Assembly: GCF_030068445.1 (NCBI RefSeq)
Contig: NZ_JAQPOK010000001.1
Location: forward strand, 1 to 64,000
Length of the DNA: 64,000 nucleotides
Reading direction: 5' to 3'
Origin: Roseofilum halophilum BLCC-M91
Lineage (GTDB): Bacteria; Cyanobacteriota; Cyanobacteriia; Cyanobacteriales; Desertifilaceae
The notes under the pieces were generated by a model. The model searched no databases, was not told where the DNA came from, and worked only from the letters and a program-made list of their open reading frames with translations. The translations under genes were made by a program, and so were the position numbers. This document shows, piece after piece, positions 1 through 64,000 of this stretch; the stretch's first letter is position 1, and each line of letters opens with the position of its first letter.

Positions 1-101
1 ATGATAGAGACTTAAACGCGGCTAGAAATATAAAATCAGTTGGGGCATCAACTGATTCGTTAGGCGATGTCAGACAGTCCCAGACTGCTATTGCTGTTTG
101 A
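1..101 (+). CDS. tnpB: TnpB (IS200/IS605-type RNA-guided nuclease), C-terminal end only
   Basis: The window opens inside a reading frame whose codons start at base 3 and end with TGA at 99-101. The 32 visible residues begin DRDLNAARNI, the conserved C-terminal block of TnpB proteins: D is the last RuvC-like catalytic aspartate and N-A-A-x-N-I follows it. The remaining tail (KSVGASTDSLGDVRQSQ and on) is typical of the family's variable end. The rest of the gene lies left of the window, so whether it is intact, and whether a tnpA accompanies it, cannot be judged. The element's hairpin end follows immediately. Family assignment rests on this one motif plus the context. Confidence 0.8.
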   Translation, partial: DRDLNAARNIKSVGASTDSLGDVRQSQTAIAV

Positions 102-145
102 GCGGAGAATCCCCACGCCTTTAGGCTGGGGAGTATGTCAATCCA
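102..145 (+). mobile_element. Right end of an IS200/IS605-family element
   Basis: Just after the tnpB stop, bases 111-130 form an imperfect hairpin: CCCCA pairs with TGGGG and GCC with GGC around a TTTA loop, with one bulged C. Such subterminal hairpins mark the right end of IS200/IS605 elements, where the single-strand transposase binds. The exact tip, probably within GTATGTCAA just after the hairpin, is an estimate. In TnpB elements the guide RNA usually comes from this end, so a short reRNA overlapping the tnpB stop is possible, but this is not shown by the sequence. Confidence 0.65.
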
Positions 146-215
146 GACATAGGAAAAGGCTTACCATAGGAGTTGGTGGGTGGGGTTAGACGATGAGGCT
201 ACAGAAGCGCTCTAA

Positions 216-770
216 TCATGCCAAAATTTCTGCAACCGCAAACTCGATATCGGGAAATAATTGCACCGCAATGTCTCCTTCTTCTAAGCGTTGCACCTGC
301 TGATAGCCTTCTGGAGTCGGTTGTCGATAGACTTCTAAACACCGTTCGGGAATATTGAGCAGCCAAACCTCCGGAATTTGGGCTTGTGCATACAGGGGAA
401 TTTTGATGTCGCGATCGCCCTGAAGCGTTGTATCTGCCACTTCTACCAGTAAAAATATATCCTCCGGTTGCGGATGTCCACCCTGATAAAAATCAGCACG
501 GGGACGCGCCAGGCATAAATCTGGTTCTGGCTCAGAAGTACTATCTAATACGACTGGATCTTGTACTCTCACCAATACTCGTTTGCCGAATTGCAAGATA
601 AATAACTGATTCAGGCGATTGACGTAAGAGGCATGAATTGGGCCAATAGGGGACATTTGGATAATTTCTCCTCGGATTAATTCTGTGCGATCGCCTTCGG
701 GTAAAATCCCAGTTGTACCCATTTTCTGGTACTCGTCTACCGTAAATAACCGCTTCAATAAAACTGACAT
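216..770 (-). CDS. Uma2-family putative endonuclease (DUF820)
   Basis: A 184-residue protein of the usual Uma2 length. The family has a PD-(D/E)xK nuclease-like fold and is hugely expanded in cyanobacteria; its cellular role is unknown. Visible marks are the N-terminal FTVDEYQKM, the TELIRGEII strand, the EPEPDLCLA segment with its acidic residue, LLVEVAD followed by the lysine of DIKIPLYA, and the VWLLN strand. It is transcribed alone, divergent from the DUF3119 gene. It is not closely similar to the other Uma2 copies here, so it is not a recent local duplicate. Confidence 0.85.
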   Translation of the reverse strand: MSVLLKRLFTVDEYQKMGTTGILPEGDRTELIRGEIIQMSPIGPIHASYVNRLNQLFILQFGKRVLVRVQDPVVLDSTSEPEPDLCLARPRADFYQGGHPQPEDIFLLVEVADTTLQGDRDIKIPLYAQAQIPEVWLLNIPERCLEVYRQPTPEGYQQVQRLEEGDIAVQLFPDIEFAVAEILA

Positions 771-888
771 GGCTCCATCCTAGTTAAACCCATGCCCTAT
801 TTTACTGGGGATAGGGAGATGGGGAGATGGGGCATTACTACCCGCAGCACGATAAAATAGTCAACCGTAGGCAATTTAGAACTTCGTG

Positions 889-1293
889 ATGACCTCAACT
901 CCCTTTTCATCTTCAACCTCAAGTCCTACCCTAGAAACGGTTACCCTCAAACCCAGCTACCGGATACCCTTGGTGCTGGTGCTGTTGTCCATTCCTCTGG
1001 GAGCCGTTCAAATTGGATTAAGTGTGGCGATCGCCCTCTTTGGGTTATTCTTAACCCTACAAACGACCACGATCCGCCTAACCTTTACCGAAACAGCCCT
1101 AGATGTCTACCGTTCGGGTAAACCAATTCGCCAATTTCCGTACCAAGAGTGGGAAAATTGGGAAATCTTTTGGGACAAATTGCCCATCTTGTTCTATTTC
1201 AAAGAAGTCAAGAGTATCCATTTTCTACCCATTATCTTTGACTATTCAACCCTGAAGCGCTGTCTGGAAGAACGCTGTCCCCGCTCTCGTTAA
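889..1293 (+). CDS. DUF3119 family membrane protein
   Basis: About 134 residues. Two hydrophobic stretches (roughly residues 25-42 and 44-58) are separated by a short turn. They are followed by the cyanobacterial DUF3119 pattern: TIRLTFTETALDVYRSGK, FPYQEWENWEIFW, and ILFYFKEVKSIHFLPIIF. The function is unknown. A GTG codon lies three bases upstream of the chosen ATG, and either could be used. It precedes the DUF3086 gene and plsY on the same strand, an arrangement I recognise from other cyanobacteria, which hints at an envelope or lipid-related role. That link is inference. Confidence 0.85.
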   Translation: MTSTPFSSSTSSPTLETVTLKPSYRIPLVLVLLSIPLGAVQIGLSVAIALFGLFLTLQTTTIRLTFTETALDVYRSGKPIRQFPYQEWENWEIFWDKLPILFYFKEVKSIHFLPIIFDYSTLKRCLEERCPRSR

Positions 1294-1511
1294 GATAGAG
1301 ATGGTAATGCAGCAATAAATATTAGAGCAGAAGGTATCAGAATAGTGTCCTCCTCTGGGACGGGGGAGGCAAACGCCAATGGAGAGGATGTAAGACCCAT
1401 TCGCGGACGTAAATCCAAGATGAGGCAATCTTCTGTGAAGTTGGAAGCCTACACTGACCTGACGGTACAGTGTGGGTAGTTCACTCCTGCTGTCGAACTG
1501 ATGAATAACTG
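1294..1511. other. Gene-free spacer between DUF3119 and DUF3086 genes
   Basis: About 220 bases with no convincing gene. Small frames on the reverse strand here are poor-quality shadows of the downstream gene. I see no clear terminator, riboswitch or repeat. A purine-rich run lies around 1358-1370. A promoter for the downstream gene could be here, but none is clear enough to mark. Confidence 0.5.
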
Positions 1512-2837
1512 ATGAATACCGATCCATTGAATCCTTGGGACTCCAATCCCGAAACCCCTGAAACCCCTGTTCCTGAATCTGAAGCCTCTGTCTCTGAGAA
1601 GACGGAGGAAAGTGGCGATCGCCAGGAGGATAACCCAGCAGATGAAACAGTAGAAAATCCCAATCCTGAAACCGGGAATACCTTACTCCCGCTTCAGCTT
1701 GATACCAAAACCCCCGATCATCCGGAACCCCGTGAAGAAATTGCCGCCACAGATGAGGGACGAGATCGGGGGGAAGGATTGGAAGATCGAGACTCGGAAC
1801 CCCCCAGGGATGAAGAGGTGGATGCATGGCAAGCACGGATTGAAGATCTGCGATTTATAGAGCAAGCGTTGCAAAATCAGGTGGAGGAACTGCGACAGGA
1901 AGCGACAACCCTGCAAGAGCAACTGGAAAGCCAGCAAGCTGCCATGGGACAATTGGTGCAAGCGGGATTAAGTGAGCTGGAGCATCGCAAACATAAGCTA
2001 GAAATTACCATCGAAAAGCTGGAAAGACGAGCCGAGCGCATCCGGGCAGAAATGCGGACAAGCTTTGCTGGGGTTTCCCAGGATCTGGCTATCCGGGTTC
2101 AGGGATTTAAGGATTATTTGGTCGGCAGCTTGCAAGATTTGGCCAGTGCGGCGGAAAATATCGAGTTAGGAGCAGACGATCGCGAGCCAGTCGTTCCTCC
2201 AGAAGTGCAAAAGATGCGATCGCGTGAGCGAGGCGAAGCCTTATCGCGTCGAGAACCGGAACGCGCCCCAGATTTGGATAATCCCCAATTCACGAAATCC
2301 AAATTTGCCGATCGAGTGCGGCAAATTCGCCATCTGTTGGATCGGTATCGCACCCGTCCGGATTATTATGGCCCTGCTTGGCAATTGCGACGCACATTTG
2401 AACCGATCCATGCGGAGCGGGTATCCCAGTGGTTCTTTAGCCAAGGGGGACGAGGTGCAGTACGGAGCATGGGATCTCGTCTACAAAATATTTTGGTGTC
2501 TTCGGCGGTGATTTCGGTGGTCTATAGTTTATATGGCGATCGCCTGCGACCGTTGATTTTAGTCAATACTCCAGAGCGCCTAGGGGAATGGCGACGGGGT
2601 TTACAGGATTGTTTGGGTATCTCGCGCATGGATTTTAGCTCGGAGAGAGGGATTACCATGTTTGAAGCGCCGGAACCGTTAGCCCTGAAAGCAGACCGGA
2701 TTACGCAACAGAAGCAACTACCTCTGATTATTATTGATGAGTCTGAGGATAAGGTGAGTGTGTCGATGTTGCAGTTTCCCTTATGGTTGGCGTTTGCACC
2801 GAATCCAGAAGCACCGCCGATGATTGATAATTGGTAA
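1512..2837 (+). CDS. DUF3086 domain protein with long acidic N-terminus and coiled coil
   Basis: 441 residues. Residues 1 to about 105 are low-complexity, rich in Glu, Pro and Asp. Residues 108-185 form a long predicted coiled coil (repeated EELRQEA / EQLESQQ heptads). The C-terminal 250 residues are the conserved DUF3086 region, with the blocks FADRVRQIRHLLDRYRTRPDYYGPAWQLRRTFEPIHAERV and PLIIIDESEDKVSVSMLQFPLWLAF. DUF3086 is found in cyanobacteria and has no known activity. It has no signal peptide or membrane segment, so it is probably cytoplasmic. It lies between the DUF3119 gene and plsY. Confidence 0.85.
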   Translation: MNTDPLNPWDSNPETPETPVPESEASVSEKTEESGDRQEDNPADETVENPNPETGNTLLPLQLDTKTPDHPEPREEIAATDEGRDRGEGLEDRDSEPPRDEEVDAWQARIEDLRFIEQALQNQVEELRQEATTLQEQLESQQAAMGQLVQAGLSELEHRKHKLEITIEKLERRAERIRAEMRTSFAGVSQDLAIRVQGFKDYLVGSLQDLASAAENIELGADDREPVVPPEVQKMRSRERGEALSRREPERAPDLDNPQFTKSKFADRVRQIRHLLDRYRTRPDYYGPAWQLRRTFEPIHAERVSQWFFSQGGRGAVRSMGSRLQNILVSSAVISVVYSLYGDRLRPLILVNTPERLGEWRRGLQDCLGISRMDFSSERGITMFEAPEPLALKADRITQQKQLPLIIIDESEDKVSVSMLQFPLWLAFAPNPEAPPMIDNW

Positions 2838-2852
2838 GGTTTCCTGTTTCCC

Positions 2853-2878
2853 GTTCCCTGAGCGGAGTCGAAGGGAAC
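2853..2878. repeat. Small palindromic repeat with GAGCGGAGTCGA core
   Basis: GTTCCCT at 2853-2859 pairs with AGGGAAC at 2872-2878 around the core GAGCGGAGTCGA. The reverse complement of the core (TCGACTCCGCTC) recurs twice inside plsY at 3226-3255 and, in a variant, near 3649-3661. It looks like a dispersed REP-like element. It lies between the DUF3086 gene and plsY and might also act as a weak terminator. Confidence 0.6.
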
Positions 2879-2977
2879 AGTGGGGGCATGGGGGGATGTA
2901 AACTTGGAATGCCCTCTCCCTATATCCCTCTCCCGTGGGAGAGGGATTGATATAGTTGAGAATTTAGAGGTAAAAGT

Positions 2978-3691
2978 ATGCAAGGGGCGATCGCTGTTGG
3001 TGTGTTGATTGGGGCTTATTTGTTGGGTTCTATTCCGACTGGATATTGGTTAACCAAAGCCCTGAAAGGGATCGATATTCGCGAATCCGGTTCCGGTTCG
3101 ACAGGGGCAACTAATGTGTTGCGGACGGTGGGCAAAGGTGCAGCATTAACGGTGCTTTTGGTGGATATCCTGAAAGGGGTAGCGGCTGTTTTTCTGGTGC
3201 GCTTTGCCTATCAAGGGAATTGGCTCACTTCGACTCCGCTCACTTCGACTCCGCTCAGTGAGCAGTTGCAAGATTGGATGGTGGTTTTAGCCGGATTTTT
3301 AGCCCTGTTTGGCCATAGTTTATCGATTTGGTTAATCTGGAATCAACCGGAAGGAAAATCCTTGAGTAAAGGGGGCAAATCAGCCGCAACCAGTTTAGGG
3401 GTATTGTTAGCTCTATATTGGCCCGTGGGTTTACTCACGTTTGCTCTGTTTGGTAGCGTCATTGGGATTACGCGAATTGTATCACTCGGCTCGATGACGG
3501 CGGCGATCGCCGTTTCTGCACTGATGGCAGCTTTCCATCAACCCCTAGCCTACGAAATTTTCGGCATCATGGGCGGCTTATACGTCATTTGGCGACACCG
3601 CAGCAATATTGAACGCCTCCTCGCCGGAACCGAACCCAAAATCGGCACTTCGGCTCCGCTCGACCCTAAAATGTCCAAACCCTCCAACTAA
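2978..3691 (+). CDS. plsY: Acyl-phosphate:glycerol-3-phosphate acyltransferase PlsY
   Basis: An integral membrane enzyme that transfers an acyl group from acyl phosphate to glycerol-3-phosphate, the first step of phospholipid synthesis. Family marks: N-terminal GAYLLGSIPTGYWLTKALKGIDIRESGSGSTGATNVLRTVGK (the catalytic serine/arginine region), the GHSLSIWL segment, KGGKSAATSLGVLL, and a C-terminal VIWRHRSNIERLLAGTEPK. At 237 residues it is longer than most PlsY (about 200), because of an insertion near residues 83-92 made by a tandem 15-bp repeat and a short extra tail. An AGAGG ribosome-binding site precedes the ATG. Confidence 0.95.
   Translation: MQGAIAVGVLIGAYLLGSIPTGYWLTKALKGIDIRESGSGSTGATNVLRTVGKGAALTVLLVDILKGVAAVFLVRFAYQGNWLTSTPLTSTPLSEQLQDWMVVLAGFLALFGHSLSIWLIWNQPEGKSLSKGGKSAATSLGVLLALYWPVGLLTFALFGSVIGITRIVSLGSMTAAIAVSALMAAFHQPLAYEIFGIMGGLYVIWRHRSNIERLLAGTEPKIGTSAPLDPKMSKPSN
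3226..3255 (+). repeat. 15-bp tandem duplication inside plsY
   Basis: CACTTCGACTCCGCT occurs twice head to tail (3226-3240 and 3241-3255), in frame, encoding LTSTPLTSTPLS. The unit is the core of the REP-like palindrome seen at 2853-2878. It lies in a loop between membrane segments of PlsY, where an insertion would be tolerated. Confidence 0.8.
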
Positions 3692-3722
3692 GCCAATTGT
3701 TTCGACTGTCGCCGACATGAAA

Positions 3723-3754
3723 ATTGTTAATTGTTAATTATTAATTGTTAATTG
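3723..3754 (+). repeat. Heptameric tandem repeat (ATTGTTA) before gshB
   Basis: Four head-to-tail heptamers, ATTGTTA ATTGTTA ATTATTA ATTGTTA, end six bases before the gshB ATG and cover the position where a ribosome-binding site would be. They match the short tandemly repeated (STRR) class known from cyanobacteria. Confidence 0.75.
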
Positions 3755-3759
3755 AAACC

Positions 3760-4734
3760 ATGGATTTAGCCTTTATCATCGACCCCATTCACCGCCTCGA
3801 TCCCTGCCATGATACCAGTGTAGCCATGATGGAAGCCGCCCAAAAATTGGGTCATCAAGTTTGGATCGCTGAAACTCAAGAATTAGAAGTCAGATCGGGC
3901 AAAGCTTGGGCTAAATTATCCCCCGTTCGCTTAACCCCAGTCGAGTTAAAAGCAGACCATTGGGTGGCGGCAAATCCTTGGTTTGAAGTAAAAAAACCGG
4001 TGTTTCGTCCCCTAGAGGAGATGGGCGCAGTGTTGATGCGTACCGATCCCCCAGTGACCATTTCCTATTTGTATGCCACCTATATTTTGGATTATGTTGA
4101 TCCGCAAAAAACATTGGTGCTGAATAATCCGAAAGGGTTACGCAATGCCAATGAGAAAATGTATGCGCTTCAGTTTCCCCAATTCATCCCCGAAACCAGG
4201 GTAACGACGGATAAAACTGTAATTCGGGAGTTTGTGGACAGCCAAGGAAAAGCGATCATGAAACCCTTGGGAGGCAAAGCGGGGGAAGGGATTCTGATCT
4301 TGGAGGCTGGCGATCGCAATTTTAATTCTTTAATCGAACTCAGTACCCAAAATGGCAAACTCCCCGTCATGGTACAGCAATTTTTACCCGCCGCTAAAGA
4401 TGGAGATAAACGAATTATTGTCCTCAATGGGGAAGCCATTGGCGCAGTGAATCGGGTTTCCAGAACCGAGGAATTTCGCAACAATATGGCCGTTGGTGGA
4501 GAAGTGGAAAAAGCAGAAATTACTGACCGAGAACAGGAAATTTGCGCCCACTTAGCCCCAATTTTACGCAATAATGGTCTCTATTTTGTTGGCTTAGATG
4601 TCATAGGTGGCTATCTGACTGAAATTAATGTCACCAGTCCCACCGGTATTCGAGAAATTGACCGCTTAAATAATGTCCGTTTAGGAGAAGAAGTGATTGC
4701 CTGGTTGAGCGATTATGTGAAGTTTAGTTTATAA
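3760..4734 (+). CDS. gshB: Glutathione synthetase (ATP-grasp)
   Basis: Joins gamma-glutamylcysteine and glycine using ATP. The protein starts MDLAFIIDPIHRLDPCHDTSVAMMEAAQKLGH, the N-terminal signature of prokaryotic glutathione synthetase. It also has PKGLRNANEKMYALQFPQFIPETRVT, the ATP-grasp lysines in IMKPLGGKAGEGI, and the metal-binding end VGLDVIGGYLTEINVTSPTGIREID. At 324 residues it has the normal length. I chose the ATG at 3760; a TTG 15 bases upstream lies inside the heptamer repeat and is unlikely. No obvious Shine-Dalgarno is present. Confidence 0.96.
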   Translation: MDLAFIIDPIHRLDPCHDTSVAMMEAAQKLGHQVWIAETQELEVRSGKAWAKLSPVRLTPVELKADHWVAANPWFEVKKPVFRPLEEMGAVLMRTDPPVTISYLYATYILDYVDPQKTLVLNNPKGLRNANEKMYALQFPQFIPETRVTTDKTVIREFVDSQGKAIMKPLGGKAGEGILILEAGDRNFNSLIELSTQNGKLPVMVQQFLPAAKDGDKRIIVLNGEAIGAVNRVSRTEEFRNNMAVGGEVEKAEITDREQEICAHLAPILRNNGLYFVGLDVIGGYLTEINVTSPTGIREIDRLNNVRLGEEVIAWLSDYVKFSL

Positions 4735-4784
4735 CGATTAGAAAAGATAAAAAATGTTCACCCATTACTCATTGCTAACACACT

Positions 4785-5357
4785 ATGACTGCTTTCACAG
4801 TAAACTTGGACGCAATTAAAATGACTGACGAGCAATTTTTCCAACTCTGTCAGGACAATAAGAACTTGCAATTTGAGCGCAATGCCAATGGAGATTTAAT
4901 TATCATGCCACCAACAGGAGGAGAAACCAGTAATCGTAATGCAGGAATAACAGCACAACTTTGGGGCTGGAATGAGCAAACTAAACTAGGTATGGTTTTT
5001 GACTCTTGTGGTGGGTTTAAGTTACCCAATGGTTCAGAACGCGCTCCAGATGCTGCATGGATACCCTTAGAGCGTTGGCAGCAATTAACCGCCGCAGAAC
5101 GGCAGAAGTTTCTCCCCTTGTGTCCAGATTTTGCGATCGAATTGCTCTCTCCGAGTGACAGCTTAAAAGTGACACAACAGAAAATGCAGGAATATCTGGA
5201 TAATGGCACTCGTCTAGGATGGCTCATTATTCCTGCGTCGCGGAAAGTGGAAATTTATCGTCCTCATCAAGAAGTTGAAGTTTTAGACGCTCCAGAGCGG
5301 GTGTCTGGGGAGGATGTTTTACCGGAATTTCTGTTACATCTGGAGTCAATTTGGTGA
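4785..5357 (+). CDS. Uma2-family putative endonuclease
   Basis: 190 residues. Family marks are MTDEQFFQLCQDNKNLQFERNANGDLIIMPPTGG, the SERAPDAAWIPLERW segment with the conserved acidic residue, FAIELLSPSD (the second strand) followed by MQEYLDNGTRLGWLIIP, and VEIYRP. This is the MPPTGG sub-branch, different from the MLTTHPR-type copies further right. A truncated Uma2 gene follows 30 bases downstream on the same strand. The function is not known; a nuclease-like fold is the family expectation. Confidence 0.88.
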   Translation: MTAFTVNLDAIKMTDEQFFQLCQDNKNLQFERNANGDLIIMPPTGGETSNRNAGITAQLWGWNEQTKLGMVFDSCGGFKLPNGSERAPDAAWIPLERWQQLTAAERQKFLPLCPDFAIELLSPSDSLKVTQQKMQEYLDNGTRLGWLIIPASRKVEIYRPHQEVEVLDAPERVSGEDVLPEFLLHLESIW

Positions 5358-5387
5358 GCTTTTTTAATTTTTTATTAATATAAACCC

Positions 5388-5589
5388 ATGACTTACACCC
5401 AACCAAAACTCCTCAGCTTTGAGGAATTTATCACTCCAATTTATCAGCAATCCCAAACAACCGACTTTGACGATTTGCCAATTGGTCAACGGCGTTTATC
5501 AGCAGCAACCATATCGTTTGGGAGACTCGATTCGTTCTTACCTGTTTCCAGAGTTAGAACTCAAACTTGACGATATTATGCCAGCTTAA
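5388..5589 (+). pseudogene. Uma2-family pseudogene, internally deleted and frameshifted
   Basis: The frame opens with MTYTQPKLLSFEEFITPIYQ, a typical Uma2 N-terminus, but meaningful sequence continues only briefly. From about 5484 the meaningful frame shifts: YQQQPYRLGDSIRSYLFPEL followed by ELKLDDIMPA and TAA at 5587-5589, which is a Uma2 C-terminus. The central roughly 120 residues with the catalytic motifs are missing. This is direct evidence of decay next to a complete Uma2 gene. The frame as it stands would produce a 60-residue product with an aberrant end. Confidence 0.8.
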
Positions 5590-5600
5590 AACTTTGCATA

Positions 5601-6146
5601 TTATAGTCGAATCGCCACTCCAGTTAAGTTGCTCCGATAACGAACCATGTCTTCACTTGCGACAAAATGCTCTCCAATTTGAGCCAAATTTATCTTTTTC
5701 TGAGTCGCCCACAGTAAACCCCGACGGGGAATTTGTAAACAACTGCCTAAATATGTGGCTTCTTCTTCAAATTGTTGCTCTCGTTGGGGCAAACCCGTTT
5801 CAGGATTGAAACACACCATCGGATGTTTGAGGAGAATATGAGCGCATTCATGCATCAAATCAGATTCTTGTCTAGGGGGTGAATGTTGAGAATTGTGAAC
5901 AATACATAAGGGATCGATGCAGATGATAGCAGCCGACCATTGACCTTGAGATAAGAGATGTCTGACTTGTTCGGGATCGGCATTGGGAACGGTTTCTGGA
6001 GTCCATAGCGTTGCGCCTAATTTATCGGCTAAAGTTCGTGCAGGAAGTGGCTCGAATGCCCGCAAACCCAATAAACTGCGCTGTTCAGTGGCGATCGCTT
6101 CACATCGTTGCCGGAATTCAGGCGATAAACTTTCTAAACTCGACAT
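5601..6146 (-). CDS. ImmA/IrrE family metallo-endopeptidase
   Basis: 181 residues with the zinc-protease motif HECAH at 99-103 in the context ESDLMHECAHILLKHP. Downstream are QFEEEATYLGSCLQIPRRGLLW, where the third zinc ligand is expected, and IGEHFVASEDMVRYRSNLTG, the usual end of this family. ImmA/IrrE proteases cleave or inactivate XRE-type repressors, for example on DNA damage. The partner gene lies just upstream on the same strand, separated by 3 bases. The pair is divergent from the pPIWI-RE operon, so it is a candidate switch for that operon. Confidence 0.88.
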   Translation of the reverse strand: MSSLESLSPEFRQRCEAIATEQRSLLGLRAFEPLPARTLADKLGATLWTPETVPNADPEQVRHLLSQGQWSAAIICIDPLCIVHNSQHSPPRQESDLMHECAHILLKHPMVCFNPETGLPQREQQFEEEATYLGSCLQIPRRGLLWATQKKINLAQIGEHFVASEDMVRYRSNLTGVAIRL

Positions 6147-6149
6147 CCT

Positions 6150-6509
6150 TTATTCAGACTCCTCTTCTTGGGGATGGCTTTGTGCCAGATCTCGATAAGC
6201 TGCTTTGACCAAAGCTGCTAAAGCATTTGCTGTTGCCGGATCGAGGTTTTTATCAGCTCGAAGTTGGATGGCGATCGCCTCGGATGCATCCATATCCCTA
6301 GAGGCTTGTGGTTCTTCACTATTCTCGATCAGTTCGGCTGGCGGTACTTGCAGCCAATCACACAATAACAAAAAGGTCTCCATATCGGGCATTTTGCCGT
6401 TCTCCACACGAGAAAGGGTCGAAGGACTGACCTTCCCAATTTCGCGAGCCGTTTCTCGCAGTCCTTTACTACCGCGCTTTGTCCGCACAAGCGTTGCTAA
6501 CCGACTCAT
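6150..6509 (-). CDS. XRE-family helix-turn-helix regulator
   Basis: About 119 residues from the ATG at 6509, which fits the family start MSRLATLVRTKR. Another ATG 18 bases upstream (6527) would add MGSSLN. Residues 1-60 are a lambda-repressor-like HTH: LRETAREIGKVSPSTLSRVENGKMPDMETFLLLCDWL. The C-terminal half is a short helical tail. It is followed at 3 bases by the ImmA/IrrE peptidase gene. The likely role is repression of the divergent promoter region (6528-6716) and of its own gene, relieved when the peptidase acts. That role is inferred from family and layout. Confidence 0.9.
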   Translation of the reverse strand: MSRLATLVRTKRGSKGLRETAREIGKVSPSTLSRVENGKMPDMETFLLLCDWLQVPPAELIENSEEPQASRDMDASEAIAIQLRADKNLDPATANALAALVKAAYRDLAQSHPQEEESE

Positions 6510-6564
6510 GTTCAGAGAGCTACCCATAACTGTTTCCTCTACCTCGACAGATTCACTGTGCCAG

Positions 6565-6624
6565 TGTTGCTCACAAGAAAAAATCGTTTCTCACTTGACA
6601 CGATTCAAAAAAGTGCGCTATAGT
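6565..6624 (+). promoter_or_regulatory. Predicted promoter and possible operator of the pPIWI-RE operon
   Basis: TTGACA at 6595-6600 and TATAGT at 6619-6624, 18 bases apart, form a near-consensus sigma-70 promoter pointing at the REase gene. The -35 box is preceded by CTCACTTG, and a similar CTCACAAG lies 20 bases earlier, so CTCAC half-sites repeat next to the -35 box. These could be binding sites for the divergent XRE protein. The promoter call is by consensus match; the operator is a suggestion. Confidence 0.55.
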
Positions 6625-6716
6625 TTTATCAATAAATCAATTGTATCTCATGTCGAACACAGCAGAACAGTTCGGGCGATGTTGACTTCAGTAATTTAGA
6701 AGTTAGAGGGGGAACT

Positions 6717-7886
6717 ATGCCGAAGCTTGAAACCTTTAGTTATCTGATCATCAGTTTGCATGAATTTTGCCAAAAAGAGCAAAAACCTGGTAAACAGAAG
6801 TCCAAATATCCTTATCCAGATATGTTTCGCATTGCCTGCAATGAATTGGCTCTAAAAATGCCCTACGGAACCTATCCACGCACTCAAACAGGTCTTTTAA
6901 AATTATTCGAGCAACCGGTCGAAAATTGGTGGCCGGATGGGTTGAAGATCCCTGAAGATTTCGATCGCAGTTCCGGCTTATTGTATGATGGCAAACCAAG
7001 CGAAGAAACCTTTGATTATCTTTATACCCTGTTTGAGGGAGAATTTGATGTAGACAAGATTCCCAATTCAGTAAATATCCAAATTATTGTCGAAAATAAA
7101 CAGTTTCGGGATTTATTTCTACGGTTAAACGAAGAATATATCAGTGGAGATAGCGATCGCGCTCAAGAAGAATACATTAAATTGCGTTCATTCCTCATCG
7201 ATCGCCCTTACACGACAGCCACGGAGTTACGGAAAGAATTCACAGGAACTCGCTGTATTTCTAACAAAGAAGTAGGCGATCTGTACGAGGATTGCGATCG
7301 AGGACGCACGTACTGGAATTGCGATCGCTGCGGGCCTTTATTTGAGAAACATGGACGACTGCAAGGGATTAAACCCGAAGCTTGCCGAGATCATCGTCAA
7401 GAACTCGATTACGTTCGAGAAATCCCCTGGGAACAGGACTTGCGCTATCTCAAGCCTGGTATTCACAGCCGCGTTTGTTTGCCCGGAATTCCAGAAATGA
7501 ATCTTTGGCGATCGCTGCAAAAATTGCAAGAAAAATATCCCAAACAACTCGTTTCCACTCATTTGTGGCCGGGACTCGATAGCTACGATATGCAACTTCG
7601 TTTTAGCGATAATTCAGTTTGGGCTGTGGATGTGAAAGACTATCGCAATCCTCATCGATTGGGTAAAAAACTGACAACTATTCAGGGAATCACTGAAGAT
7701 TTACGTTATACAGAAGCCTTCTATGTTTTCCCCAGTCGTCGCTTGAAATGGCGAGAAAATTATATCCAAATCGTTCGCGATCGCGCCACAAATTTATCTC
7801 AAGAAACCCATCTTCTGAGTATTCCCAGCTTTCAGGAACGTATCGAAGAAAAAATTCAATCTTTAACCAAGGAGAAAAGGAAATGA
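6717..7886 (+). CDS. pPIWI-RE island restriction-endonuclease-fold protein
   Basis: 389 residues, first gene of the pPIWI-RE operon. The C-terminal third has a PD-(D/E)xK nuclease core: D291 in LDSYDMQLRF, then D305-V-K307 in VWAVDVKDY, with a following QGITEDLRYTEAFYVFP strand. A central C-x2-C (NCDRCG) paired with a later C-x2-H (ACRDH) looks like a zinc site. The N-terminal half is a helical region of unknown role. In predicted pPIWI-RE systems an REase-fold protein of this kind accompanies the helicase and PIWI gene. Its stop overlaps the next start in ATGA, so translation is coupled. Assignment rests on motifs and neighbours. Confidence 0.78.
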   Translation: MPKLETFSYLIISLHEFCQKEQKPGKQKSKYPYPDMFRIACNELALKMPYGTYPRTQTGLLKLFEQPVENWWPDGLKIPEDFDRSSGLLYDGKPSEETFDYLYTLFEGEFDVDKIPNSVNIQIIVENKQFRDLFLRLNEEYISGDSDRAQEEYIKLRSFLIDRPYTTATELRKEFTGTRCISNKEVGDLYEDCDRGRTYWNCDRCGPLFEKHGRLQGIKPEACRDHRQELDYVREIPWEQDLRYLKPGIHSRVCLPGIPEMNLWRSLQKLQEKYPKQLVSTHLWPGLDSYDMQLRFSDNSVWAVDVKDYRNPHRLGKKLTTIQGITEDLRYTEAFYVFPSRRLKWRENYIQIVRDRATNLSQETHLLSIPSFQERIEEKIQSLTKEKRK

Positions 7887-10800
7887 GACATAGTAGTTTA
7901 TTCGCTCCACCTCAATCCTATCAAGAGCGTCTGTCAGCACTCAGAGAAAGATTGAACGAGAATGCGGCCATATTACTTAACGTCGAACTCGGTTTTGCCT
8001 TGATGGAATTCTTAAACCTTGATGATGAACCCGTGACGGCAGTTTGGGCAATTTTAAGCGGGATGCCTTTGCGCTATCCTACCTTAAAAAGCTTGACTTC
8101 AGAGCAACTAAGGGCGATCGCCAATGCTCGTCAAATTATTCCCTTATCCAGTCGTTCGGCTTGGGAAAATGCCTTGCGAGTTTACTTTCGAGACATTCCC
8201 GAACACGAGCGAAATTATACTGTAAAAAATCCAGTGAATTTCGATGAAATCATTATCGATGCTTGCAAACGAAAAGAGATTCGACATCAAAATCATCAGC
8301 ATTTATGCAGAACCTGCTTGGGTGAAACATTGCGTTTTCGAGAGATCCAGCAAAGAAACATAGAACCAAGTGAAGAACCCGATCAATCGTATCAGTTTGA
8401 TGCTCATACTGTCGATGAAATTGTCAATGTACAAGTAAAATTTGAGAACGAACATCTAGAGATCGGCTCGCAGTTTCGCCGTGACTGGTTCGATCGCGCT
8501 CGGAATCGTACTCCTTTCTCTCTGAATCTTATCGAATTGGAGGAAATTGCCCAATTTATTGACGATCGCGAAAATTGCCTCGCCCTTCAATATAATTGGC
8601 AAAACGAGCAGAAAGGAAATTGGCTCAAGCGTTATCAAAAAATTCACTTTCACCCAGTCGTAAAGGGTCAATTAAGTGCCGATGATGCACCTGAATTAGA
8701 ACTTGATGGTTTTACCCATATTGCTGGGATGGTGGCTTCGGGAAAATCGACCTTATCCCTTCTCCTTGCAGCTTATTTAGTCAAAGAAGAGAGCGATCGC
8801 CGCATAACTTTGGTCGTAGGTGACGTACAATCTGCTCTCAAATTAACCAATTTGATTAACTGGTGGTTTTGTGACGATCCAGAATGCGATAACCCCGTTG
8901 CCGTCCCCTTATTGGGTCACAGTCGGCGCGATCGCCACCTGCGAGAATTTCACGGCTCTCGCGATTATTTAGAACATCAAGAACGCGGACAAACTCACTG
9001 GGGAGAACGTTGGTTGCGCGTTGAATGCCCGGTGCAAGCTTTAATTCCCGATATGGGTCAACAGTTAAGCAATAAACCCATTATTCCCGGAAAAGAACCT
9101 TGTCACTCTCTCAAACAAGTTCCATCCCAATCCCAACAAAATGCTCGCAGTTATTCTTATCTCTGTCCTTTGTTTCATATTTGTCCGTCTCATCAACTCT
9201 ATCGAGATTTACCCGAAGCACAAATCTGGATTACAACTCCTGGTGCAATGGCAATGGGAAGAATACCCCGTCAGCTTGAATCTCGATCCATTAGAGTCGG
9301 TGAATTGGTTTACGAACAATCCAATATCGTAATTTTCGATGAAGCCGATACGATTGTGAAGTGGTTTGATGATGTCTATGCCGAAGAGGTATTACTAACC
9401 AATGGAAAAGATGGGGTTTTTGATACCGTTGGCTTGGCTACAGAACGCCACATGATACAGGATCGAACTCCCAATCAACAAATAACGCAACGATGGGTGG
9501 GAGCGCAACGAGCAGCGCAACAAGCTATCACAGTAACGTTAACGTTATTGTCAGAAAATGAAATTCTCCAACAATGGGTTAGGAGAAGTTATTTTACACC
9601 CAATACTTTGTTTTACAAGCTATCTCGTCGCCTTTCTGGGTTAGAAGAGTTCGATCCTGACGATACTCCCGAAGAGTCTTGTAAAGAAAACGATCGCTTA
9701 ACCACAGAGACTGTAGGAGTTTTCGATCGCCTCTTAAGAAGCGATCCTCTGCGACCCCAAACTCCCCGACGACCCGATGATGCTGACTATTGTACCTATC
9801 GACTCGCTCTACTAATGCAAGAGATTAATAGTATGGGAGAGAGTGCTTTGGATGACGATATTTTGGACAATTGTCAAGCATGGATTCTGGAGTTTTTCCC
9901 TGATATCGAACAAAAATTAGCACGTTTGCAAAAGGCGATCGATGCACGTAACGCTCAACAACCCAAAAAGAGAGGACGCAAACGCAAAAATAATGAGGAT
10001 GGCGATCGCGCAGACACCCTAGAAACTTTAGCGCGTCGATTGCAATTTGCTCTAACTGTGGCATTGTTAGATCGCCATACTCATATTGTTTTTTATGAAT
10101 GGTACAGTCGTCCAAATTCCATCGAAGGAGAACAACCTCACCGCAGGATGCCAAGTGCAATGTTGAATATTCTTCCCTTACCTCCTACGGGAAGGCAATT
10201 TGGGACATACTATTCGCGAAAAAATGAGGATAATGACAACAGTCGCAACCAGAATTTATCGATATTTGCCTACACCAATATCGGTCGCTGCTATGTGTTG
10301 AATTTCCACCGCTTGCTAACCGATCTAGATGGTCGGCGCGGCCCGAATGTTCTGGCACTTTCAGGAACATCCTATTTGCCAGATTCAACCAAGTTTCACG
10401 TTGGCGATCCTCAAGGAGTATTAATGCCAGAGGAAACGGCACGAAATGCGATCGCAGAAAGTCGTTTTTCTTTTCTCCCTCAGTACGATCCTGATGGTAA
10501 GCCGATCCGTATTTCTGGAGTGCCAGAACATAAAAAAATGAGTGCGTTTAAGCAACTTGCTAAAAAACTGGCTGGCAATCGAGGAACGGGATTATTGAGT
10601 GAAGAGATTGAGGAGTTAAAGGCTCTTGGAGAAAACGATGAAAAATGGAAGGATCGCGATCGCTTGCTCATTTTAGTCAACTCCTACGAGCAATCAAAAT
10701 GGGTCGCCGAACAAATTCGCCAAAAATGGCCAAGTGAGGGTGACCAAACTCCAATTTATCATCTCCGACGCGGTGGCGTTACCGATGATAGCGAACTGGG

Positions 10801-11473
10801 TTCTTATTTTAAGGAAAGAGATGAGGCGGGTGGGTTAGCGCGAGCCGATATCGAAACCTTTGCTCAAACTGGAGGAAAAATTCTCGTTGCTCCCATGCAC
10901 GCCATAGGACGGGGGTTTAATATTCTCAATGATCGAGGAAAAGCGGCTTTTGGTGCAGTGTATTTTCTCACTCGTCCCTATCCCCATCCCCACGATACGC
11001 AGGCGATCGCCCAAGAAATCAACCGTCGTGCGCTAGACTGGGCAAACGATCCCGATTTTATCGCCTGGCTGCAAGGTGACGGGATATTGCAAAGGGCCCG
11101 AGAAGTGAGAAAACTGGCTGCTGAGTATTGGCGATCGGTCGAGCAAAGATCGTACTATAGTACATTACGCGACGATCAAAAATTACGCGCTCGTCCTCGC
11201 CGAGATTTAGCCGCAACAACAGCCGGATACATCATTCAAGCCGTCGGGCGATTACTTAGAGGAGGAGTTCCTTTTCATGCTTATTTTGTCGATTCTGCAT
11301 GGGCCCCCAATAACGCCAATCCAGATTCCGAAAAACCAGATACGGAGAAAACAAGTTTGCTCGTTGCCATGATTCTTTGCTTAGACGACTATGCTTGCGA
11401 CGAAAATACAGTCGGTTCTGCACTGTATAAACCATTAATTGATGCATTGGAAAATATGGAGTTAAATTGGTAA
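7883..11473 (+). CDS. pPIWI-RE island superfamily 2 helicase (DinG/XPD-like)
   Basis: 1196 residues from the ATG at 7883, which overlaps the upstream stop and has a GGAGAAAAGG ribosome-binding site. A longer frame reading into the upstream gene is ignored. Walker A is GMVASGKST at 282-290 and the DEAD box is at 486-489. Between them lie four cysteines (C382, C407, C428, C434), the place where DinG/XPD helicases carry a 4Fe-4S cluster; the last C-x5-C spacing matches E. coli DinG. The C-terminal motif VI is QAVGRLLRGG. A basic KKRGRKRK patch lies near residue 700. Expected role is unwinding of nucleic acid for the PIWI and REase partners. Confidence 0.82.
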   Translation: MRHSSLFAPPQSYQERLSALRERLNENAAILLNVELGFALMEFLNLDDEPVTAVWAILSGMPLRYPTLKSLTSEQLRAIANARQIIPLSSRSAWENALRVYFRDIPEHERNYTVKNPVNFDEIIIDACKRKEIRHQNHQHLCRTCLGETLRFREIQQRNIEPSEEPDQSYQFDAHTVDEIVNVQVKFENEHLEIGSQFRRDWFDRARNRTPFSLNLIELEEIAQFIDDRENCLALQYNWQNEQKGNWLKRYQKIHFHPVVKGQLSADDAPELELDGFTHIAGMVASGKSTLSLLLAAYLVKEESDRRITLVVGDVQSALKLTNLINWWFCDDPECDNPVAVPLLGHSRRDRHLREFHGSRDYLEHQERGQTHWGERWLRVECPVQALIPDMGQQLSNKPIIPGKEPCHSLKQVPSQSQQNARSYSYLCPLFHICPSHQLYRDLPEAQIWITTPGAMAMGRIPRQLESRSIRVGELVYEQSNIVIFDEADTIVKWFDDVYAEEVLLTNGKDGVFDTVGLATERHMIQDRTPNQQITQRWVGAQRAAQQAITVTLTLLSENEILQQWVRRSYFTPNTLFYKLSRRLSGLEEFDPDDTPEESCKENDRLTTETVGVFDRLLRSDPLRPQTPRRPDDADYCTYRLALLMQEINSMGESALDDDILDNCQAWILEFFPDIEQKLARLQKAIDARNAQQPKKRGRKRKNNEDGDRADTLETLARRLQFALTVALLDRHTHIVFYEWYSRPNSIEGEQPHRRMPSAMLNILPLPPTGRQFGTYYSRKNEDNDNSRNQNLSIFAYTNIGRCYVLNFHRLLTDLDGRRGPNVLALSGTSYLPDSTKFHVGDPQGVLMPEETARNAIAESRFSFLPQYDPDGKPIRISGVPEHKKMSAFKQLAKKLAGNRGTGLLSEEIEELKALGENDEKWKDRDRLLILVNSYEQSKWVAEQIRQKWPSEGDQTPIYHLRRGGVTDDSELGSYFKERDEAGGLARADIETFAQTGGKILVAPMHAIGRGFNILNDRGKAAFGAVYFLTRPYPHPHDTQAIAQEINRRALDWANDPDFIAWLQGDGILQRAREVRKLAAEYWRSVEQRSYYSTLRDDQKLRARPRRDLAATTAGYIIQAVGRLLRGGVPFHAYFVDSAWAPNNANPDSEKPDTEKTSLLVAMILCLDDYACDENTVGSALYKPLIDALENMELNW

Positions 11474-11503
11474 CTCATTTTTGAAATTTAGGAGACAGAA
11501 AAA

Positions 11504-14458
11504 ATGCCTGGACGATCCAAGCCTTTACCGGTAGTTTTACCTGCTCGCATGAGTTTAACTGAAAACGCATTTGACGATCTAGAGATTGCTGTTTTTGATT
11601 TTCCCTTTCAGGATGCGATCGATCGTTTTACACACCAACTTAAAGGTTTATTAAATAAAAAAAGATTAGAGTGGTGGAAATATCCACCTTATCGATTGTT
11701 GAATCATGCTATCGTTGCCTGTTCTCCAACTGTCGTACATGGGTTTGAAAAATATGGCTCGAAGAAAGATCCAATTCGCCGAATGTTAGCGATTGGCAAA
11801 ATTATTCGTGACGATCGAGGACAAGTGATTGGTTCATCATTACAATATCCTAGTGAGCAGCAAATCACCGAACTTATTCTAATTTGGGTTCAAATCTGGG
11901 GACAACAAAAGTGGCTGAAAAAAATCATTACAGGAAAAGGAAAAATGATTTGGGATGAGTTGTTAACAGGTTTAGAGGATAAGCCTCAAACCCAGTGGTA
12001 TAAGATTAGCCCAACAACTTTTCTTAACGATCTTTATGCAGAGAAAGGTTTAGCTTTTAATGCAGTTCCCAGTTTATTATCAACTTTACTACACGATAAA
12101 ACCTTCACAATCGCCGATAGAGAAGTGAAGTGGCGTAAGGCACAAAATAGCTCGAATAGACTTTGCGTAGTGAGCCAGCCTCTCCCCATATCTTTTATGC
12201 GAAAGAGCGGTTTTAAGGAATCAGCAGAAGAAGGCTTCTTTTCTTATAAACTAGAGTTCCAAGTTCAAACACAAGCGGGACGCGATAAACCTTGGATTTA
12301 TGCTTTTCTACATTGTCAGCGCTATGCAGAGAAAAAATTAACGCACAATCAAAGATGGAACGATATTACGATTTTGCTGGGAATGAATCGGCAAAGAATG
12401 GATGGATGGGAAATTGATTCAACTTTAGTGCGCTTGAAAGCAAAACGCTCTATCACTCAAGGAGACTGGTTAGAGCAACTTCCTGTTTTACTAGAAGAGT
12501 TTGGAGCGCGTTCTCTGGTTTCTCCTGTTGAAATTTACGCAAATCCTCAAAATTTTTGGAAGAATAAGAATTTGGATGATGAATATTATGTTATTCATAC
12601 AGAAGGATATAAATATGGTCGCAGTACGCATAAAGTACAAACAGGTTTTGGTTTAGCGGAACAGAGTGAAGTCATCGATCGCACTTGTTGCGATCTGCTC
12701 CAAGGTGTTTTGGAACCCGATCGCCCTTTTGAACCCGATCGTTCTCTAAAGTCTCTTCCTCCTGCTCTATGGACATTTGAGAATCTTTCTGAAAGTCCAC
12801 CCTTAATGAACGCACAAAAGGCTAAAAAACAAGGATTGACAAACGAGCAACGCTATGAAGTGCGCGATCGCGAAACTCATCAAAAGAGGCGACAACAGCA
12901 ATGTATTCCTGCGAAAGCTGTAGAAAGAGTATTACGAGGAAAGTCGCTAACGATTTTGATCATTTATCAAGAACAGGATACTTGTGATGCAATTTACCAA
13001 CAGTTGCGAGAAACATTTTTGTTAAATGAGGAAGATTCTTTTCCCGATCGGATTACCATTATCAGAAAACCAATCCTCGATCTTCAACTTTGTCAGCATT
13101 TAGATGTTGGAGACCTCAATCCGGCCTTTCGATATAAATCTCCCTCATCTAGACCTGATGGTTTTGACGATCAATGGCATAAGGCAATTCAGAAAGGACA
13201 TCGTGAAAAAAGAGACGCTTGGCGAGGTTTCTTGCAAACAATTAAAATTGAAGAGAAGATTATACAAGACTCTTGTTGTGTAGCTTTTATTGAGCGATCG
13301 GAAGAACCCACTTCTAGGGAAGAGTTTCATGAAGATCAAGGAATTAAAAAAAGCATTCGGGAAGCCTGCGATCGCGAAGGTATCCTCTCTCAAATGATAC
13401 GCGGTGTACAATGGAAAACAGATGAAGAGACTAAAGATAAAGAACGAATCTTAAGACCAGCCGATAAAGGTCGCACTCACAATGCGGTGCAAGACCTAAT
13501 TATTCGTCAACTCGGTGTATTATACGATCCCCCGAATACAATTTATCAACAAATCGGGATTCCAGAACAACAGGCACGAGAACTAGATGTAGTTGCTTTT
13601 GCTTTAATTAAAAAACAAATTGGCGTTACATACGCACTAGCCGTTCGTCTGCGAGCATCTGGAGAAGTTGATGTCTTACTCCCGGAAAAAACAGAATGGA
13701 TGCCTTATCCTGAAGCGGGATATAAATTAGGACAGATATTTGCTGATGCCAGACCGTATTTTAACAATGGGAAGATGCGAAACGAAAGTCCCGTTAGTCT
13801 AAAATCTAATACGCTGGTCAAATTTGTTGAAGATACATTGATTCAGAAGTTAGAGCGTCCAACGATTGCAATTATTGAAGCAGAAAACTGGCGCAATCAA
13901 GGCGCGTGGGAACAATTGAAAAATGATCGATTATCTCAAGCCTTAGATCGACTGGAACTGCGGGAAGTATACAAACGAGATGATTCTGAGCTGAATAATC
14001 TTCTTGCAGTGGTTCGACTTCGGACTGGGGATGAAACTCCCCAATATATTACCAATCGAGAAACATGGCAGAAAGATGGCGATCGCCTCTCTCGCGATTT
14101 ATACGAACTTTCTGGGTTTGTTGAGCGATCGGATAATGAAGTTTTTCATTACTTCTCGATTGGAAGACTTCCAAGCACGATTAAAGGATATCAACACATT
14201 AAAGGTCGCGAAGACCCTTACAAAATTGAAGATGCGGGTGGAGTTCCTTTTAAACATTCACAAGCAATTGAAATGCTCCCTTTCTTCGTTCGTCCAGATT
14301 TTCAAACGGAAGAAAATCTCAAGACACTTTGCCGTGTTCCCCATTATTTACGCTTCTCTCCTGCATGGACAATGGGTAATATTGTCTTACCTTATCCCAT
14401 GCACTTAGGGGAACAATTAATTCAAGATCGACTGTGTATTCTTGGAGTTACGGAGTAG
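11504..14458 (+). CDS. pPIWI-RE family PIWI/RNase H-fold protein
   Basis: 984 residues, third gene of the operon, 30 bases after the helicase, with an AGGAGACAG ribosome-binding site. The N-terminal half (to about 450) is an alpha/beta region of the kind found in pPIWI-RE proteins. The C-terminal half (about 640-984) has an RNase H-like layout, and includes the HNAVQDLIIRQLGVLYDPP block, ARELDVVAFALIKK, a VRLRTGDETPQY strand and a KHSQAIEMLPFF helix. The family is named for a conserved Arg and Glu; R838 or R840 and E923 are my candidates. It lacks obvious PAZ-type features. The family is predicted, by comparative genomics, to be a guide-dependent defence effector. Confidence 0.8.
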   Translation: MPGRSKPLPVVLPARMSLTENAFDDLEIAVFDFPFQDAIDRFTHQLKGLLNKKRLEWWKYPPYRLLNHAIVACSPTVVHGFEKYGSKKDPIRRMLAIGKIIRDDRGQVIGSSLQYPSEQQITELILIWVQIWGQQKWLKKIITGKGKMIWDELLTGLEDKPQTQWYKISPTTFLNDLYAEKGLAFNAVPSLLSTLLHDKTFTIADREVKWRKAQNSSNRLCVVSQPLPISFMRKSGFKESAEEGFFSYKLEFQVQTQAGRDKPWIYAFLHCQRYAEKKLTHNQRWNDITILLGMNRQRMDGWEIDSTLVRLKAKRSITQGDWLEQLPVLLEEFGARSLVSPVEIYANPQNFWKNKNLDDEYYVIHTEGYKYGRSTHKVQTGFGLAEQSEVIDRTCCDLLQGVLEPDRPFEPDRSLKSLPPALWTFENLSESPPLMNAQKAKKQGLTNEQRYEVRDRETHQKRRQQQCIPAKAVERVLRGKSLTILIIYQEQDTCDAIYQQLRETFLLNEEDSFPDRITIIRKPILDLQLCQHLDVGDLNPAFRYKSPSSRPDGFDDQWHKAIQKGHREKRDAWRGFLQTIKIEEKIIQDSCCVAFIERSEEPTSREEFHEDQGIKKSIREACDREGILSQMIRGVQWKTDEETKDKERILRPADKGRTHNAVQDLIIRQLGVLYDPPNTIYQQIGIPEQQARELDVVAFALIKKQIGVTYALAVRLRASGEVDVLLPEKTEWMPYPEAGYKLGQIFADARPYFNNGKMRNESPVSLKSNTLVKFVEDTLIQKLERPTIAIIEAENWRNQGAWEQLKNDRLSQALDRLELREVYKRDDSELNNLLAVVRLRTGDETPQYITNRETWQKDGDRLSRDLYELSGFVERSDNEVFHYFSIGRLPSTIKGYQHIKGREDPYKIEDAGGVPFKHSQAIEMLPFFVRPDFQTEENLKTLCRVPHYLRFSPAWTMGNIVLPYPMHLGEQLIQDRLCILGVTE

Positions 14459-14468
14459 TTTTGAAAAA

Positions 14469-14500
14469 ATGTAGGGGCGAATGCCAGAAAGCCCCTACAT
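14469..14500. repeat. GTAGGGGC palindrome / probable terminator
   Basis: ATGTAGGGGC at 14469-14478 is the exact inverted repeat of GCCCCTACAT at 14491-14500, with a 12-base loop. It begins 11 bases after the pPIWI gene stop and could end that transcript and the convergent psbN transcript. The GTAGGGGC arm also forms the outer part of the palindrome inside pbpC (42504-42532), so it belongs to a dispersed repeat family. Confidence 0.65.
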
Positions 14501-14536
14501 CAGGTCTCATCTTTATGTCAAATGACTATAATTGTT

Positions 14537-14668
14537 CTAATCTTCATGATCTTCAAAGGGATCGTCAAGGACTTCCGAGGGGGGGCCAAAGGAGGTATAT
14601 AAAGATACCCCAGTTAAAGCCAGGACGATCGCCACAATGCCGATATTAAGAACCGTTGCAGTTTCCAT
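14537..14668 (-). CDS. psbN: PsbN, photosystem II assembly factor
   Basis: A 43-residue protein read directly from the reverse strand: it starts METATVLNIGIVAIVLALTG, then SLYTSFGPPSEVLDDPFEDHED. This is the full PsbN sequence pattern: one N-terminal membrane helix (residues 5-22) and the conserved FGPPS-x-L-x-DPF-EHE-like tail. PsbN is needed for assembly or repair of photosystem II rather than being a subunit. It is divergent from psbH, the standard antisense arrangement near psbH in cyanobacteria and chloroplasts. It was too short for a 60-residue cutoff. Confidence 0.95.
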   Translation of the reverse strand: METATVLNIGIVAIVLALTGVSLYTSFGPPSEVLDDPFEDHED

Positions 14669-14823
14669 AGGTTTTTGAACTAAGATATACTATCCTTAAA
14701 TATAGTATTACAAAAATTTACATTTGGGGGCGATCTGGTAATCCCGATTCCTTCAGGATTCGCAGTTCTGCCAGAGCCAGACCAGTGTAAAATCAGAAAA
14801 TTGAAACGGAATATAGGAGACCC

Positions 14824-15027
14824 ATGGCACAACGTACCCGTTTAGGAGACATCCTCAGACCCCTGAACTCGGAATATGGTAAGGTAGCCCCCGGTTGGGG
14901 AACCACCCCCTTAATGGGAGTGTTTATGCTACTGTTCTTAGTCTTCCTGCTGATTATTCTCCAAATCTACAACTCCTCCCTCCTGCTGGAAGGATTAGAC
15001 GTAGACTGGACGACTCTCGGTCGGTAG
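14824..15027 (+). CDS. psbH: Photosystem II protein PsbH (10-kDa phosphoprotein homologue)
   Basis: 67 residues: N-terminal stromal stretch [31 protein letters not shown], one membrane helix (about 29-50), then [17 protein letters not shown]. This is the normal cyanobacterial PsbH without the phosphorylated extension of plants. It binds near CP47 and supports QA/QB function and the assembly of photosystem II. ATATAGGAGACCC precedes the ATG as ribosome-binding site. psbN is divergent on the left, and a terminator follows. Confidence 0.97.
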
Positions 15028-15069
15028 GATACGGCAATCAGATTACTGAAAACGTTTAGTGATTCCTGA

Positions 15070-15102
15070 AAACTCGGTTTAGTCGATAAACCGGGTTTTT
15101 TT
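15070..15102 (+). terminator. Rho-independent terminator after psbH
   Basis: AAACTCGGTTTA at 15070-15081 pairs with TAAACCGGGTTT at 15087-15098 (one mismatch) around a 5-base loop and runs into a T tract. It lies 43 bases after the psbH stop and fits a factor-independent terminator. Confidence 0.85.
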
Positions 15103-15123
15103 ACAGCGCTCCGCGCGGCAGAA

Positions 15124-15147
15124 GGGTAATAGGTAATGGGTAATGGG
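15124..15147 (+). repeat. Heptameric tandem repeat (GGGTAAT)
   Basis: Three heptamers, GGGTAAT AGGTAAT GGGTAAT, and a partial fourth, of the STRR class. They lie between the psbH terminator and tatA. Confidence 0.7.
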
Positions 15148-15190
15148 ACAACCATTTTTCACCCTAGTTGATTTAGGAGAACAGAAGAGC

Positions 15191-15484
15191 ATGAATATTT
15201 TTGGCATTGGTTTACCGGAGATGGCTGTGATCATGATTGTGGCTCTGTTGATCTTTGGGCCGAAGAAATTACCGGAGATGGGCAAGGCGATCGCCAAAAC
15301 TATCCGTAGTTTCCAACAAGCCTCGAAAGAATTTGAACAGGAATTTAAGCGAGAAGCGTCTCAACTCGAAGCCTCGGTCAAAGAGCAACCTACGATTCAA
15401 CCAAGTGTTGAAGTTAGCAAACCCCCCGAAAGCGAACCCCAAGAAACCCAAACCACAAGTAACAATTCGACTCCTACCAGCTAA
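15191..15484 (+). CDS. tatA: Twin-arginine translocase subunit TatA/TatE
   Basis: 97 residues from the ATG at 15191; an upstream start at 15143 would lie in the repeat region and does not fit the family. The N-terminus MNIFGIGLPEMAVIMIVALLIFGPKKLPEMGKAIAKTIRSF is the TatA pattern: a short membrane helix, the FGPKKLPE hinge, then an amphipathic helix. The tail is charged and Pro/Thr-rich. TatA forms the pore-like oligomer for folded proteins carrying RR signals, in the thylakoid or plasma membrane. FutA in this window carries such a signal. It lies just upstream of pth, probably in one operon. Confidence 0.94.
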   Translation: MNIFGIGLPEMAVIMIVALLIFGPKKLPEMGKAIAKTIRSFQQASKEFEQEFKREASQLEASVKEQPTIQPSVEVSKPPESEPQETQTTSNNSTPTS

Positions 15485-15493
15485 CGCATAACC

Positions 15494-16138
15494 ATGAATA
15501 GCGAGCGATCGCCGAATCCCAAAGAGCAACCCGCTCTTGTCATCCCCCAACTGATTGTCGGTTTAGGTAACCCTGGCAGTCAATATGAGGGCACTCGCCA
15601 TAACATCGGCTTTGATATTGTTGATGAACTTGCCCGGCGCTGGAATGCGTCCGGAAGTGCCAACAAAAAATTTCACGGATGGTTTGCCGAAGCGCCCTTT
15701 GTCAATGGGCAGAAACTGCGCCTACTCAAACCATCCACCTATATGAACCGCTCCGGGCAATCGATTCGCGCTGTTCTTGATTGGTATAAACTGCCGCCAA
15801 ATTCTGTCCTGATTATCTATGATGATATGGATCTACCCGTGGGACGAATACGCCTGCGCTTATCGGGTTCGGCTGGAGGTCATAATGGCATGAAAAGTGC
15901 GATCGCCCACTTAGGAACCCAAGACTTCCCCCGTCTGCGAGTGGGTATCGGCTCCTCCAAATCGCCAGATACCGGCAGCAAAGACACCGTATCCCATGTT
16001 TTAGGCAAATTTTCCCCATCGGAAGCCCAAATCATCAATGATGTACTTCCAGGGGCAACCGATGCGGTGGAAATCAGCCTCAAACAAGGGGTAGAAAAAG
16101 CCATGAACCTGTACAACAACCGACTCTTTGCAGCATAG
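15494..16138 (+). CDS. pth: Peptidyl-tRNA hydrolase
   Basis: 214 residues. Recycles peptidyl-tRNA released from stalled ribosomes. Family marks: LIVGLGNPGSQYEGTRHNIGF with the catalytic histidine in TRHN, KPSTYMNRSGQSI, LIIYDDMDLPVGRIRLR, SAGGHNGMKSAIAHLGTQDFPRLRVGIG, and VLGKFSPSEAQII. The first roughly 20 residues extend beyond the usual start and may be an unstructured lead. It starts 9 bases after tatA stops, so the two genes are probably co-transcribed. Confidence 0.97.
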   Translation: MNSERSPNPKEQPALVIPQLIVGLGNPGSQYEGTRHNIGFDIVDELARRWNASGSANKKFHGWFAEAPFVNGQKLRLLKPSTYMNRSGQSIRAVLDWYKLPPNSVLIIYDDMDLPVGRIRLRLSGSAGGHNGMKSAIAHLGTQDFPRLRVGIGSSKSPDTGSKDTVSHVLGKFSPSEAQIINDVLPGATDAVEISLKQGVEKAMNLYNNRLFAA

Positions 16139-16163
16139 GAACGGCGATCGCGATCTCAAATTT

Positions 16164-16191
16164 TTAATTGTTCATTGTTAATTGTTCATTG
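16164..16191 (+). repeat. Heptameric tandem repeat TTAATTG/TTCATTG
   Basis: Four heptamers alternate as TTAATTG TTCATTG TTAATTG TTCATTG and end two bases before the ATG of the next gene. They replace any ribosome-binding site there. Same class as the repeats before gshB and cydB. Confidence 0.75.
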
Positions 16192-16193
16192 AT

Positions 16194-16457
16194 ATGAGTT
16201 CTCAGCGCCTACCCGAAACTACCGTTTACGTCCGCGTATTGCGCCACTCTTGGCAACAGGGAAAACTTGAAGGAGAAGTCTTAGCCGACGAATATCAATG
16301 GGAATTTCAATGGCTCTTTCGCCATGGACAACTGCTCGTCAAACCCTCCCTAGGACGCGCTCTCATTCAAGAACCCCTAGGCCGGTTTCTAGAACAACGG
16401 GATTATCAACTAGAACCCGGCGGTGATTACACCTTTACCGTCCGCGCCCAATTTTAA
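16194..16457 (+). CDS. DUF3146 family protein
   Basis: 87 residues from ATG 16194; an upstream in-frame start at 16182 lies inside the heptamer repeat. The sequence LPETTVYVRVLRHSWQQGKLEGEVLA, then WEFQWLFRHGQLLVKPSLGRALIQEPLGRFLEQ and YQLEPGGDYTFTVRAQF, fits the short cyanobacterial DUF3146 family as I remember it. It has no membrane segment or signal; it looks like a small beta-rich cytoplasmic protein. The function is unknown. It follows pth on the same strand by about 55 bases. Confidence 0.72.
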   Translation: MSSQRLPETTVYVRVLRHSWQQGKLEGEVLADEYQWEFQWLFRHGQLLVKPSLGRALIQEPLGRFLEQRDYQLEPGGDYTFTVRAQF

Positions 16458-16526
16458 CTTGAATTTACCCATTATCCTTCTGCCCATTTTAATATGTCTT
16501 TTAAGGCATTGGGTTTACCAGATCGC

Positions 16527-17105
16527 TCAATCTTCTGGCGTTAAATTCAGACCGCGATAAACTTGTTCAATCGGGAAACTGAGGTTAATACTTTTGAGTT
16601 CTATGGTATCCCCTTCCTGATAGTTGATGATTATCCATTCTCCAGCATCATTTTTGTGATACAAATCCATGGCTATCTGAGTCGAGCTAACCAGTAAATA
16701 GTCGATTAAGGCGGGATTTTGGCGATAGATTCTAAACTTGCCGCCGCGATCGTAGGCTTCCGTACTTTTAGATAAAACTTCTACAATTAAGCAGGGATAG
16801 GTAAAAAAGTTGGGGGTATTTTTGTCGCGATCGTCGCAGGTAACACTAGCATCCGGATAAGTATAATTCTCGGTTTCAAGCATATTAATTTTAATATCAG
16901 AGTTACCGGGAATGCAGCCACTCCCCTCTAAATGAGCCTCAAACAGAGCTGTTAACCGGATAGCAATGCGCCCATGATTGACGCTACCGCCGCCCATGGC
17001 ATACACATGACCCTCTATATATTCATATTTTTCGAGTTGGGTTTCTTCCCAAGCGAAATACTCTTCAGGAGTTAGATGGGGGGAATTGTCTTTAGCTGCA
17101 ATCAT
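16527..17105 (-). CDS. Uma2-family putative endonuclease
   Basis: 192 residues. Visible family marks: HLTPEEYFAWEETQLEKYEYIEGHVYAMGGGSVNHGRIAIRL, SDIKI with the downstream YTYPDASVTCDDRD acidic strand, PCLIVEVLSKSTEAYDRGGKFRIYRQNPALIDYLLVS, and a C-terminal GLNLTPED. The E-V-x-S and the following K match the family nuclease signature. It is a sub-branch distinct from its two neighbours of MLTTHPR type. It is transcribed alone, opposite to clpB. Confidence 0.88.
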   Translation of the reverse strand: MIAAKDNSPHLTPEEYFAWEETQLEKYEYIEGHVYAMGGGSVNHGRIAIRLTALFEAHLEGSGCIPGNSDIKINMLETENYTYPDASVTCDDRDKNTPNFFTYPCLIVEVLSKSTEAYDRGGKFRIYRQNPALIDYLLVSSTQIAMDLYHKNDAGEWIIINYQEGDTIELKSINLSFPIEQVYRGLNLTPED

Positions 17106-17306
17106 AAGTTATAGAGATATAGAGTAGTTATGAATTATAACATTGTTCAAAGCGATCGCACCCTAGGCTATACAATGATCTACATCATCGGTTGCTATGG
17201 ATGGGATTGCACGATTTGTTAACCGCAATACCTTAATGGTTGCAGATTACGAGCGCTCAAAGACGGAACAAGATCGAGCAAGATCGTCTGAAGCTGTGTC
17301 AATGCA
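17106..17306. other. Spacer between two Uma2 genes with a possible Uma2 remnant
   Basis: About 200 bases. On the plus strand, 17236-17292 reads VADYERSKTEQDRARSSE, which resembles the charged C-terminal tail that many Uma2 proteins carry, but nothing upstream in that frame is recognisable. It may be a decayed gene end. I see no terminator or other clear element. Confidence 0.3.
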
Positions 17307-17882
17307 CTACGGGGTAGGATTGAGGATTTGATTGACGGTTAGATTGAGTTGGGGGAAGTTGGGAGAGGGAAGGAAGTCATTATTCCTAAATGTGCCAATT
17401 TCTGTATAGGTTTGGTTAGTTAATTCTAAGATTAAAATGGTTTGGGTTTGGGGATCAACGATCCAGTATTCGGGAATGCCACAGTCTTGATATTGAGTGC
17501 GTTTGGCGATGTAGTCTCGTTCTCTTTGAATTTCTCCAGGACTGACGACTTCGATGACTAATATTGGGGGAGACATGGAAAGGCGCAGGGTATTTCGTTT
17601 TGAGAGTTGTTCGATGTGTTCTTGGCGAATAATAGTGAGGTCAGGGTAGCGGTTTTTGGGTTCTCCTCTGACTTCGAGTTCTAAGCCATTTCCTCGAACT
17701 CTACGATGTCCGACTAATGAAGCAAATTGAATCAGCAGAAAGGTGGCAATTTCAAAATTAAAACCGGATTCGGGAGGCATTTCTATAAGTTCACCGTTGA
17801 AGAGTTCATAGAGTTTTTCGGAGTTGTCGTTGTAGTTTAGGTAGTCTTCAAATGTTTGAAAGCGAGGGTGGGTGGTTAGCAT
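17307..17882 (-). CDS. Uma2-family putative endonuclease (duplicate pair, copy 1)
   Basis: 191 residues from the ATG at 17882, chosen because the paralogue at 22140-22715 begins with the same MLTTHPRFQTFEDYL; a longer frame adds 26 residues of non-conserved sequence. Marks: NDNSEKLYELFNGELIEMPPESG, LELEVRGEPKNRYPDLTIIR, PPILVIEVVSPGEIQRERDYIAKRTQYQDCGIPEYWIVDPQ. The two copies are nearly identical over most of their length and differ mostly around residues 45-65. The 5' end lies 185 bases from clpB on the other strand. Function as for the family. Confidence 0.9.
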   Translation of the reverse strand: MLTTHPRFQTFEDYLNYNDNSEKLYELFNGELIEMPPESGFNFEIATFLLIQFASLVGHRRVRGNGLELEVRGEPKNRYPDLTIIRQEHIEQLSKRNTLRLSMSPPILVIEVVSPGEIQRERDYIAKRTQYQDCGIPEYWIVDPQTQTILILELTNQTYTEIGTFRNNDFLPSPNFPQLNLTVNQILNPTP

Positions 17883-18067
17883 GAAGTTATGGGTATAAAG
17901 GATTGTGAGTAGTAGAATACATCCTAGTCTAGATTGACTCAACTTATTGTCCTGTGGCAACAGGGGTGGGAAATACCTATCTGAAACGCCGTAAATTCCG
18001 AATCTCTAGCCACTCCAGTCTTTTCTACAATAGTCTCAAAGCGTTAAATTTAGTATCTGAAGAGACT

Positions 18068-20686
18068 ATGCAACCGAATAATCCGAATCAATTTACAGAA
18101 AAAGCATGGCAGGCGATCGCCCAAACTCCCGATATTGCCAAAAGCTATCAGCACCAGCAACTCGAAAGCGAACATCTGATGAAAGCGCTCCTGGAACAGG
18201 AGGGGTTAGCGACTAATATCTTATCTAAAAGCCAGGTGAATCTACCTGCCTTTCGGGAGCAAACCGAAGCCTTTCTCCAGAAACAACCGAAAGTGCAGGG
18301 AGGGGGTGGATCGATATATCTGGGTCGTTCCTTAGATACCTTGCTCGATCGCGCCCAAACCTATCAAAATCAGTATGAAGATAGTTACATTTCCATCGAA
18401 CACCTCCTACTGGCTTTCCTCCAGGATGACCGCTTTGGTAAACGTTTGTGCAAAGATTTTAAACTAGATGAAGCCAAACTCCAGCAAACCATTCGCGACA
18501 TTCGAGGAACCCACAAAGTGACCGATCAAAATCCTGAAGGTAAATATGAAGCCCTAGAGAAATATGGGCGAGATTTGACCGAGGCAGCCCGGCAAGGTAA
18601 ACTAGACCCCGTGATTGGTCGGGATGACGAGATTCGCCGCACCATTCAAATTCTCTCCCGACGCACCAAAAATAATCCGGTGTTAATTGGGGAACCGGGA
18701 GTGGGCAAAACGGCGATCGCCGAAGGGTTAGCACAGCGCATCGTTGCGGGAGATGTGCCCCAGTCCCTCAAAGACCGCGCCTTAATCGCTCTGGACTTAG
18801 GCGCACTCATTGCCGGAGCCAAATATCGGGGCGAATTTGAAGAACGACTCAAAGCTGTACTCAAAGAAGTTACGGACTCCCAAGGTCATATTATTCTCTT
18901 TATTGATGAGATTCATACCGTCGTCGGTGCAGGGGCAACCCAGGGAGCCATGGATGCCGGTAACCTGCTCAAACCCATGTTAGCGCGGGGAGAATTGCGC
19001 TGTATTGGGGCAACCACGCTAGATGAATATCGCAAGTATATTGAAAAGGATGCCGCCCTAGAGCGCCGTTTTCAACAGGTGTATGTGGATCAACCCAGCG
19101 TTGAGGATACGGTATCGATTTTACGGGGACTTAAAGAACGCTATGAAGTCCATCATGGGGTGAAGATTTCCGATAGTGCCCTAGTTGCAGCCGCTACCTT
19201 ATCGACTCGGTATATTAGCGATCGCTTCCTTCCCGATAAAGCCATTGATTTAGTCGATGAAGCCGCCGCCCGGTTAAAAATGGAAATCACCTCCAAACCC
19301 GAAGAACTCGACGAAATTGACCGCAAAATTTTGCAACTCGAAATGGAGCGTCTCTCCTTACAAAAAGAAAACGATCCCCTATCTTTAGAACGACTAGAGC
19401 GCCTAGAAAAAGACCTCGCCAACCTAAAAGAACAGCAACATGCTCTCAATTCCCAATGGCAATTAGAAAAAGACATGATTGACAATCTTCAGGAAATCAA
19501 AGAAGAAATCGATCGCGTCAACATTGAAATTCAGCAAGCCGAACGCAATTACGACCTCAACCGCGCGGCTGAATTAAAATATGGCAAACTCACCACCCTG
19601 CAAAAGCGACTCACCGAAGCAGAAACCCATCTGACTGAATCCCAAACCACCGGTAAATCCCTATTGCGCGAAGAAGTTACCGAATCAGACATCGCCGAAA
19701 TCATCTCCAAATGGACAGGCATTCCCATCAGTAAACTCGTAGAATCCGAAATGCAAAAACTCCTCAATTTAGAGGACGAATTACACCAGCGCGTCGTCGG
19801 TCAAAATGAAGCCGTAACCGCCGTTTCTGATGCCATTCAACGGTCTCGCGCGGGTCTATCTGACCCCAATCGACCCGTTGCCAGTTTTATCTTTCTCGGC
19901 CCCACAGGAGTCGGCAAAACCGAACTGGCTAAAGCCCTCGCTGCTTACCTATTTGATACTGAAGAAGCCTTAGTTCGGATTGATATGTCCGAATATATGG
20001 AAAAACATGCCGTTTCCCGCTTAATTGGTGCGCCTCCCGGTTATGTCGGCTACGATGAAGGGGGACAATTAACGGAAGCCATTCGCCGCCGTCCTTACTC
20101 TGTCATTCTCTTTGATGAGATTGAAAAAGCCCATGTGGATGTCTTCAACATTATGCTGCAAATCCTTGATGATGGCAGGGTTACCGACTCCCAAGGTCAT
20201 ACCGTAGACTTCAAAAATACGATCATTATTATGACCTCTAATATCGGTTCCCAATACATCTTAGATCTCGCTGGCAATGATGATAATTATGAAGAGATGC
20301 AAACTAGAGTTATGGAGGCTTTGCGCTCCACCTTCCGTCCAGAATTTCTCAACCGGATTGACGAAACGATTATTTTCCACTCCTTGAAAAAAGAGGAACT
20401 GAGAAAAATTGTGCAACTGCAAACCCTACAGTTAGAATCTCGGTTAGCCGATCGCAAAATCGCCCTCAAGTTATCCGATGCGGCCCTAGATTTCCTCGCT
20501 GCCGTGGGTTACGATCCGGTTTATGGGGCACGGCCCTTAAAACGAGCGATTCAACGGGAGTTAGAAACTACCATTGCTAAAGGAATTTTGCGGAGTGACT
20601 TTAGCGAAGGGGATACCATCTTTGTGGATGAAGAAAATGAGCGCCTAACCTTAAAGCGCTTGCCCGCTAGTTTAGTGAAAACTTAA
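18068..20686 (+). CDS. clpB: ATP-dependent disaggregase ClpB
   Basis: 872 residues from ATG 18068, the usual ClpB length; the frame opens 38 codons earlier but that part is not conserved. Domains in order: Clp N-domain repeats (about 6-145), NBD1 with Walker A GEPGVGKT and the FIDEIHT Walker B, the long coiled-coil middle domain (about 405-530, ending [11 protein letters not shown] and on), NBD2 with GPTGVGKT and LFDEIEKAH, and a C-terminal domain with [13 protein letters not shown]. ClpB pulls proteins out of aggregates together with DnaK. There is no ClpP-binding loop motif visible. A strong terminator follows 17 bases after the stop. Confidence 0.97.
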
Positions 20687-20703
20687 ATTCTCTCAAGAGG
20701 TCA

Positions 20704-20736
20704 AGAAACCCGGTTTTTTGAAAAAACCGGGTTTCT
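20704..20736. terminator. Bidirectional terminator after clpB
   Basis: AGAAACCCGGTTTTTT at 20704-20719 pairs perfectly with AAAAAACCGGGTTTCT at 20721-20736 around a single base. A/T-rich arms allow it to work on both strands, ending clpB and the convergent gene at 20745. Confidence 0.88.
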
Positions 20737-20744
20737 GGCGTAGC

Positions 20745-21116
20745 TTATGAACATTGGGCAACCGTCTGATTTTTTTCCAAGGCAAGTAAATACTGTTCCA
20801 GGAAAAAGGCCGGAATCTGAGTAACTAGATAATGATCTTCATGTTGCAAAACCTGGTTGGGTTGACAGGCGATTTGCAGTTGATCCGGTGTATCTAAAGG
20901 TTTGGGCACATATTCAAAGGAACAAGAAATTTGTCGTTGTTGACAACTATCTAAAACCGCCGCAATGATCATGCCATGACTACCGGGATAATCGGCAACT
21001 GAGTACCAATCTCCTTGGTAAATGACTTCAAAACTGCGGCTGTTGCGTTGGCGACACCGTTGGGGTTCGAGTTTCGCCCATTGAGAGAGGTATTTACAAA
21101 GTGGGGATTGAGTCAT
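20745..21116 (-). CDS. Conserved hypothetical protein
   Basis: About 123 residues from the ATG at 21116; another ATG at 21161 would add 15 residues. Start chosen because MTQSPLCKYLSQWAKLEPQRC looks like a natural N-terminus, with GGGAGA just before it. There is no recognised domain. It contains several cysteines (SFEYVP preceded by ISCS; QIACQPNQV) and a mixed alpha/beta pattern, without signal or membrane segment. It is convergent with clpB. I do not recognise a function. Confidence 0.65.
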   Translation of the reverse strand: MTQSPLCKYLSQWAKLEPQRCRQRNSRSFEVIYQGDWYSVADYPGSHGMIIAAVLDSCQQRQISCSFEYVPKPLDTPDQLQIACQPNQVLQHEDHYLVTQIPAFFLEQYLLALEKNQTVAQCS

Positions 21117-21161
21117 TCTCCCTGATTGGGTTTGATTTAAGCAGTACCTGTATTGTATCAA

Positions 21162-21420
21162 TCTTAGGGAGAAGTTGAGCGTTCAATCTGTTGAACTAAA
21201 TGCCAGAATTGGAGGATACCGAGACTAAACAGTATGAGCGGAAACAGTTCCGGTGGTTGTAATGGCGATCGCCACTATACCATAGCGCACAATCAAACCC
21301 CAAGTTCACCGACGGCGATCGCTCCTACTCATCTGACTGACTCCAGAAATTCTCTCTACTCTTATCAGCCCCAACTCTCACCCTACGGCAATCTGTTACA
21401 TTTATTCATCTTGTTAACGA
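21162..21420. other. Gene-free spacer left of the VapBC-type pair
   Basis: About 260 bases. A plus-strand frame here (21234-21437) has no recognisable content and overlaps the toxin gene, so it is not called. Two HIP1-type octamers are present. I see no other structured element. Confidence 0.5.
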
Positions 21421-21798
21421 TCAGTTTAGATAGGTGATAAACTTAGCTTCTAATTGCCGATCCAGCGTTAGCAAGCGTAACCCATAAACCTTAGCAGTTG
21501 CCCCAATAATCGCATCGGGTAACTTCACATTATGGTTGCGTCGAAAGGAGATCGCCTCCTGTTCAATTTTTTCATCTAAGTTTAAAACTAATGAATTTGC
21601 TAATAAATTCTGAATCTTCTGCTCCTCTTCTGCCTCTAAGTTAGGATAACTGAGTAATTCCATACGGGTGATTTGGCTAATGGCAAAGTTATTGAAGTCC
21701 AACTGCTCAGTTGTCAGCAATGCCAGGGCTGATGGATAGGCCTTGAGAAGGCCGATCGCGACATTAGTATCTAACAAGAACTTAATCCCAATCATCAC
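21421..21798 (-). CDS. vapC: PIN-domain toxin, VapC-like
   Basis: 125 residues. PIN fold: FLLDTNVAIGLL (first metal aspartate), the conserved glutamate in ITRMELLSYP, LPDAIIGATAKVYGLRLLTLD (third and fourth acidic positions). PIN toxins are Mg-dependent ribonucleases. The gene starts inside the end of the antitoxin gene (17-base overlap), the usual type II toxin-antitoxin layout with antitoxin first. Two adjacent ATG codons are possible starts. Target RNA is unknown. Confidence 0.88.
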   Translation of the reverse strand: MMIGIKFLLDTNVAIGLLKAYPSALALLTTEQLDFNNFAISQITRMELLSYPNLEAEEEQKIQNLLANSLVLNLDEKIEQEAISFRRNHNVKLPDAIIGATAKVYGLRLLTLDRQLEAKFITYLN

Positions 21799-22024
21799 GC
21801 ATCTGACGCTGAATTACCACCGGATCATCTTGAAAATTGGGTGAATCTTTTAGGACTCCCACAAAATCAGCTAGTGTACTTTTTTTGCGGGTTTCACTCT
21901 GTGGCTTGGAAATAGGCATGACCATGATTTCAACTTCTTGATCCGGGAGAGAAAGCGCTTCAGTCAAAATAATAGTTTGTCCTCGCTTAATTCCTTTCGC
22001 TCTAACGATCATAAATTTTCTCAA
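21782..22024 (-). CDS. Putative antitoxin, VapB-like
   Basis: 80 residues. The N-terminus MIVRAKGIKRGQTIILTEALSLPDQEVEIMVMP resembles a small AbrB/SpoVT-like or similar DNA-binding strand set, and the C-terminal half (STLADFVGVLKDSPNFQDDPVVIQRQMRDDWD) is an acidic, flexible helix typical of the toxin-binding part. It overlaps the PIN toxin start. It probably neutralises the toxin and represses the pair. The pairing is clear from layout; the exact antitoxin family is not. Confidence 0.78.
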   Translation of the reverse strand: MRKFMIVRAKGIKRGQTIILTEALSLPDQEVEIMVMPISKPQSETRKKSTLADFVGVLKDSPNFQDDPVVIQRQMRDDWD

Positions 22025-22139
22025 CTGGTTTACGTCATTCTACGATTCTATCATAGTTTATTTTTAACCAATTCTCCAAAAACGGCGTATCTGCATATCG
22101 ATTAATTGCGGATCGCCTGAAATCATCTTAAACAGTCCA

Positions 22140-22715
22140 CTATGGGGTAGGATTGAGGATTTGACTAACGGTTAGTTTAAGTTCGGGGCAGTTGGCAGAG
22201 GGGAGTAAATCGTTTTGGCGAAATGTTCCGACTTCCGTGTAAGTATTGTTGATTAATTCTAAAATGAGAATGGTTTCGGTTTGGGGGTCAACAATCCAGT
22301 ATTCGGGAATGCCACAGTCTTGATATTGAGTTCGTTTAGCAATGTAGTCTCGTTCTCTTTGAATTTCTCCAGGACTGACAACTTCGATGACTAACAGGGG
22401 GGGAGACATGGAAAGTCGTAGGGTATTTCGTTTCGAGAGTTGTTCAATGTGTTCTTGGCGAATAATGGTGAGGTCAGGATAGCGGTTTTTGGGTTCACCT
22501 CTGACTTCGAGTTCTAAGCCATTTCCTCGAACTCGGTCAGTTCCTAGGATGGAGGCAAAGGAGAAAAAAAGGCGATTAGCAATTTGAAAATTAAGACCGG
22601 ATTCAGGAGGAATTTCTATTAGTTCACCGTTAAAGAGTTCATAGAGTTTTTCTGAGTTATCGTTGTAGTTTAGGTAGTCTTCAAAAGTTTGAAAGCGAGG
22701 GTGAGTTGTGAGCAT
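22140..22715 (-). CDS. Uma2-family putative endonuclease (duplicate pair, copy 2)
   Basis: 191 residues, start MLTTHPRFQTFEDYLNYNDN. Near-identical to the gene at 17307-17882 in both protein and DNA, including the block around RGEPKNRYPDLTIIRQEH. It differs mostly around residues 45-65 (FQIANRLFFSFASILGTDR here) and in the last 30 residues. The two genes share orientation and lie 4.8 kb apart with clpB and the VapBC-type pair between, so a dispersed duplication is likely. The motifs ELEVRG, EVVSPGE and YIAKR, the family nuclease core, are intact. Confidence 0.9.
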   Translation of the reverse strand: MLTTHPRFQTFEDYLNYNDNSEKLYELFNGELIEIPPESGLNFQIANRLFFSFASILGTDRVRGNGLELEVRGEPKNRYPDLTIIRQEHIEQLSKRNTLRLSMSPPLLVIEVVSPGEIQRERDYIAKRTQYQDCGIPEYWIVDPQTETILILELINNTYTEVGTFRQNDLLPSANCPELKLTVSQILNPTP

Positions 22716-22899
22716 GGTGTTACAGCGCTTTGCGCTCTTAAGAAAAATATTCTAAATTACCCTTAAATGATAACTCATACAATTCCTCGAATTCAAGGAT
22801 ACTCTAAGCTGGTATTCTTTTGCCTATTGCTAGAGTACCTATTGTCTGATTTGTGCAAGAAGTCTATGATTATTTTTGAGGAAACAGAGGAACAAGCCA

Positions 22900-23820
22900 A
22901 TGATCAAACACGACAGCATTTCAGCAACTCAATACTATACCTGGCAAACCTATCGCTGCGCCTATGAAGTCAGTTCCCCACCAGAGTCCGATCCCCAAGC
23001 AACCCCTCTACTCCTGCTCCATCCGATTGGTGTGGGATTATCCCGGAGGTTCTGGGATCGCTTTATTACCGAATGGCGCACCCAAGGCTATCACCAACCC
23101 ATCTATAATCCCGATTTACTCGGATGCGGTGAAAGCGATATGCCGCGAGTTGCCTATACCCCAGAAGATTGGGCGGATCAACTCCATTATTTTATCGAGA
23201 CGGTGATTCAAAAACCGGTGATTTTGGTGGTTCAGGGGGCTTTATTTCCCGTGGCGATCGCCTTAACCCAACGTCAAAATAGTGACTCATTGCTTAAAGC
23301 ACTCGTCTTATCCGGGCCACCCGCTTGGCCAATTATGACTAAAACCGTTCCTGACTGGCAGAACCGTCTACTGTGGAATGGATTTGACTCCCCCCTAGGT
23401 AATGCCTTTTATCGGTATGCCCGTCGTCGCCAATTTTTAGAATCCTTTTCCATACGCAACCTTTTTGGTGAACCCGATCGAGTGGATGATGAATGGTTAG
23501 ACACCCTGAAAGTCGGCGCTCAAGACCCCGCGAGTCGTCATGCTGTGTTTTCTTTTCTCGCCGGGTTTTGGCGCAGAGACTATCAAGAAGCCATTAGCCA
23601 AATAACTCAACCGACGTTAGTTTGTGTTGGTGAAAAAGCGTCGAGCATCAGCAAAGAAGGGAAGGAAGAAAAGGCCGATCAATGGCTGACCAAATACCTG
23701 GGCCATCTTCCCAATGGAGAAGGAAAAAAAATCCCAGGGCGCAATGTTTTACCCTATGAATCTACAGAAACTTTTGTTTCTGTGGTTGCCCAAAAGTTGA
23801 GTCATATCATGTCCGATTAA
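22900..23820 (+). CDS. Alpha/beta hydrolase-fold protein without a clear nucleophile
   Basis: 306 residues from ATG 22900 (an alternative TTG lies 24 bases upstream). Marks: LLLLHPIGVGLSRRFWDRF (oxyanion HPIG loop), NPDLLGCGESDMP, and late TQPTLVCVGEKAS. At the nucleophile elbow, where G-x-S-x-G is expected, the sequence is VVQGALFPVAIAL; the serine position is a glycine. So either catalysis differs or the protein is non-enzymatic. A partial match to cyanobacterial alpha/beta-fold proteins is clear, but a substrate is not. It is convergent with the cyclase gene, 22 bases away. Confidence 0.82.
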   Translation: MIKHDSISATQYYTWQTYRCAYEVSSPPESDPQATPLLLLHPIGVGLSRRFWDRFITEWRTQGYHQPIYNPDLLGCGESDMPRVAYTPEDWADQLHYFIETVIQKPVILVVQGALFPVAIALTQRQNSDSLLKALVLSGPPAWPIMTKTVPDWQNRLLWNGFDSPLGNAFYRYARRRQFLESFSIRNLFGEPDRVDDEWLDTLKVGAQDPASRHAVFSFLAGFWRRDYQEAISQITQPTLVCVGEKASSISKEGKEEKADQWLTKYLGHLPNGEGKKIPGRNVLPYESTETFVSVVAQKLSHIMSD

Positions 23821-23842
23821 ACCGTTACAGCCTATCCCCCCA

Positions 23843-25795
23843 TCAGGGTTTCGCTCGCTTTCCGGTGAGCATATAAGTGTTCATTTCTCCTTTGCCTTTA
23901 ATGGTAATCTTGCCGCGATGTTGCAAATAGTAGTTTAACTTCAGCTTCTCATAAGTGCTTTGGGTGACTTGGATTTGGCCGGGAATGCCGTGGGACTCCA
24001 TGCGACTGGCGGTGTTGACGGTATCGCCCCATAGATCGTAGCTGAATTTCTTTTTGCCGATTACTCCAGCGACGACGGGGCCGCTATTTACACCGATGCG
24101 GATCTGGAAGTCGGTGTTCATTTCTTGGTTGAGTTCGGCCATGGTTGCTTGCATACTTAAGGCCATATTGGCGATCGCCTTCGCATGATCTGGGCGCGGT
24201 GTCGGTAGTCCCCCCACTACCATATACGCATCGCCAATGGTTTTGATTTTCTCTAGGCGATAGTCTTCAGTCAATTGGTCGAATTTAGAGAAAATCAGGT
24301 TCAGTAAGGAGACTAATTCGGAGGCGGATTTTTCTTCGGAGAGCTTGGTAAAGCCCACAATATCGGCAAACAGAACCGTCACTTCCTCAAAATATTCGGC
24401 GATCGCCCCCGATGTTTGCTTGAGCAGCTCCGCAATTCTCGCGGGCAGAATATTATGCAGCAGCTTTTCCGTTTGTTTCTTCTGATAAAACAAGGAAATC
24501 TCAATTTTCTTGCGCTTAATAAATTGGCACAGTTGATTCCCAATTCCCGCCAGCATTTGTACCAACTCTTCATCCATCGGTTGGGGAGTTTGGCTAAACA
24601 GGGTAATCATGCCTAACTTATCCTCATCACTAGACACCGAAAAACCCACGATCGCCCTAACGTTCTCAATTAACCCTAATTCCTTCTGTAGCGTTTCTCT
24701 CTCCGATTCTACATGGGTAATCCATCTCGGTTGATTATCCCGATGAATTTTCCCTAACCATCCCTCCCCTGGAATGAGCTTCACTTCTCTGAGTTTCGAT
24801 ACCTTGGGAAATTGAGCTTCAGGCATTTTCCACAGGGTTTGGCGCAACAGTTTATTGGTGGAGATCAAGTTATCATTGTGGTCTTTAATCTGTTTGGGAA
24901 TCCAATAAACCCCCATATCCCACTCTAAATTTTCCACCAATACCCGCAGAATATTGGGTAAGGCTTCATCGAGCATCAGCGATCGCGACAACACCCGCGC
25001 CACACTATACTGAATATAGAGCTGTTTCTGCGCCTGTTTCGTTTTAGTGATATCCCGTCCCACATACAACACATCCTTTAAGCTGGGCACATCCGTCTCT
25101 AAGGCGGCACAAGAAAAGGCGATCGATAGTTTTTCTCCCTGTTTATTGGCAATAACAACCTCAATATCTGTTAAAACTTTTCCCTGCAAAAAAGCTTCAT
25201 CTGCAACCCACTCATGACTTAAGGGATGATCGCCCAAAAGAAAACTAATCGGTTGACCAATCAGCTCTTCCTTGCTATAGTTCAGTAAATCATAAACTGC
25301 CGGATTAATCGTCCTAATTTCTCCCAAATGATTCGTTACAATTAGCGCTTCCGCCATCGAGTGAATGAGTTGTTGGATATAATTTTCTGATTTGGCTAAA
25401 GCATTAATAGCAATCGTATTTTCATTCGTGGCTTGGACTAAACTTTGTTCTAAGTTCATCCGTTCCGTTACATCTTCCAGAAATACCATTAGCTTCTCAG
25501 ACTCAGAACCCTCAAGATTAGCCAAAAAATACAAATCCACATATAGGGAACTGTTCCCATCAGATGAACGAGAAATTGCCTTAATATCAAAGCTCTCTTC
25601 TTCCCCTAAAAAAATCAACTCTAAAATCTCTTCTATGCCATAAGTTTCCGGAAAATAAAATTGAAATGACTCCCCAACTCTGAGTGCTTCTTCACCACCC
25701 ACCAATCGATCTGCATCGTCAGAGAACTCTAAAATCATTAGTTCTCGATCTAAGATTACATATTCAAGATGCTTAGGAACAATCATGTCTGACAT
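23843..25795 (-). CDS. PAS-PAS-GAF-class III adenylate cyclase
   Basis: 650 residues. Order: N-terminal PAS-like sensor (about 1-120), second PAS (about 140-250, LIVTNHLGEIRTINPAVYDLLNYSKEELIGQ), GAF (about 265-430), and class III cyclase (about 450-640). Metal-binding aspartates are in VLFADIVGFTKLS and IKTIGDAYMVVGG; the KIKTIGD lysine and the aspartate in FSYDLWGDTVNTASRME are the residue pair that selects adenine, so cAMP is the expected product. It is the last gene of the 31688-23843 signalling cluster. Its first PAS-like domain is homologous to that of the phosphatase at 26886-28112, which suggests a shared input. Confidence 0.92.
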   Translation of the reverse strand: MSDMIVPKHLEYVILDRELMILEFSDDADRLVGGEEALRVGESFQFYFPETYGIEEILELIFLGEEESFDIKAISRSSDGNSSLYVDLYFLANLEGSESEKLMVFLEDVTERMNLEQSLVQATNENTIAINALAKSENYIQQLIHSMAEALIVTNHLGEIRTINPAVYDLLNYSKEELIGQPISFLLGDHPLSHEWVADEAFLQGKVLTDIEVVIANKQGEKLSIAFSCAALETDVPSLKDVLYVGRDITKTKQAQKQLYIQYSVARVLSRSLMLDEALPNILRVLVENLEWDMGVYWIPKQIKDHNDNLISTNKLLRQTLWKMPEAQFPKVSKLREVKLIPGEGWLGKIHRDNQPRWITHVESERETLQKELGLIENVRAIVGFSVSSDEDKLGMITLFSQTPQPMDEELVQMLAGIGNQLCQFIKRKKIEISLFYQKKQTEKLLHNILPARIAELLKQTSGAIAEYFEEVTVLFADIVGFTKLSEEKSASELVSLLNLIFSKFDQLTEDYRLEKIKTIGDAYMVVGGLPTPRPDHAKAIANMALSMQATMAELNQEMNTDFQIRIGVNSGPVVAGVIGKKKFSYDLWGDTVNTASRMESHGIPGQIQVTQSTYEKLKLNYYLQHRGKITIKGKGEMNTYMLTGKRAKP

Positions 25796-25829
25796 ATCCT
25801 TAAATTGGGGGTCAAATCAATCCTAGCTT

Positions 25830-26183
25830 TCATTCCACAATCAACTCCAAATTCGGCAAAAACTTTTTTAAGTTCTTCAATGATTTACTTTGCCAAGGCA
25901 CATCAACCGAACCTTCTACTGTCAACTGAATATTCGGTTTTTTTCGCAAGCCAATTACAAATTTTGTAATTAAGCTAATCCCGGAACTATTTAAAAAACT
26001 TAACTCTCTTAAGTTTAAAGTTAAATGGGAAGGCTCGGACTCCGCAATGCGATCGAGAAACTTCTTGATCGGATCGTACTCAGATGCTCCATTAAGACTG
26101 AGTTCACCCGTAAACTGAATCGTTGTTGATTCGGGATCGTAATCAATCTTATAATCTTTTGTTTCTATGCTCTGATCATCCAT
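25830..26183 (-). CDS. STAS-domain protein (anti-anti-sigma-like)
   Basis: 117 residues from ATG 26183. The reading frame runs further upstream into the neighbour, but MDDQSIETKDYKIDYD is the natural start. STAS fold: IQFTGELSLNGASEYDPIKKFLDRI, then LTLNLRELSFLNSSGISLITKFVIGL, where the SSG motif holds the serine phosphorylated in SpoIIAA/RsbV-type switches. The two genes upstream, a HATPase and a PP2C phosphatase, are the expected kinase and phosphatase of this protein. Spacing to the HATPase is 34 bases. Confidence 0.88.
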   Translation of the reverse strand: MDDQSIETKDYKIDYDPESTTIQFTGELSLNGASEYDPIKKFLDRIAESEPSHLTLNLRELSFLNSSGISLITKFVIGLRKKPNIQLTVEGSVDVPWQSKSLKNLKKFLPNLELIVE

Positions 26184-26217
26184 GTTTATCTCTCTCCATC
26201 GGGTAATCAACCAACAA

Positions 26218-26799
26218 TCAAACCTTGACTTTAGCCATGGTTGTAATCGTAACAAAATCACGACCTGCTTTAGAATCAGCAATTTTCCACCCTAAAACAG
26301 CTCCATAATCTTTAATCATACTAATTAAACCTAATCCAGATGCATTGCTATCCTCTTCTAGACTCTTTTCCACTTGATCGACATATAAATCCTCTAAGTC
26401 TTCATTGAGTAACTGATCGATAAACGCTTCCAAAGGCTTCAGTTTTTGAGCTATCACTGTATTGGTGGCAAAAATAGCAGCAATAATACTATCATTCTCC
26501 TGTCGTAGAAAATGAATGCCAAAACCAACTTTAGCACTCACCGATGCATCATGAAACTTGATCGCATTTTCTAGCAGTTCGTTAGCAATATAACTGACCG
26601 ATGCCTTACTTTCTTCTACTCGACGATGATCGTCATCTAAAGGTAAAAAACTACAAAAATATTCTGCTAGAAAGTAAGCAGATAGTCGATTGTTTTTCCA
26701 GCGTTTTTTTAACGGTTGTGACGTGGGGGTAAAGGTCAACTCCAAGGAGTCATGTTCCGGAGGAAATTCTTTAATAAAATTGCCTAAAATTTTTTCCAT
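26218..26799 (-). CDS. HATPase-type anti-sigma/serine kinase-like protein
   Basis: 193 residues. N-box YIANELLENAIKFHDASV and G-box-like SNASGLGLISMIKDYGAVLGWKI are the marks of the GHKL ATPase fold in RsbW/SpoIIAB-like proteins and their DUF6272-type relatives. No histidine kinase dimerisation part is present. The expected job is to bind ATP and phosphorylate the STAS partner, or to hold a target in an inactive complex. The gene lies between the STAS gene and the PP2C gene, the order seen in cyanobacterial partner-switch clusters. Confidence 0.83.
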   Translation of the reverse strand: MEKILGNFIKEFPPEHDSLELTFTPTSQPLKKRWKNNRLSAYFLAEYFCSFLPLDDDHRRVEESKASVSYIANELLENAIKFHDASVSAKVGFGIHFLRQENDSIIAAIFATNTVIAQKLKPLEAFIDQLLNEDLEDLYVDQVEKSLEEDSNASGLGLISMIKDYGAVLGWKIADSKAGRDFVTITTMAKVKV

Positions 26800-26885
26800 A
26801 TGCTAATAAAATATATTATAGAGTTCTATATTTTGTGTAATCAATAACTATAAAATAAACGGGAAGGTTCATGTAAGGGTTTATG

Positions 26886-28112
26886 TTAATAATTTTGCTT
26901 CAACACCACTAAAGTGATATCATCCAATATTTTTTCAGTGCCGATAAACTGCTGTAAATCCTCTATAATCGCTTTTTTGATTGGCTCAGAAGTCTTTTGC
27001 CAGTTCTGGCTAATGATTTGACATAATTGTTCTATACCATAGCGCTGGTTCCTCCCATTTCTCGCTTCTGTAATCCCATCCGTATAGAGTACCACACCGT
27101 CACCTGGATTCAAATCTATTCTAGTATAACTAATAAACTCGGAAATGTTGTCATCTAAACCAATGGGTAAGCCTAAATCTAGGGTATCAATGCGTTCAAT
27201 TGTTCCCCCTTGACGTACAACAATGATTTCTTCATGTTGGCCGCTGACCGTTAATTGACCCTCCGCATAATTCAAGATAGATAAAGTTAAATTTTTATCT
27301 ATTCCCATATTTTTTACATTTTTATAAATGGTGCGGTTCAGAATGTCTAAAAAGTGAATGGGGTCATGTTCTTTGATCTCCTTCAGGGTACGAACGGCAG
27401 TTTGAGTCATGAGCATTAGAATACCACTTTCTAGTCCATGACCGGTCACATCACCAATACCAATCGTAATCACTCCATCCATGGAAATGACATCATAATA
27501 ATCGCCCCCCACTTCGTCGGCTGGTTGCATATAGCCAGTAATATCAAGTTCTTCAATTTTGGCTAAATCTTCGGGTTTGGGAAGAATTAATTGCTGCATT
27601 TCCCTGAGAATTTCTAGCTCTGCGGACAGGCGTATGTTTTCTGACTGAAGTTGTTGATTGAGGCGATCGATTTTTTGGTTGGCAGCCGCTAATTCTCTGG
27701 TTCTCTCTTGTAAGCGATGGATGACGATCGCGTTTTCATTGGTCGCCTGCACTAACCTCTGCTCTAACTCCATCTGGGAAGTCACGTCTTCGAGGAACAA
27801 AATCAGATGGGGTTGCGGCTCCCTAGGGTCGGGATCGGGGATAAAATAGAGGTCGATATACAAGTGGGTATCTGGATTCGGAGAACGGGCGATCGCCTTG
27901 AGATCGAAGCTATCGAGTTCTCCGATTATGACAGACCCTAAGATATCTTCTAGACCGAATGTTTCGGGAAAATACTGATCTAACCTTTCCCCTGTCTTTA
28001 AGGGAATCTCGTCTCCCGTCAGCCGTTGTGCCCCCACAGAATAGTCCTGGATGATCAAATCCGGGTCTAAAATCAAATATTCAATATGATTGGGGACAAT
28101 CAGTTGCCACAT
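26886..28112 (-). CDS. PAS-coiled coil-SpoIIE/PP2C serine phosphatase
   Basis: 408 residues: N-terminal PAS-like sensor (about 1-115), coiled coil (about 120-175), then a SpoIIE/RsbU-type PP2C domain (about 190-405). Metal-binding motifs are EVGGDYYDV, IGDVTGHGLESG, VVLYTDGITEARN and the terminal ILDDITLVVLK. It should dephosphorylate the STAS protein encoded downstream. Its N-terminal PAS-like domain closely resembles that of the adenylate cyclase (shared YFPETFGLEDIL-type block). It starts 3 bases after the GTPase gene stops, so translation coupling is likely. Confidence 0.93.
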   Translation of the reverse strand: MWQLIVPNHIEYLILDPDLIIQDYSVGAQRLTGDEIPLKTGERLDQYFPETFGLEDILGSVIIGELDSFDLKAIARSPNPDTHLYIDLYFIPDPDPREPQPHLILFLEDVTSQMELEQRLVQATNENAIVIHRLQERTRELAAANQKIDRLNQQLQSENIRLSAELEILREMQQLILPKPEDLAKIEELDITGYMQPADEVGGDYYDVISMDGVITIGIGDVTGHGLESGILMLMTQTAVRTLKEIKEHDPIHFLDILNRTIYKNVKNMGIDKNLTLSILNYAEGQLTVSGQHEEIIVVRQGGTIERIDTLDLGLPIGLDDNISEFISYTRIDLNPGDGVVLYTDGITEARNGRNQRYGIEQLCQIISQNWQKTSEPIKKAIIEDLQQFIGTEKILDDITLVVLKQNY

Positions 28113-28115
28113 GAA

Positions 28116-28637
28116 TTACTTGATCGCCATAATTTCCTGGGCTAAATCTTGGAAGAGCTGATTAACGTTGTCTCCACTTTTGGCGGAAGTACCATAGGTT
28201 TTAATGACGGGGTAATCTGAGTCTAAATAGTGATGGTGTTTCAAGAGTGCCTCTAGCTTTTGGTCGTCTACCAAGTCTGCTTTGTTGAGGGCAACTACCA
28301 TTTTACCCTTGGGATTCACTTTACTGAACAGATTGAGATGATCGGTCAAGTTGTTTAAGGTTTCTTCCCGACTGACATCCCCGACAATGATTGCTCCTTT
28401 GGCTCCTTGCAGGTAACTGGGGGCGATCGCCTTAAATTTGGTTTGTCCTTCAATATCCCAGATCAATAATTGTAACTCCGATCCTTCAGGAAGCGCCACA
28501 TCTTTTCGGGAAATTTTTACCCCCACCGTAGATAAATATTTATCATCAAACTGACCATCCACAAACCGACGGATCAGGCTGGTTTTACCTACGCTGAAGT
28601 CTCCAACCATACAAATTTTCTTAGAAACTTTACCCAT
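28116..28637 (-). CDS. Rab/Ras-like small GTPase
   Basis: 173 residues, a single G domain. Motifs: G1 GDFSVGKTS (12-20), G2 threonine T37, G3 WDIEGQ (D61, Q65), G4 NKAD (118-121), G5 SAK (150-152). Q65 matches the catalytic glutamine of Ras, so intrinsic hydrolysis is possible. There is no C-terminal cysteine for lipidation. It resembles eukaryotic Rab more than bacterial translation GTPases. It follows the OmpA-like gene by one base and precedes the phosphatase by three; the OmpA-like protein carries a candidate roadblock/longin-like domain, the class that regulates such GTPases. Confidence 0.92.
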   Translation of the reverse strand: MGKVSKKICMVGDFSVGKTSLIRRFVDGQFDDKYLSTVGVKISRKDVALPEGSELQLLIWDIEGQTKFKAIAPSYLQGAKGAIIVGDVSREETLNNLTDHLNLFSKVNPKGKMVVALNKADLVDDQKLEALLKHHHYLDSDYPVIKTYGTSAKSGDNVNQLFQDLAQEIMAIK

Positions 28638-28638
28638 G

Positions 28639-31053
28639 TTAATTTCCTACATTAATCGGACGAAACAACTCAAATCGAACACAGCGACTTAAAGCTAGGG
28701 CATCCGTAGAGTTGATCCCTGGTGGGGGTTCAGTGGTTCCTCGGATTTTAAGGCGATCGGACGCAATGCCTTGCTGTTGTAAGGCTACTTTCACCGCTTC
28801 TGCTCGTTCCCAAGAGAGTTTTTGATTTTCACCCCAGGCTCCTACTTTATCACTATGCCCGGTAATCATTAAATTAAATTCTGGATACTGGTTTAAAAAT
28901 TGGGCAATTTTGGGAATCCCTTCAGCCAGATCGGCCGGATGCAGTCGATCGGAGCCGGATTCAAAATAAAACTTCATTTCTAAGGGTGAAGATTGAAGTT
29001 GAATCCGACTAAAGACACTGCTCACTCCAGTAATTCCTTCTAAAGAATCTAATATTTTCGCTAAATCTGCGCCTTCGACCACCGTTCCGGAAACCGTTAC
29101 GTTCCCTTGGTTATAGGTTGCTTTAATGTTCACTCCATCGAGTTGGTTTAGCACATTGACGATCCGATTAACTTCTGTGGCGGCTGCATCTAAATCGGGA
29201 GGTAAATTTACCGCTACAATGTCGTTATCTAGGGTTAATTGCGGGGCGATTTCTGAAACAATTTCCCCAGCTTTTGAGCGCAAATATTCGTTGGGTACTC
29301 GTCCTTCTAATTGGATGGTTTCCCGATCGACATCCGGTCGAATGGCATAAACGGAGAGTTCGGGAGAGGCGAGGAGGGCTTGACGAGTTTGAACTTCTAG
29401 ACGATATTCTTTGTGCCATTGATGAGAACTCCAAATCCACGGGATAGCGATCGCTCCCATCACGGCTAGAATGAGGAGGATTAAGGCCCAGGGAAACTCA
29501 TCATCGTGTTTCTTCTCGCTCTCGGTAAAGAGTTTTTCTAAGGCTTCTGGGATGGGTTCGGGGACGGTATCGGAGTCGCCATCAAATTCACTGATGGGTT
29601 CGCCAAATTTTTGTAGGAGGAAGGAGTAGGTGGTTTGGATCTCTTGCAAGAAGGCTTTTGAGGGTTCGCCTTTGATGACGACGGCCATATAGGAGTAACC
29701 GGCTACTTCGAGAAGAATTTTACAGTCATCATATTCAATTTCATTGAGTTCTGAGGCGGCTTGATCGGAGGAGATACAGTCATTGACGAAACTGCGGATG
29801 GCGGTGAGCATTCCGGCCAGCATGTCTGATTCTAGGCGGTCTACTTCTGAGGGTTGGTATTCACTGATGACTAGACCGGAGGCTTTGTGAATCAGGAAAA
29901 TGGCCCGGACGCTATAGGGCATGGATTCTTGAAAGATCAGCTCGGCCTCGGAAACGCCCTGGACTCTGGCTTTGATTTTGCGTTGAATGCCTTTTAGGGT
30001 GAAGGTGCTTTCAACTTTTTGGTTGATGGATTGAATGACATCATTCATGTATTTGGCAATGGTGTTGCCAATGACGGGATAGAGCGCGTCAACCATGGAG
30101 TCCCGTTCGCATTCGATTTGCTCTTTGATGGCGGGGCCCATTTCCGGGCCGATAGCTTTGGCGATCGCATGGCGGTCAATCCGAATTTGCTCTTCAATGG
30201 CTAGACTCACCTCTGGGGCTAAGGCTTTGGCGATTTTCCGGGGCGATCGCCGGATTTCTTCGGCAATGGCGGCGGGTATCAAATCTGCCAATACCCCACT
30301 CATGGCTTCCGCATCCTCTTGGGCGCGATTTTGAATAATTTTGTCAATGATGGGAGTGAGTACCCGAATACTTTGCTCGTGAGAAACGGTTAAATCAAAT
30401 CCTAACAGTTCAGACACTAATGGCATGAGGGGATTAATCAGGGCCGTTTGTTGTTCGAGTTGGCTTAAGCGCTCTTCCAGACTCAAATCTGATGAACTCT
30501 TGAAGGGTGATAGATTCGAGGCTCGATCCGAGGGGGAAGATTGGGTTAAAGAGGAGCTAGAATCTGGAGCTTCTGAGGGCAATAGTAAATTTTGCAGAGC
30601 ATTGAGAGACCGATCTAGCTCTGGAGCCGTTTCTTGTTGCGGTTGATCTAGTCGATCTGCCGGTTCAGATGTGGCTTGGCTTGGAGAAATTGGCGTTTGA
30701 GGGGAATCGGCAGAAATTACAGAATTGGAGGTTGCTCTGTCTTCCTCCAATTCTGCTTGTAAGACTAAAGGAGGTAAATGTTCTTCTGAAATTTCAGACG
30801 AAGATCTCGATTCAGGTTGCGGATCGAGGAGCAGATCGGACAATAAATCCAGGGTACGATCCAACCCCTGGGGGGTATCGGGGGGTTGAGATGAAACGGA
30901 AGCCCTTGGTTTTCTTGGGCGTTCCACTTCTAGGGTTGAGCGATCTGGATTCAACCAATTAAAGAGGTTCTCTTCCTCCAGAGTCGATTCTAATCTAGGC
31001 TCAGAGGAGGATTGAGAACGCTTTTCTTGTGAATGTCGATCTGATAAAACCAT
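28639..31053 (-). CDS. OmpA-family envelope protein with putative roadblock/longin-like domain
   Basis: 804 residues. Order: disordered Ser/Pro/Glu-rich N-terminus (1 to about 190); helical region with repeated AIAEEIRRS / AIKEQIECE units (about 220-350); a compact alpha/beta domain (about 370-490, SVRAIFLIHKASGLVISEYQ and on) that resembles a roadblock/longin fold; one membrane helix (about 520-541); BON-like repeats (about 555-685, IQLEGRVPNEYLRSKAGEIV and NVTVSGTVVEGADLAKILD); and a C-terminal OmpA peptidoglycan-binding domain (about 690-800, NLMITGHSDKVG, RAEAVKVALQQQGI). With the N-terminus cytoplasmic and OmpA end periplasmic, it could anchor the GTPase at the envelope. Confidence 0.85.
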   Translation of the reverse strand: MVLSDRHSQEKRSQSSSEPRLESTLEEENLFNWLNPDRSTLEVERPRKPRASVSSQPPDTPQGLDRTLDLLSDLLLDPQPESRSSSEISEEHLPPLVLQAELEEDRATSNSVISADSPQTPISPSQATSEPADRLDQPQQETAPELDRSLNALQNLLLPSEAPDSSSSLTQSSPSDRASNLSPFKSSSDLSLEERLSQLEQQTALINPLMPLVSELLGFDLTVSHEQSIRVLTPIIDKIIQNRAQEDAEAMSGVLADLIPAAIAEEIRRSPRKIAKALAPEVSLAIEEQIRIDRHAIAKAIGPEMGPAIKEQIECERDSMVDALYPVIGNTIAKYMNDVIQSINQKVESTFTLKGIQRKIKARVQGVSEAELIFQESMPYSVRAIFLIHKASGLVISEYQPSEVDRLESDMLAGMLTAIRSFVNDCISSDQAASELNEIEYDDCKILLEVAGYSYMAVVIKGEPSKAFLQEIQTTYSFLLQKFGEPISEFDGDSDTVPEPIPEALEKLFTESEKKHDDEFPWALILLILAVMGAIAIPWIWSSHQWHKEYRLEVQTRQALLASPELSVYAIRPDVDRETIQLEGRVPNEYLRSKAGEIVSEIAPQLTLDNDIVAVNLPPDLDAAATEVNRIVNVLNQLDGVNIKATYNQGNVTVSGTVVEGADLAKILDSLEGITGVSSVFSRIQLQSSPLEMKFYFESGSDRLHPADLAEGIPKIAQFLNQYPEFNLMITGHSDKVGAWGENQKLSWERAEAVKVALQQQGIASDRLKIRGTTEPPPGINSTDALALSRCVRFELFRPINVGN

Positions 31054-31091
31054 GATGCACCCCGATCGCTGATTTCTCGTTCACACTTAAC

Positions 31092-31688
31092 TTAAGAGTG
31101 TTGTTCAGGCAACAACAAATCCGCCTTTACTTCCGATCCTTCAATTTCGCGAACGAAATCCGTTTTTTTGACTTTCATGCACAGGTCAAATAAGACTTCT
31201 GCGAATTCATCACGGGAAATCTTGTTGTCTTCGAGTCCATTGACATATTTATCGACTTCGGTTTGGATTTGCCCGGTGATAGCATGTAGCTCTTTTTGCA
31301 AAGATTCTTTGGTATGGCGAATGTTTTGCTCTAAACTTTCCGTCTGGTTATGTAAGGTTTTATCTAAACCTTTGACTTGTTCATTAAAGTTTTTCTGAGT
31401 CCGTTCTAGGTCTTGTTTAAATTCGGTGAAGTCTTCCGTATGGGTTACGGTCACATACTGAATTTTTTTCTCTAGGGCATAGGAATTGGATCGCAGTTCA
31501 TTGGAGAACTGTTCATTGAGTTTATTGAGACGATCGCCCATCTCTTGTTTGAGATCCTTGATCATACTCTCTAGGGTTTCAAGTCGGGTATCGAGTTCCC
31601 GTTGCTGTTCTCCAAAGAGTAAATCGCGGATCTGCTCGACATTTCCCAGGCGATCGCGCATATCCTTCTGTTGTCCTGGATCGTTCAT
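31092..31688 (-). CDS. Coiled-coil protein, first gene of the signalling cluster
   Basis: 198 residues, mainly one long coiled coil (about 10-150: LETLESMIKDLKQEMGDRLNKLNEQF and later KQDLERTQKNFNEQVKGLDKTL). A short acidic end contains DLCMKVKKTDFVREIEG. No domain is recognised. It lacks a signal and membrane segment. It is 38 bases upstream of the OmpA-like gene on the same strand, so it is probably the operon's first gene. A scaffold or effector for the GTPase would fit, but that is a guess. Coding is certain because of length, good start and cluster position. Confidence 0.78.
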   Translation of the reverse strand: MNDPGQQKDMRDRLGNVEQIRDLLFGEQQRELDTRLETLESMIKDLKQEMGDRLNKLNEQFSNELRSNSYALEKKIQYVTVTHTEDFTEFKQDLERTQKNFNEQVKGLDKTLHNQTESLEQNIRHTKESLQKELHAITGQIQTEVDKYVNGLEDNKISRDEFAEVLFDLCMKVKKTDFVREIEGSEVKADLLLPEQHS

Positions 31689-31817
31689 TATCGTTTTCCT
31701 CTCACACTCGCGTGAAATAGATACTTTATGAGCGCTTCAAACTCATAATTTGCTGCTTCAACAAATCCCCTTGATTTTACTGGAATTTTTCGCCGATACA
31801 AGCTTAAACTACAAATT

Positions 31818-32963
31818 TTAATCTCCCTGAGAACAAATGTGGCCATCTTGAACCCGCAGAATCTGGGAGGAGTGTAACCAGTTTTGCTCGAAGGCACTTA
31901 AGTGTGTTGTGGTAATCAGGGTTTGAAACCGGTCGGCGATCGCTTCTAAAAGCTGATTTTGCCGGGTTAAGTCCAATTCGGCTAAGACATCATCCAATAA
32001 GAGCAAGGGGGATTCTCCGACGACTTCAGAAATTAATTTTAATTCCGCTAACTTTAAGGCTAACACGAGGGTTCGTTGTTGTCCTTGGGAGCCATATTGA
32101 CGGGCGGGAGTCCCATTGATATGAAAGTCTACCTCATCTCGATGGGGGCCGACCAAAGTCGTGCCTTGAGCCGATTCGGCGATCGCTCGATCGGTTAGTT
32201 TCTGGAAAAATGCCCCTTCAATGGCTTCTACCGGCGATCGAGAATCTCCATCCCAAACCACACTGGGATTATAGGCGATCGCTAATTTTTCCCTCGATCC
32301 ACTAATACTGTCATGCCAGGCTTGGGCAATGGGGGCAAGTAGCTCTAACACCCTAGAGCGTCGGCGAATCAGACGCACTCCCACCGACACCAATTGGGCA
32401 TCCCAGAGGGCTAACTGTTGAGGCTTTTCCCGCCCCCCAACCTCTTGAAATTGCCGCAATAGGGCATTACGTTGCCGTAAAATCTGCTGATATTGACGCA
32501 ACATCGGATCGTAGACGGGTTCCAATTGGGTTAGAAGCGTATCGAGCCACAAGCGGCGATTTTCCGGAGATCCGCGCACCAAATCCAGATCCAAACTGGA
32601 AAACTGTACCACATTGAGCGCCCCTAAAAAATCCCGCCGTCGTCGCTGGGCTTCATGGTTGAGCAATAATGTCCGCTTACCACTAGAGCGCAACACCACT
32701 TTGAGGTTAAGCTCCCCCGTTTGCCGTTCCACTAGGGCGCTCACTTGCCCCATGGAAGCCGAACGATCCGGAGATTGCCAAACTAAATCGCGATCGCTCT
32801 TGGCTCGATGCGATCGTAACGTAGACAATAGCTCCACCGCCTCCAATAAATTCGACTTCCCCTGGGCATTATCCCCCACCAAAATAACCTTTGGAGCTAG
32901 AAAACTCACCGCCTGCTCCACATAATTGCGAAATTGCTTAAGATAGAGGTGCTTCAAATACAT
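31818..32963 (-). CDS. recF: DNA replication and repair protein RecF
   Basis: 381 residues from the ATG at 32963 (MYLKHLYLKQFRNY is the family start; a longer frame adds 7 residues). It is an SMC-like ATPase that helps load RecA at gaps with RecO and RecR. Marks: Walker A VGDNAQGKSNLLEAVELL, the FSSLDLDLVRGSPENRRLWLDTLL segment, the ABC signature-like SQGQQRTLVLALKLAEL, and Walker B PLLLLDDVLAELDLTRQNQLLEAI. It lies alone, 129 bases from the start of the coiled-coil gene's upstream region. A divergent promoter region toward 33064 is likely. Confidence 0.96.
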   Translation of the reverse strand: MYLKHLYLKQFRNYVEQAVSFLAPKVILVGDNAQGKSNLLEAVELLSTLRSHRAKSDRDLVWQSPDRSASMGQVSALVERQTGELNLKVVLRSSGKRTLLLNHEAQRRRRDFLGALNVVQFSSLDLDLVRGSPENRRLWLDTLLTQLEPVYDPMLRQYQQILRQRNALLRQFQEVGGREKPQQLALWDAQLVSVGVRLIRRRSRVLELLAPIAQAWHDSISGSREKLAIAYNPSVVWDGDSRSPVEAIEGAFFQKLTDRAIAESAQGTTLVGPHRDEVDFHINGTPARQYGSQGQQRTLVLALKLAELKLISEVVGESPLLLLDDVLAELDLTRQNQLLEAIADRFQTLITTTHLSAFEQNWLHSSQILRVQDGHICSQGD

Positions 32964-33063
32964 CCTGACGACATGACAATCCACTAGAGCTGAATTTTGA
33001 ACATCTTACCTATGCCTTATTATTTGTTACTCATTCCTTAACAACACCAAGCGCTGTAAACCC

Positions 33064-33279
33064 ATGCCCACAGACCTGATTCTGCTTATTGCTGCCCTGA
33101 TCGTCTCCTGGCTCATATTTACCTGGCTCGTGAAAATTGTTAAACTCACCGTGGGCACAGCCCTCACCCTTGCCGGAATTATCCTCATCCTGCAACTGCT
33201 CTTTGGCATCAACCCTAACCAACTTTGGCAACAAATCATTAACTTACCCCAAATCGTCCTCAATTGGATCTCCAATTAA
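33064..33279 (+). CDS. Small membrane protein
   Basis: 71 residues with two hydrophobic helices (about 4-23 and 27-49) and a short polar tail INPNQLWQQIINLPQIVLNWISN. It is a plausible real gene: good start, clear codon pattern, and this type of small conserved membrane protein is common near recF in cyanobacteria as far as I recall. It is divergent from recF, about 100 bases away. The function is unknown. Confidence 0.62.
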   Translation: MPTDLILLIAALIVSWLIFTWLVKIVKLTVGTALTLAGIILILQLLFGINPNQLWQQIINLPQIVLNWISN

Positions 33280-33492
33280 CCCCTGCATCTCCTCTCAAGC
33301 GCCCCTAGTCCAGTTTATCAACCGCACTCCAATTACTGACCTCAACTGGCACTCAATCCCCTCAGTTGTTCGACATCTACCCTAACCATTTGTAAAATTG
33401 GCCTTGATCCCCACTGTTTTCTCATCCCATCTGTGGCATTCTAAGGACAATCACCCCTTTCAAATCTAGCGAGATCGTGCGAGGCAACTCCC
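33280..33492. other. Gene-free spacer
   Basis: About 210 bases with no recognised gene. A plus-strand frame runs on from the neighbour's alternative frame but has no gene-like content. I see no clear terminator. Confidence 0.45.
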
Positions 33493-33678
33493 ATGAAGAC
33501 TAAGAAAAACTCCTCTAACATCCACCCAATTTGGAATTGGATTAACTGGTTAAGCTTTCCGATCCTGCTCTTTGTAGCCGTCCATATTCTGCAAGCTCAA
33601 GATTCTGTACCTCAATCGACCTTTTCCGTCCCGCCCCAATCCCTAGAACTGCAAACTCTCTTGTCAAAGCATTCTTGA
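33493..33678 (+). CDS. Hypothetical small protein with one membrane helix
   Basis: 61 residues: polar N-terminus, one hydrophobic stretch (about 20-36, LSFPILLFVAVHILQA), then a Pro/Ser/Leu-rich tail. No domain is recognised and no strong ribosome-binding site precedes the ATG. It is called because the frame has a clear membrane-like pattern between two real genes on the same strand. It could be a chance frame. Confidence 0.4.
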   Translation: MKTKKNSSNIHPIWNWINWLSFPILLFVAVHILQAQDSVPQSTFSVPPQSLELQTLLSKHS

Positions 33679-33726
33679 GGTCTGGTAATGGTAGGCTAGA
33701 CCTATTGAAACTTCATCGATTGTCTT

Positions 33727-34614
33727 ATGTCAGGGCATCAGTTACGCCACCTTCTTGACCAACCCGGAACCCTTATTTTGCCTGGAGTCTATGACTGTCT
33801 GGGAGCGAAGTTGGCCGCCCAAGTGGGCTTTGAAGCGGTGTTTACCAGTGGGTTTGGCATTTCTGCCTCTACTCTGGGATTACCCGATTATGGGTTACTA
33901 ACGGCGACAGAAACGCTCCAGAGTGTGGGAAAAATGGCCCAATCGATTTCTATTCCTCTGGTGGCGGATCTCGATACGGGTTATGGCAATCCCCTCAATG
34001 TGATTCGCACGGTGACTGAGGCGCTCCGGTGGGGGGTGTCTGGCATTATTCTCGAAGATCAGGTTTGGCCGAAAAAGTGCGGTCATTTTGAAGGAAAACA
34101 GGTGATTTCAGCAGCCGAACAGGTGGAGAAAATTAAGGCGGCAGTTCATGGGAGGGGGGAGAGTGGTTTGGTGATTGTGGGGCGCACAGATGCGAGAGCG
34201 CCGTTAGGCTTAGATGAGGCGATTCGTCGGGGGCGATTATATGCCGAAGCAGGAGCGGATATTGTGTTTATTGAAGCGCCCCAGTCTTGGCAAGAGTTGG
34301 TGAGTATTTCTGAGGCGTTTGCGGGGACGGGAGTCTATTTGTTTGCTAATTTGATTGAGGGAGGTAAAACGCCTTGTTTGAGTCGCTCTCAGTTGGAGGA
34401 GTTGGGGTTTAAGGTTGGAGTGTATGCCCTGTCGGGTTTGTTTGCGGCAACTCAGGCGATGCGCGAGTGTTTCCAGAGGTTGAGAGCAGAAGGGACGACG
34501 GGAAGGACACCAGAGGATCTCTCGTTCCCGGAATTTGAGCAAATTATTGAGGTGGATCGATATCGACAGTTGGAAAAGCAGTTTACAATACCTGACCAAT
34601 CCATTCAAAATTAA
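33727..34614 (+). CDS. Isocitrate lyase/PEP mutase superfamily enzyme
   Basis: 295 residues, TIM-barrel superfamily that makes or breaks carbon-carbon or carbon-phosphorus bonds of oxo-acids. Marks: LILPGVYDCLGAKLAAQVGFEAVFTSGFGIS, the metal-binding VADLDTGYGNPLNV, and ILEDQVWPKKCGHFEGKQVI, where KKCGH holds the catalytic cysteine; then IVGRTDARAPLGLDEAIRR and FIEAPQS. Family members include 2-methylisocitrate lyase and oxaloacetate decarboxylase, and the substrate here is not determined by motifs alone. The thioredoxin-like gene follows after 7 bases, so the two are co-transcribed. Confidence 0.9.
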   Translation: MSGHQLRHLLDQPGTLILPGVYDCLGAKLAAQVGFEAVFTSGFGISASTLGLPDYGLLTATETLQSVGKMAQSISIPLVADLDTGYGNPLNVIRTVTEALRWGVSGIILEDQVWPKKCGHFEGKQVISAAEQVEKIKAAVHGRGESGLVIVGRTDARAPLGLDEAIRRGRLYAEAGADIVFIEAPQSWQELVSISEAFAGTGVYLFANLIEGGKTPCLSRSQLEELGFKVGVYALSGLFAATQAMRECFQRLRAEGTTGRTPEDLSFPEFEQIIEVDRYRQLEKQFTIPDQSIQN

Positions 34615-34621
34615 ATTACCC

Positions 34622-35212
34622 ATGACTGAACCTTCTGCCGATCTGAATACCCAATCTTCTATGGCGACGCGCATCCGTAATCTGGTGGTGGTGTTAGCGG
34701 CGATCGCCTTAAGTGTAGCGTTATTTTTAGGCTTGCAAACCCAAAATCCGTCTACCTCGTTGTCTGAGTTGGCTGAAACTTCGATACCGCTAGAGGTGGC
34801 ACTAGAGAATGAGAAGCCGACGTTTATGGAATTTTATGCCAATTGGTGTTTAAGCTGTCAGTCCATGGTTCCCGATATGGTGGCGTTGCGAGAGAGCTAT
34901 GGGGAACAGGTCAATTTTGTGATGTTGAATGTGGATAATACTAAGTGGTTGCCAGAAATGGATACTTATCGAGTGGATGGTATTCCCCATTTTGTGTTTT
35001 TGGATCGTCAGGGAGAGGCGATCGCCGAAACTATTGGCGAACTGCCTAAACCGATCCTGCAAGATAAATTAGACGCTCTAGTGGCTGGTGTCCCCATTCC
35101 CGATGCTGGCAATATGGGCAACGTATCGAGCCTAGAATCGGGTTCAGGCAGCGAAGTCCCTAGGGTTTCCGATCCCCGCAGCCACGGCTCCCAGGTAATT
35201 ATTAATAATTAA
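34622..35212 (+). CDS. TxlA/HCF164-like membrane-anchored thioredoxin
   Basis: 196 residues from ATG 34622 (a longer frame overlaps the upstream gene). N-terminal hydrophobic anchor (about 20-41: LVVVLAAIALSVALFLGLQ), then a thioredoxin domain with FMEFYANWCLSCQSMVPDM, the C-x-x-C being Cys-Leu-Ser-Cys, and the cis-proline region DGIPHFVFLDRQG. The family (TxlA in cyanobacteria, HCF164 in plants) faces the thylakoid lumen or periplasm and supports cytochrome maturation. A Gly/Ser-rich tail follows the domain. Spacing to the dndE gene is 17 bases. Confidence 0.88.
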   Translation: MTEPSADLNTQSSMATRIRNLVVVLAAIALSVALFLGLQTQNPSTSLSELAETSIPLEVALENEKPTFMEFYANWCLSCQSMVPDMVALRESYGEQVNFVMLNVDNTKWLPEMDTYRVDGIPHFVFLDRQGEAIAETIGELPKPILQDKLDALVAGVPIPDAGNMGNVSSLESGSGSEVPRVSDPRSHGSQVIINN

Positions 35213-35229
35213 CAATTCTATTGTGAGTA

Positions 35230-35628
35230 ATGGATGCACCTCTAGAACGAATTCAACTGTCGCAGACGGCGAAGGATCAACTGACGAAGTTGAAACGGTA
35301 TACGAAAATTGAACAGTGGAATATTCTCTGTCGTTGGGCGTTTTGCCGTTCTTTGGCGGAACCGTCAATCCCTTCTCCGGTTCCGATTCCTCGTGATAGT
35401 AATGTGGAGTTGTCTTGGCGGGTGTTTGGGGGGGAGCTGGCGGATGTTTTGGCGATCGCCCTCAAGCAACGTTGCGTTAATGATGGACTCGGCAGCGATC
35501 CGGAAACTCTGGCGCTTCAATGTCGCCGCCATATCCATCGCGGAATTGGCTATTTGGCAGGCGATCCGAATCTGAAGAAGATTGAGGCTTTAATCCGGTT
35601 GTGCGATCGCGTCTCTGGTAATCGGTAA
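35230..35628 (+). CDS. dndE: DndE-like protein (DNA phosphorothioation accessory), orphan
   Basis: 132 residues. IRLSQTAKDQL-type opening (here IQLSQTAKDQLTKLKRYTKIEQWNILCRWAFCRSLAEPS), then VELSWRVFGGELADVLAIALKQRC and CRRHIHRGIGYLAGDPNLKKIEALI, fits the DndE family as found in cyanobacteria. DndE acts with DndBCD in phosphorothioate DNA modification, but no such genes are visible here; the neighbours are txlA-like and futA. The final residues (GNR) and stop codon are encoded by a heptamer repeat that runs past the gene end. So this is either a solitary DndE or part of a split system. Confidence 0.75.
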   Translation: MDAPLERIQLSQTAKDQLTKLKRYTKIEQWNILCRWAFCRSLAEPSIPSPVPIPRDSNVELSWRVFGGELADVLAIALKQRCVNDGLGSDPETLALQCRRHIHRGIGYLAGDPNLKKIEALIRLCDRVSGNR

Positions 35629-35644
35629 TCGGTAATCGGTCATG
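35617..35644 (+). repeat. Heptameric tandem repeat (GGTAATC) over the dndE stop
   Basis: GGTAATC repeated three times (35617-35637) plus a degenerate fourth (GGTCATG). The first copy encodes part of the last residues of DndE, and the stop TAA lies in the second copy. Same STRR class as elsewhere in the window. Confidence 0.8.
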
Positions 35645-35943
35645 GTGTCTATGCTTTACTATTGCAAAAATGAGGCAATAAAGTACAACGGCTTTTGAGC
35701 CAGCTTATTGATAATTCTTCTGGATTAATTTAGGTTATCTAGTCCCAGAGATTAAAAGAAGATTCTGATTAAAGGTAGGTTGACAAAAGAAAGACGATCG
35801 TTTATAAGGCTTTCTATCTAGGTTAGATAGCAAGATTCACAAAACTTAAGATGAAATTTAATTAGGAATTCCTCTCATTAGTTGTACAATGTCTGGTGGA
35901 TGAATTTTTAGTAACTTTTCTCAAAGAAAACGACAGGACAACC
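35629..35943. other. Long gene-free region upstream of futA
   Basis: About 315 bases, relatively A/T-rich, without a gene. It holds the end of the heptamer repeat and a perfect 7-bp inverted repeat (35814-35830: CTATCTA-GGT-TAGATAG). I see no convincing Fur box, though futA is usually iron-controlled. A promoter is expected in its right half. No terminator is obvious. Confidence 0.5.
35814..35830. promoter_or_regulatory. Inverted repeat upstream of futA, possible operator
   Basis: CTATCTA / TAGATAG, perfect 7-bp arms around GGT, about 110 bases before the futA start. Could be a regulator site or a small stem-loop in the futA leader. It does not match a known iron box. Confidence 0.35.
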
Positions 35944-37005
35944 ATGAGATTGAATCGACGACACTTTATTCTGGCTGCGGGAACAGGAATCGTAGCCGTT
36001 GCCAGCAAGAATCTTATCAGTAGGGGGCCGGCGATCGCCCAACGAACGGCTGTAAACCTCTACTCTTCCCGTCACTACGACACCGATGATGAACTCTACG
36101 ACAGCTTCTCGCGAGCGACAGGGGTGAGAGTGAACCTGATCGAAGGGGATGCCGAACAACTGATCGAACGGGTCAAAAGTGAAGGAGCCAATACCAGGGC
36201 AGATATTTTACTAACCGTTGATGGGGGTAACCTGTGGCGAGCCAAACAAGATGGCATCCTACAACCGATTAGCTCTTCCACCCTGAATCAGAAAATCCCC
36301 AGTAACCTCCGAGACCCCCAAGGCCATTGGTTTGCCTTCTCCAAGCGGGCCAGGGTGATTATGTACAATAAGAATAAGGTGAGTAAATCCCAACTCTCCA
36401 CCTATGAAGATTTAGCCGATCCCAAATGGAAAGGGAAAATCTTGATTAGAAGTTCGAGTAATATTTACAACCAATCCCTCCTGGGTTCCCTCTTAGCGGC
36501 CCATGGTGCAGAGAAGACCCTAGCGTGGGCTAGAGGGGTGGTTTCTAATTTTGCGCGATCGCCAGAAGGCAACGATACGGCCCAAATTAAAGCTTGTGCT
36601 GCGGGAGTTGGGGATATCGCCATTGCCAATAGCTACTATCTAGCTCGTCTGGGTAAATCTAGCCAACGGGAAGATCAACAAGTATTCAATACTGTAGGCA
36701 TCTTTTTCCCCAACCAAACCGGCCCCAACGGTCGCGGAACCCATGTCAACATCAGTGGGGGTGGTGTCGTTAAGCACGCGAAAAACAAACAGGCGGCGAT
36801 CGAGTTTTTAGAACATCTGGCCGAGCGTCAAGCTCAACAGTTTTTCGCTGAAGGCAATAACGAGTATCCCGTTGTCTCTGGTGTTCCCCTCGATCCCGTT
36901 TTGCAAAGTTTTGGCAGTTTTAAGGCCGATCCGCTCAACCCAGATGTCTTCGGTAAAAATAATGCAGAAGCCTTAAAAATTATGGATCGAGCCGGTTGGA
37001 AATAA
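35944..37005 (+). CDS. futA: Iron(III) ABC transporter substrate-binding protein FutA
   Basis: 353 residues from ATG 35944 (RLNRRHF follows; the open frame starts 16 codons earlier). A Tat-type signal (NRRHFILAAGTGIVAVAS) precedes the mature protein. Marks of the FutA/IdiA iron-binding class: VNLYSSRHYDTDDELYDSF, TVDGGNLWRAKQDGILQPI, SKRARVIMYNKNKV and NISGGGVVKHAKNKQAAIEFLEHL. It binds Fe3+ in the periplasm or protects photosystem II under iron stress. No futB/futC genes are next to it. The RR signal ties it to the Tat pathway encoded here by tatA. Confidence 0.94.
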   Translation: MRLNRRHFILAAGTGIVAVASKNLISRGPAIAQRTAVNLYSSRHYDTDDELYDSFSRATGVRVNLIEGDAEQLIERVKSEGANTRADILLTVDGGNLWRAKQDGILQPISSSTLNQKIPSNLRDPQGHWFAFSKRARVIMYNKNKVSKSQLSTYEDLADPKWKGKILIRSSSNIYNQSLLGSLLAAHGAEKTLAWARGVVSNFARSPEGNDTAQIKACAAGVGDIAIANSYYLARLGKSSQREDQQVFNTVGIFFPNQTGPNGRGTHVNISGGGVVKHAKNKQAAIEFLEHLAERQAQQFFAEGNNEYPVVSGVPLDPVLQSFGSFKADPLNPDVFGKNNAEALKIMDRAGWK

Positions 37006-37038
37006 GCCACAAGCTCTAGCCAGTTAATGGGTTAAAAA

Positions 37039-37102
37039 GCGGGCAAGATGCCCGCACTCCTGGAATTCTTTGATATAGCTGGAGTGGGAGCATCTTGCTC
37101 CC
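37039..37102. repeat. Pair of related hairpins after futA
   Basis: Bases 37039-37060 and 37081-37102 are inverted copies of each other (18 of 22 positions). Each arm also contains its own hairpin: GCGGGCA/TGCCCGC on the left and GGGAGCA/TGCTCCC on the right. The four differences between copies keep both hairpins paired. It is a twin REP-like element and may double as the futA terminator. Confidence 0.75.
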
Positions 37103-37178
37103 TGGATTTTTAATTAGGGTATTTAATCGGACTTGATAGAATCGGAGAATAGAGTTATAATTGATACAAAACAGACCC

Positions 37179-37445
37179 ATGAAAGGCGATCGCCATCTTC
37201 TCCAACTCCCCCATATCCCCCTACAAACCAAAGAACTGCTTCCAGAATCTTCTGGAATCTATTACGTTCTCGATAAATCCCACAAAGTGTGGTACATCGG
37301 CCAAGCCAAAAACATCTGTAAACGCTGGAAAGGCAAAACCCATCATCGCAATGACATTAACCTTTCAACGAGAAAAAGTAGCCAAAAAGTAAACCTTCCT
37401 CTGTTTTTTTCAGGTCAATTTAGGACTATCGAATTAAAAATATAA
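37179..37445 (+). pseudogene. GIY-YIG nuclease-like gene, truncated
   Basis: About 88 residues from ATG 37179. GIY-YIG marks are clear: SSGIYYVLDKSHKVWYIGQAKNICKRWKGKTHHR, with both GIY (here GIYYV) and YIG boxes. After the HHR the sequence loses family character (NDINLSTRKSSQ...) and stops, about half the normal length, so the domain lacks its metal-binding part. A remnant is the best reading. It sits in a region of gene remnants next to the restriction-modification pair. Confidence 0.7.
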
Positions 37446-37469
37446 TATCAGTACCTATTACTGGTAAAA

Positions 37470-37613
37470 TCAACCCAACGTTTTCGTGCGGTTAAACTGA
37501 GAAATGCGTTCGCGGTTAACTGTCCCTACAACCCACAGAATTAGAATATTAGTATCAATCAAAATTCCTTTGTGTCGATATTTTTTATAAATATCTTGAA
37601 TTTCATCTATCAT
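37470..37613 (-). pseudogene. Truncated PIN-domain (VapC-like) toxin gene
   Basis: A 47-residue frame: MIDEIQDIYKKYRHKGILID, then TNILILWVVG and a short tail ending NRTKTLG. ILIDTNIL is the first PIN active-site strand. The frame stops at 37470-37472, where a full PIN protein would need about 80 more residues, so it is a fragment. Its start overlaps the upstream gene's stop in ATGA, as in a toxin-antitoxin pair. It was found by reading the reverse strand directly; it is too short for common length cutoffs. Confidence 0.72.
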
Positions 37614-37888
37614 AATTCTCGAATTTTCATCGACTCAACTTCATTTGTTCTTGAGTTGATTGTAAATATCTTATAGACTCGTTCATATTGCCGGTTATCG
37701 GCAACGGGCAATAGAGGATTTTGCTTGATTTTAGTGGGGCGGGTATATCCCAAAGTAATCAGCCATTTATCTTCAGAAAACTCAACTTCTTCAAGTCGTA
37801 AGTCTTCAATCTCTTCCCCCAACTGAGGCAAAAGTTTTTCAAAGTAAGCTTTCGCTAGGCGTACTGCTTGTTCAACCTGTCGTGCCAT
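37610..37888 (-). CDS. Hypothetical protein paired with the broken PIN gene
   Basis: 92 residues. Helical N-terminus (ARQVEQAVRLAKAYFEKLLPQLGEEIEDLRLEEVEF) then beta strands (WLITLGYTRPTKI, YKIFTINSRTNEVESMKIREL). This is a family I have seen next to PIN genes in cyanobacteria but I do not know a function; the likely role is partner or antitoxin of the downstream PIN protein. The ATGA overlap supports that. With the toxin truncated, it is a leftover partner. Confidence 0.62.
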   Translation of the reverse strand: MARQVEQAVRLAKAYFEKLLPQLGEEIEDLRLEEVEFSEDKWLITLGYTRPTKIKQNPLLPVADNRQYERVYKIFTINSRTNEVESMKIREL

Positions 37889-37980
37889 AAATAATTAACC
37901 TCTAGATTGCTTTCAATGTTATACTATAATTCTACTTCGTAGAGTAACACAGCTTAGATTGTGAACTGCACCCGATCTAG

Positions 37981-38094
37981 TCATTTAACTGTTTTGTCAT
38001 TAAAAAAACGATTATAGCGTTGATAGCCGACTCTGTGATAAAGTTGTAAAATGATCTCTAAATCAGTTAGCTCTGCCACTCTATAGTTAATCAT
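37981..38094 (-). pseudogene. Short remnant resembling a GNAT acetyltransferase N-terminus
   Basis: A 37-residue frame, MINYRVAELTDLEIILQLYH then RVGYQRYNRFFNDKTVK, ending in TGA. The IRxAELxDLxxILxLY-like opening is what many GNAT-family proteins start with. Nothing downstream continues the fold. Could be a chance frame; the family suggestion is weak. Confidence 0.3.
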
Positions 38095-38214
38095 GATGAT
38101 TTTCTTCCTCTGAAAGTCAACCATTTATAAGTCAATTATACAACATTCGATCGCCGACCCAGTAGAATAAGCTATCATCCTCTGAAGTCAAGCAACTTAA
38201 ATATACCCTTCCAT

Positions 38215-39645
38215 ATGCCTCCAGATAATCTCAATTCCAAAGTTAATGTTAGTGATTGCTTGTCCAAAATTGAATTACTGGATCGAGAACTATATGAGTA
38301 TTTTTATTCGGTAATTATAATTAACTCAGTCCTAAAAAGAAAGCATATTAGTTTTCAAGGAAATAAAGACCGCTCATATTATAGACTCTACAAGTATAAA
38401 GAAGCTTTTTCTGCGGACTTAGTAGAATATTTATTCCAGCAATATCCAGTTCTAGAAGGGAAAATTCTCGATCCTTTCGCTGGTTCTGGGACAGCTCTAT
38501 TTGCCTGCTCCTCTTTAGGTTACGATGCTGATGGGATTGAACTATTACCCGTGGGGCAAAAAATTATAGAGGCCAACTTAATTGCTAGGGAGGGGAACAA
38601 AAACCGGATTTTATCAAGGCTAGAATATTGGTTGGTTCAACAACCTTGGAATAGAGAAGGAAAATGCCAAGAGTTGAATACATTACGAATTACCCATGGT
38701 GCATATCCCCAAACAACTCAAAATAAAATAGGACGTTATATTTATGATATTCAGAATGAAGATATAGAGACTAAAGAACTCTTATTATTTGCCTTATTAT
38801 CTATCTTAGAATCGATCAGTTATACCAGAAAAGATGGGCAATATTTGCGATGGGATTACAGGGCTGATCGTAACCAAAGTGCTAATACATTTAACAAGGG
38901 TAAAATATTATCATTCGATGAAGCTATCGATCGGCAGATCAATCAAATTAGGGAAGATTTAATACATCACGATCGACCCCAGGATTTATTCTCATTGCTT
39001 CAAGGAGATTTGAATAAAGGACAGATCAATTTACTCAAAGGGTCTTGTTTAGATATTTTACCTGAATTAAAATCTGAACATTATTCAGGAATTATGACTT
39101 CCCCCCCTTACTGCAACCGTTATGACTATACACGAACTTATGCCTTAGAACATGCAGTGCTGGGAGTCAATGAAATTGAATTAGTGCGTTTGCGCCAGGC
39201 TATGTTAACTTGTACGGTAGAAAACAAGTTTAAAGATCTAATTACTTTCAATCAATCATGGAAAACTGCTATTAATATTTGTAACCAGATGCCGTTATTA
39301 CAACAAATTTTTAATGACCTCGATCATCAAAAACAGACCAAGCAGTTGAATAATCCAGGAATTGTGCGTATGGTAAAAGGGTATTTTTATGAGATGGCTT
39401 GTACAATCCAAGAATGCTATCGTGTTTTACAAAGAAATGGGAAGATGTTTATGGTTAATGATAATGTTAGATATGCGGGAATATCTATATCAGTAGATCT
39501 AATCCTCTCAAAAATAGCCGAAGAGCTTGGCTTTACGATTAAAAATATTATGGTTCTTCCTCAAGGAAAAGGGAATAGTTCTCAACAAATGGGTAGACAT
39601 GGACGACAACCTTTAAGAAAATGTATTTATGTTTGGGAAAAGTAA
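38215..39645 (+). CDS. N4-cytosine DNA methyltransferase of an AvaI-like type II system
   Basis: 476 residues. SAM-binding motif DPFAGSGT at 86-93, catalytic motif TSPPY at 295-299 (N4-cytosine type), and a C-terminal GKMFMVNDNVRYAGISISVDLILSKIAEELGF. The motif order (SAM motif first, SPPY later, with a long insert between) is unusual for classic beta-class enzymes and fits M.AvaI-like proteins. The partner gene 6 bases downstream is an AvaI/BsoBI-type endonuclease, so it probably protects CYCGRG sites. Codon use looks more A/T-rich than the neighbours, suggesting recent arrival. Confidence 0.88.
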   Translation: MPPDNLNSKVNVSDCLSKIELLDRELYEYFYSVIIINSVLKRKHISFQGNKDRSYYRLYKYKEAFSADLVEYLFQQYPVLEGKILDPFAGSGTALFACSSLGYDADGIELLPVGQKIIEANLIAREGNKNRILSRLEYWLVQQPWNREGKCQELNTLRITHGAYPQTTQNKIGRYIYDIQNEDIETKELLLFALLSILESISYTRKDGQYLRWDYRADRNQSANTFNKGKILSFDEAIDRQINQIREDLIHHDRPQDLFSLLQGDLNKGQINLLKGSCLDILPELKSEHYSGIMTSPPYCNRYDYTRTYALEHAVLGVNEIELVRLRQAMLTCTVENKFKDLITFNQSWKTAINICNQMPLLQQIFNDLDHQKQTKQLNNPGIVRMVKGYFYEMACTIQECYRVLQRNGKMFMVNDNVRYAGISISVDLILSKIAEELGFTIKNIMVLPQGKGNSSQQMGRHGRQPLRKCIYVWEK

Positions 39646-39651
39646 ATTTAA

Positions 39652-40611
39652 ATGTCATTTCATAAACATTTAAGAATTTATGAGGACTTGATTACTCCTT
39701 ACGATCAGATCCGATCGGGATTCATTTCTTTAGCATTAGAGAAAAATAAAAAAGCCACCCCTTTTATTGAAGAAGCAAAAGCACTTAAGGTCTTGGCATC
39801 AAGAGCTAAAGATCCCAAGGAGTTATTAACGATAAATAACATAAATGATGCATTACTTACAGCAGCCGGTATTTCTGGCAAGGCTAAAAATCACTTACGA
39901 GAATCGGATAAACAAGAAGCGATTAGAAATTTGCTAGAAAATTTTTTGGAGCCATCAGGCAATTCATTTATTGATGAATTAGTGTATCGCTTTCTGCTGA
40001 CTAGAGGGGATGCTCTTGGGGGTAGAATTCGGAATTTAGCGGGTGCATTAGGTCTGTGGGGATTTACGAGAGTTTTTATATCTACTTGCTCAGTCCGTGG
40101 ACTCAATTTACAGTATCTGGATATCAAAAGTCAACATTGGATGGCTTACAATTTTGAGCCAGAAATTGAGAAACAGGTTAAAGGTTTACATTGGATATCA
40201 GATCATCATGAACGAACTTTAATCTATAACTTAACTGTTCCAACTGTGAAGAAGAATGTAGATATTTGCCTATTGAATGCTTCCCCCCACGACATTACTT
40301 TGGGTAAAAATAAGGATTCAGCACATTATCAATCGGAAAACTATCTTGCTCTGGGAGAACTTAAAGGAGGAATTGATCCAGCAGGAGCAGATGAGCATTG
40401 GAAAACCGCAAACTCAGCACTTGGACGGATCAGAAAAGCTTTCTCAGATCAAAATTGCTATCCTAAAATGTTTTTTATTGGTGCAGCGATCGCCGATCAT
40501 ATGGCTCAAGAAATCTATCAGCAACTGAACGATCGCCGTTTAACCAATGCCGCAAATTTAACGAATGAAGAGCAAGTTGTTTCGTTATGTGATTGGCTAT
40601 TAAACCTATGA
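39652..40611 (+). CDS. AvaI/BsoBI-family type II restriction endonuclease
   Basis: 319 residues, same size as AvaI. The active-site region YLALGELKGGIDPAGADEHWKTA is very characteristic: E236, K238 and H249 show the same spacing as the catalytic E240, K242, H253 of BsoBI; D204 is the likely fourth residue. BsoBI and AvaI cut CYCGRG. The upstream methyltransferase completes the system. The stop overlaps the pbpC start by 4 bases (ATGA). Recognition of CYCGRG is inferred from homology. No controller gene is seen. Confidence 0.9.
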   Translation: MSFHKHLRIYEDLITPYDQIRSGFISLALEKNKKATPFIEEAKALKVLASRAKDPKELLTINNINDALLTAAGISGKAKNHLRESDKQEAIRNLLENFLEPSGNSFIDELVYRFLLTRGDALGGRIRNLAGALGLWGFTRVFISTCSVRGLNLQYLDIKSQHWMAYNFEPEIEKQVKGLHWISDHHERTLIYNLTVPTVKKNVDICLLNASPHDITLGKNKDSAHYQSENYLALGELKGGIDPAGADEHWKTANSALGRIRKAFSDQNCYPKMFFIGAAIADHMAQEIYQQLNDRRLTNAANLTNEEQVVSLCDWLLNL

Positions 40612-42965
40612 AGAGCTTCTACTTAAGCTTTATGCAATACTTCCTTAAACTCTGGCATGGAAAATATAAACTCCCCTTCCGAATCTTATTTGGTGTGATT
40701 TTACTCGGCTTAATCGTTCGCTCTGTACCCTATCTTATCCCCATTCGCGCCCAAGATATCGCGCAAACGGACGGTGCAATCACGTTTGAAGACCGTCATG
40801 GAGTGCCCCTGGGAACCTTGCTCACCCGCGACCAAGATCATACGATGGTGGTTTCTCTGGATGATATTTCGCCCTATTTTATTCAAGCGATTATTGCGGC
40901 GGAAGATAAGCGTTATTATGAGCATGGTTCGGTGGATTTTATTGCGGTTTCTCGTGCGATTTTAGAGGCTTTTCAAGCTAGAGAAATTGTGAGCGGAGCT
41001 TCAACCATTACGATGCAACTGGCGCGGATGCTCTATCCGACTCACCGTACTCTCCCGAATAAAGTGGGTGAAATTTGGACATCCTGGCGCTTAAGTGCGG
41101 GTATGGATAAGGATACTGTCCTAGCTGCATATATTAACCGCTTACCTATGGGAAGTAATCTTTATGGCGTGGAAGCTGCGGCTCGTACTTATTTTGGTCT
41201 TCCGGCTGCGGACTTGAATTTGGCTCAAGCGACGTTGCTGGCATCGCTTCCCAATGACCCTATCGACCTCGACCCCTACCACCATTGGCAAGCGTTGAAA
41301 ATTCGGCAGCGTTATGTTTTAGACCGGATGGTGGCGGATAAGATGGTTACGGCTATGGAGGCAGAACGGGCGTATAGTGAACAAGTTTATCTGCGATCGC
41401 GACAACAGGGAATCCTTGCCGCCCCCCATTTCCTCTTCTGGGTTGCCCAGCAGCTCCCCACCCCCGACGGAGGAACCATCCGCACCACCCTAGATAGCTC
41501 CCTCCAGCAGTTTGTCGCCACCCAAGTGCAGCAAGTGGTGGACGCTCTTGCCCCCCAACAAGTCCACCATGCAGCCGCCCTGGTTATCGATAATCATACC
41601 GGGGAAGTCTTGGCCTATGTTGGTTCTCCCAACTACTTCAACGACAGCCAACAGGGGCAAAATGATGGGGTGCAAGCCTTGCGCCAACCCGGTTCCACCC
41701 TGAAACCTTTCCTCTACCAACTGGCGCTGGAACAACAGGTTATCCGTCCCCAAACCATCTTGGCGGACGTGCCCACTACTTATGCTATTCCTGGCGCGAA
41801 ACTATACAAACCGGTGGACTATAGCGAAACCTTTTTAGGGCCGGTGCGGGTACGTTTGGCTCTGGCTAATTCTCTGAATGTGCCCGCCGTGCGCGTGTTA
41901 GAAGAAGTGGGAGTTCCGGTGTTTCTCAATCACTTGCGGGAACTGGGATTTACCCATCTGAGCCATGAGCCAGAATACTATGGATTAGGCTTAACTTTGG
42001 GCAGTGGCGAGGTGAGTTTATGGGAGTTAGGGAGGGCGTATCTGAGATTGGCACATGACGGTAAACCCGTGCCTTTAGTTACCTATTTTGGGGAAGAAAC
42101 AGAAGCAGCAGAAACGCCCACAGAGACGACTTCTTGGGAACTGATACGAGATATGCTTGGCGATCGCCATGCCCGTGCTACCAGTTTTGGGGTAGACTCA
42201 GTATTAAACTTGCCCTTTCCTGCGGCCGTCAAAACCGGCACATCCTCCGACTATCGCGATACCTGGACAGTCGGCTTTAGCGCAGATTATACTGTTGCCA
42301 CCTGGGTGGGTAACTTTGACGGAACCGCCATGCAGCAAGTCTCCGGAGTCATGGGAGCAGCTCCCCTCTGGCATCGAATTATGCAACAGTTACATGAAAC
42401 TAGAGAACCGGCCGATTTTGCGCCTCCATCCGGTTTAGTTCAGCACCCCATTTGTGCCGTTACCGGACAAATTCTTGGGGATCAATCTCAATTTGAATCT
42501 GGTGTAGGGGCGGGTTTCAAACCCGCCCCTACTTGTCCTTCTGCCATTGTTTTAGAATACCTCTATCCCCAAGACATCCAACAATCCAATACTCAAAACC
42601 AGCCCCTAGAACTGCCCCCAGAATATAATGAATGGCTTTCCCAACAGCCAGAAAACCAGTGGCAAGGAGAACCGAGAATTGTCTTTCCTGAAAATGATGA
42701 TTATTTCTTGCTCTCGCCCCAAGCAGAACAGGAAAATCGCCTAGAATTCAAACTAGCGGGTAAAATTGAAGACCCGCTAGAATGGTGGTTAAATGGTGAA
42801 AAAATCGCCACAACTCAATCTAATTCCCTATTTTGGAATATGAAACTAGGCAGTTGGGAACTGGAAGTAAAAACCGCCGGAGGAGAACCCAAAAGTCAGA
42901 TTATTTTTCAAGTCCAAGAAGCGCCGCAAAAACGAACCCGTCGCGGCTTTTCCATCGCCGATTAG
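40608..42965 (+). CDS. pbpC: Penicillin-binding protein 1C
   Basis: 785 residues from ATG 40608, overlapping the endonuclease stop. Order: N-terminal membrane anchor (about 24-43), glycosyltransferase GT51 (AAEDKRYYEHGSVD, ASTITMQLAR, MGSNLYGVEAAA), transpeptidase (QPGSTLKPFLYQ active-site serine, ANSLNVPAV, AAVKTGTSSDYRDTWTVG), and a C-terminal BiPBP_C-type domain. It polymerises and cross-links peptidoglycan at the plasma membrane. An in-frame palindrome (42504-42532) adds about 11 residues between the two C-terminal parts. Original promoter and start were probably displaced by the insertion of the restriction-modification genes. Confidence 0.93.
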   Translation: MKSFYLSFMQYFLKLWHGKYKLPFRILFGVILLGLIVRSVPYLIPIRAQDIAQTDGAITFEDRHGVPLGTLLTRDQDHTMVVSLDDISPYFIQAIIAAEDKRYYEHGSVDFIAVSRAILEAFQAREIVSGASTITMQLARMLYPTHRTLPNKVGEIWTSWRLSAGMDKDTVLAAYINRLPMGSNLYGVEAAARTYFGLPAADLNLAQATLLASLPNDPIDLDPYHHWQALKIRQRYVLDRMVADKMVTAMEAERAYSEQVYLRSRQQGILAAPHFLFWVAQQLPTPDGGTIRTTLDSSLQQFVATQVQQVVDALAPQQVHHAAALVIDNHTGEVLAYVGSPNYFNDSQQGQNDGVQALRQPGSTLKPFLYQLALEQQVIRPQTILADVPTTYAIPGAKLYKPVDYSETFLGPVRVRLALANSLNVPAVRVLEEVGVPVFLNHLRELGFTHLSHEPEYYGLGLTLGSGEVSLWELGRAYLRLAHDGKPVPLVTYFGEETEAAETPTETTSWELIRDMLGDRHARATSFGVDSVLNLPFPAAVKTGTSSDYRDTWTVGFSADYTVATWVGNFDGTAMQQVSGVMGAAPLWHRIMQQLHETREPADFAPPSGLVQHPICAVTGQILGDQSQFESGVGAGFKPAPTCPSAIVLEYLYPQDIQQSNTQNQPLELPPEYNEWLSQQPENQWQGEPRIVFPENDDYFLLSPQAEQENRLEFKLAGKIEDPLEWWLNGEKIATTQSNSLFWNMKLGSWELEVKTAGGEPKSQIIFQVQEAPQKRTRRGFSIAD
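42504..42532. repeat. Perfect palindrome inserted in frame in pbpC
   Basis: GTAGGGGCGGGTTT, one base, then AAACCCGCCCCTAC: 14-bp perfect arms at 42504-42517 and 42519-42532. It encodes VGAGFKPAPT within the linker of PbpC. The outer arm matches the palindrome at 14469-14500. It is a dispersed REP-like repeat that landed in a coding sequence without breaking it. Confidence 0.85.
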
Positions 42966-43306
42966 ACTCCCGGAAAAGAATCAACCACTTTGATTTTAAT
43001 ATCCGGGAAACTGTTGACATATTGAATCTTAAAATCCGGAAAATGATCGACTTGCTTCCATTTTCCACAAGCATCGGGAAACTGTTCAACCCATTTGACC
43101 TTTAAATCGGGAAATGACTCAACCACCTGCACCTGAATATCGGGAAACTGTTCCACCACTTGCACCTTGCCATAAAGCTGGATGCCATTAAAACTGCAAT
43201 TATCTGCATTTATTCCATCCTCTGTTTTTCCTGGCAGAGCTGCTAAAATCATGGCCAGAAAAAGACTTAGACTGAAAATGCTTATTGTTGGGAGCGATCG
43301 CCCCAT
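42962..43306 (-). CDS. Secreted protein with tandem F-P-D repeats
   Basis: 114 residues from ATG 43306, chosen for its AGAGGT ribosome-binding site; two more starts exist upstream. N-terminal signal-like hydrophobic segment (about 7-24), then eight short units built as VxVVExFPD: VQVVEQFPDIQVQVVESFPD, LKVKWVEQFPD, QVDHFPDFKIQYVNSFPD, IKIKVVDSFPG. One unit carries a DACGKWK insert, and a single cysteine precedes the repeats. The repeats suggest an extracellular beta-helix- or ribbon-like protein. I do not know a function. Its stop overlaps the pbpC stop by 4 bases on the opposite strand. Confidence 0.8.
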   Translation of the reverse strand: MGRSLPTISIFSLSLFLAMILAALPGKTEDGINADNCSFNGIQLYGKVQVVEQFPDIQVQVVESFPDLKVKWVEQFPDACGKWKQVDHFPDFKIQYVNSFPDIKIKVVDSFPGV

Positions 43307-43376
43307 GATTTTACCTCTTTTCATTTCACCCAATTATGCTATAATATAGCGTTATTTCCAGAAGTGTTTCAAAACC

Positions 43377-44627
43377 GTGTCTAGACCGATCGCTGTAGAC
43401 TTATTTGCCGGTGCAGGAGGGATGAGCCTAGGTTTTGAGCAAGCGGGATTTGATGTTTTAGCCTCTGTAGAAATTGACCCCATTCACTGCGGAGTGCATC
43501 ACTATAATTTCCCCCATTGGACGACTCTTTGCGCCGATATCTCCCAAATTACAGCAGCAGAAATTCGGAAAAAATCAGCCATTGGCAAGAAAACTATTGA
43601 TGTCGTTTTTGGTGGCCCTCCCTGTCAAGGGTTCTCCGTGATCGGCAAACGCGCTCTAGACGATCCCCGCAATCGCTTAGTTTATCATTTTATTCGCTTA
43701 GTCTCTGAACTAAAACCAAAATTTTTTGTGATTGAAAATGTTAAAGGAATGGCGATGGGGGAGCATCGTTTATTTATTGAAGAAATTATTGACAAGTTTG
43801 CTTACCATGGTTATCAAGTAGACCGTAATTACAAAATCCTCAACGCTCGTCATTATGGCGTACCTCAAAACCGAGAACGACTCTTTTTACTCGGATGTCA
43901 TCAAGATTTGCTCCTTCCCCAGTATCCCCAACCCTTAAGCCAGTTTACCTCAACTCAGATTAGTAACCCTGAACCCTACTTCGATCCCCATCCCACCGTT
44001 AAAGATGCCATTGAAGGACTCCCTAAAATTTATCGATATCCAGAACTCGAAATCCAAGATTGGGTAAAAGCTCCGTTTAGAAATCATAGTCACTATGGTA
44101 AGATTTTACATGGAATCTTGAAATTAGTTGATGATTATTCCTACCCTCGCCAATATGATAAAACCCTGTTAACTTCTAGTCTTAAAACTCGTCATACTCC
44201 TGAATCGATCCAGAGATTTAAGGCAACTCAACCGGGAAAAATGGAACCCATTAGTCGTTTTTTGAGACTTCATCCGCAGGGACTGTGTAATACGTTAAGA
44301 GCAGGGACACCTGGCGATCGCGGTGCGTACACTTCTCCCCGTCCCATCCATCCCTTTGAACCGAGATGTATTACCGTTCGGGAAGCAGCCAGGCTCCATT
44401 CTTACCCCGACTGGTTCCGGTTTCACCGCACCAAATGGCATGGGTTTCGACAAGTGGGGAATTCAGTACCGCCATTTTTAGCTAAAGCAGTCGCTGCGGA
44501 AATTGGTAAAGCTTTAGAGTATTCTCCCGTGCGTCCTCGGAAAATGATTCAACTCGATCGCACGGATTTATTAGTATGGGATAGTGCCACAGCCGCCCGA
44601 TATAGCGGTTTGCGTGGTAAGGTTTAG
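43377..44627 (+). CDS. Solitary C5-cytosine DNA methyltransferase
   Basis: 416 residues from GTG 43377. Standard m5C motifs: IAVDLFAGAGGMSLGF (I), FGGPPCQGFSVIG with C83 as nucleophile (IV), FVIENVKGM (VI), NARHYGVPQNRERLFL (VIII), and HGFRQVGNSVPPFLAKAVA (X). No endonuclease is adjacent. It reminds me of the solitary cyanobacterial enzyme that methylates the CGATCG core of HIP1 (Synechocystis slr0214/M.Ssp6803I). That fits the many HIP1 sites here but the target cannot be read from motifs. No separate ribosome-binding site is obvious. Confidence 0.92.
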   Translation: MSRPIAVDLFAGAGGMSLGFEQAGFDVLASVEIDPIHCGVHHYNFPHWTTLCADISQITAAEIRKKSAIGKKTIDVVFGGPPCQGFSVIGKRALDDPRNRLVYHFIRLVSELKPKFFVIENVKGMAMGEHRLFIEEIIDKFAYHGYQVDRNYKILNARHYGVPQNRERLFLLGCHQDLLLPQYPQPLSQFTSTQISNPEPYFDPHPTVKDAIEGLPKIYRYPELEIQDWVKAPFRNHSHYGKILHGILKLVDDYSYPRQYDKTLLTSSLKTRHTPESIQRFKATQPGKMEPISRFLRLHPQGLCNTLRAGTPGDRGAYTSPRPIHPFEPRCITVREAARLHSYPDWFRFHRTKWHGFRQVGNSVPPFLAKAVAAEIGKALEYSPVRPRKMIQLDRTDLLVWDSATAARYSGLRGKV

Positions 44628-44648
44628 TAATGTTGTAAGGGTTGAGTT

Positions 44649-44843
44649 ATGAAGTTGGAGTTTGAAGTGCCGTCGATGGTGTGTGAGGGCTGTGTGGATG
44701 CGGTGAAGAAGGCGATCGCCAAAGCAGATAGTAGCGCCCAAGTCAATATTGTCCTAGAAACTAAGGCGGTGACGGTGGAAACGGGATCGTCAGAGCAAGA
44801 GATCCATCAAGCAATTACGGCGGCTGGCCATACGGTAGCTTAA
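44649..44843 (+). CDS. Heavy-metal-associated (Atx1/CopZ-like) metallochaperone
   Basis: 64 residues, a single HMA domain: FEVPSMVCEGCVDAVKKAIAKADSSAQVNIVLETKAVTVET, with the metal-binding C-x-x-C as Cys-Glu-Gly-Cys. Such proteins carry copper(I) to P-type ATPases, in cyanobacteria those of plasma and thylakoid membranes. Spacing of 3 bases to the next gene means co-transcription. No metal ATPase is visible here. A good TTGAGTT-ATG context but weak ribosome-binding site. Confidence 0.9.
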   Translation: MKLEFEVPSMVCEGCVDAVKKAIAKADSSAQVNIVLETKAVTVETGSSEQEIHQAITAAGHTVA

Positions 44844-44846
44844 ATT

Positions 44847-45728
44847 ATGGCTTCAGTTAAATCTGGATGGTTTTCTCGGTTGGTGGGGCGATCGCCGAAT
44901 CTGTCGATGCGGTTAATGGCGATCGGCATTGCCATTACCCTATTCTTCCTCATTGTCGCCTTATTTGCCCCGGTTTTCCAGGCTTGGGGATGGCTGCAAG
45001 ATCCCAGGGAAGCGCTGATGAACCCGCCCCAAGCACCCCCATCTGCCCAATATTGGTTGGGTACAACCCGGTTGGGCTATGATGTGCTTTCTCGTACCCT
45101 GTTTGGGGCGCAAGTAGCCTGGAAAGTGGTGATTTTAGCCACGCTCCTGAGTATTCTGGTGGGCGTTCCCCTGGGCTTGGTGAGTGGCTATAAGGGCGGG
45201 AAATTCGATCGCGTCGTCTTATTTGCCATGGATACCCTTTATACGCTACCGGGCTTATTGCTGTCGATTACATTGGCATTTGTGGTGGGCAGAGGGATCT
45301 TCAACGCGGCGATCGCCATTAGTATCGCCTATGTGCCCCAATATTATCGGGTTGTTCGCAACCACACGATCAGCGTTAAAACAGAACTCTACGTGGAAGC
45401 CGCCCAAGCCATGGGAGCCTCCACTTGGCGTATTCTCACCCGCTATTTATTCCTGAATGTGATTCAAAGTGTACCCGTATTATTTACCCTCAATGGAGCC
45501 GATGCCATCATGACTCTAGGGGGTTTAGGGTTTCTCGGTTTAGGGTTACCGGAAGAAATCCCGGAATGGGGACACGATCTCAGATTAGCCCTAGAAGTCC
45601 TACCCACGGGGATTTGGTGGACTGCCCTTTTTCCTGGCATGGCGATGACATTGATGATTGTCGGATTATCCTTGGTGGGTGAAGGGTTGAATGAGTGGGT
45701 AAACCCGAAGTTACGCAATCAGACGTAA
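44847..45728 (+). CDS. ABC transporter permease, DppC-like (peptide/nickel family)
   Basis: 293 residues. Membrane protein with an N-terminal helix and a BPD_transp_1 core (about 90-285). Marks: YWLGTTRLGYDVLSRTLFGAQVAWKVVILATLLSILVGVPLGLVSGYKGG and the permease EAA-like loop YVEAAQAMGASTWRILTRYLFLNVIQSVPVL. It would form the second pore subunit of an oligopeptide-type importer. The other subunits are not in the window. It follows the HMA gene by 3 bases. Substrate is unknown. Confidence 0.9.
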   Translation: MASVKSGWFSRLVGRSPNLSMRLMAIGIAITLFFLIVALFAPVFQAWGWLQDPREALMNPPQAPPSAQYWLGTTRLGYDVLSRTLFGAQVAWKVVILATLLSILVGVPLGLVSGYKGGKFDRVVLFAMDTLYTLPGLLLSITLAFVVGRGIFNAAIAISIAYVPQYYRVVRNHTISVKTELYVEAAQAMGASTWRILTRYLFLNVIQSVPVLFTLNGADAIMTLGGLGFLGLGLPEEIPEWGHDLRLALEVLPTGIWWTALFPGMAMTLMIVGLSLVGEGLNEWVNPKLRNQT

Positions 45729-45747
45729 TCAAAGACTTGAATTATGC

Positions 45748-46536
45748 TTAAGCTCCCATTCCGGAATAATGCTTTAATCCTTTACGCCATAACCAACGAT
45801 TAGCAGCATAAAAAATTAGTCCCCATCCAATCAGCGTACAAAGGGCGCGACCCCAATTGACTGGTAAACCCACCAGAACTGATGCCGGAAAATTCACGAG
45901 GTAGGGAAAGGGAGTCCACCAAAGTATTTCTTGGATGACGGGGGGAAAGATCTGTAAAGGGGCAATAATTCCGGATAAAAAGACATATAATAAAGACCAG
46001 AGTTGCTCTAGGGCGCTGGCTCGTTCTGTCCAAAAGGCAAAAATAGCGAAGGTATATTGAATGCTAAAGCGGACAAAAAAGACGATTTGAGTAATAAGCA
46101 GAAACAGGGCGATCGCCTGCCAGCTCGGTATCCAAAAGGCTTGAGGATAGAGAACAAAAAATAAGACGACTAAGCCGATGCTAAAGGGAATTCTCGCGAG
46201 TCGTTCCGCAAGATGACGCGCGAGGTAATGGGAAACGGGATCGATAGGTTGCAATAATCGGGGTGAAAGTTTACCTTTGACGACTTCCTCTTCAAATTCC
46301 CAAATGACCCAGACAAGAGCTAATTGACGCACGAGAAAGACGCTTAAAAAATAGCGGCCAAATTCGAGAGAACTTAAACCAAAATCAGCATTATCGGCTG
46401 CTTCAATCCAAACGCCCATGAGAATAAAGGGTAAGCAATTCGAGATAGCCCATAAAAAGAGTTCTGCCCGATATTCAACCATATGGGCATAATAGGTATC
46501 GAGAAAGATTTGGGTTTTTTTCAGGAAAAATTTCAT
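45748..46536 (-). CDS. ABC-2 type permease
   Basis: 262 residues with about six membrane helices (for example AISNCLPFILMGVWIEAA, IPFSIGLVVLFFVLYPQAFWI, LWSLLYVFLSGIIAPLQIFPPVI). This is the ABC-2-like permease type coupled to NatA/DrrA-like ATPases in cyanobacteria. Its start overlaps the stop of the ATPase gene in ATGA, so both are made together. Exporter function is likely. Usually a second ABC-2 permease gene accompanies these; it is not visible here. Confidence 0.85.
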   Translation of the reverse strand: MKFFLKKTQIFLDTYYAHMVEYRAELFLWAISNCLPFILMGVWIEAADNADFGLSSLEFGRYFLSVFLVRQLALVWVIWEFEEEVVKGKLSPRLLQPIDPVSHYLARHLAERLARIPFSIGLVVLFFVLYPQAFWIPSWQAIALFLLITQIVFFVRFSIQYTFAIFAFWTERASALEQLWSLLYVFLSGIIAPLQIFPPVIQEILWWTPFPYLVNFPASVLVGLPVNWGRALCTLIGWGLIFYAANRWLWRKGLKHYSGMGA

Positions 46537-47522
46537 GTTGTGATTCCCGTGCGAAAGACTCGGCCAATAATTTCTTCAATGGGAGGGTCGGTAATTTTGA
46601 GATCGAGGATTTCTAAGTCAGCGAGAATACGAGCAATGGTGGTCGTTAAGGCTTCCCGTTGGACTAAAAAGCGGACTTGGTGACCGGCGATCGCCTCAAT
46701 TTCTCCATAGGGTTCTAATTCTGTGCTTGAATACTCTTGGGCTAAGTCTACTTGCACCTCTCGATAGGGCGCAAAGCGATCGAGCAGGGTTTGCAAGGAA
46801 CCATCATAAATCAATCCTCCTTTGTGGATTAAGAGGACGCGATCGCACAATGCAGTAATATCAGCCATATAGTGACTGGTTAACAAAATCGTCGCCCCAT
46901 AGCGCTGATTGTATTCGCGCAGGAACTCCCGCACATTTTCCTGAGCATTCACATCTAATCCCAACGTCGGCTCATCTAAAAATAGCACTTGCGGCCGGTG
47001 CAACAAAGCGGCTAAAAGTTCCGCCTTCATGCGCTCCCCTAGGGACAGCTTACGCACCGGTTGGGTTAATTTCTCCTGTAACAAGAGCATTTCTGTGAGT
47101 TCCCCTAACCGCTCCCGAAACTCTGAGGTTGACAACTCATAGACTGCCGCATTAATTCGCAAAGAATCCAGGGCCGGCAAATCCCACAACAACTGTTGTT
47201 TTTGCCCCATGACTAAGGTAATATTGCGTAAAAATTCGGTTTGCCGCTTAAAGGGCACATATCCCCCCACCTGCACCTGGCCGCCAGAGGGGTGGACTAA
47301 ACCGGTTAACATTTTTAAGGTTGTGGTTTTTCCTGCTCCATTTGCGCCTAAAAATCCCACCACTTCACCCGATTCAATCTCAAAAGAAATCTTTTTAACT
47401 GCTTCGACTTGGCGGTACTTCCGTTTCCAGAAGTGCCGTAATGTGCCCTGAAGTCCCGGTTCCTTAATGGCGACGGGATAGGTTTTACTCAGGTGATACA
47501 CGCCAATCAGAGGATGACCCAT
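46533..47522 (-). CDS. ABC transporter ATPase (NatA/DrrA-like)
   Basis: 329 residues from ATG 47522 (the frame is open 22 codons earlier). Marks: Walker A GFLGANGAGKTTTLKML, signature LSLGERMKAELLAALLHRP, Walker B QVLFLDEPTLGLD, and the switch histidine in LLTSHYM. An N-terminal ISVYHLSKTYP-like strand and a C-terminal extension (about 235-329) are typical of the DrrA-like exporters. The downstream permease is translationally coupled. The substrate is not known. Confidence 0.92.
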   Translation of the reverse strand: MGHPLIGVYHLSKTYPVAIKEPGLQGTLRHFWKRKYRQVEAVKKISFEIESGEVVGFLGANGAGKTTTLKMLTGLVHPSGGQVQVGGYVPFKRQTEFLRNITLVMGQKQQLLWDLPALDSLRINAAVYELSTSEFRERLGELTEMLLLQEKLTQPVRKLSLGERMKAELLAALLHRPQVLFLDEPTLGLDVNAQENVREFLREYNQRYGATILLTSHYMADITALCDRVLLIHKGGLIYDGSLQTLLDRFAPYREVQVDLAQEYSSTELEPYGEIEAIAGHQVRFLVQREALTTTIARILADLEILDLKITDPPIEEIIGRVFRTGITT

Positions 47523-47603
47523 CTCCCTTGCCTGGTAAAAGTGAACATTTCTTATGGTAGCTAAACTTGTTGCCCGATCGTTAATCAATCGGGGTTGTGC
47601 AAT

Positions 47604-48386
47604 CTACAATACTACGGGTAAGGGTTGCTTGTCTTTGAGAGGATAACCCTGTTGTTGAATCTCTTGTTGTAAGGCTCTGACTCGTTTTTGCGGTGCAGGA
47701 TGGCTGGCGAGAAAATCCCAATTGCGACTGGAATCTTGGCTCAAACGGCTGAAAAAGTCGATCGCGCCAGCGACATGACCATAGGTTTGATAGAGTAGGG
47801 TGAGACCAAATCGATCGGCTTGGGTTTCCTGGGATTGGGAATAGCGAGAGTTGCTAATGGCGACGAGTACAGTGCTGGCATCACTGAGCCAATCGAGATT
47901 ACCAAATAGGGTGGAAATGGCTAAACGGACGACTAAGGTGCGTCCTAATCGTCTTAAGTGATCTCGATGGGCAAAATGGCCTAATTCATGGCCGAGAATC
48001 ATCATCAGTTCGTTTTCGGATTCGACGTTTTCCAGGAGTCCTTGGAAGATCACGACGACATCTCCGGGAATGGCGATCGCATTCACCGTGGGTTGATTCA
48101 CATACAATACCCGATAGTCCCGATCGCCGTCGTCTAAATGGCTTTCTAAGCGATCGAGCAGTTGGTTCAGGGTTTCTTGCTCTACGGAGTCTTCCGCTTG
48201 CTGCTCATATACCGGCACAATGAGAGCGCCTAGCTTTTGCTCCACACTGACGGGAATGCGGGTAATGGCCAAATCGGCGATCGCCAATCCCCCCCAAATG
48301 GTGAGGGCGATCGCCAGCACAAACAAACCGGCGAGAATCAGTAACTGACGGTTGCTCGTGGGAGGATTGCGATCGCTCATCGTCAA
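47604..48386 (-). CDS. M48-family metallopeptidase
   Basis: 260 residues. N-terminal membrane helix (about 14-33), then zinc-protease motif HELGH within MMILGHELGHFAHRDHLRRLG and the downstream ligand in SQSQETQADRFGLTLLYQTYG. M48 proteases (HtpX/BepA/Oma1-like) handle misfolded membrane or envelope proteins. It lies 6 bases after the third AIM24 paralogue, so four genes form one operon from 50483 to 47604. That association of M48 and AIM24 genes is notable. Confidence 0.93.
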   Translation of the reverse strand: MTMSDRNPPTSNRQLLILAGLFVLAIALTIWGGLAIADLAITRIPVSVEQKLGALIVPVYEQQAEDSVEQETLNQLLDRLESHLDDGDRDYRVLYVNQPTVNAIAIPGDVVVIFQGLLENVESENELMMILGHELGHFAHRDHLRRLGRTLVVRLAISTLFGNLDWLSDASTVLVAISNSRYSQSQETQADRFGLTLLYQTYGHVAGAIDFFSRLSQDSSRNWDFLASHPAPQKRVRALQQEIQQQGYPLKDKQPLPVVL

Positions 48387-48392
48387 CTCTTC

Positions 48393-49091
48393 TTAATCAT
48401 TACTTTTAACAGGACGGAACGGATATAAAAAATTGAGTAAGGGATAAATTCCACGAGTTTGAATCCACAACCGCCCTTGGCCACTAAAGCGACAAACCAG
48501 ACCCTCTCCGCCTAAAATTCCCGTTTTCAAACTCTTAAAGCTTAATCCACCAATCATCTCTACATTATAGTTTAAAGTCTCTTCAAAAGCAACCACATAA
48601 CCCGTATCAACCACATAATCCCCTTCTACCGGTATTTCGATAATCGCTCCGTAGGAACTAAACCAAAAATCCCCCGTTCCACTAGCTCGTAATAGAAACA
48701 AAGACTCACCACTAAAAAATCCTTTTACACCTTGAAATTTCGTATCAATATCGACCGTATCACTGCAAGCTACAAACCCAGAAGATTGCACCATTAATCC
48801 CTTGCTACCATCAAGGGCATAATATTCAATATCCCCTGGCACTCCCGGAGAAACATATAACGATCCGCCTTGTTTTTCGGCAGTAAACTCGTTAATAAAC
48901 AGGGATTCACCGCCGAACATTCTACCCACACTCTTGAGCATACCGCCCTTCATTTTTGACTGCATGGTAATGCTCGTATCCATAGCAGCCATGGCGGACG
49001 CTTCCACTAATACCTTCTGTTGGGGCCGTAAATTTAGCACCAGGGAGGCATAAGCCGGGGAATGATCGATTTGATAAGTAAATTGTGACAT
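48393..49091 (-). CDS. AIM24/TIGR00266-family protein, paralogue 1
   Basis: 232 residues from ATG 49091, where MSQFTYQIDHSPAYASLVLNLRPQQKVLVEASAMAAMD fits the family start; the open frame extends 66 codons upstream through a repeat. Family marks: VEASAMAAMDTSITM, GGESLFINEF, VACSDTVDIDTKFQGVKGFFSGESLF, YVVDTGYVVAFEETLNY and GGEGLVCRFSGQGRLWIQTRG. The fold is a beta-helix-like barrel. Function is unknown in bacteria. It is one of three tandem paralogues and precedes the M48 gene. Confidence 0.9.
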   Translation of the reverse strand: MSQFTYQIDHSPAYASLVLNLRPQQKVLVEASAMAAMDTSITMQSKMKGGMLKSVGRMFGGESLFINEFTAEKQGGSLYVSPGVPGDIEYYALDGSKGLMVQSSGFVACSDTVDIDTKFQGVKGFFSGESLFLLRASGTGDFWFSSYGAIIEIPVEGDYVVDTGYVVAFEETLNYNVEMIGGLSFKSLKTGILGGEGLVCRFSGQGRLWIQTRGIYPLLNFLYPFRPVKSND

Positions 49092-49097
49092 GATCAT

Positions 49098-49121
49098 GGG
49101 TAATAGGTAATCGGTAATGGG
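49098..49121 (-). repeat. Heptameric tandem repeat between AIM24 paralogues
   Basis: GGGTAAT AGGTAAT CGGTAAT, three heptamers and a partial fourth, just upstream of the paralogue-1 start and downstream of the paralogue-2 stop. Same STRR class as elsewhere. Confidence 0.72.
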
Positions 49122-49131
49122 GAATTGGCAA

Positions 49132-49812
49132 TTATTGGCGCTCAGGGAGTTGAGAGCCAACGGTAAATCCAAAGCTACCTGGATTATGGGTTTGGCAGTA
49201 TACTTTGCCATTGCCTTTGAATCGACAAATAAAGCCTTCACCACCAAAGAATGCACCCAACCAACTGGAATTAGCCTTATCAATTTCAAAATTCAAACTG
49301 CGTTCAAAGGCAACAATATGCCCGGTATCGACGATATATTCACCATTAACCTCAATTTCATAAATACCACCAAATGAAGTGAGAATGACAGGGCCAAATC
49401 CTGACATTTTCAGCCAAAAAATTGATTCACCAGAAAAGAAAGATTTGAAGCCTTCAAAGCCCAAATCAAGAACCACATCAGAGGCACAAGCTAAATAGGA
49501 AGCTGCTTGTACCACTAATTCTTGCCCCGTCATCTCGTAAACCATGACATCTCCCATCAGTTGAGGAGCCAGGAAAATTTCCCCGTTGGGCGTGGGGCAG
49601 CGAAACACACTTAAAAAGAGAGATTCCCCCCCTAACATGCGTTTAAGTCCTCCCATAATGCCGCCCCCTTTTCCTTGACGGAGGGTGGTGCTGGAGTTGA
49701 TAAAGCCACTCATGGCAACCATTGCCCCAGCTTGTGCAACGACTTCTTCGCCACTGTTGAGGGTGACTTTGGCGATCGCACTATCGGGCTGTTTCAGCAG
49801 TTCAATATCCAT
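49132..49812 (-). CDS. AIM24/TIGR00266-family protein, paralogue 2
   Basis: 226 residues. Start MDIELLKQPDSAIAKVTLNSGEEVVAQAGAMVAMSG; later GGESLFLSVFRCPTPNGEIFLAP, VLDLGFEGFKSFFSGESIFWLKMSG, YIVDTGHIVAFERSLNFEID and GFICRFKGNGKVYCQTHN. It has the same beta-rich pattern as its two neighbours, but is only moderately similar to them, so the triplication is old. It lies 5 bases after paralogue 3 stops. It has no signal or membrane segment. Confidence 0.92.
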   Translation of the reverse strand: MDIELLKQPDSAIAKVTLNSGEEVVAQAGAMVAMSGFINSSTTLRQGKGGGIMGGLKRMLGGESLFLSVFRCPTPNGEIFLAPQLMGDVMVYEMTGQELVVQAASYLACASDVVLDLGFEGFKSFFSGESIFWLKMSGFGPVILTSFGGIYEIEVNGEYIVDTGHIVAFERSLNFEIDKANSSWLGAFFGGEGFICRFKGNGKVYCQTHNPGSFGFTVGSQLPERQ

Positions 49813-49817
49813 AATCT

Positions 49818-50483
49818 TTAATTGCGTACCTTGGGACGTAAAAAACCAACTAAACCACTAACACTTCTCGACTGTAGATAAATCACGCCTTTACCTTTCA
49901 GACGATTGACAAATCCTTCACCCGACGTAATCGAGCTAATCAGCCCCCCCGATAAACCAATACTCATTTTAATATTGGGACTATAGGCGACTAAATGGCT
50001 ATTATCAACGATAAATTCTCCAGATACACTCTGTTGGCTGATACCACCATAAGCTCCAAAAAATACTTTTCCTTTACCGCTTGCTTTGAGTTTAAATAAT
50101 CCTTCTCCAGCGAACCAACTCGCCAAACCTGCCCAGCGTACCCCTAATTTGACGTTGGCAGTGCTGGCAATATAAGCCCCCGGTTGTAAACACAGGGCAT
50201 TACCGCTTAAGTCAACACATTCAATATCGCCAATTAAGGATTGGGTGAAGACTACCGTTAAGGGTTTTTGGGTGTTATTTTGAAAGCGATTCACAAATAG
50301 GGATTCGCCTCCAAAAAACTTCTTCATTAAAGCCGAGAAAAAGCCCCCAGAAAACTCGGTTTTCATGGATAACCCCCCATCCATGCTCGTCATCGCTCCT
50401 GCTTCAGCGATGATTTGTTCTCCAGGGTTCAGGGTGACAAAAATAGCCGAAAATGCGGGTTTATAGCGAATTTCATAGGGCAC
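49818..50483 (-). CDS. AIM24/TIGR00266-family protein, paralogue 3 (operon lead)
   Basis: 221 residues. Start MPYEIRYKPAFSAIFVTLNPGEQIIAEAGAMTSMDGG; also GGESLFVNRFQNNTQKPLTV, LGVRWAGLASWFAGEGLFKLKASG and FIVDNSHLVAYSPNIKMSI. First gene of the AIM24 x3 - M48 operon. Its promoter should lie in the 120-base gap to the DUF3172 gene, where I see no clear boxes. Eukaryotic AIM24 is mitochondrial; a bacterial role is not known. Confidence 0.92.
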   Translation of the reverse strand: MPYEIRYKPAFSAIFVTLNPGEQIIAEAGAMTSMDGGLSMKTEFSGGFFSALMKKFFGGESLFVNRFQNNTQKPLTVVFTQSLIGDIECVDLSGNALCLQPGAYIASTANVKLGVRWAGLASWFAGEGLFKLKASGKGKVFFGAYGGISQQSVSGEFIVDNSHLVAYSPNIKMSIGLSGGLISSITSGEGFVNRLKGKGVIYLQSRSVSGLVGFLRPKVRN

Positions 50484-50605
50484 AATGTTTAACCCCCTGT
50501 GGGATATCTTGAGTTACCGACAGGGGTAGCATGGTTTTCTGGGTTGCATGGGATTTTTTAGCTTTGTTTTAAGCTTCCGTTGCTCGCCGTAATTATAAAG
50601 AGTCC

Positions 50606-51142
50606 TTAAAAGCGATCGCTCTCTGGGGCAGTCCCTCCAGGATTAAACCCTGGCTGAGTCAGGAAGAAATTTTCCGCACTATCATTTTGATACACACAGT
50701 TCACCTTGGGATTCCCGTCAATGCTGCCCGTGTAACCAAAGGTATTCATACGATTCTTGCAATCATTAAACTTATCACGGGGCAGAAGATTGCGCTGTTC
50801 TAAAATCACCCAGTTATTGCGCCTCAGTACACATCCCGGTTGCATCGCGGGTTGAGACACATAGACACTAAACGGGTTTAAGGTAACATAGAGCCGAGTA
50901 TCCATCACCATCGCACTCGCTCCATATTTGACACACAATTCTGGATCGGGAGCGCTGCGATCGATAAAATCACGGGAAGCCACATTTTCTGGCGATAGGG
51001 TAGTGGTGGAGCTAAACGCGATCCCAATCCCGATCCCCAAAACAAAGATCCCCCCCATCAGAGCCACCAACGTATAGTTAAAGGGAGAAGATTTCGGGCC
51101 AAAATTACCGGTTGATTTGCGTCTTGAGCTGGTTCGAGTCAT
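50606..51142 (-). CDS. DUF3172 family membrane-anchored protein
   Basis: 178 residues: basic N-terminus, one membrane helix (about 24-43: YTLVALMGGIFVLGIGIGIAFS), then an extracytoplasmic domain with ELCVKYGASAMVMDTRLYVTLNPFSVYVSQPAMQPGCVLRRNNWVILEQ, several cysteines, and NCVYQNDSAENFFL. This matches the cyanobacterial DUF3172 family. The cysteines suggest disulfides in the periplasm or lumen. Function is unknown. It is transcribed alone, divergent from psbZ. Confidence 0.88.
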   Translation of the reverse strand: MTRTSSRRKSTGNFGPKSSPFNYTLVALMGGIFVLGIGIGIAFSSTTTLSPENVASRDFIDRSAPDPELCVKYGASAMVMDTRLYVTLNPFSVYVSQPAMQPGCVLRRNNWVILEQRNLLPRDKFNDCKNRMNTFGYTGSIDGNPKVNCVYQNDSAENFFLTQPGFNPGGTAPESDRF

Positions 51143-51262
51143 AGATTTTAGGTTAGCACAGAGGAACGGGAGAAGTGAGATTGATCCCCTCTCCAGTCTA
51201 GTATGACGAGTTTGGCAATCGATTGCCTACCGATGCGATCGCCAGAGCCTCCAAGACTCTTT

Positions 51263-51281
51263 TGCTTCGTGCCACGAAGCA
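51263..51281. repeat. Perfect palindrome upstream of psbZ
   Basis: TGCTTCGTG-C-CACGAAGCA: 9-bp perfect arms around one base. It lies about 65 bases before psbZ, probably in its leader or promoter. Related CGCTTCGCGC-like units occur at 51661-51671, 57757-57764 and 22726-22738. Confidence 0.65.
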
Positions 51282-51346
51282 CTATAGTAAAACAAAGGCC
51301 ATACCTGGCTAAACCCATTTGCTTGCTCGTGTTAGGAGAACACATC

Positions 51347-51535
51347 ATGTCAATTCTATTTCAATTATCCCTATTTGCCTTAGTTCTTTTATCCTTCGTT
51401 TTAGTGGTGGCTGTTCCCGTCGCCTATGCTCTGCCCCAAAACTGGGAACAATCTAAACCCTTGTTGTATGTTGGCTCTGGCTTCTGGGCGATTCTGGTGA
51501 TCGTGGTTGGCATCTTGAATTTTTTTGTGGTCTAA
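51347..51535 (+). CDS. psbZ: Photosystem II protein PsbZ (Ycf9)
   Basis: 62 residues: two membrane helices (about 3-25 and 38-60) joined by a short loop with [20 protein letters not shown], the PsbZ signature. PsbZ sits at the edge of the photosystem II core and helps contact with antenna. GTTAGGAGAACACATC-ATG gives a clear ribosome-binding site. ribH follows on the same strand, an arrangement common in cyanobacteria; a reading frame open upstream is not used. Confidence 0.96.
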
Positions 51536-51677
51536 GGTTCTGAGTCTGGGGCAATCTTTGGCTACCTTTAAGACCAATGATTGTCCCCCCACCGTAGAGG
51601 ACAAGCCTTAGAAATGGGGACTTTTAAGGGAAAAAAATTTTCCCTTGTGCCGATTTACCGCGCGAAGCGCTATAACT

Positions 51678-52169
51678 ATGACAGTTTTTGAGGGAACATT
51701 TACCCAGACCGAGGGACTGCGGTTTGCCATTATCATTGGTCGGTTTAACGACCTGGTAACGGGAAAACTGCTCGCTGGGTGTCAAGATTGCTTAAAAAGA
51801 CATGGGGTAGACATCGACCCCAATGGGACTCAAGTCGATTATATCTGGGTTCCGGGGAGTTTTGAGATCCCCCTAATGGCTCGACAAATGGCGATCGCTA
51901 ATCAATATGATGCCATCATTTGTTTAGGAGCCGTGATCCGAGGCGATACCCCCCACTTTGACTATGTATCGGCTGAAGTCGCCAAAGGCATTGCTGCGGC
52001 TGGATTTCAAACCGGAGTCCCGGTCATCTTTGGTATCCTCACTACCGATACCCTACAACAAGCCTTAGAACGGGCCGGAATTAAAAGTAACCTAGGTTGG
52101 AATTATGCCATGAATGCCCTAGAAATGGCGACTCTCATGCGTCAAATCCCCTCCTCTCAACCCTCCTAG
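51678..52169 (+). CDS. ribH: 6,7-dimethyl-8-ribityllumazine synthase
   Basis: 163 residues from ATG 51678 ([24 protein letters not shown]); the open frame begins 11 codons earlier through a palindromic repeat. It condenses the pyrimidine and butanone-phosphate precursors of riboflavin. Marks: [43 protein letters not shown] (catalytic histidine in PHFDYV) and [20 protein letters not shown]. Full length. No FMN riboswitch is visible upstream. Confidence 0.96.
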
Positions 52170-52448
52170 TAGACCGGATCGTCTTCCCAAGATCATCTCC
52201 GCGTCCCCGTGTCCCCCTGTCCCCGTGTCTTTTTCTCAGACTCCCCCTCAACTCATTTTTAGAGTAGGGGACTGGTATAGAAGTACAAAAATAGGGTATT
52301 ATAGAATGTCTGTGTTATAAGCAGATGGGGTAATTTCCAAGCCAACTTGGAAAACAACCCTGTAGAGGTTTGGAGGCTGCGAAAATGCGTGTCCCCACTG
52401 TAAACCCCAGCATAAAGATACGGAGATAACTACTAGGAAATCATTCGC
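52170..52448 (+). promoter_or_regulatory. Leader region of rpsA: repeat, stem-loop and short upstream frame
   Basis: About 280 bases. GTCCCC-type short repeats run at 52201-52230. A perfect 8-bp stem-loop (TTTCCAAG/CTTGGAAA, 52334-52353) lies in what is probably the mRNA leader. A 14-codon frame (52385-52429: MRVPTVNPSIKIRR) ends 19 bases before the rpsA start. S1 mRNAs are often autoregulated through their leaders; the stem-loop and upstream frame could serve that, but this is not demonstrated by the sequence. Confidence 0.4.
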
Positions 52449-53633
52449 ATGGTCAATCAGGAATTAACGGCTACAGACATTGGTTTTACCCACGAAGATT
52501 TTGCGGCACTGCTCGATAAGTACGATTATCATTTTAGCCCCGGCGATACCGTAGCAGGTACGGTGTTCAGTCTGGAGCCAAGGGGCGCTCTGATTGACAT
52601 CGGCGCGAAAACCGCAGCGTACATTCCCATTCAGGAAATGTCCATTAATCGCATCGATACCCCCGATGAAGTCTTACAGTCCAACGAAACCCGTGAGTTC
52701 TTCATCCTCACCGATGAAAATGAAGATGGACAACTAACCCTCTCCATTCGCCGCATAGAATATATGAGGGCTTGGGAACGAGTGCGGCAACTGCAAGCAG
52801 AAGATGCTACAGTCAGGGCCCAGGTATTCGCTACAAACCGGGGCGGAGCCTTAGTCAGAATTGAAGGGCTACGGGGCTTTATTCCCGGCTCCCACATCAG
52901 CACCCGCAAACCCAAAGAAGATTTAATGGGTGAAGAGTTGCCCTTAAAATTCTTGGAAGTGGATGAAGACCGCAATCGTCTGGTTCTCAGCCATAGAAGA
53001 GCGCTGGTAGAACGGAAGATGAACCGCCTCGAAGTGGGCGAAGTGGTCTTGGGTATGGTACGCGGTCTCAAGCCTTACGGGGCCTTCATCGATATTGGTG
53101 GAGTCAGTGGTCTACTGCACATTTCCGAAATTTCCCACGACCACATCGACACCCCCCACAGCGTGTTCAATGTCAATGACGAGATCAAAGTGATGATTAT
53201 TGACTTGGATGCTGAACGGGGCCGGATTTCCCTGTCTACCAAGCAACTGGAGCCGGAACCGGGCGACATGGTGAAGAATCCTGATTTGGTTTACGATAAA
53301 GCCGAAGAAATGGCAGAGCGCTATCGTCAGAAACTCCGCGCTCAGGCTGAAGGGATTGAACTACCGGAAGAAGGCGCGACTGCAACGGAGGAAGCTCCTG
53401 TAGCGGAAGAGACCGCAGCCGAACCGGAGGCCTCGGAGACTGTAGAGGAATCAGAAGCCCCGGCTGAAGCGGTGGAAGAAGCGCCAGCAGAATCCCAGGA
53501 CACAACCTCAGAAGCCTCAGAAGCCTCAGAAGCCGAATCTTCCGCAGAACCGGAAGAGACGGAAGAGACGGAAGAGACGGAAGAGACTTCATCAGAAGAA
53601 ACCCCAGAGGAAGAGTTGGCTGCTGCTGAATAA
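52449..53633 (+). CDS. rpsA: 30S ribosomal protein S1 homologue
   Basis: 394 residues with three S1 RNA-binding domains: about 33-102 (PGDTVAGTVFSLEPRGALIDIGAKTAAYIP), 118-185 (VRAQVFATNRGGALVRIEGLRGFIPGSHIS), and 197-267 (VGEVVLGMVRGLKPYGAFIDIGGVSGLLHISEIS, the best conserved). The C-terminal 100 residues are Glu/Ala/Thr-rich, with an EETEETEETEE stretch. Cyanobacterial S1 has three domains rather than six and binds mRNA on the 30S subunit. The acidic tail makes it longer than most homologues (about 330). Confidence 0.93.
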   Translation: MVNQELTATDIGFTHEDFAALLDKYDYHFSPGDTVAGTVFSLEPRGALIDIGAKTAAYIPIQEMSINRIDTPDEVLQSNETREFFILTDENEDGQLTLSIRRIEYMRAWERVRQLQAEDATVRAQVFATNRGGALVRIEGLRGFIPGSHISTRKPKEDLMGEELPLKFLEVDEDRNRLVLSHRRALVERKMNRLEVGEVVLGMVRGLKPYGAFIDIGGVSGLLHISEISHDHIDTPHSVFNVNDEIKVMIIDLDAERGRISLSTKQLEPEPGDMVKNPDLVYDKAEEMAERYRQKLRAQAEGIELPEEGATATEEAPVAEETAAEPEASETVEESEAPAEAVEEAPAESQDTTSEASEASEAESSAEPEETEETEETEETSSEETPEEELAAAE

Positions 53634-53726
53634 AAGCCAAGGGAGGAGATATGAAACCCTGGTGTGGGTGGGCCAGTCCCACCCAGCTTTTTATTGGTAA
53701 AATTATGACAGGGGGAAGTTGCCGGT

Positions 53727-54491
53727 TTGGTTACTGAGCAAAGTCGAAGTGGGGTGAGTGTGGTCTGTGACGATCGCCAGTTTGAGAACATTAGGGCCAT
53801 CCTATTCGATAAGGATGGAACCCTGGCCCATTCAGAACCCTATTTACGCCATATGGCCCAACGGCGATCGCGCCTAATAGATGCCCAAATCCCTGGAGTG
53901 GGCGAACCCCTATTGATGGCTTTTGGGGTCGATGAGCAAGGCTTTAACCCCGCCGGATTAACCGCCGTAGGGAGTCGCCAAGAAAATAAAATCGCGGCAG
54001 CAGCCTATGTGGCCGAAACCGGGCGCAGTTGGCTCGAAGCCTTAGAAATTGTGGCTCAAGCCTTCCAGGAAGCTGACCAGGTCATGCAAAATAAGGCCCA
54101 GGAAACCGTGGTATTGCCTGGAGTGGCTCAAGTGTTCGACCGTTTGAGGCAATCTGGCTTAATATTAGGGGTTGTTTCCTCCGATATCCGTGAGAATATA
54201 GAAAAATTTCTCGATTTTTATCACCTGAGAGAGTATATTGAAGCGATCCAAGGGGCAGAACCCCACCTAACCAAGCCCAATCCCCAGGTATTTTGGTCAG
54301 CCTGCGACCAGTTAGGAGTGTCGCCCCAACAAACTCTAATGGTGGGAGATTCTCCGGGAGATTTCACCATGGCTCGCAGTGCCCAAGCCGCCGGAAGCAT
54401 TGGTGTAGCCTGGGGATGGAGCCGATCGCCCAACCTTAAACAAGCGGATGTGGCGATCGCCAAATTAGACGAAATACAAGTAATCAGTTAA
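53727..54491 (+). CDS. HAD-family phosphatase
   Basis: About 254 residues from TTG 53727, or about 245 from GTG 53754; there is no ATG, so the start is uncertain. HAD motifs: ILFDKDGTLAHS (nucleophile aspartate), LGVVSSDIRENIEKFL (motif II), KPNPQVFWSACDQLG (motif III lysine), and TLMVGDSPGDFTMARSAQAAGSIGVAWGWS (motif IV). With a C1-type cap between, it is like phosphoglycolate phosphatase/beta-phosphoglucomutase relatives. Substrate is unknown. It follows rpsA on the same strand. Confidence 0.87.
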   Translation: MVTEQSRSGVSVVCDDRQFENIRAILFDKDGTLAHSEPYLRHMAQRRSRLIDAQIPGVGEPLLMAFGVDEQGFNPAGLTAVGSRQENKIAAAAYVAETGRSWLEALEIVAQAFQEADQVMQNKAQETVVLPGVAQVFDRLRQSGLILGVVSSDIRENIEKFLDFYHLREYIEAIQGAEPHLTKPNPQVFWSACDQLGVSPQQTLMVGDSPGDFTMARSAQAAGSIGVAWGWSRSPNLKQADVAIAKLDEIQVIS

Positions 54492-54645
54492 ATTGGAATG
54501 TTAGCTAGAGTTAAGGATTTTCCGACTCTACACAATTGAATCAACTTTATGGAAACCAGAAACTGGTTTCTGTAGCCTCTCTTACAACAAGAGATAGAAT
54601 CACTTGATTCGAGTTCACCCTCATTAAACAAAAGGAGATTTTTCC
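54492..54645 (+). promoter_or_regulatory. metK leader with two stem-loops
   Basis: Two hairpins precede metK: GAAACCAG/CTGGTTTC (54552-54570) and TCTCTT/AAGAGA (54578-54594), then AAAGGAGAT as ribosome-binding site. No known SAM-riboswitch core is recognisable. The first hairpin may be a terminator for the HAD gene, but lacks a T tract. Confidence 0.35.
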
Positions 54646-55902
54646 TTGGTTCGTCGTTATTTATTTACCTCAGAATCCGTAACTGAAGGACATCCCGATA
54701 AAATCTGCGATCAAATCTCAGATACTATCATCGATGCTCTTCTAGCCGAAGACCCCAGCAGCCGTGTCGCTGCCGAAGTCGCCGTCAACACCGGATTAGT
54801 CCTGATCACCGGTGAAATCACCTCCCAAGCCCACGTCAATTACATCGATTTGGCGCGGAAAAAAATTGCTGAAATTGGCTATGTGCATAGTGAAGGCGGC
54901 TTCACCAGCAATAGTTGCTCCGTCCTCGTTGCCCTCGATACCCAATCCCCCGACATCGCCCAAGGGGTTGATGCTGCCGCCGAACAGCGCGAAATGTCCT
55001 CTGAAGAGCGCTTTGACTCCACAGGTGCTGGAGACCAAGGCTTAATGTTTGGGTTTGCTTGCAACGAAACCCCCGAATTAATGCCCCTGCCCATTAGTTT
55101 GGCCCACCGCATCTCTCGTCGGTTAGCCGCAGTCCGCAAAACCGGGCAACTCTCCTATCTGCGTCCCGATGGTAAAACCCAGGTAACCGTTGCCTATGAA
55201 GATGGGAAACCCGTTGCCATTGATACGGTCTTGATTTCCACCCAACATGCCTCCAGCATTGGCGAGCTGACTGACAACGCGGAAATTCAGAAAAAAATCA
55301 AAGCCGATCTCTGGGATGCCGTGGTGCTTCCCTCATTTACTGATTTAGAGATAAAACCCGACAGTGCAACCAAATATTTTGTTAATCCTACCGGTAAATT
55401 TGTCGTTGGTGGCCCCCAAGGGGATGCCGGTCTAACTGGACGTAAAATAATTGTTGATACTTATGGTGGCTATTCTCGTCATGGTGGTGGCGCATTCTCC
55501 GGTAAAGACCCCACTAAGGTAGACCGTTCTGCTGCCTACGCTTGCCGATATGCAGCCAAAAATATTGTGGCGGCAGGACTGGCAGAAAAATGCGAAGTGC
55601 AATTGGGGTATGCCATTGGGGTTGCTCGTCCCGTGAGCATCATGATTGAAACCTTTGGTACAGGTAAAGTGGATGATGACCAGTTGCTAGAAGCAGCTCA
55701 GAAAGTCTTTGAATTTCGTCCGGCTGGAATTATTGAAACTTTTGGCTTGCGGACACTACCGAAAGAACGGGGAGGCCGCTTCTATCAGGAAGTCGCTGCC
55801 TATGGTCATTTCGGACGCAATGACTTAGATCTCCCTTGGGAAAAAACTGATAAAGTGGAATTACTCAAGGAAGCTTTAGGCACAGCAACTACCGCAAGTT
55901 AA
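54646..55902 (+). CDS. metK: S-adenosylmethionine synthetase
   Basis: 418 residues from TTG 54646, placed 6 bases after an AAAGGAGAT ribosome-binding site plus spacer; no ATG is available before the conserved [31 protein letters not shown]. Also [24 protein letters not shown] (ATP-binding), [13 protein letters not shown] and [33 protein letters not shown]. It makes SAM, the methyl donor also used by the DNA methyltransferases and CbiD encoded here. The UUG start may lower translation. Confidence 0.97.
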
Positions 55903-56203
55903 CTAATTCGCCGTAAGTCCCCCACTGAATTCGGTACTCCGAATCAGTGGCGGGATATAAGGCGGGCTGCGACGATGCTCTGCTCTAATTGCCATTACCA
56001 AATATCGGAATTACCGCTAGATGTGAGGACTTGGACAAGTCCAAGTTGCAAGGCTCATCAGAAAAACTAAATTGGCATCAGCTTGACTGCAACTGCAACT
56101 AATGATAGGGTTGCCTTTTTGCTTTTGCCTATTGCCTATTTCGCCAAATCCAAAAACTGCTAATCTATCATAGAAGCTAAATGTGCAACTAGATGGGGCA
56201 ATC
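55903..56203. other. Spacer after metK with a stable stem-loop
   Basis: About 300 bases without a gene. CCACTGAATTCGG (55922-55934) pairs with CCGAATCAGTGG (55939-55950), one bulged base, in the context CGCCGTAAGTCC...GTGGCGGGATATAAGGCGGGC. This resembles the structured RNA near the ends of IS200/IS605-TnpB elements as I recall it, so a remnant is possible; otherwise it is a metK terminator without a T tract. A second palindrome (CTTGGAC/GTCCAAG) lies near 56028-56043. Confidence 0.35.
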
Positions 56204-57751
56204 ATGAGGCAGCTTTGGCAATGGTTCAGGAATTTAGTGGGGCAAATCTTTAATCCAGGAGGGAAGGTTTTACAGGGGAGTTCTCCAGAATCCGATCCGC
56301 ATCAGACGTTATCAGAGGAAACCCTTCTACCCCTGAGTGAAACAGATTATGAGTTTTTATTTCGCCAGCTCATGGAGGGAGTTGCCCAGGGATGGCAAGT
56401 CGAGAGGGTGACGCTCTTTTTTGAAAAATTAGGCGATCGCAGCACCTCGGATGAGTGGCTAGGGTGGTTAAGAGCCTATCGAACTCGATTATTGGGAGGG
56501 CGATCGCCCCAAACTCAGCACGCCAATCAGATGATGAGAGTCGGGGAAATGGTGCGATCGCTCCCCAAATGGCAACCGGTGGGAGAAGCTATCTATGAGA
56601 TTGGATTACAACTGCGCTTGCGCTCCCAAGGCAGTTCTCTGTGGGAATATATGAGTCCGAGTGTAACGGCGAATTCTGCCTCAACGGTTCCTAGTCCTGC
56701 GCCATCTGCAACTCCACCACAAACGCCTCCCCCTCAACCCCCTGCCTCCGATCCTTTGCCCAGTTCTCCCTCTTCTGAGACTCCTCCGGAAAAGCTCGAT
56801 CCAGTGGATACGGTGAATGTGGAAGCGAGTGATTCTCAGATGAGTCCTCTGTTTTCTCCAGAACCTTTACCGGATGTTTGGGATGCTCCCCCGGAAACCC
56901 CAGAACCGGAACCAGAAACCCCAGTAGAAACCCCAGAACCGGAACCAGAAACCCCAGCAGAAACCCCAGAACCGGAACCAGAAACCCCAGCAGAAACCCC
57001 AGAACCGGAACCCGCGATCGCCAACTCACCGGAATTGGCTACTTCCGTAGAAGAGTATATTCGACAACAACCAGTGATCAACTTAGCCTACAGTGCCCAT
57101 GGACAACAATGGACAGAAGCGGTTAGCCTGAATCAATTAGTGCAAAAACTAACTGAAATGCCCCATTTGATCGCCCAATTTTCCCAGCAAGTGGGCATCA
57201 GTAGTCAAAATCCTGAAGAAATTGTCGAAGCCATTTATCAGCAACTGTATCAGATTTATCAACAACATCAAGCCAATGGTACAGTAGATGAAGCGACGCT
57301 GCTATTTAATCAAGGGATGCAACAAGCTAAAGCCGGAAACTATGCAGATGCGATCGCCACTTGGGATCGCGCTCTCAGTCAGCAACCGGGACTCTACAAA
57401 GCCTGGTTAAATCGGGGGAATGCCTTAGTGATGTTACGGCAACCTCAAGCGGCGATCGAGTCCTATGATAAAGCCTTAGAGCTACAATCGGGACTCTATG
57501 AAGCCTGGGGAAATAAAGGCGTGGCGCTGCTCAACTTAGGCAAATATAAAGAGGCGATCGCCGCTTTTGATGAAGCCCTTAAACTCAAATCCGATTATCC
57601 GGAAGCTTGGGATAATCGAGGGTTAGCCTTGCGGGAACTGGGCCACATTCAAGAGGCGATCGACTCCTTCGATCGAGCATTAACCCTGAAGCCAGACGAT
57701 CCATCTGTCTTAAAACACCAAGTAGAAACCTTGAAATTGAGAGAGTCTTGA
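56204..57751 (+). CDS. TPR-repeat protein with Pro/Glu-rich linker
   Basis: 515 residues from ATG 56204. Residues 1 to about 155 form a helical domain (LSETDYEFLFRQLMEGVAQGWQVERVTLFFEKLGDR); about 160-285 is a Pro/Glu/Thr-rich linker with an 11-residue unit ETPEPEPETPA repeated three times plus partial copies (DNA 56896-57018); then a short domain (about 290-360), and three to four TPRs (about 370-505, YADAIATWDRALSQQPGLYKAWLNRGNAL). It is probably a scaffold. No membrane segment is seen. Function is unknown. Confidence 0.9.
   Translation: MRQLWQWFRNLVGQIFNPGGKVLQGSSPESDPHQTLSEETLLPLSETDYEFLFRQLMEGVAQGWQVERVTLFFEKLGDRSTSDEWLGWLRAYRTRLLGGRSPQTQHANQMMRVGEMVRSLPKWQPVGEAIYEIGLQLRLRSQGSSLWEYMSPSVTANSASTVPSPAPSATPPQTPPPQPPASDPLPSSPSSETPPEKLDPVDTVNVEASDSQMSPLFSPEPLPDVWDAPPETPEPEPETPVETPEPEPETPAETPEPEPETPAETPEPEPAIANSPELATSVEEYIRQQPVINLAYSAHGQQWTEAVSLNQLVQKLTEMPHLIAQFSQQVGISSQNPEEIVEAIYQQLYQIYQQHQANGTVDEATLLFNQGMQQAKAGNYADAIATWDRALSQQPGLYKAWLNRGNALVMLRQPQAAIESYDKALELQSGLYEAWGNKGVALLNLGKYKEAIAAFDEALKLKSDYPEAWDNRGLALRELGHIQEAIDSFDRALTLKPDDPSVLKHQVETLKLRES
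56896..57018 (+). repeat. 33-bp tandem repeat within the TPR gene
   Basis: The unit GAAACCCCAGAACCGGAACC plus AGAAACCCCAGCA repeats about three and a half times with almost no change, giving ETPEPEPETPA peptides. Such exact DNA repeats can change in number by slippage. Confidence 0.8.
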
Positions 57752-57879
57752 TATAGCGCTTCGCCCTAGGTGAAATTTGATGTAAATTTTTTTAAAGTGT
57801 TATCCCTAACCCTTGCAGAAATCCCGCATTATCCGTTAAACAAAAAGAGACAAAACTTACTGAACATGCAGGTCAGTTG

Positions 57880-59289
57880 ATGGATTGGCTCTCAGACACC
57901 GTAACCCTCTCGCGCATTCAATTTGCTTTAACCGCCATTTTTCATATGCTCTGGCCTGTCCTCACCACAGGTATGGGCATCTTCCTGGTTATTCTGGAAG
58001 GGCTATGGCTGAAAACTGGCAATCCAGACTATTATCGTCATTGCCGCTTTTGGGCTAAGATCTACGTTCTTAATTTCGGCATTGGTGTGGCTTCTGGACT
58101 GCCCATGGCCTTCCAGTTTGGCATGAACTGGGCCCCCTTTTCGGAAGCGGTGGGCGACTTTTTTGGTACAGTCCTCGGTTTTGAGGGAACCATGGCCTTT
58201 ATGCTTGAAGCCAGTTTCCTGGGTATCATGCTGTTTGGTTGGGACAGGGTTCCCCCAGTGATTCACTATATCGCTACAATTTTGGTGGCCTTTGGAGCCA
58301 ACTTATCCACCTTCTGGATTTTATCGGCCAATTCTTGGCTACAAACTCCCGCAGGTGGCGAGTTTATCGATGGCAAGTTTGTGGTGCATGACTTTTTTGC
58401 GGCTATTGCTAACCCGTTTATGGTCAATAGTTTCCTACATATGTTTTTCGCCACGTTGGAAACGTCTTTGTTTGTGATTGGAGGAATTAGCGCTTGGTAT
58501 TTAATTAATGGGCGTAATGTGTCCTTTTTTAGCAAATCTCTGAAAATTATTTTAGCGGTGGCGATCGCCGTTGCTCCCCTACAAATCTTCATCGGTCACC
58601 TGAGTGCCGAACAAGTCTACCACCATCAACCCACCAAACTCGCAGCCATGGAATCCCAATGGGAAACCATTCCCGCAGGAGAAACAGCAGGATGGAGTAT
58701 GGTAGCGCTTCCCAATGGAGAAACTCAAGCGAATGATTGGGAAGTCAAGTTTCCCTACGCTCTCAGTTATTTGTTGGAACTCAAACCGAAACTGACAGAA
58801 CCGGTGTATGGACTCAAAGAATGGCCCTATGAAGACCGTCCCCATATGGTGGGATTAGTTTATTACTCATTCCGTATTATGATTGCGATCGGCTTATTCT
58901 TAGCCGCTTTAGCCGCAGTCACTGTCCTGCAATGGCTTCGAGGACAACTTTCAGAAGCCAAAATTACCGCCCAAAAATGGCTCTTGCGAGCCTGGATTTT
59001 TGCCGCTCCCTTGGGCTATCTAGCCGTAGAAACCGGTTGGATCGTGCGCTGTGTCGGACGACAACCCTGGACAGTTTATGGCCAAATTCGCACCGTAGAC
59101 GCTGCCTCTAACCTCCCTCCCGGAGAAATCTTGACTTCTTTGGTGGGAATTACCAGCATTTACATCTTTTTCCTCGGATCTGCGCTTTATTTTGGCAGCC
59201 GCATTATTCGCAGAGGGCCGAATTTAGAGATTCCTTTACCCAGCAATCGTCAGATTAAGGATAATTCTGGCTCACCCGTTACCAGTTAG
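57880..59289 (+). CDS. cydA: Cytochrome bd-type quinol oxidase subunit I
   Basis: 469 residues from ATG 57880. Integral membrane protein with the CydA pattern: RIQFALTAIFHMLWPVLTTGMG (haem-ligand histidine), NFGIGVASGLPMAFQFGMNW, LEASFLGIMLFGWDRV, FLHMFFATLETSLFVIGGISAW, and GWIVRCVGRQPWTVYGQIRT. The quinol-binding loop is short, as in the cyanide-insensitive CIO type. It reduces oxygen to water with quinol as donor. cydB follows, 46 bases apart, with a heptamer repeat between. Confidence 0.95.
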   Translation: MDWLSDTVTLSRIQFALTAIFHMLWPVLTTGMGIFLVILEGLWLKTGNPDYYRHCRFWAKIYVLNFGIGVASGLPMAFQFGMNWAPFSEAVGDFFGTVLGFEGTMAFMLEASFLGIMLFGWDRVPPVIHYIATILVAFGANLSTFWILSANSWLQTPAGGEFIDGKFVVHDFFAAIANPFMVNSFLHMFFATLETSLFVIGGISAWYLINGRNVSFFSKSLKIILAVAIAVAPLQIFIGHLSAEQVYHHQPTKLAAMESQWETIPAGETAGWSMVALPNGETQANDWEVKFPYALSYLLELKPKLTEPVYGLKEWPYEDRPHMVGLVYYSFRIMIAIGLFLAALAAVTVLQWLRGQLSEAKITAQKWLLRAWIFAAPLGYLAVETGWIVRCVGRQPWTVYGQIRTVDAASNLPPGEILTSLVGITSIYIFFLGSALYFGSRIIRRGPNLEIPLPSNRQIKDNSGSPVTS

Positions 59290-59297
59290 CACTTCTC

Positions 59298-59332
59298 ATT
59301 ACCGATTACCCATTACCGATTACCCATTACCC
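59298..59332 (+). repeat. Heptameric tandem repeat between cydA and cydB
   Basis: Five exact-spaced heptamers: ATTACCG ATTACCC ATTACCG ATTACCC ATTACCC. They end three bases before the cydB ATG and occupy the ribosome-binding site position. The same motif in the opposite orientation is at 15124, 35617 and 49098. Confidence 0.85.
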
Positions 59333-59335
59333 ACC

Positions 59336-60349
59336 ATGGAATCTCTAGAATATTTTCTGCCTCAACTGTGGTTTTTCATTCTGGGACTGTTTCTGTTCCT
59401 CTATGTGCTGTTAGATGGCTTCGATCTGGGGGTGGGTATTCTTTCGATTACCTCATCTTCCGAAGAAAAGCGATCGCTCCTGATGACGAGTTTAGGCAAT
59501 GTCTGGGATGCCAACGAAACCTGGTTAGTTCTCATGGGTGGCTCCCTCTTTGGAGCCTTCCCCCTAGCTTATGGAACCGTCCTCAACGCCCTCTATCTCC
59601 CCGCTACGATCATGGTGGTGGGCTTGCTGTTCCGGGCCGTTTCCTTTGAATTTCGGGAAAATTCAGACAGCAAATGGTTCTGGAATTACGCCTTTGGTAT
59701 CGGTAGTTTCCTCGCTGCCCTCGGCCAAGGATTTGCCCTAGGGACAGTGTTTGAAGGCATTAGTGTTGACGCGGCGGGACATTTTACAGGTGGCCCTTTT
59801 GACTGGTTGACCTGGCGATCGGTTTTAGTGGCCTTAACCCTGATTCAAGCCTATGTTTTGATTGGCTCCACCTATCTGATCATGAAAACCACAGGAGAGC
59901 TACAACAAACCCATTTCCGAACCGCCAAAATCGCAACCCTGACCACATTTTTAGGGGCGCTCTTTATTACCATTAGCACCCCCATTTTCTATGATTCTGT
60001 ACGCTCTCGGCTCTTTGATCCTCCTCAAATTTATTTATTCTCCCTCATTCCGCTCTGTTGTTTTTTACTGGTCTTCTTGCTTTACCGTAGCCTCAAAGAA
60101 GGAAAAGAATTTACTCCCTTTCTATGGACGGTTTTGCTCTTCTTTTCCTCTTTTTTAGGCTTAGGATTTTTGATTTTTCCCTATATCATTCCCCCCAGTA
60201 TCACCATTTATCAAGCCGCATCAGATACTAGCTCATTAGTGTTTATGATTATCTTTGTGGGCTTCCTGATTCCGATTCTCTTAGCCTACACCCTTTACAA
60301 TTACGTGGTCTTTCGAGGGAAAATTACCACAGAATCCTATGGGGAATGA
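59336..60349 (+). CDS. cydB: Cytochrome bd-type quinol oxidase subunit II
   Basis: 337 residues, eight to nine membrane helices. Marks: LWFFILGLFLFLYVLLDGFDLGVGIL, VWDANETWLVLMGGSLFGAFPLAYGTVLNALYLPA, FRAVSFEFREN, and YVLIGSTYLIMKTTGELQ. It forms the oxidase heterodimer with CydA. No Shine-Dalgarno is visible because the heptamer repeat fills that position, so translation may depend on coupling with cydA or on other signals. Confidence 0.95.
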   Translation: MESLEYFLPQLWFFILGLFLFLYVLLDGFDLGVGILSITSSSEEKRSLLMTSLGNVWDANETWLVLMGGSLFGAFPLAYGTVLNALYLPATIMVVGLLFRAVSFEFRENSDSKWFWNYAFGIGSFLAALGQGFALGTVFEGISVDAAGHFTGGPFDWLTWRSVLVALTLIQAYVLIGSTYLIMKTTGELQQTHFRTAKIATLTTFLGALFITISTPIFYDSVRSRLFDPPQIYLFSLIPLCCFLLVFLLYRSLKEGKEFTPFLWTVLLFFSSFLGLGFLIFPYIIPPSITIYQAASDTSSLVFMIIFVGFLIPILLAYTLYNYVVFRGKITTESYGE

Positions 60350-60405
60350 AGGGAAAAGACCAGTGTTCAAAGACAAAGAAGATTCCTCGGTTTACCCCAA
60401 ACACG

Positions 60406-60454
60406 AATGATATCCAATCCGCTTGTTAACCCATTAACTCGATTGGATATCATT
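60406..60454. terminator. 14-bp inverted repeat between cydB and guaA
   Basis: AATGATATCCAATC (60406-60419) is the perfect inverse of GATTGGATATCATT (60441-60454), with a 21-base loop. It lies between two convergent genes, so a bidirectional terminator or repeat is likely. No T tract follows. Confidence 0.55.
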
Positions 60455-60478
60455 ATAAGGGTGGAGAGGATGACTATT

Positions 60479-62086
60479 TTATTCCCATTCAATGGTTCCG
60501 GGGGGTTTGGAGGTAATGTCATAAACGACCCGATTTACCCCTTTGACTTCATTGACAATGCGATTGGAAATGGCTTCTAACAAATCATAGGAAACCCTAG
60601 ACCAATCGGCCGTCATGCCATCCTCACTGCTAATAAAGCGTAAGACTACGGGATGAGCATAGGTGCGTTGGTCTCCCATGACTCCGACACTGCGAATGGG
60701 TAAAAGAACGGCGAAGGCTTGCCAAAAATCATGATAAATTCCTCGGTTGCGAATTTCATCCCGGACAATGAAATCCGCATCTCGGAGAATGTTGAGTTTC
60801 TCGGCCGTGACTTCCCCTAAAATGCGAATGGCTAAACCGGGGCCGGGGAAGGGATGCCGTTGAACAATTTCTTCGGGTAAACCGATGGAGCGTCCGAGTT
60901 TGCGGACTTCATCTTTGAAGAGTTTTCTCAGGGGTTCAATGAGTTTAAATTGGAGATCTTTGGGCAATCCTCCCACGTTGTGATGGCTTTTGATTTTGAC
61001 GGCGACTCGTTCGCCGGTTTTCGGGTCTACATTGGTATCGGCCGATTCAATGACATCGGGGTAGAGGGTTCCCTGAGCGAGATAATCAAAGGGGCCGAGC
61101 CGTTTGGATTCTTCTTCAAAGACGTGGATAAATTCATGGCCGATGCGTTTGCGCTTGACTTCGGGATCGGTTACCCCTTCAATGGCTTTGAGGAAGCGAT
61201 CGCGAGCTTCGATATATTCCACATTAATATGAAATTGTCCTTCAAAAAGTTTGAGCAAGGATTCTGGTTCCCCTTTTCGCATAAATCCTTGGTCAATAAA
61301 CATGCAGGTGAGTTGATCCCCGATCGCCTTATGCAGTAAAAAGGCTAGGGTAGACGAATCGACTCCCCCCGATAAAGCGAGTAATACCCGTTGGTCGCCC
61401 ACTTTAGCGCGAATTTCCCGAATCGACTCTTCTACAAACGCTTCCGTTGTCCAAGTGGGTTCGGCATTGCAGATATGATAAACAAAGTTGCGAATCAGGG
61501 CGATACCGCCAACTGAGTGAACCACTTCCGGGTGAAATTGCACGCCATAGAGTTTTCTTTCGTGATTGGCGATCGCCCCGCAGCGTGTATTATTCGTATG
61601 GGCAAGAATTTCAAATCCTTCTGGCAGTTCCAAACAGGAATCGGCATGACTCATCCACATGGTATTGCCATTATCCACATTGGTGAATAAATCCGTGGGA
61701 TCGTCAATAAACAGGGCCGCTTTTCCATATTCACCCCGTTCGGCTTTTTCCACCTTACCGCCCAATTGTTGCACCATCAGTTGCATCCCATAGCAAACAC
61801 CCAGAATGGGAATACCCATGTGGAAAATTTGCGGATCGCACAGGGGCGCTCTGGGATCGTAAACGGAATTGGGGCCACCGGACAGAATAATCCCTTTAGG
61901 ATTAATCTTTTCAATTTGCTCTATAGGGGTTCGATAGGATAGAACTTCTGAGTAAACCTGGGTTTCCCGAATTCGACGGGCGATCAATTCAGAATATTGG
62001 GAGCCGAAATCGAGGATCACGATCATTTGCCGATCGAGGCTACGAATGGGAGTTGTTGGAAGAGAGGTTTGGGTTGGCACAGTCAT
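60479..62086 (-). CDS. guaA: GMP synthase (glutamine-hydrolysing)
   Basis: 535 residues. GATase domain: [39 protein letters not shown] with catalytic C98, and [11 protein letters not shown]. The synthase half has the PP-loop [39 protein letters not shown], and the dimerisation end [12 protein letters not shown]. It converts XMP to GMP. N-terminal about 20 residues are an extension. It is convergent with cydB. Confidence 0.97.
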
Positions 62087-62218
62087 AAGAATTGGTCGAT
62101 GCGGTCAATAGGAGGAATCAAAGGCTTTTAGCTGTTCGTAGTGCGAACTAAAGGCAAGCGCCTGCTTGTCGTAGGGGGTAAACTAAGAATTGATCCTTTC
62201 AGGGTATCACAAGATCGC

Positions 62219-63334
62219 CTATCTAATAGTTAGATTTTCGCACGAGTGGAGAATAATCTGCCGATCGCGATCGAAGAGAACCGAACGCACCTGCACGGGT
62301 TGCTGAGTTTGCTTGAGGATATAGGCTTGAGATCGGCGATCGATTTGCGTCACGATTTCCCCATAAACTCGCTCGACCCAGTTTTCTCCGGACTCGTGTT
62401 CCCACTGACGCAGTTTTTCTAAACCCTCTTGTACGGTTTTAGAGCTGAACAGCTCAGTTAACTTCTCCCCTGGAAGGCCCGCCTTCATAGCATAGGCCGT
62501 TAAAATTTCTAGACGGCCATCGGCTAAATCGTGGTGAGTATGGAAAATACCCCCCGCTAACTTAATCAGTTTGCCATGATAGCCCCATAACACAATCTCC
62601 TTAATCTGTTGCGCTCCTGCTTCCGCTAACATGGGGCCAAGCCAATTGGCGGTTTTGACGATTTGTTGGGGATCGATACCTTTTTGTTTGGCCAAGGCTA
62701 AACCATTTTCACCTAAGCAGAAGAACAGGCGGTCATATTGACGCGCTTTTTCCTGTAAAATTCGGCGAAATTGGCTTAACTGTTCGGGGGAACTCAAGGG
62801 TTGAGAAATTCCCGTAGTTCCCAACAAAGATAACCCTTCGACGACTCCAAAGGCTTCTAAGGAGGTGCGTTTAGCTAAATTGCGCCCTTCCGGAAGCACT
62901 AAGGTAACGCGAATGTATTGATCTGGGGATAATTGCGGTTGTAGATTGTGATGGAGTAACTTCTGAGCGTAGCGATAAATGGCGGCTTTTCCTTCATTGT
63001 CCACTTGTTTGCCAATGCCTTCCCCCCCGACAATTTCGATCGGATCTTCAGAGTCTTTCCTTGACACCGTTTCCACTAACGCCCAAACGGGAGTATAGCG
63101 CGTCAAATCCAGATTATCACCCGGATCGCTATGACTGATCCCCAAGGCCATGCCAGGGCGAATTCTGGAGACTTCGGCGATCGCCAAATTGACCGTTTGC
63201 GCCGGATCGATTAAATCTAGGGATACGCTCTCGATCTCTACCTCCCCATTCAAACACTTAAGGGCCGCCACTGCTGAAGCCGCCGCAAAAACGGGTAAGG
63301 TATATCCGGGACGAGGTGAGGAGTCAGAAGCCAA
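62219..63334 (-). CDS. cbiD: Cobalt-precorrin-5B C1-methyltransferase CbiD
   Basis: 371 residues. CbiD marks: RPGYTLPVFAAASAVAALKCLNG, IEIVGGEGIGKQVDNEGKAAI, RVTLVLPEGRNLAKRTSLEAFGVVEGLSLLGTTGISQPLS, and GYHGKLIKLAGGIFHTHHDLADGRLEILTAYA. It methylates C1 of cobalt-precorrin-5B in the anaerobic cobalamin route, with SAM. It lies between guaA (132 bases) and the tRNA-Ser fragment. The start MASDSSPRPGYTL fits the family. Confidence 0.95.
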   Translation of the reverse strand: MASDSSPRPGYTLPVFAAASAVAALKCLNGEVEIESVSLDLIDPAQTVNLAIAEVSRIRPGMALGISHSDPGDNLDLTRYTPVWALVETVSRKDSEDPIEIVGGEGIGKQVDNEGKAAIYRYAQKLLHHNLQPQLSPDQYIRVTLVLPEGRNLAKRTSLEAFGVVEGLSLLGTTGISQPLSSPEQLSQFRRILQEKARQYDRLFFCLGENGLALAKQKGIDPQQIVKTANWLGPMLAEAGAQQIKEIVLWGYHGKLIKLAGGIFHTHHDLADGRLEILTAYAMKAGLPGEKLTELFSSKTVQEGLEKLRQWEHESGENWVERVYGEIVTQIDRRSQAYILKQTQQPVQVRSVLFDRDRQIILHSCENLTIR

Positions 63335-63391
63335 ACTTAAATGTCTACCTTTAGGGTATAATCGTCGATCGCTATGCTAGAAACCTAAACC

Positions 63392-63493
63392 CTAGAACAC
63401 ATATAGGGTAAGGATAACGGAGAGAGAGGGATTCGAACCCTCGTTAGCGTTACCACTAAACAGCATTTCCAGTGCTGCTACAAACTCTTCCAT
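63392..63493 (-). CDS. Short frame reading through the tRNA-Ser fragment
   Basis: A 33-codon frame from ATG 63493: MEEFVAALEMLFSGNANEGS, then NPSLSVILTLYVF and TAG. AAAGGAT precedes the ATG. Most of it is the tRNA 3' part read as protein. The element side supplies the first codons and the chromosome the last, so it spans the junction. A small integration-linked frame is possible; chance is equally possible. Confidence 0.3.
   Translation of the reverse strand: MEEFVAALEMLFSGNANEGSNPSLSVILTLYVF
63418..63477 (-). tRNA. tRNA-Ser(GGA) 3' fragment, likely attachment-site scar
   Basis: Read on the reverse strand, 63477 to 63418 gives the complete anticodon arm (CAGCA-CTGGAAA-TGCTG, anticodon GGA), a long variable arm as in serine tRNAs, the T arm GAGGG-TTCGAAT-CCCTC, the acceptor 3' strand TCTCTCC and G discriminator. 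The 5' half (acceptor 5' strand and D arm) is missing: what precedes the anticodon stem (GGATATGGAAGAGTTTGTAG) does not pair or match. This is a 60-bp displaced 3' end, as left by tRNA-targeting integrases. An integrase-like gene lies 134 bases away. Confidence 0.8.
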
Positions 63494-63610
63494 ATCCTTT
63501 GCATATCAATACTTTTGAGAATCCTAACACTAAACACCCTTAATTTTCAACCATTCTTTCAACCATTTAAGCTAGACTTGGTGCTGTAAGTGTTGGGGTT
63601 AAATAAGCGT

Positions 63611-64000
63611 ATGTACTCAAAACATACTGACTTCCGGTGGTTCTCCTACCACAGCTATGTAACGTCTGGGATTACCCAGTTCCGGGTAAGACTTATCGCC
63701 CGGTTAGGACGTAAAACCATTAACCTTGGTGGAGATGAGTTAGTCGCATTCAACACTGCCCACAAATTGCACGAGATGGTTGAATGTTTGCTATTAGATG
63801 AAGAGCCGATAGATCTGTCCGCTTTAAGAGATTACGCCAAAGAGCAGGTAAGGAAAGGGAGAGCAGAAAAAAACGGCAAACTGAAAGTAATAGAAAAAGG
63901 TCAACTAATTGACCTATGGGACAGATACGAAACATTCCACAGAAAGTCCCATCAATGGGAAGAGTCTTACATTTATACCCACATTCAAACTGTCCGTAAT
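63611..64000 (+). CDS. Phage-type tyrosine integrase, N-terminal part (runs off the window)
   Basis: An open frame from ATG 63611 continues for 130 codons to the window edge without a stop. It starts MYSKHTDFRWFSYHSYVTSG, with an arm-type beta region (ITQFRVRLIARLGRKTINLGG), and then helices with LIDLWDRYETFHRKSHQWEE, the core-binding SAM-like domain that precedes the catalytic domain in tyrosine recombinases. The catalytic R-H-R-Y part would be outside the window. The adjacent tRNA-Ser fragment strongly supports an integrase. Assignment by the N-terminus alone is moderate. Confidence 0.65.
   Translation, partial: MYSKHTDFRWFSYHSYVTSGITQFRVRLIARLGRKTINLGGDELVAFNTAHKLHEMVECLLLDEEPIDLSALRDYAKEQVRKGRAEKNGKLKVIEKGQLIDLWDRYETFHRKSHQWEESYIYTHIQTVRN

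Follow-up and report, generated by a model that had tools for sequence, protein, structure and literature searches.

In Roseofilum halophilum BLCC-M91, positions 63417 to 63478 (minus strand) of the window, the 64,000-nucleotide stretch of DNA analysed here, very probably mark the junction of the chromosome with an integrase-borne element in the anticodon arm of the host tRNA-Ser(GGA) gene, the other end of the element lying on contig C126. The two ends together comprise a displaced tRNA half, a complete hybrid gene, similar repeats on both sides and an integrase gene, and relatives carry empty sites. We infer that C126 and C1, the contig of the window, hold the ends of one element, and we hold the exchange point, the binding of the arm sites, a former circular state and a working hybrid tRNA with the same reserve. 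The boundary of the element is real and ordinary in kind; its unusual part is the rebuilding of the tRNA gene with a clearly diverged 3' half.

The junction in the window

The segment at 63417 to 63478 comprises the 3' half of a tRNA-Ser(GGA), starting with the 5' side of the anticodon stem and reaching the acceptor end. It agrees at all 62 nt with the complete gene for this tRNA in the same-genus genome G005, which is element-free at this site (BLAST-type match of 100%, query positions 1-62), and it occurs once in its own assembly. After the anticodon arm, the identity to the native genes of G001, G002, G004 and G005 is 91-98%. Upstream in tRNA sense, in the place of the D arm and the 5' acceptor strand, the window reads TGCAAAGGATATGGAAGAGTTTGTA, as opposed to TGGAGAGGTGGCCGAGTGGTTGAAGGC in G005. 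The original prediction, that the 3' 60 bp of a serine tRNA remain, cut at the 5' edge of the anticodon stem, is thus borne out by the comparison with G005, with 62 nt as the measured length. The 19 bp at 63460 to 63478 (minus strand) form the anticodon arm common to the C126 tRNA in an alignment of both copies, and are the presumed recombination core, within which the exchange point would lie.

ARAGORN predicts a full tRNA-Ser(GGA) at 63417-63503. We take this prediction to be spurious because its acceptor stem forms five of seven pairs versus 7/7 in the complete gene on C126. A truncated fragment can therefore be predicted as complete, and such predictions would enter automatic tRNA lists. 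An explanation of the region by a known RNA family was rejected, as the three Rfam matches (E up to 1) all fell under the gathering score. The antisense of the tRNA fragment (L009:119-170) matches the Rfam family Plastid-psbl-rps4 3'UTR with 39.1 bits, against a gathering score of 68; this family seems to include antisense trnS.

The order of the genes tells the two sides of the junction apart. In G005, guaA and then a CbiD-like gene precede the complete tRNA-Ser(GGA), which is followed by an ATPase gene; in the window the order is guaA, the CbiD-like gene, the tRNA 3' half and the integrase gene. Therefore, the chromosome lies on the left and the element on the right. The CbiD-like gene (62219 to 63334, minus strand) encodes a protein 92% identical to the one beside the complete tRNA in G005.

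The tyrosine integrase gene starts with GTG at 63590, 112 bp past the fragment, runs on the plus strand through the end of the window at 64000 and ends at contig position 64852, encoding 420 aa. An in-frame ATG at 63611 is an alternative start, and counted from there the predicted spacing of 134 bases between the fragment and an integrase-like gene holds. The whole protein matches Pfam Phage_integrase (PF00589; E 7.5e-15, 55.6 bits, cut-off 27.1) and a PHROG integrase (2.2e-31), so that the adjacent gene is a recombinase, the point on which the original prediction could have fallen. The observation of a tRNA 3' half and an integrase at the junction is confirmed. The 134 integrase residues within the window alone gave no Pfam match; the nearest solved structure by sequence is the integrase 3nkh (E 3.8e-11).

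As a feature beyond the original prediction, two direct repeats of TGGTTGAA stand between the fragment and the integrase gene, at 63546 to 63553 and 63558 to 63565 (both minus strand), at -87 and -75 relative to the core. They are presumed to be arm sites of the integrase; taken with the repeats at the C126 end, they would flank the core in a lambda-type arrangement. This paired pattern has a single occurrence in the window, and none of 100 shuffled sequences contained it.

Beyond the integrase, and next to it, contig positions 65554-66930 (L009:2255-3631) hold a primase-like ORF with DUF3854 and D5_N domains, which stops where a repeat common to contig C22 starts. The remaining primase part was sought via DUF5906; none was found in the own assembly, and 4 of 14 control genomes matched. 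A DUF3854 protein also lies on the integrase side in G671, D5_N being additionally present in our genome, and the tRNA end in G025 carries an AAA_25/DnaB-like protein. A palindrome behind the integrase (about L009:1640-1680) is similar to the flank on C126. A home of this element on phages or plasmids was not supported. None of the 22 pattern stretches on viral contigs was a relative, the best among the matches listed for 20 phage records reached 29.6% identity over 72% of the integrase, and 3 plasmid records showed 24.5-30.3% identity to it.

The complete tRNA gene on contig C126

Contig C1 ends at 67065, and the far end of the element lies outside it. A direct repeat of 63418-63477 had been predicted at that end, but no second copy was found in the own assembly (4.85 Mb, 169 contigs, 95% complete), where the stretch is present once. 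Sequence searches with either copy recovered one complete tRNA-Ser(GGA), on contig C126, which is 75% identical to the window fragment over query positions 1-62 and exact in the 19-bp anticodon arm only. The prediction of the long repeat is therefore wrong. The intact tRNA-Ser(GGA) expected beyond the right edge does exist, as a complete gene with a matching element end, but on C126 and not on C1. Likewise, integration at tRNA-Ser(GGA) is upheld by the junction and the adjoining tyrosine integrase, with the predicted 60-bp repeat missing; the reading as an element survives this absence because the element brings its own version of the 3' half.

The tRNA on C126 has a leader and 5' half of the type of the genus, and its variable and T arms are 61-65% identical to those of the native genes of G001, G002, G004 and G005. 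It is fully paired in the acceptor stem (7/7) and the T stem (5/5). An origin of its 3' half in another tRNA-Ser of the same genome is not supported, as the GCT, CGA and TGA genes are without that half. Behind the gene, repeats stand at +131, +141 and +153, and it is mainly because the TGGTTGAA repeats are found at both ends that C1 and C126 are tied together. No middle joining the two contigs was found in the assembly, and string- and BLAST-level scans of the 3.6 kb and 1.5 kb of element covered revealed no whole element-encoded tRNA of the same isotype.

Integrase relatives and their target sites

At an E value of 1e-10, integrase matches occur in 180 of the 388 genomes of the class; at 1e-40, 7 of 388 genomes of the order match. 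Close integrases in the class beyond our own are restricted to G006, G188 and G025 (326-376 bits, the next match having 133 bits). A scan of named genomes gave seven integrase loci. Three of them, in Iningainema tapete, Nostoc carneum and Dendronalium phyllosphericum, were new, and the others, in the Richelia sp. CSU_2_1 MAG, Dolichospermum sp. ST_sed8, an Oscillatoriales MAG and Gloeocapsopsis crepidinum, were counted as G702, G188, G671 and G025. Ten cyanobacterial integrase loci, including our own, were thus compared, the relatives being 41-49% identical to our integrase. In the integrase tree, 3 of 9 inner branches were well supported, so a switch of target from GGA to CGA could not be placed; its outgroup consisted of two of the four intended rows, the other two having been dropped for want of a usable ORF.

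A tRNA-Ser 3' half lies directly at the integrase start in eight of the ten loci. It is of the GGA type in our genome, G188, G025 and N. carneum, and of the CGA type in G671 and Dendronalium; in G055 and G702, the half has a decayed anticodon loop and its partner is a complete GGA gene. Iningainema retains a core remnant at the integrase start, with a decayed half about 0.7 kb off, and at the integrase end of G006 there is a complete tRNA-Ser(GGA) but no fragment. Complete elements within one contig, with the complete tRNA in the same orientation at the other end, are found in G188 (1.5 kb, with arm sites at either side and no ORF above 115 aa except the integrase) and in Dendronalium (5.2 kb, five ORFs of at least 100 aa). 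Second tRNA-like matches in G015, G017 and G037 turned out to be tRNA-Ser(CGA) or (TGA) genes and were discarded. A second integrase on contig C298 of G702 (L109), 37% identical, lies about 0.9 kb from a tRNA-Thr(CGT).

The arm-repeat pair recurs at -90 to -86 and -77 to -73 in 9/9 integrase-side ends (the distance in Iningainema being measured from the core remnant), with the variants TGGTTTAA in G188 and TGGTATA in G702 and G671. Repeats behind the complete tRNA were also found in G025, Dendronalium, G188, G226, G003 and G034, and these exact patterns were absent from six element-free sites (G005, G004, G001, G704, G333, G401). Among 29 tRNA loci of relatives, a string- and BLAST-type scan, which detects exact or near matches, found the pair in two, G034 and G025. 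In G003 (L050:8728-8903) and G034 (L135, around 6540-6649), a complete tRNA-Ser(GGA) is followed by TGGTTGAA repeats without a close integrase (judged at E 1e-40 for G003), and these loci are probable footprints of the same element family. In G055, G702, Iningainema and G006, the integrase sits beside a complete tRNA behind which no exact repeat pattern was found, and since that side lacks arm repeats, we read these loci as relics.

The clearest series of sites comes from the genus of G188. Sixteen genomes were searched with the fragment side of the G188 locus, and four loci were read (G401, G704, G664 and G333). In each, the leader, a complete tRNA-Ser(GGA) and the flank are uninterrupted, and the 3' half is the one displaced in G188. 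G188 itself is a filled site with a hybrid gene, which matches the native gene at 33 of the 44 positions that follow the anticodon stem. The empty and filled sites in this genus demonstrate the exchange of a diverged 3' half. Furthermore, in G226 the hybrid gene is followed after 332 bp by the native half, and the integrase search gave nothing at E 1e-10; therefore, the changed tRNA persists after loss of the integrase. The variable arms borne by the elements of G188 and G025 agree at 17 of 18 positions even though the genomes belong to different families, and thus the half travels with the element.

Readings of the two ends and their meaning

Several observations do not fit a simple exchange of halves. 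In our genome, the flanks of the two copies past the tRNA end are alike at 16 of 20 positions and the variable and T arms differ; the two tRNA-Ser(CGA) copies of Dendronalium (L117:9760-9890 and 14960-15127) show the same, with 44 of 50 flank positions alike. This likeness is not predicted by a simple swap and counts against it; our guess is that earlier elements of the family left their arms at these flanks. The two halves in G055 belong to a single type, the displaced half being mutated, which also argues against an exchange of halves. Additionally, the gene upstream of the tRNA is an ATPase gene in G001, G002, G004 and G005 and a transporter gene on C126, which weighs against the main reading; since our own ATPase gene is on contig C96, a rearrangement or misassembly must be assumed. 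At the end of C96 (L096:1-1008), a TnpB-like ORF adjoins this ATPase gene that neighbours tRNA-Ser in the relatives.

It is unlikely that the window fragment and the hybrid tRNA on C126 stem from separate elements of the same family and never marked the two limits of a single one. The contigs C1 and C126 are unjoined, footprints without an integrase exist (G226, and the repeats behind the complete tRNA in G003 and G034), and the flanks of both copies are alike, as they would be after successive insertions; however, with a single complete tRNA-Ser(GGA), a single displaced half and a single close integrase in this genome, one event suffices. That the C126 tRNA is a native gene, its 3' half diverged or converted by another tRNA-Ser, and the fragment an unrelated duplication, is highly improbable. 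Variable arms of tRNA-Ser do differ among relatives, but none of the own GCT, CGA and TGA genes has a half of the C126 type, four native genes of the genus match the window half, arm repeats come after the C126 gene and, in the genus of G188, the change appears together with the insertion. An assembly error that joined the tRNA to an unrelated contig is hardly credible: the assembly has 169 contigs and C1 terminates in the repeat common to C22, yet other genomes, assembled separately, have the integrase start, the arm repeats and the tRNA-Ser 3' half in this same order.

For a single integrated element, the following course is proposed. Its own tyrosine integrase would recombine the anticodon arms of the host gene and of the circular element with each other, the arms of the element probably being held by the integrase through the TGGTTGAA sites on both sides. 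The 5' half and leader of the host would run into the 3' half supplied by the element, giving the complete hybrid tRNA on C126, and the host's own 3' half would be pushed to the far side, as the fragment in the window. The tRNA would be altered and its old sequence not restored, the variable and T arms of the element differing from those of the host.

Insertion into the anticodon arms of tRNA genes is textbook knowledge, and the tycheposons of Prochlorococcus, to which we liken these elements by their general description, also reside at tRNA genes of cyanobacteria and have a tyrosine recombinase. In the Islander account, 2083 of 3919 islands have an anticodon-centred subsite (PMC4383910). As in those islands, a tyrosine integrase and a displaced 3' fragment at one end are found here, with a complete tRNA probably at the other end and a presumed crossover in the anticodon region; unlike in them, only 14-19 bp are repeated exactly, the 3' half being otherwise diverged, and some of our loci fall under the 2-kb filter described there (PMC4383910). 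Typical mycobacteriophage cores measure 30-45 bp and include the tRNA 3' half (PMC10865867). In our genome, fragment and gene do not share so long an identical stretch reaching the 3' end; 19 bp are exact and the variable and T arms differ. The same paper reports for phage Boilgate, at tRNA-Lys, a core of 43 bp with 5 differences and a tRNA still predicted to be functional (PMC10865867). The likeness lies in a tRNA rebuilt at one junction despite differences between attP and attB in the 3' half; in contrast to 5 of 43 positions, the sequences here are about 65-75% identical after the anticodon stem, and the variable arms in our genome differ in length. In tRNA-dependent lysogeny of actinobacteriophages, described in the same paper (PMC10865867), the core is about 10 bp and the phage encodes a tRNA. 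There too, attP and attB have only a short common core in the tRNA gene; however, nothing is rebuilt and a whole phage tRNA substitutes, whereas C126 carries a complete, paired hybrid tRNA. Further background is given in PMC9897764 and PMC8371274. Among the literature matches listed, from a scope with most subscription journals outside it, no publication dealt with these cyanobacterial elements. The element stands between faithful tRNA restoration and tRNA-dependent lysogeny.

A broader possibility can be put forward only tentatively. Seryl-tRNA synthetase reads the variable arm of tRNA-Ser. By confining its recombination site to the 14-19 bp of the anticodon arm, this integrase family might have freed the site from restoring the host tRNA, and its elements might spread their own variable- and T-arm half-genes among cyanobacteria, permanently rewriting the part of the host tRNA-Ser read by the synthetase. 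The swap may even be selected, for example through less homologous recombination between the ends, through an element loss that becomes costly once the displaced half decays, or through an altered sensitivity to tRNA-cutting defences.

Searches for elements at tRNA sites lean on a long repeat of the 3' half, and since the search for that repeat in the own assembly yielded no second copy, such elements and their hybrid tRNAs may be missed. In the genus of G188, the series of sites shows a mobile element changing a tRNA gene permanently; this is one concrete way for tRNA genes to evolve, and it is open to tests in culture.
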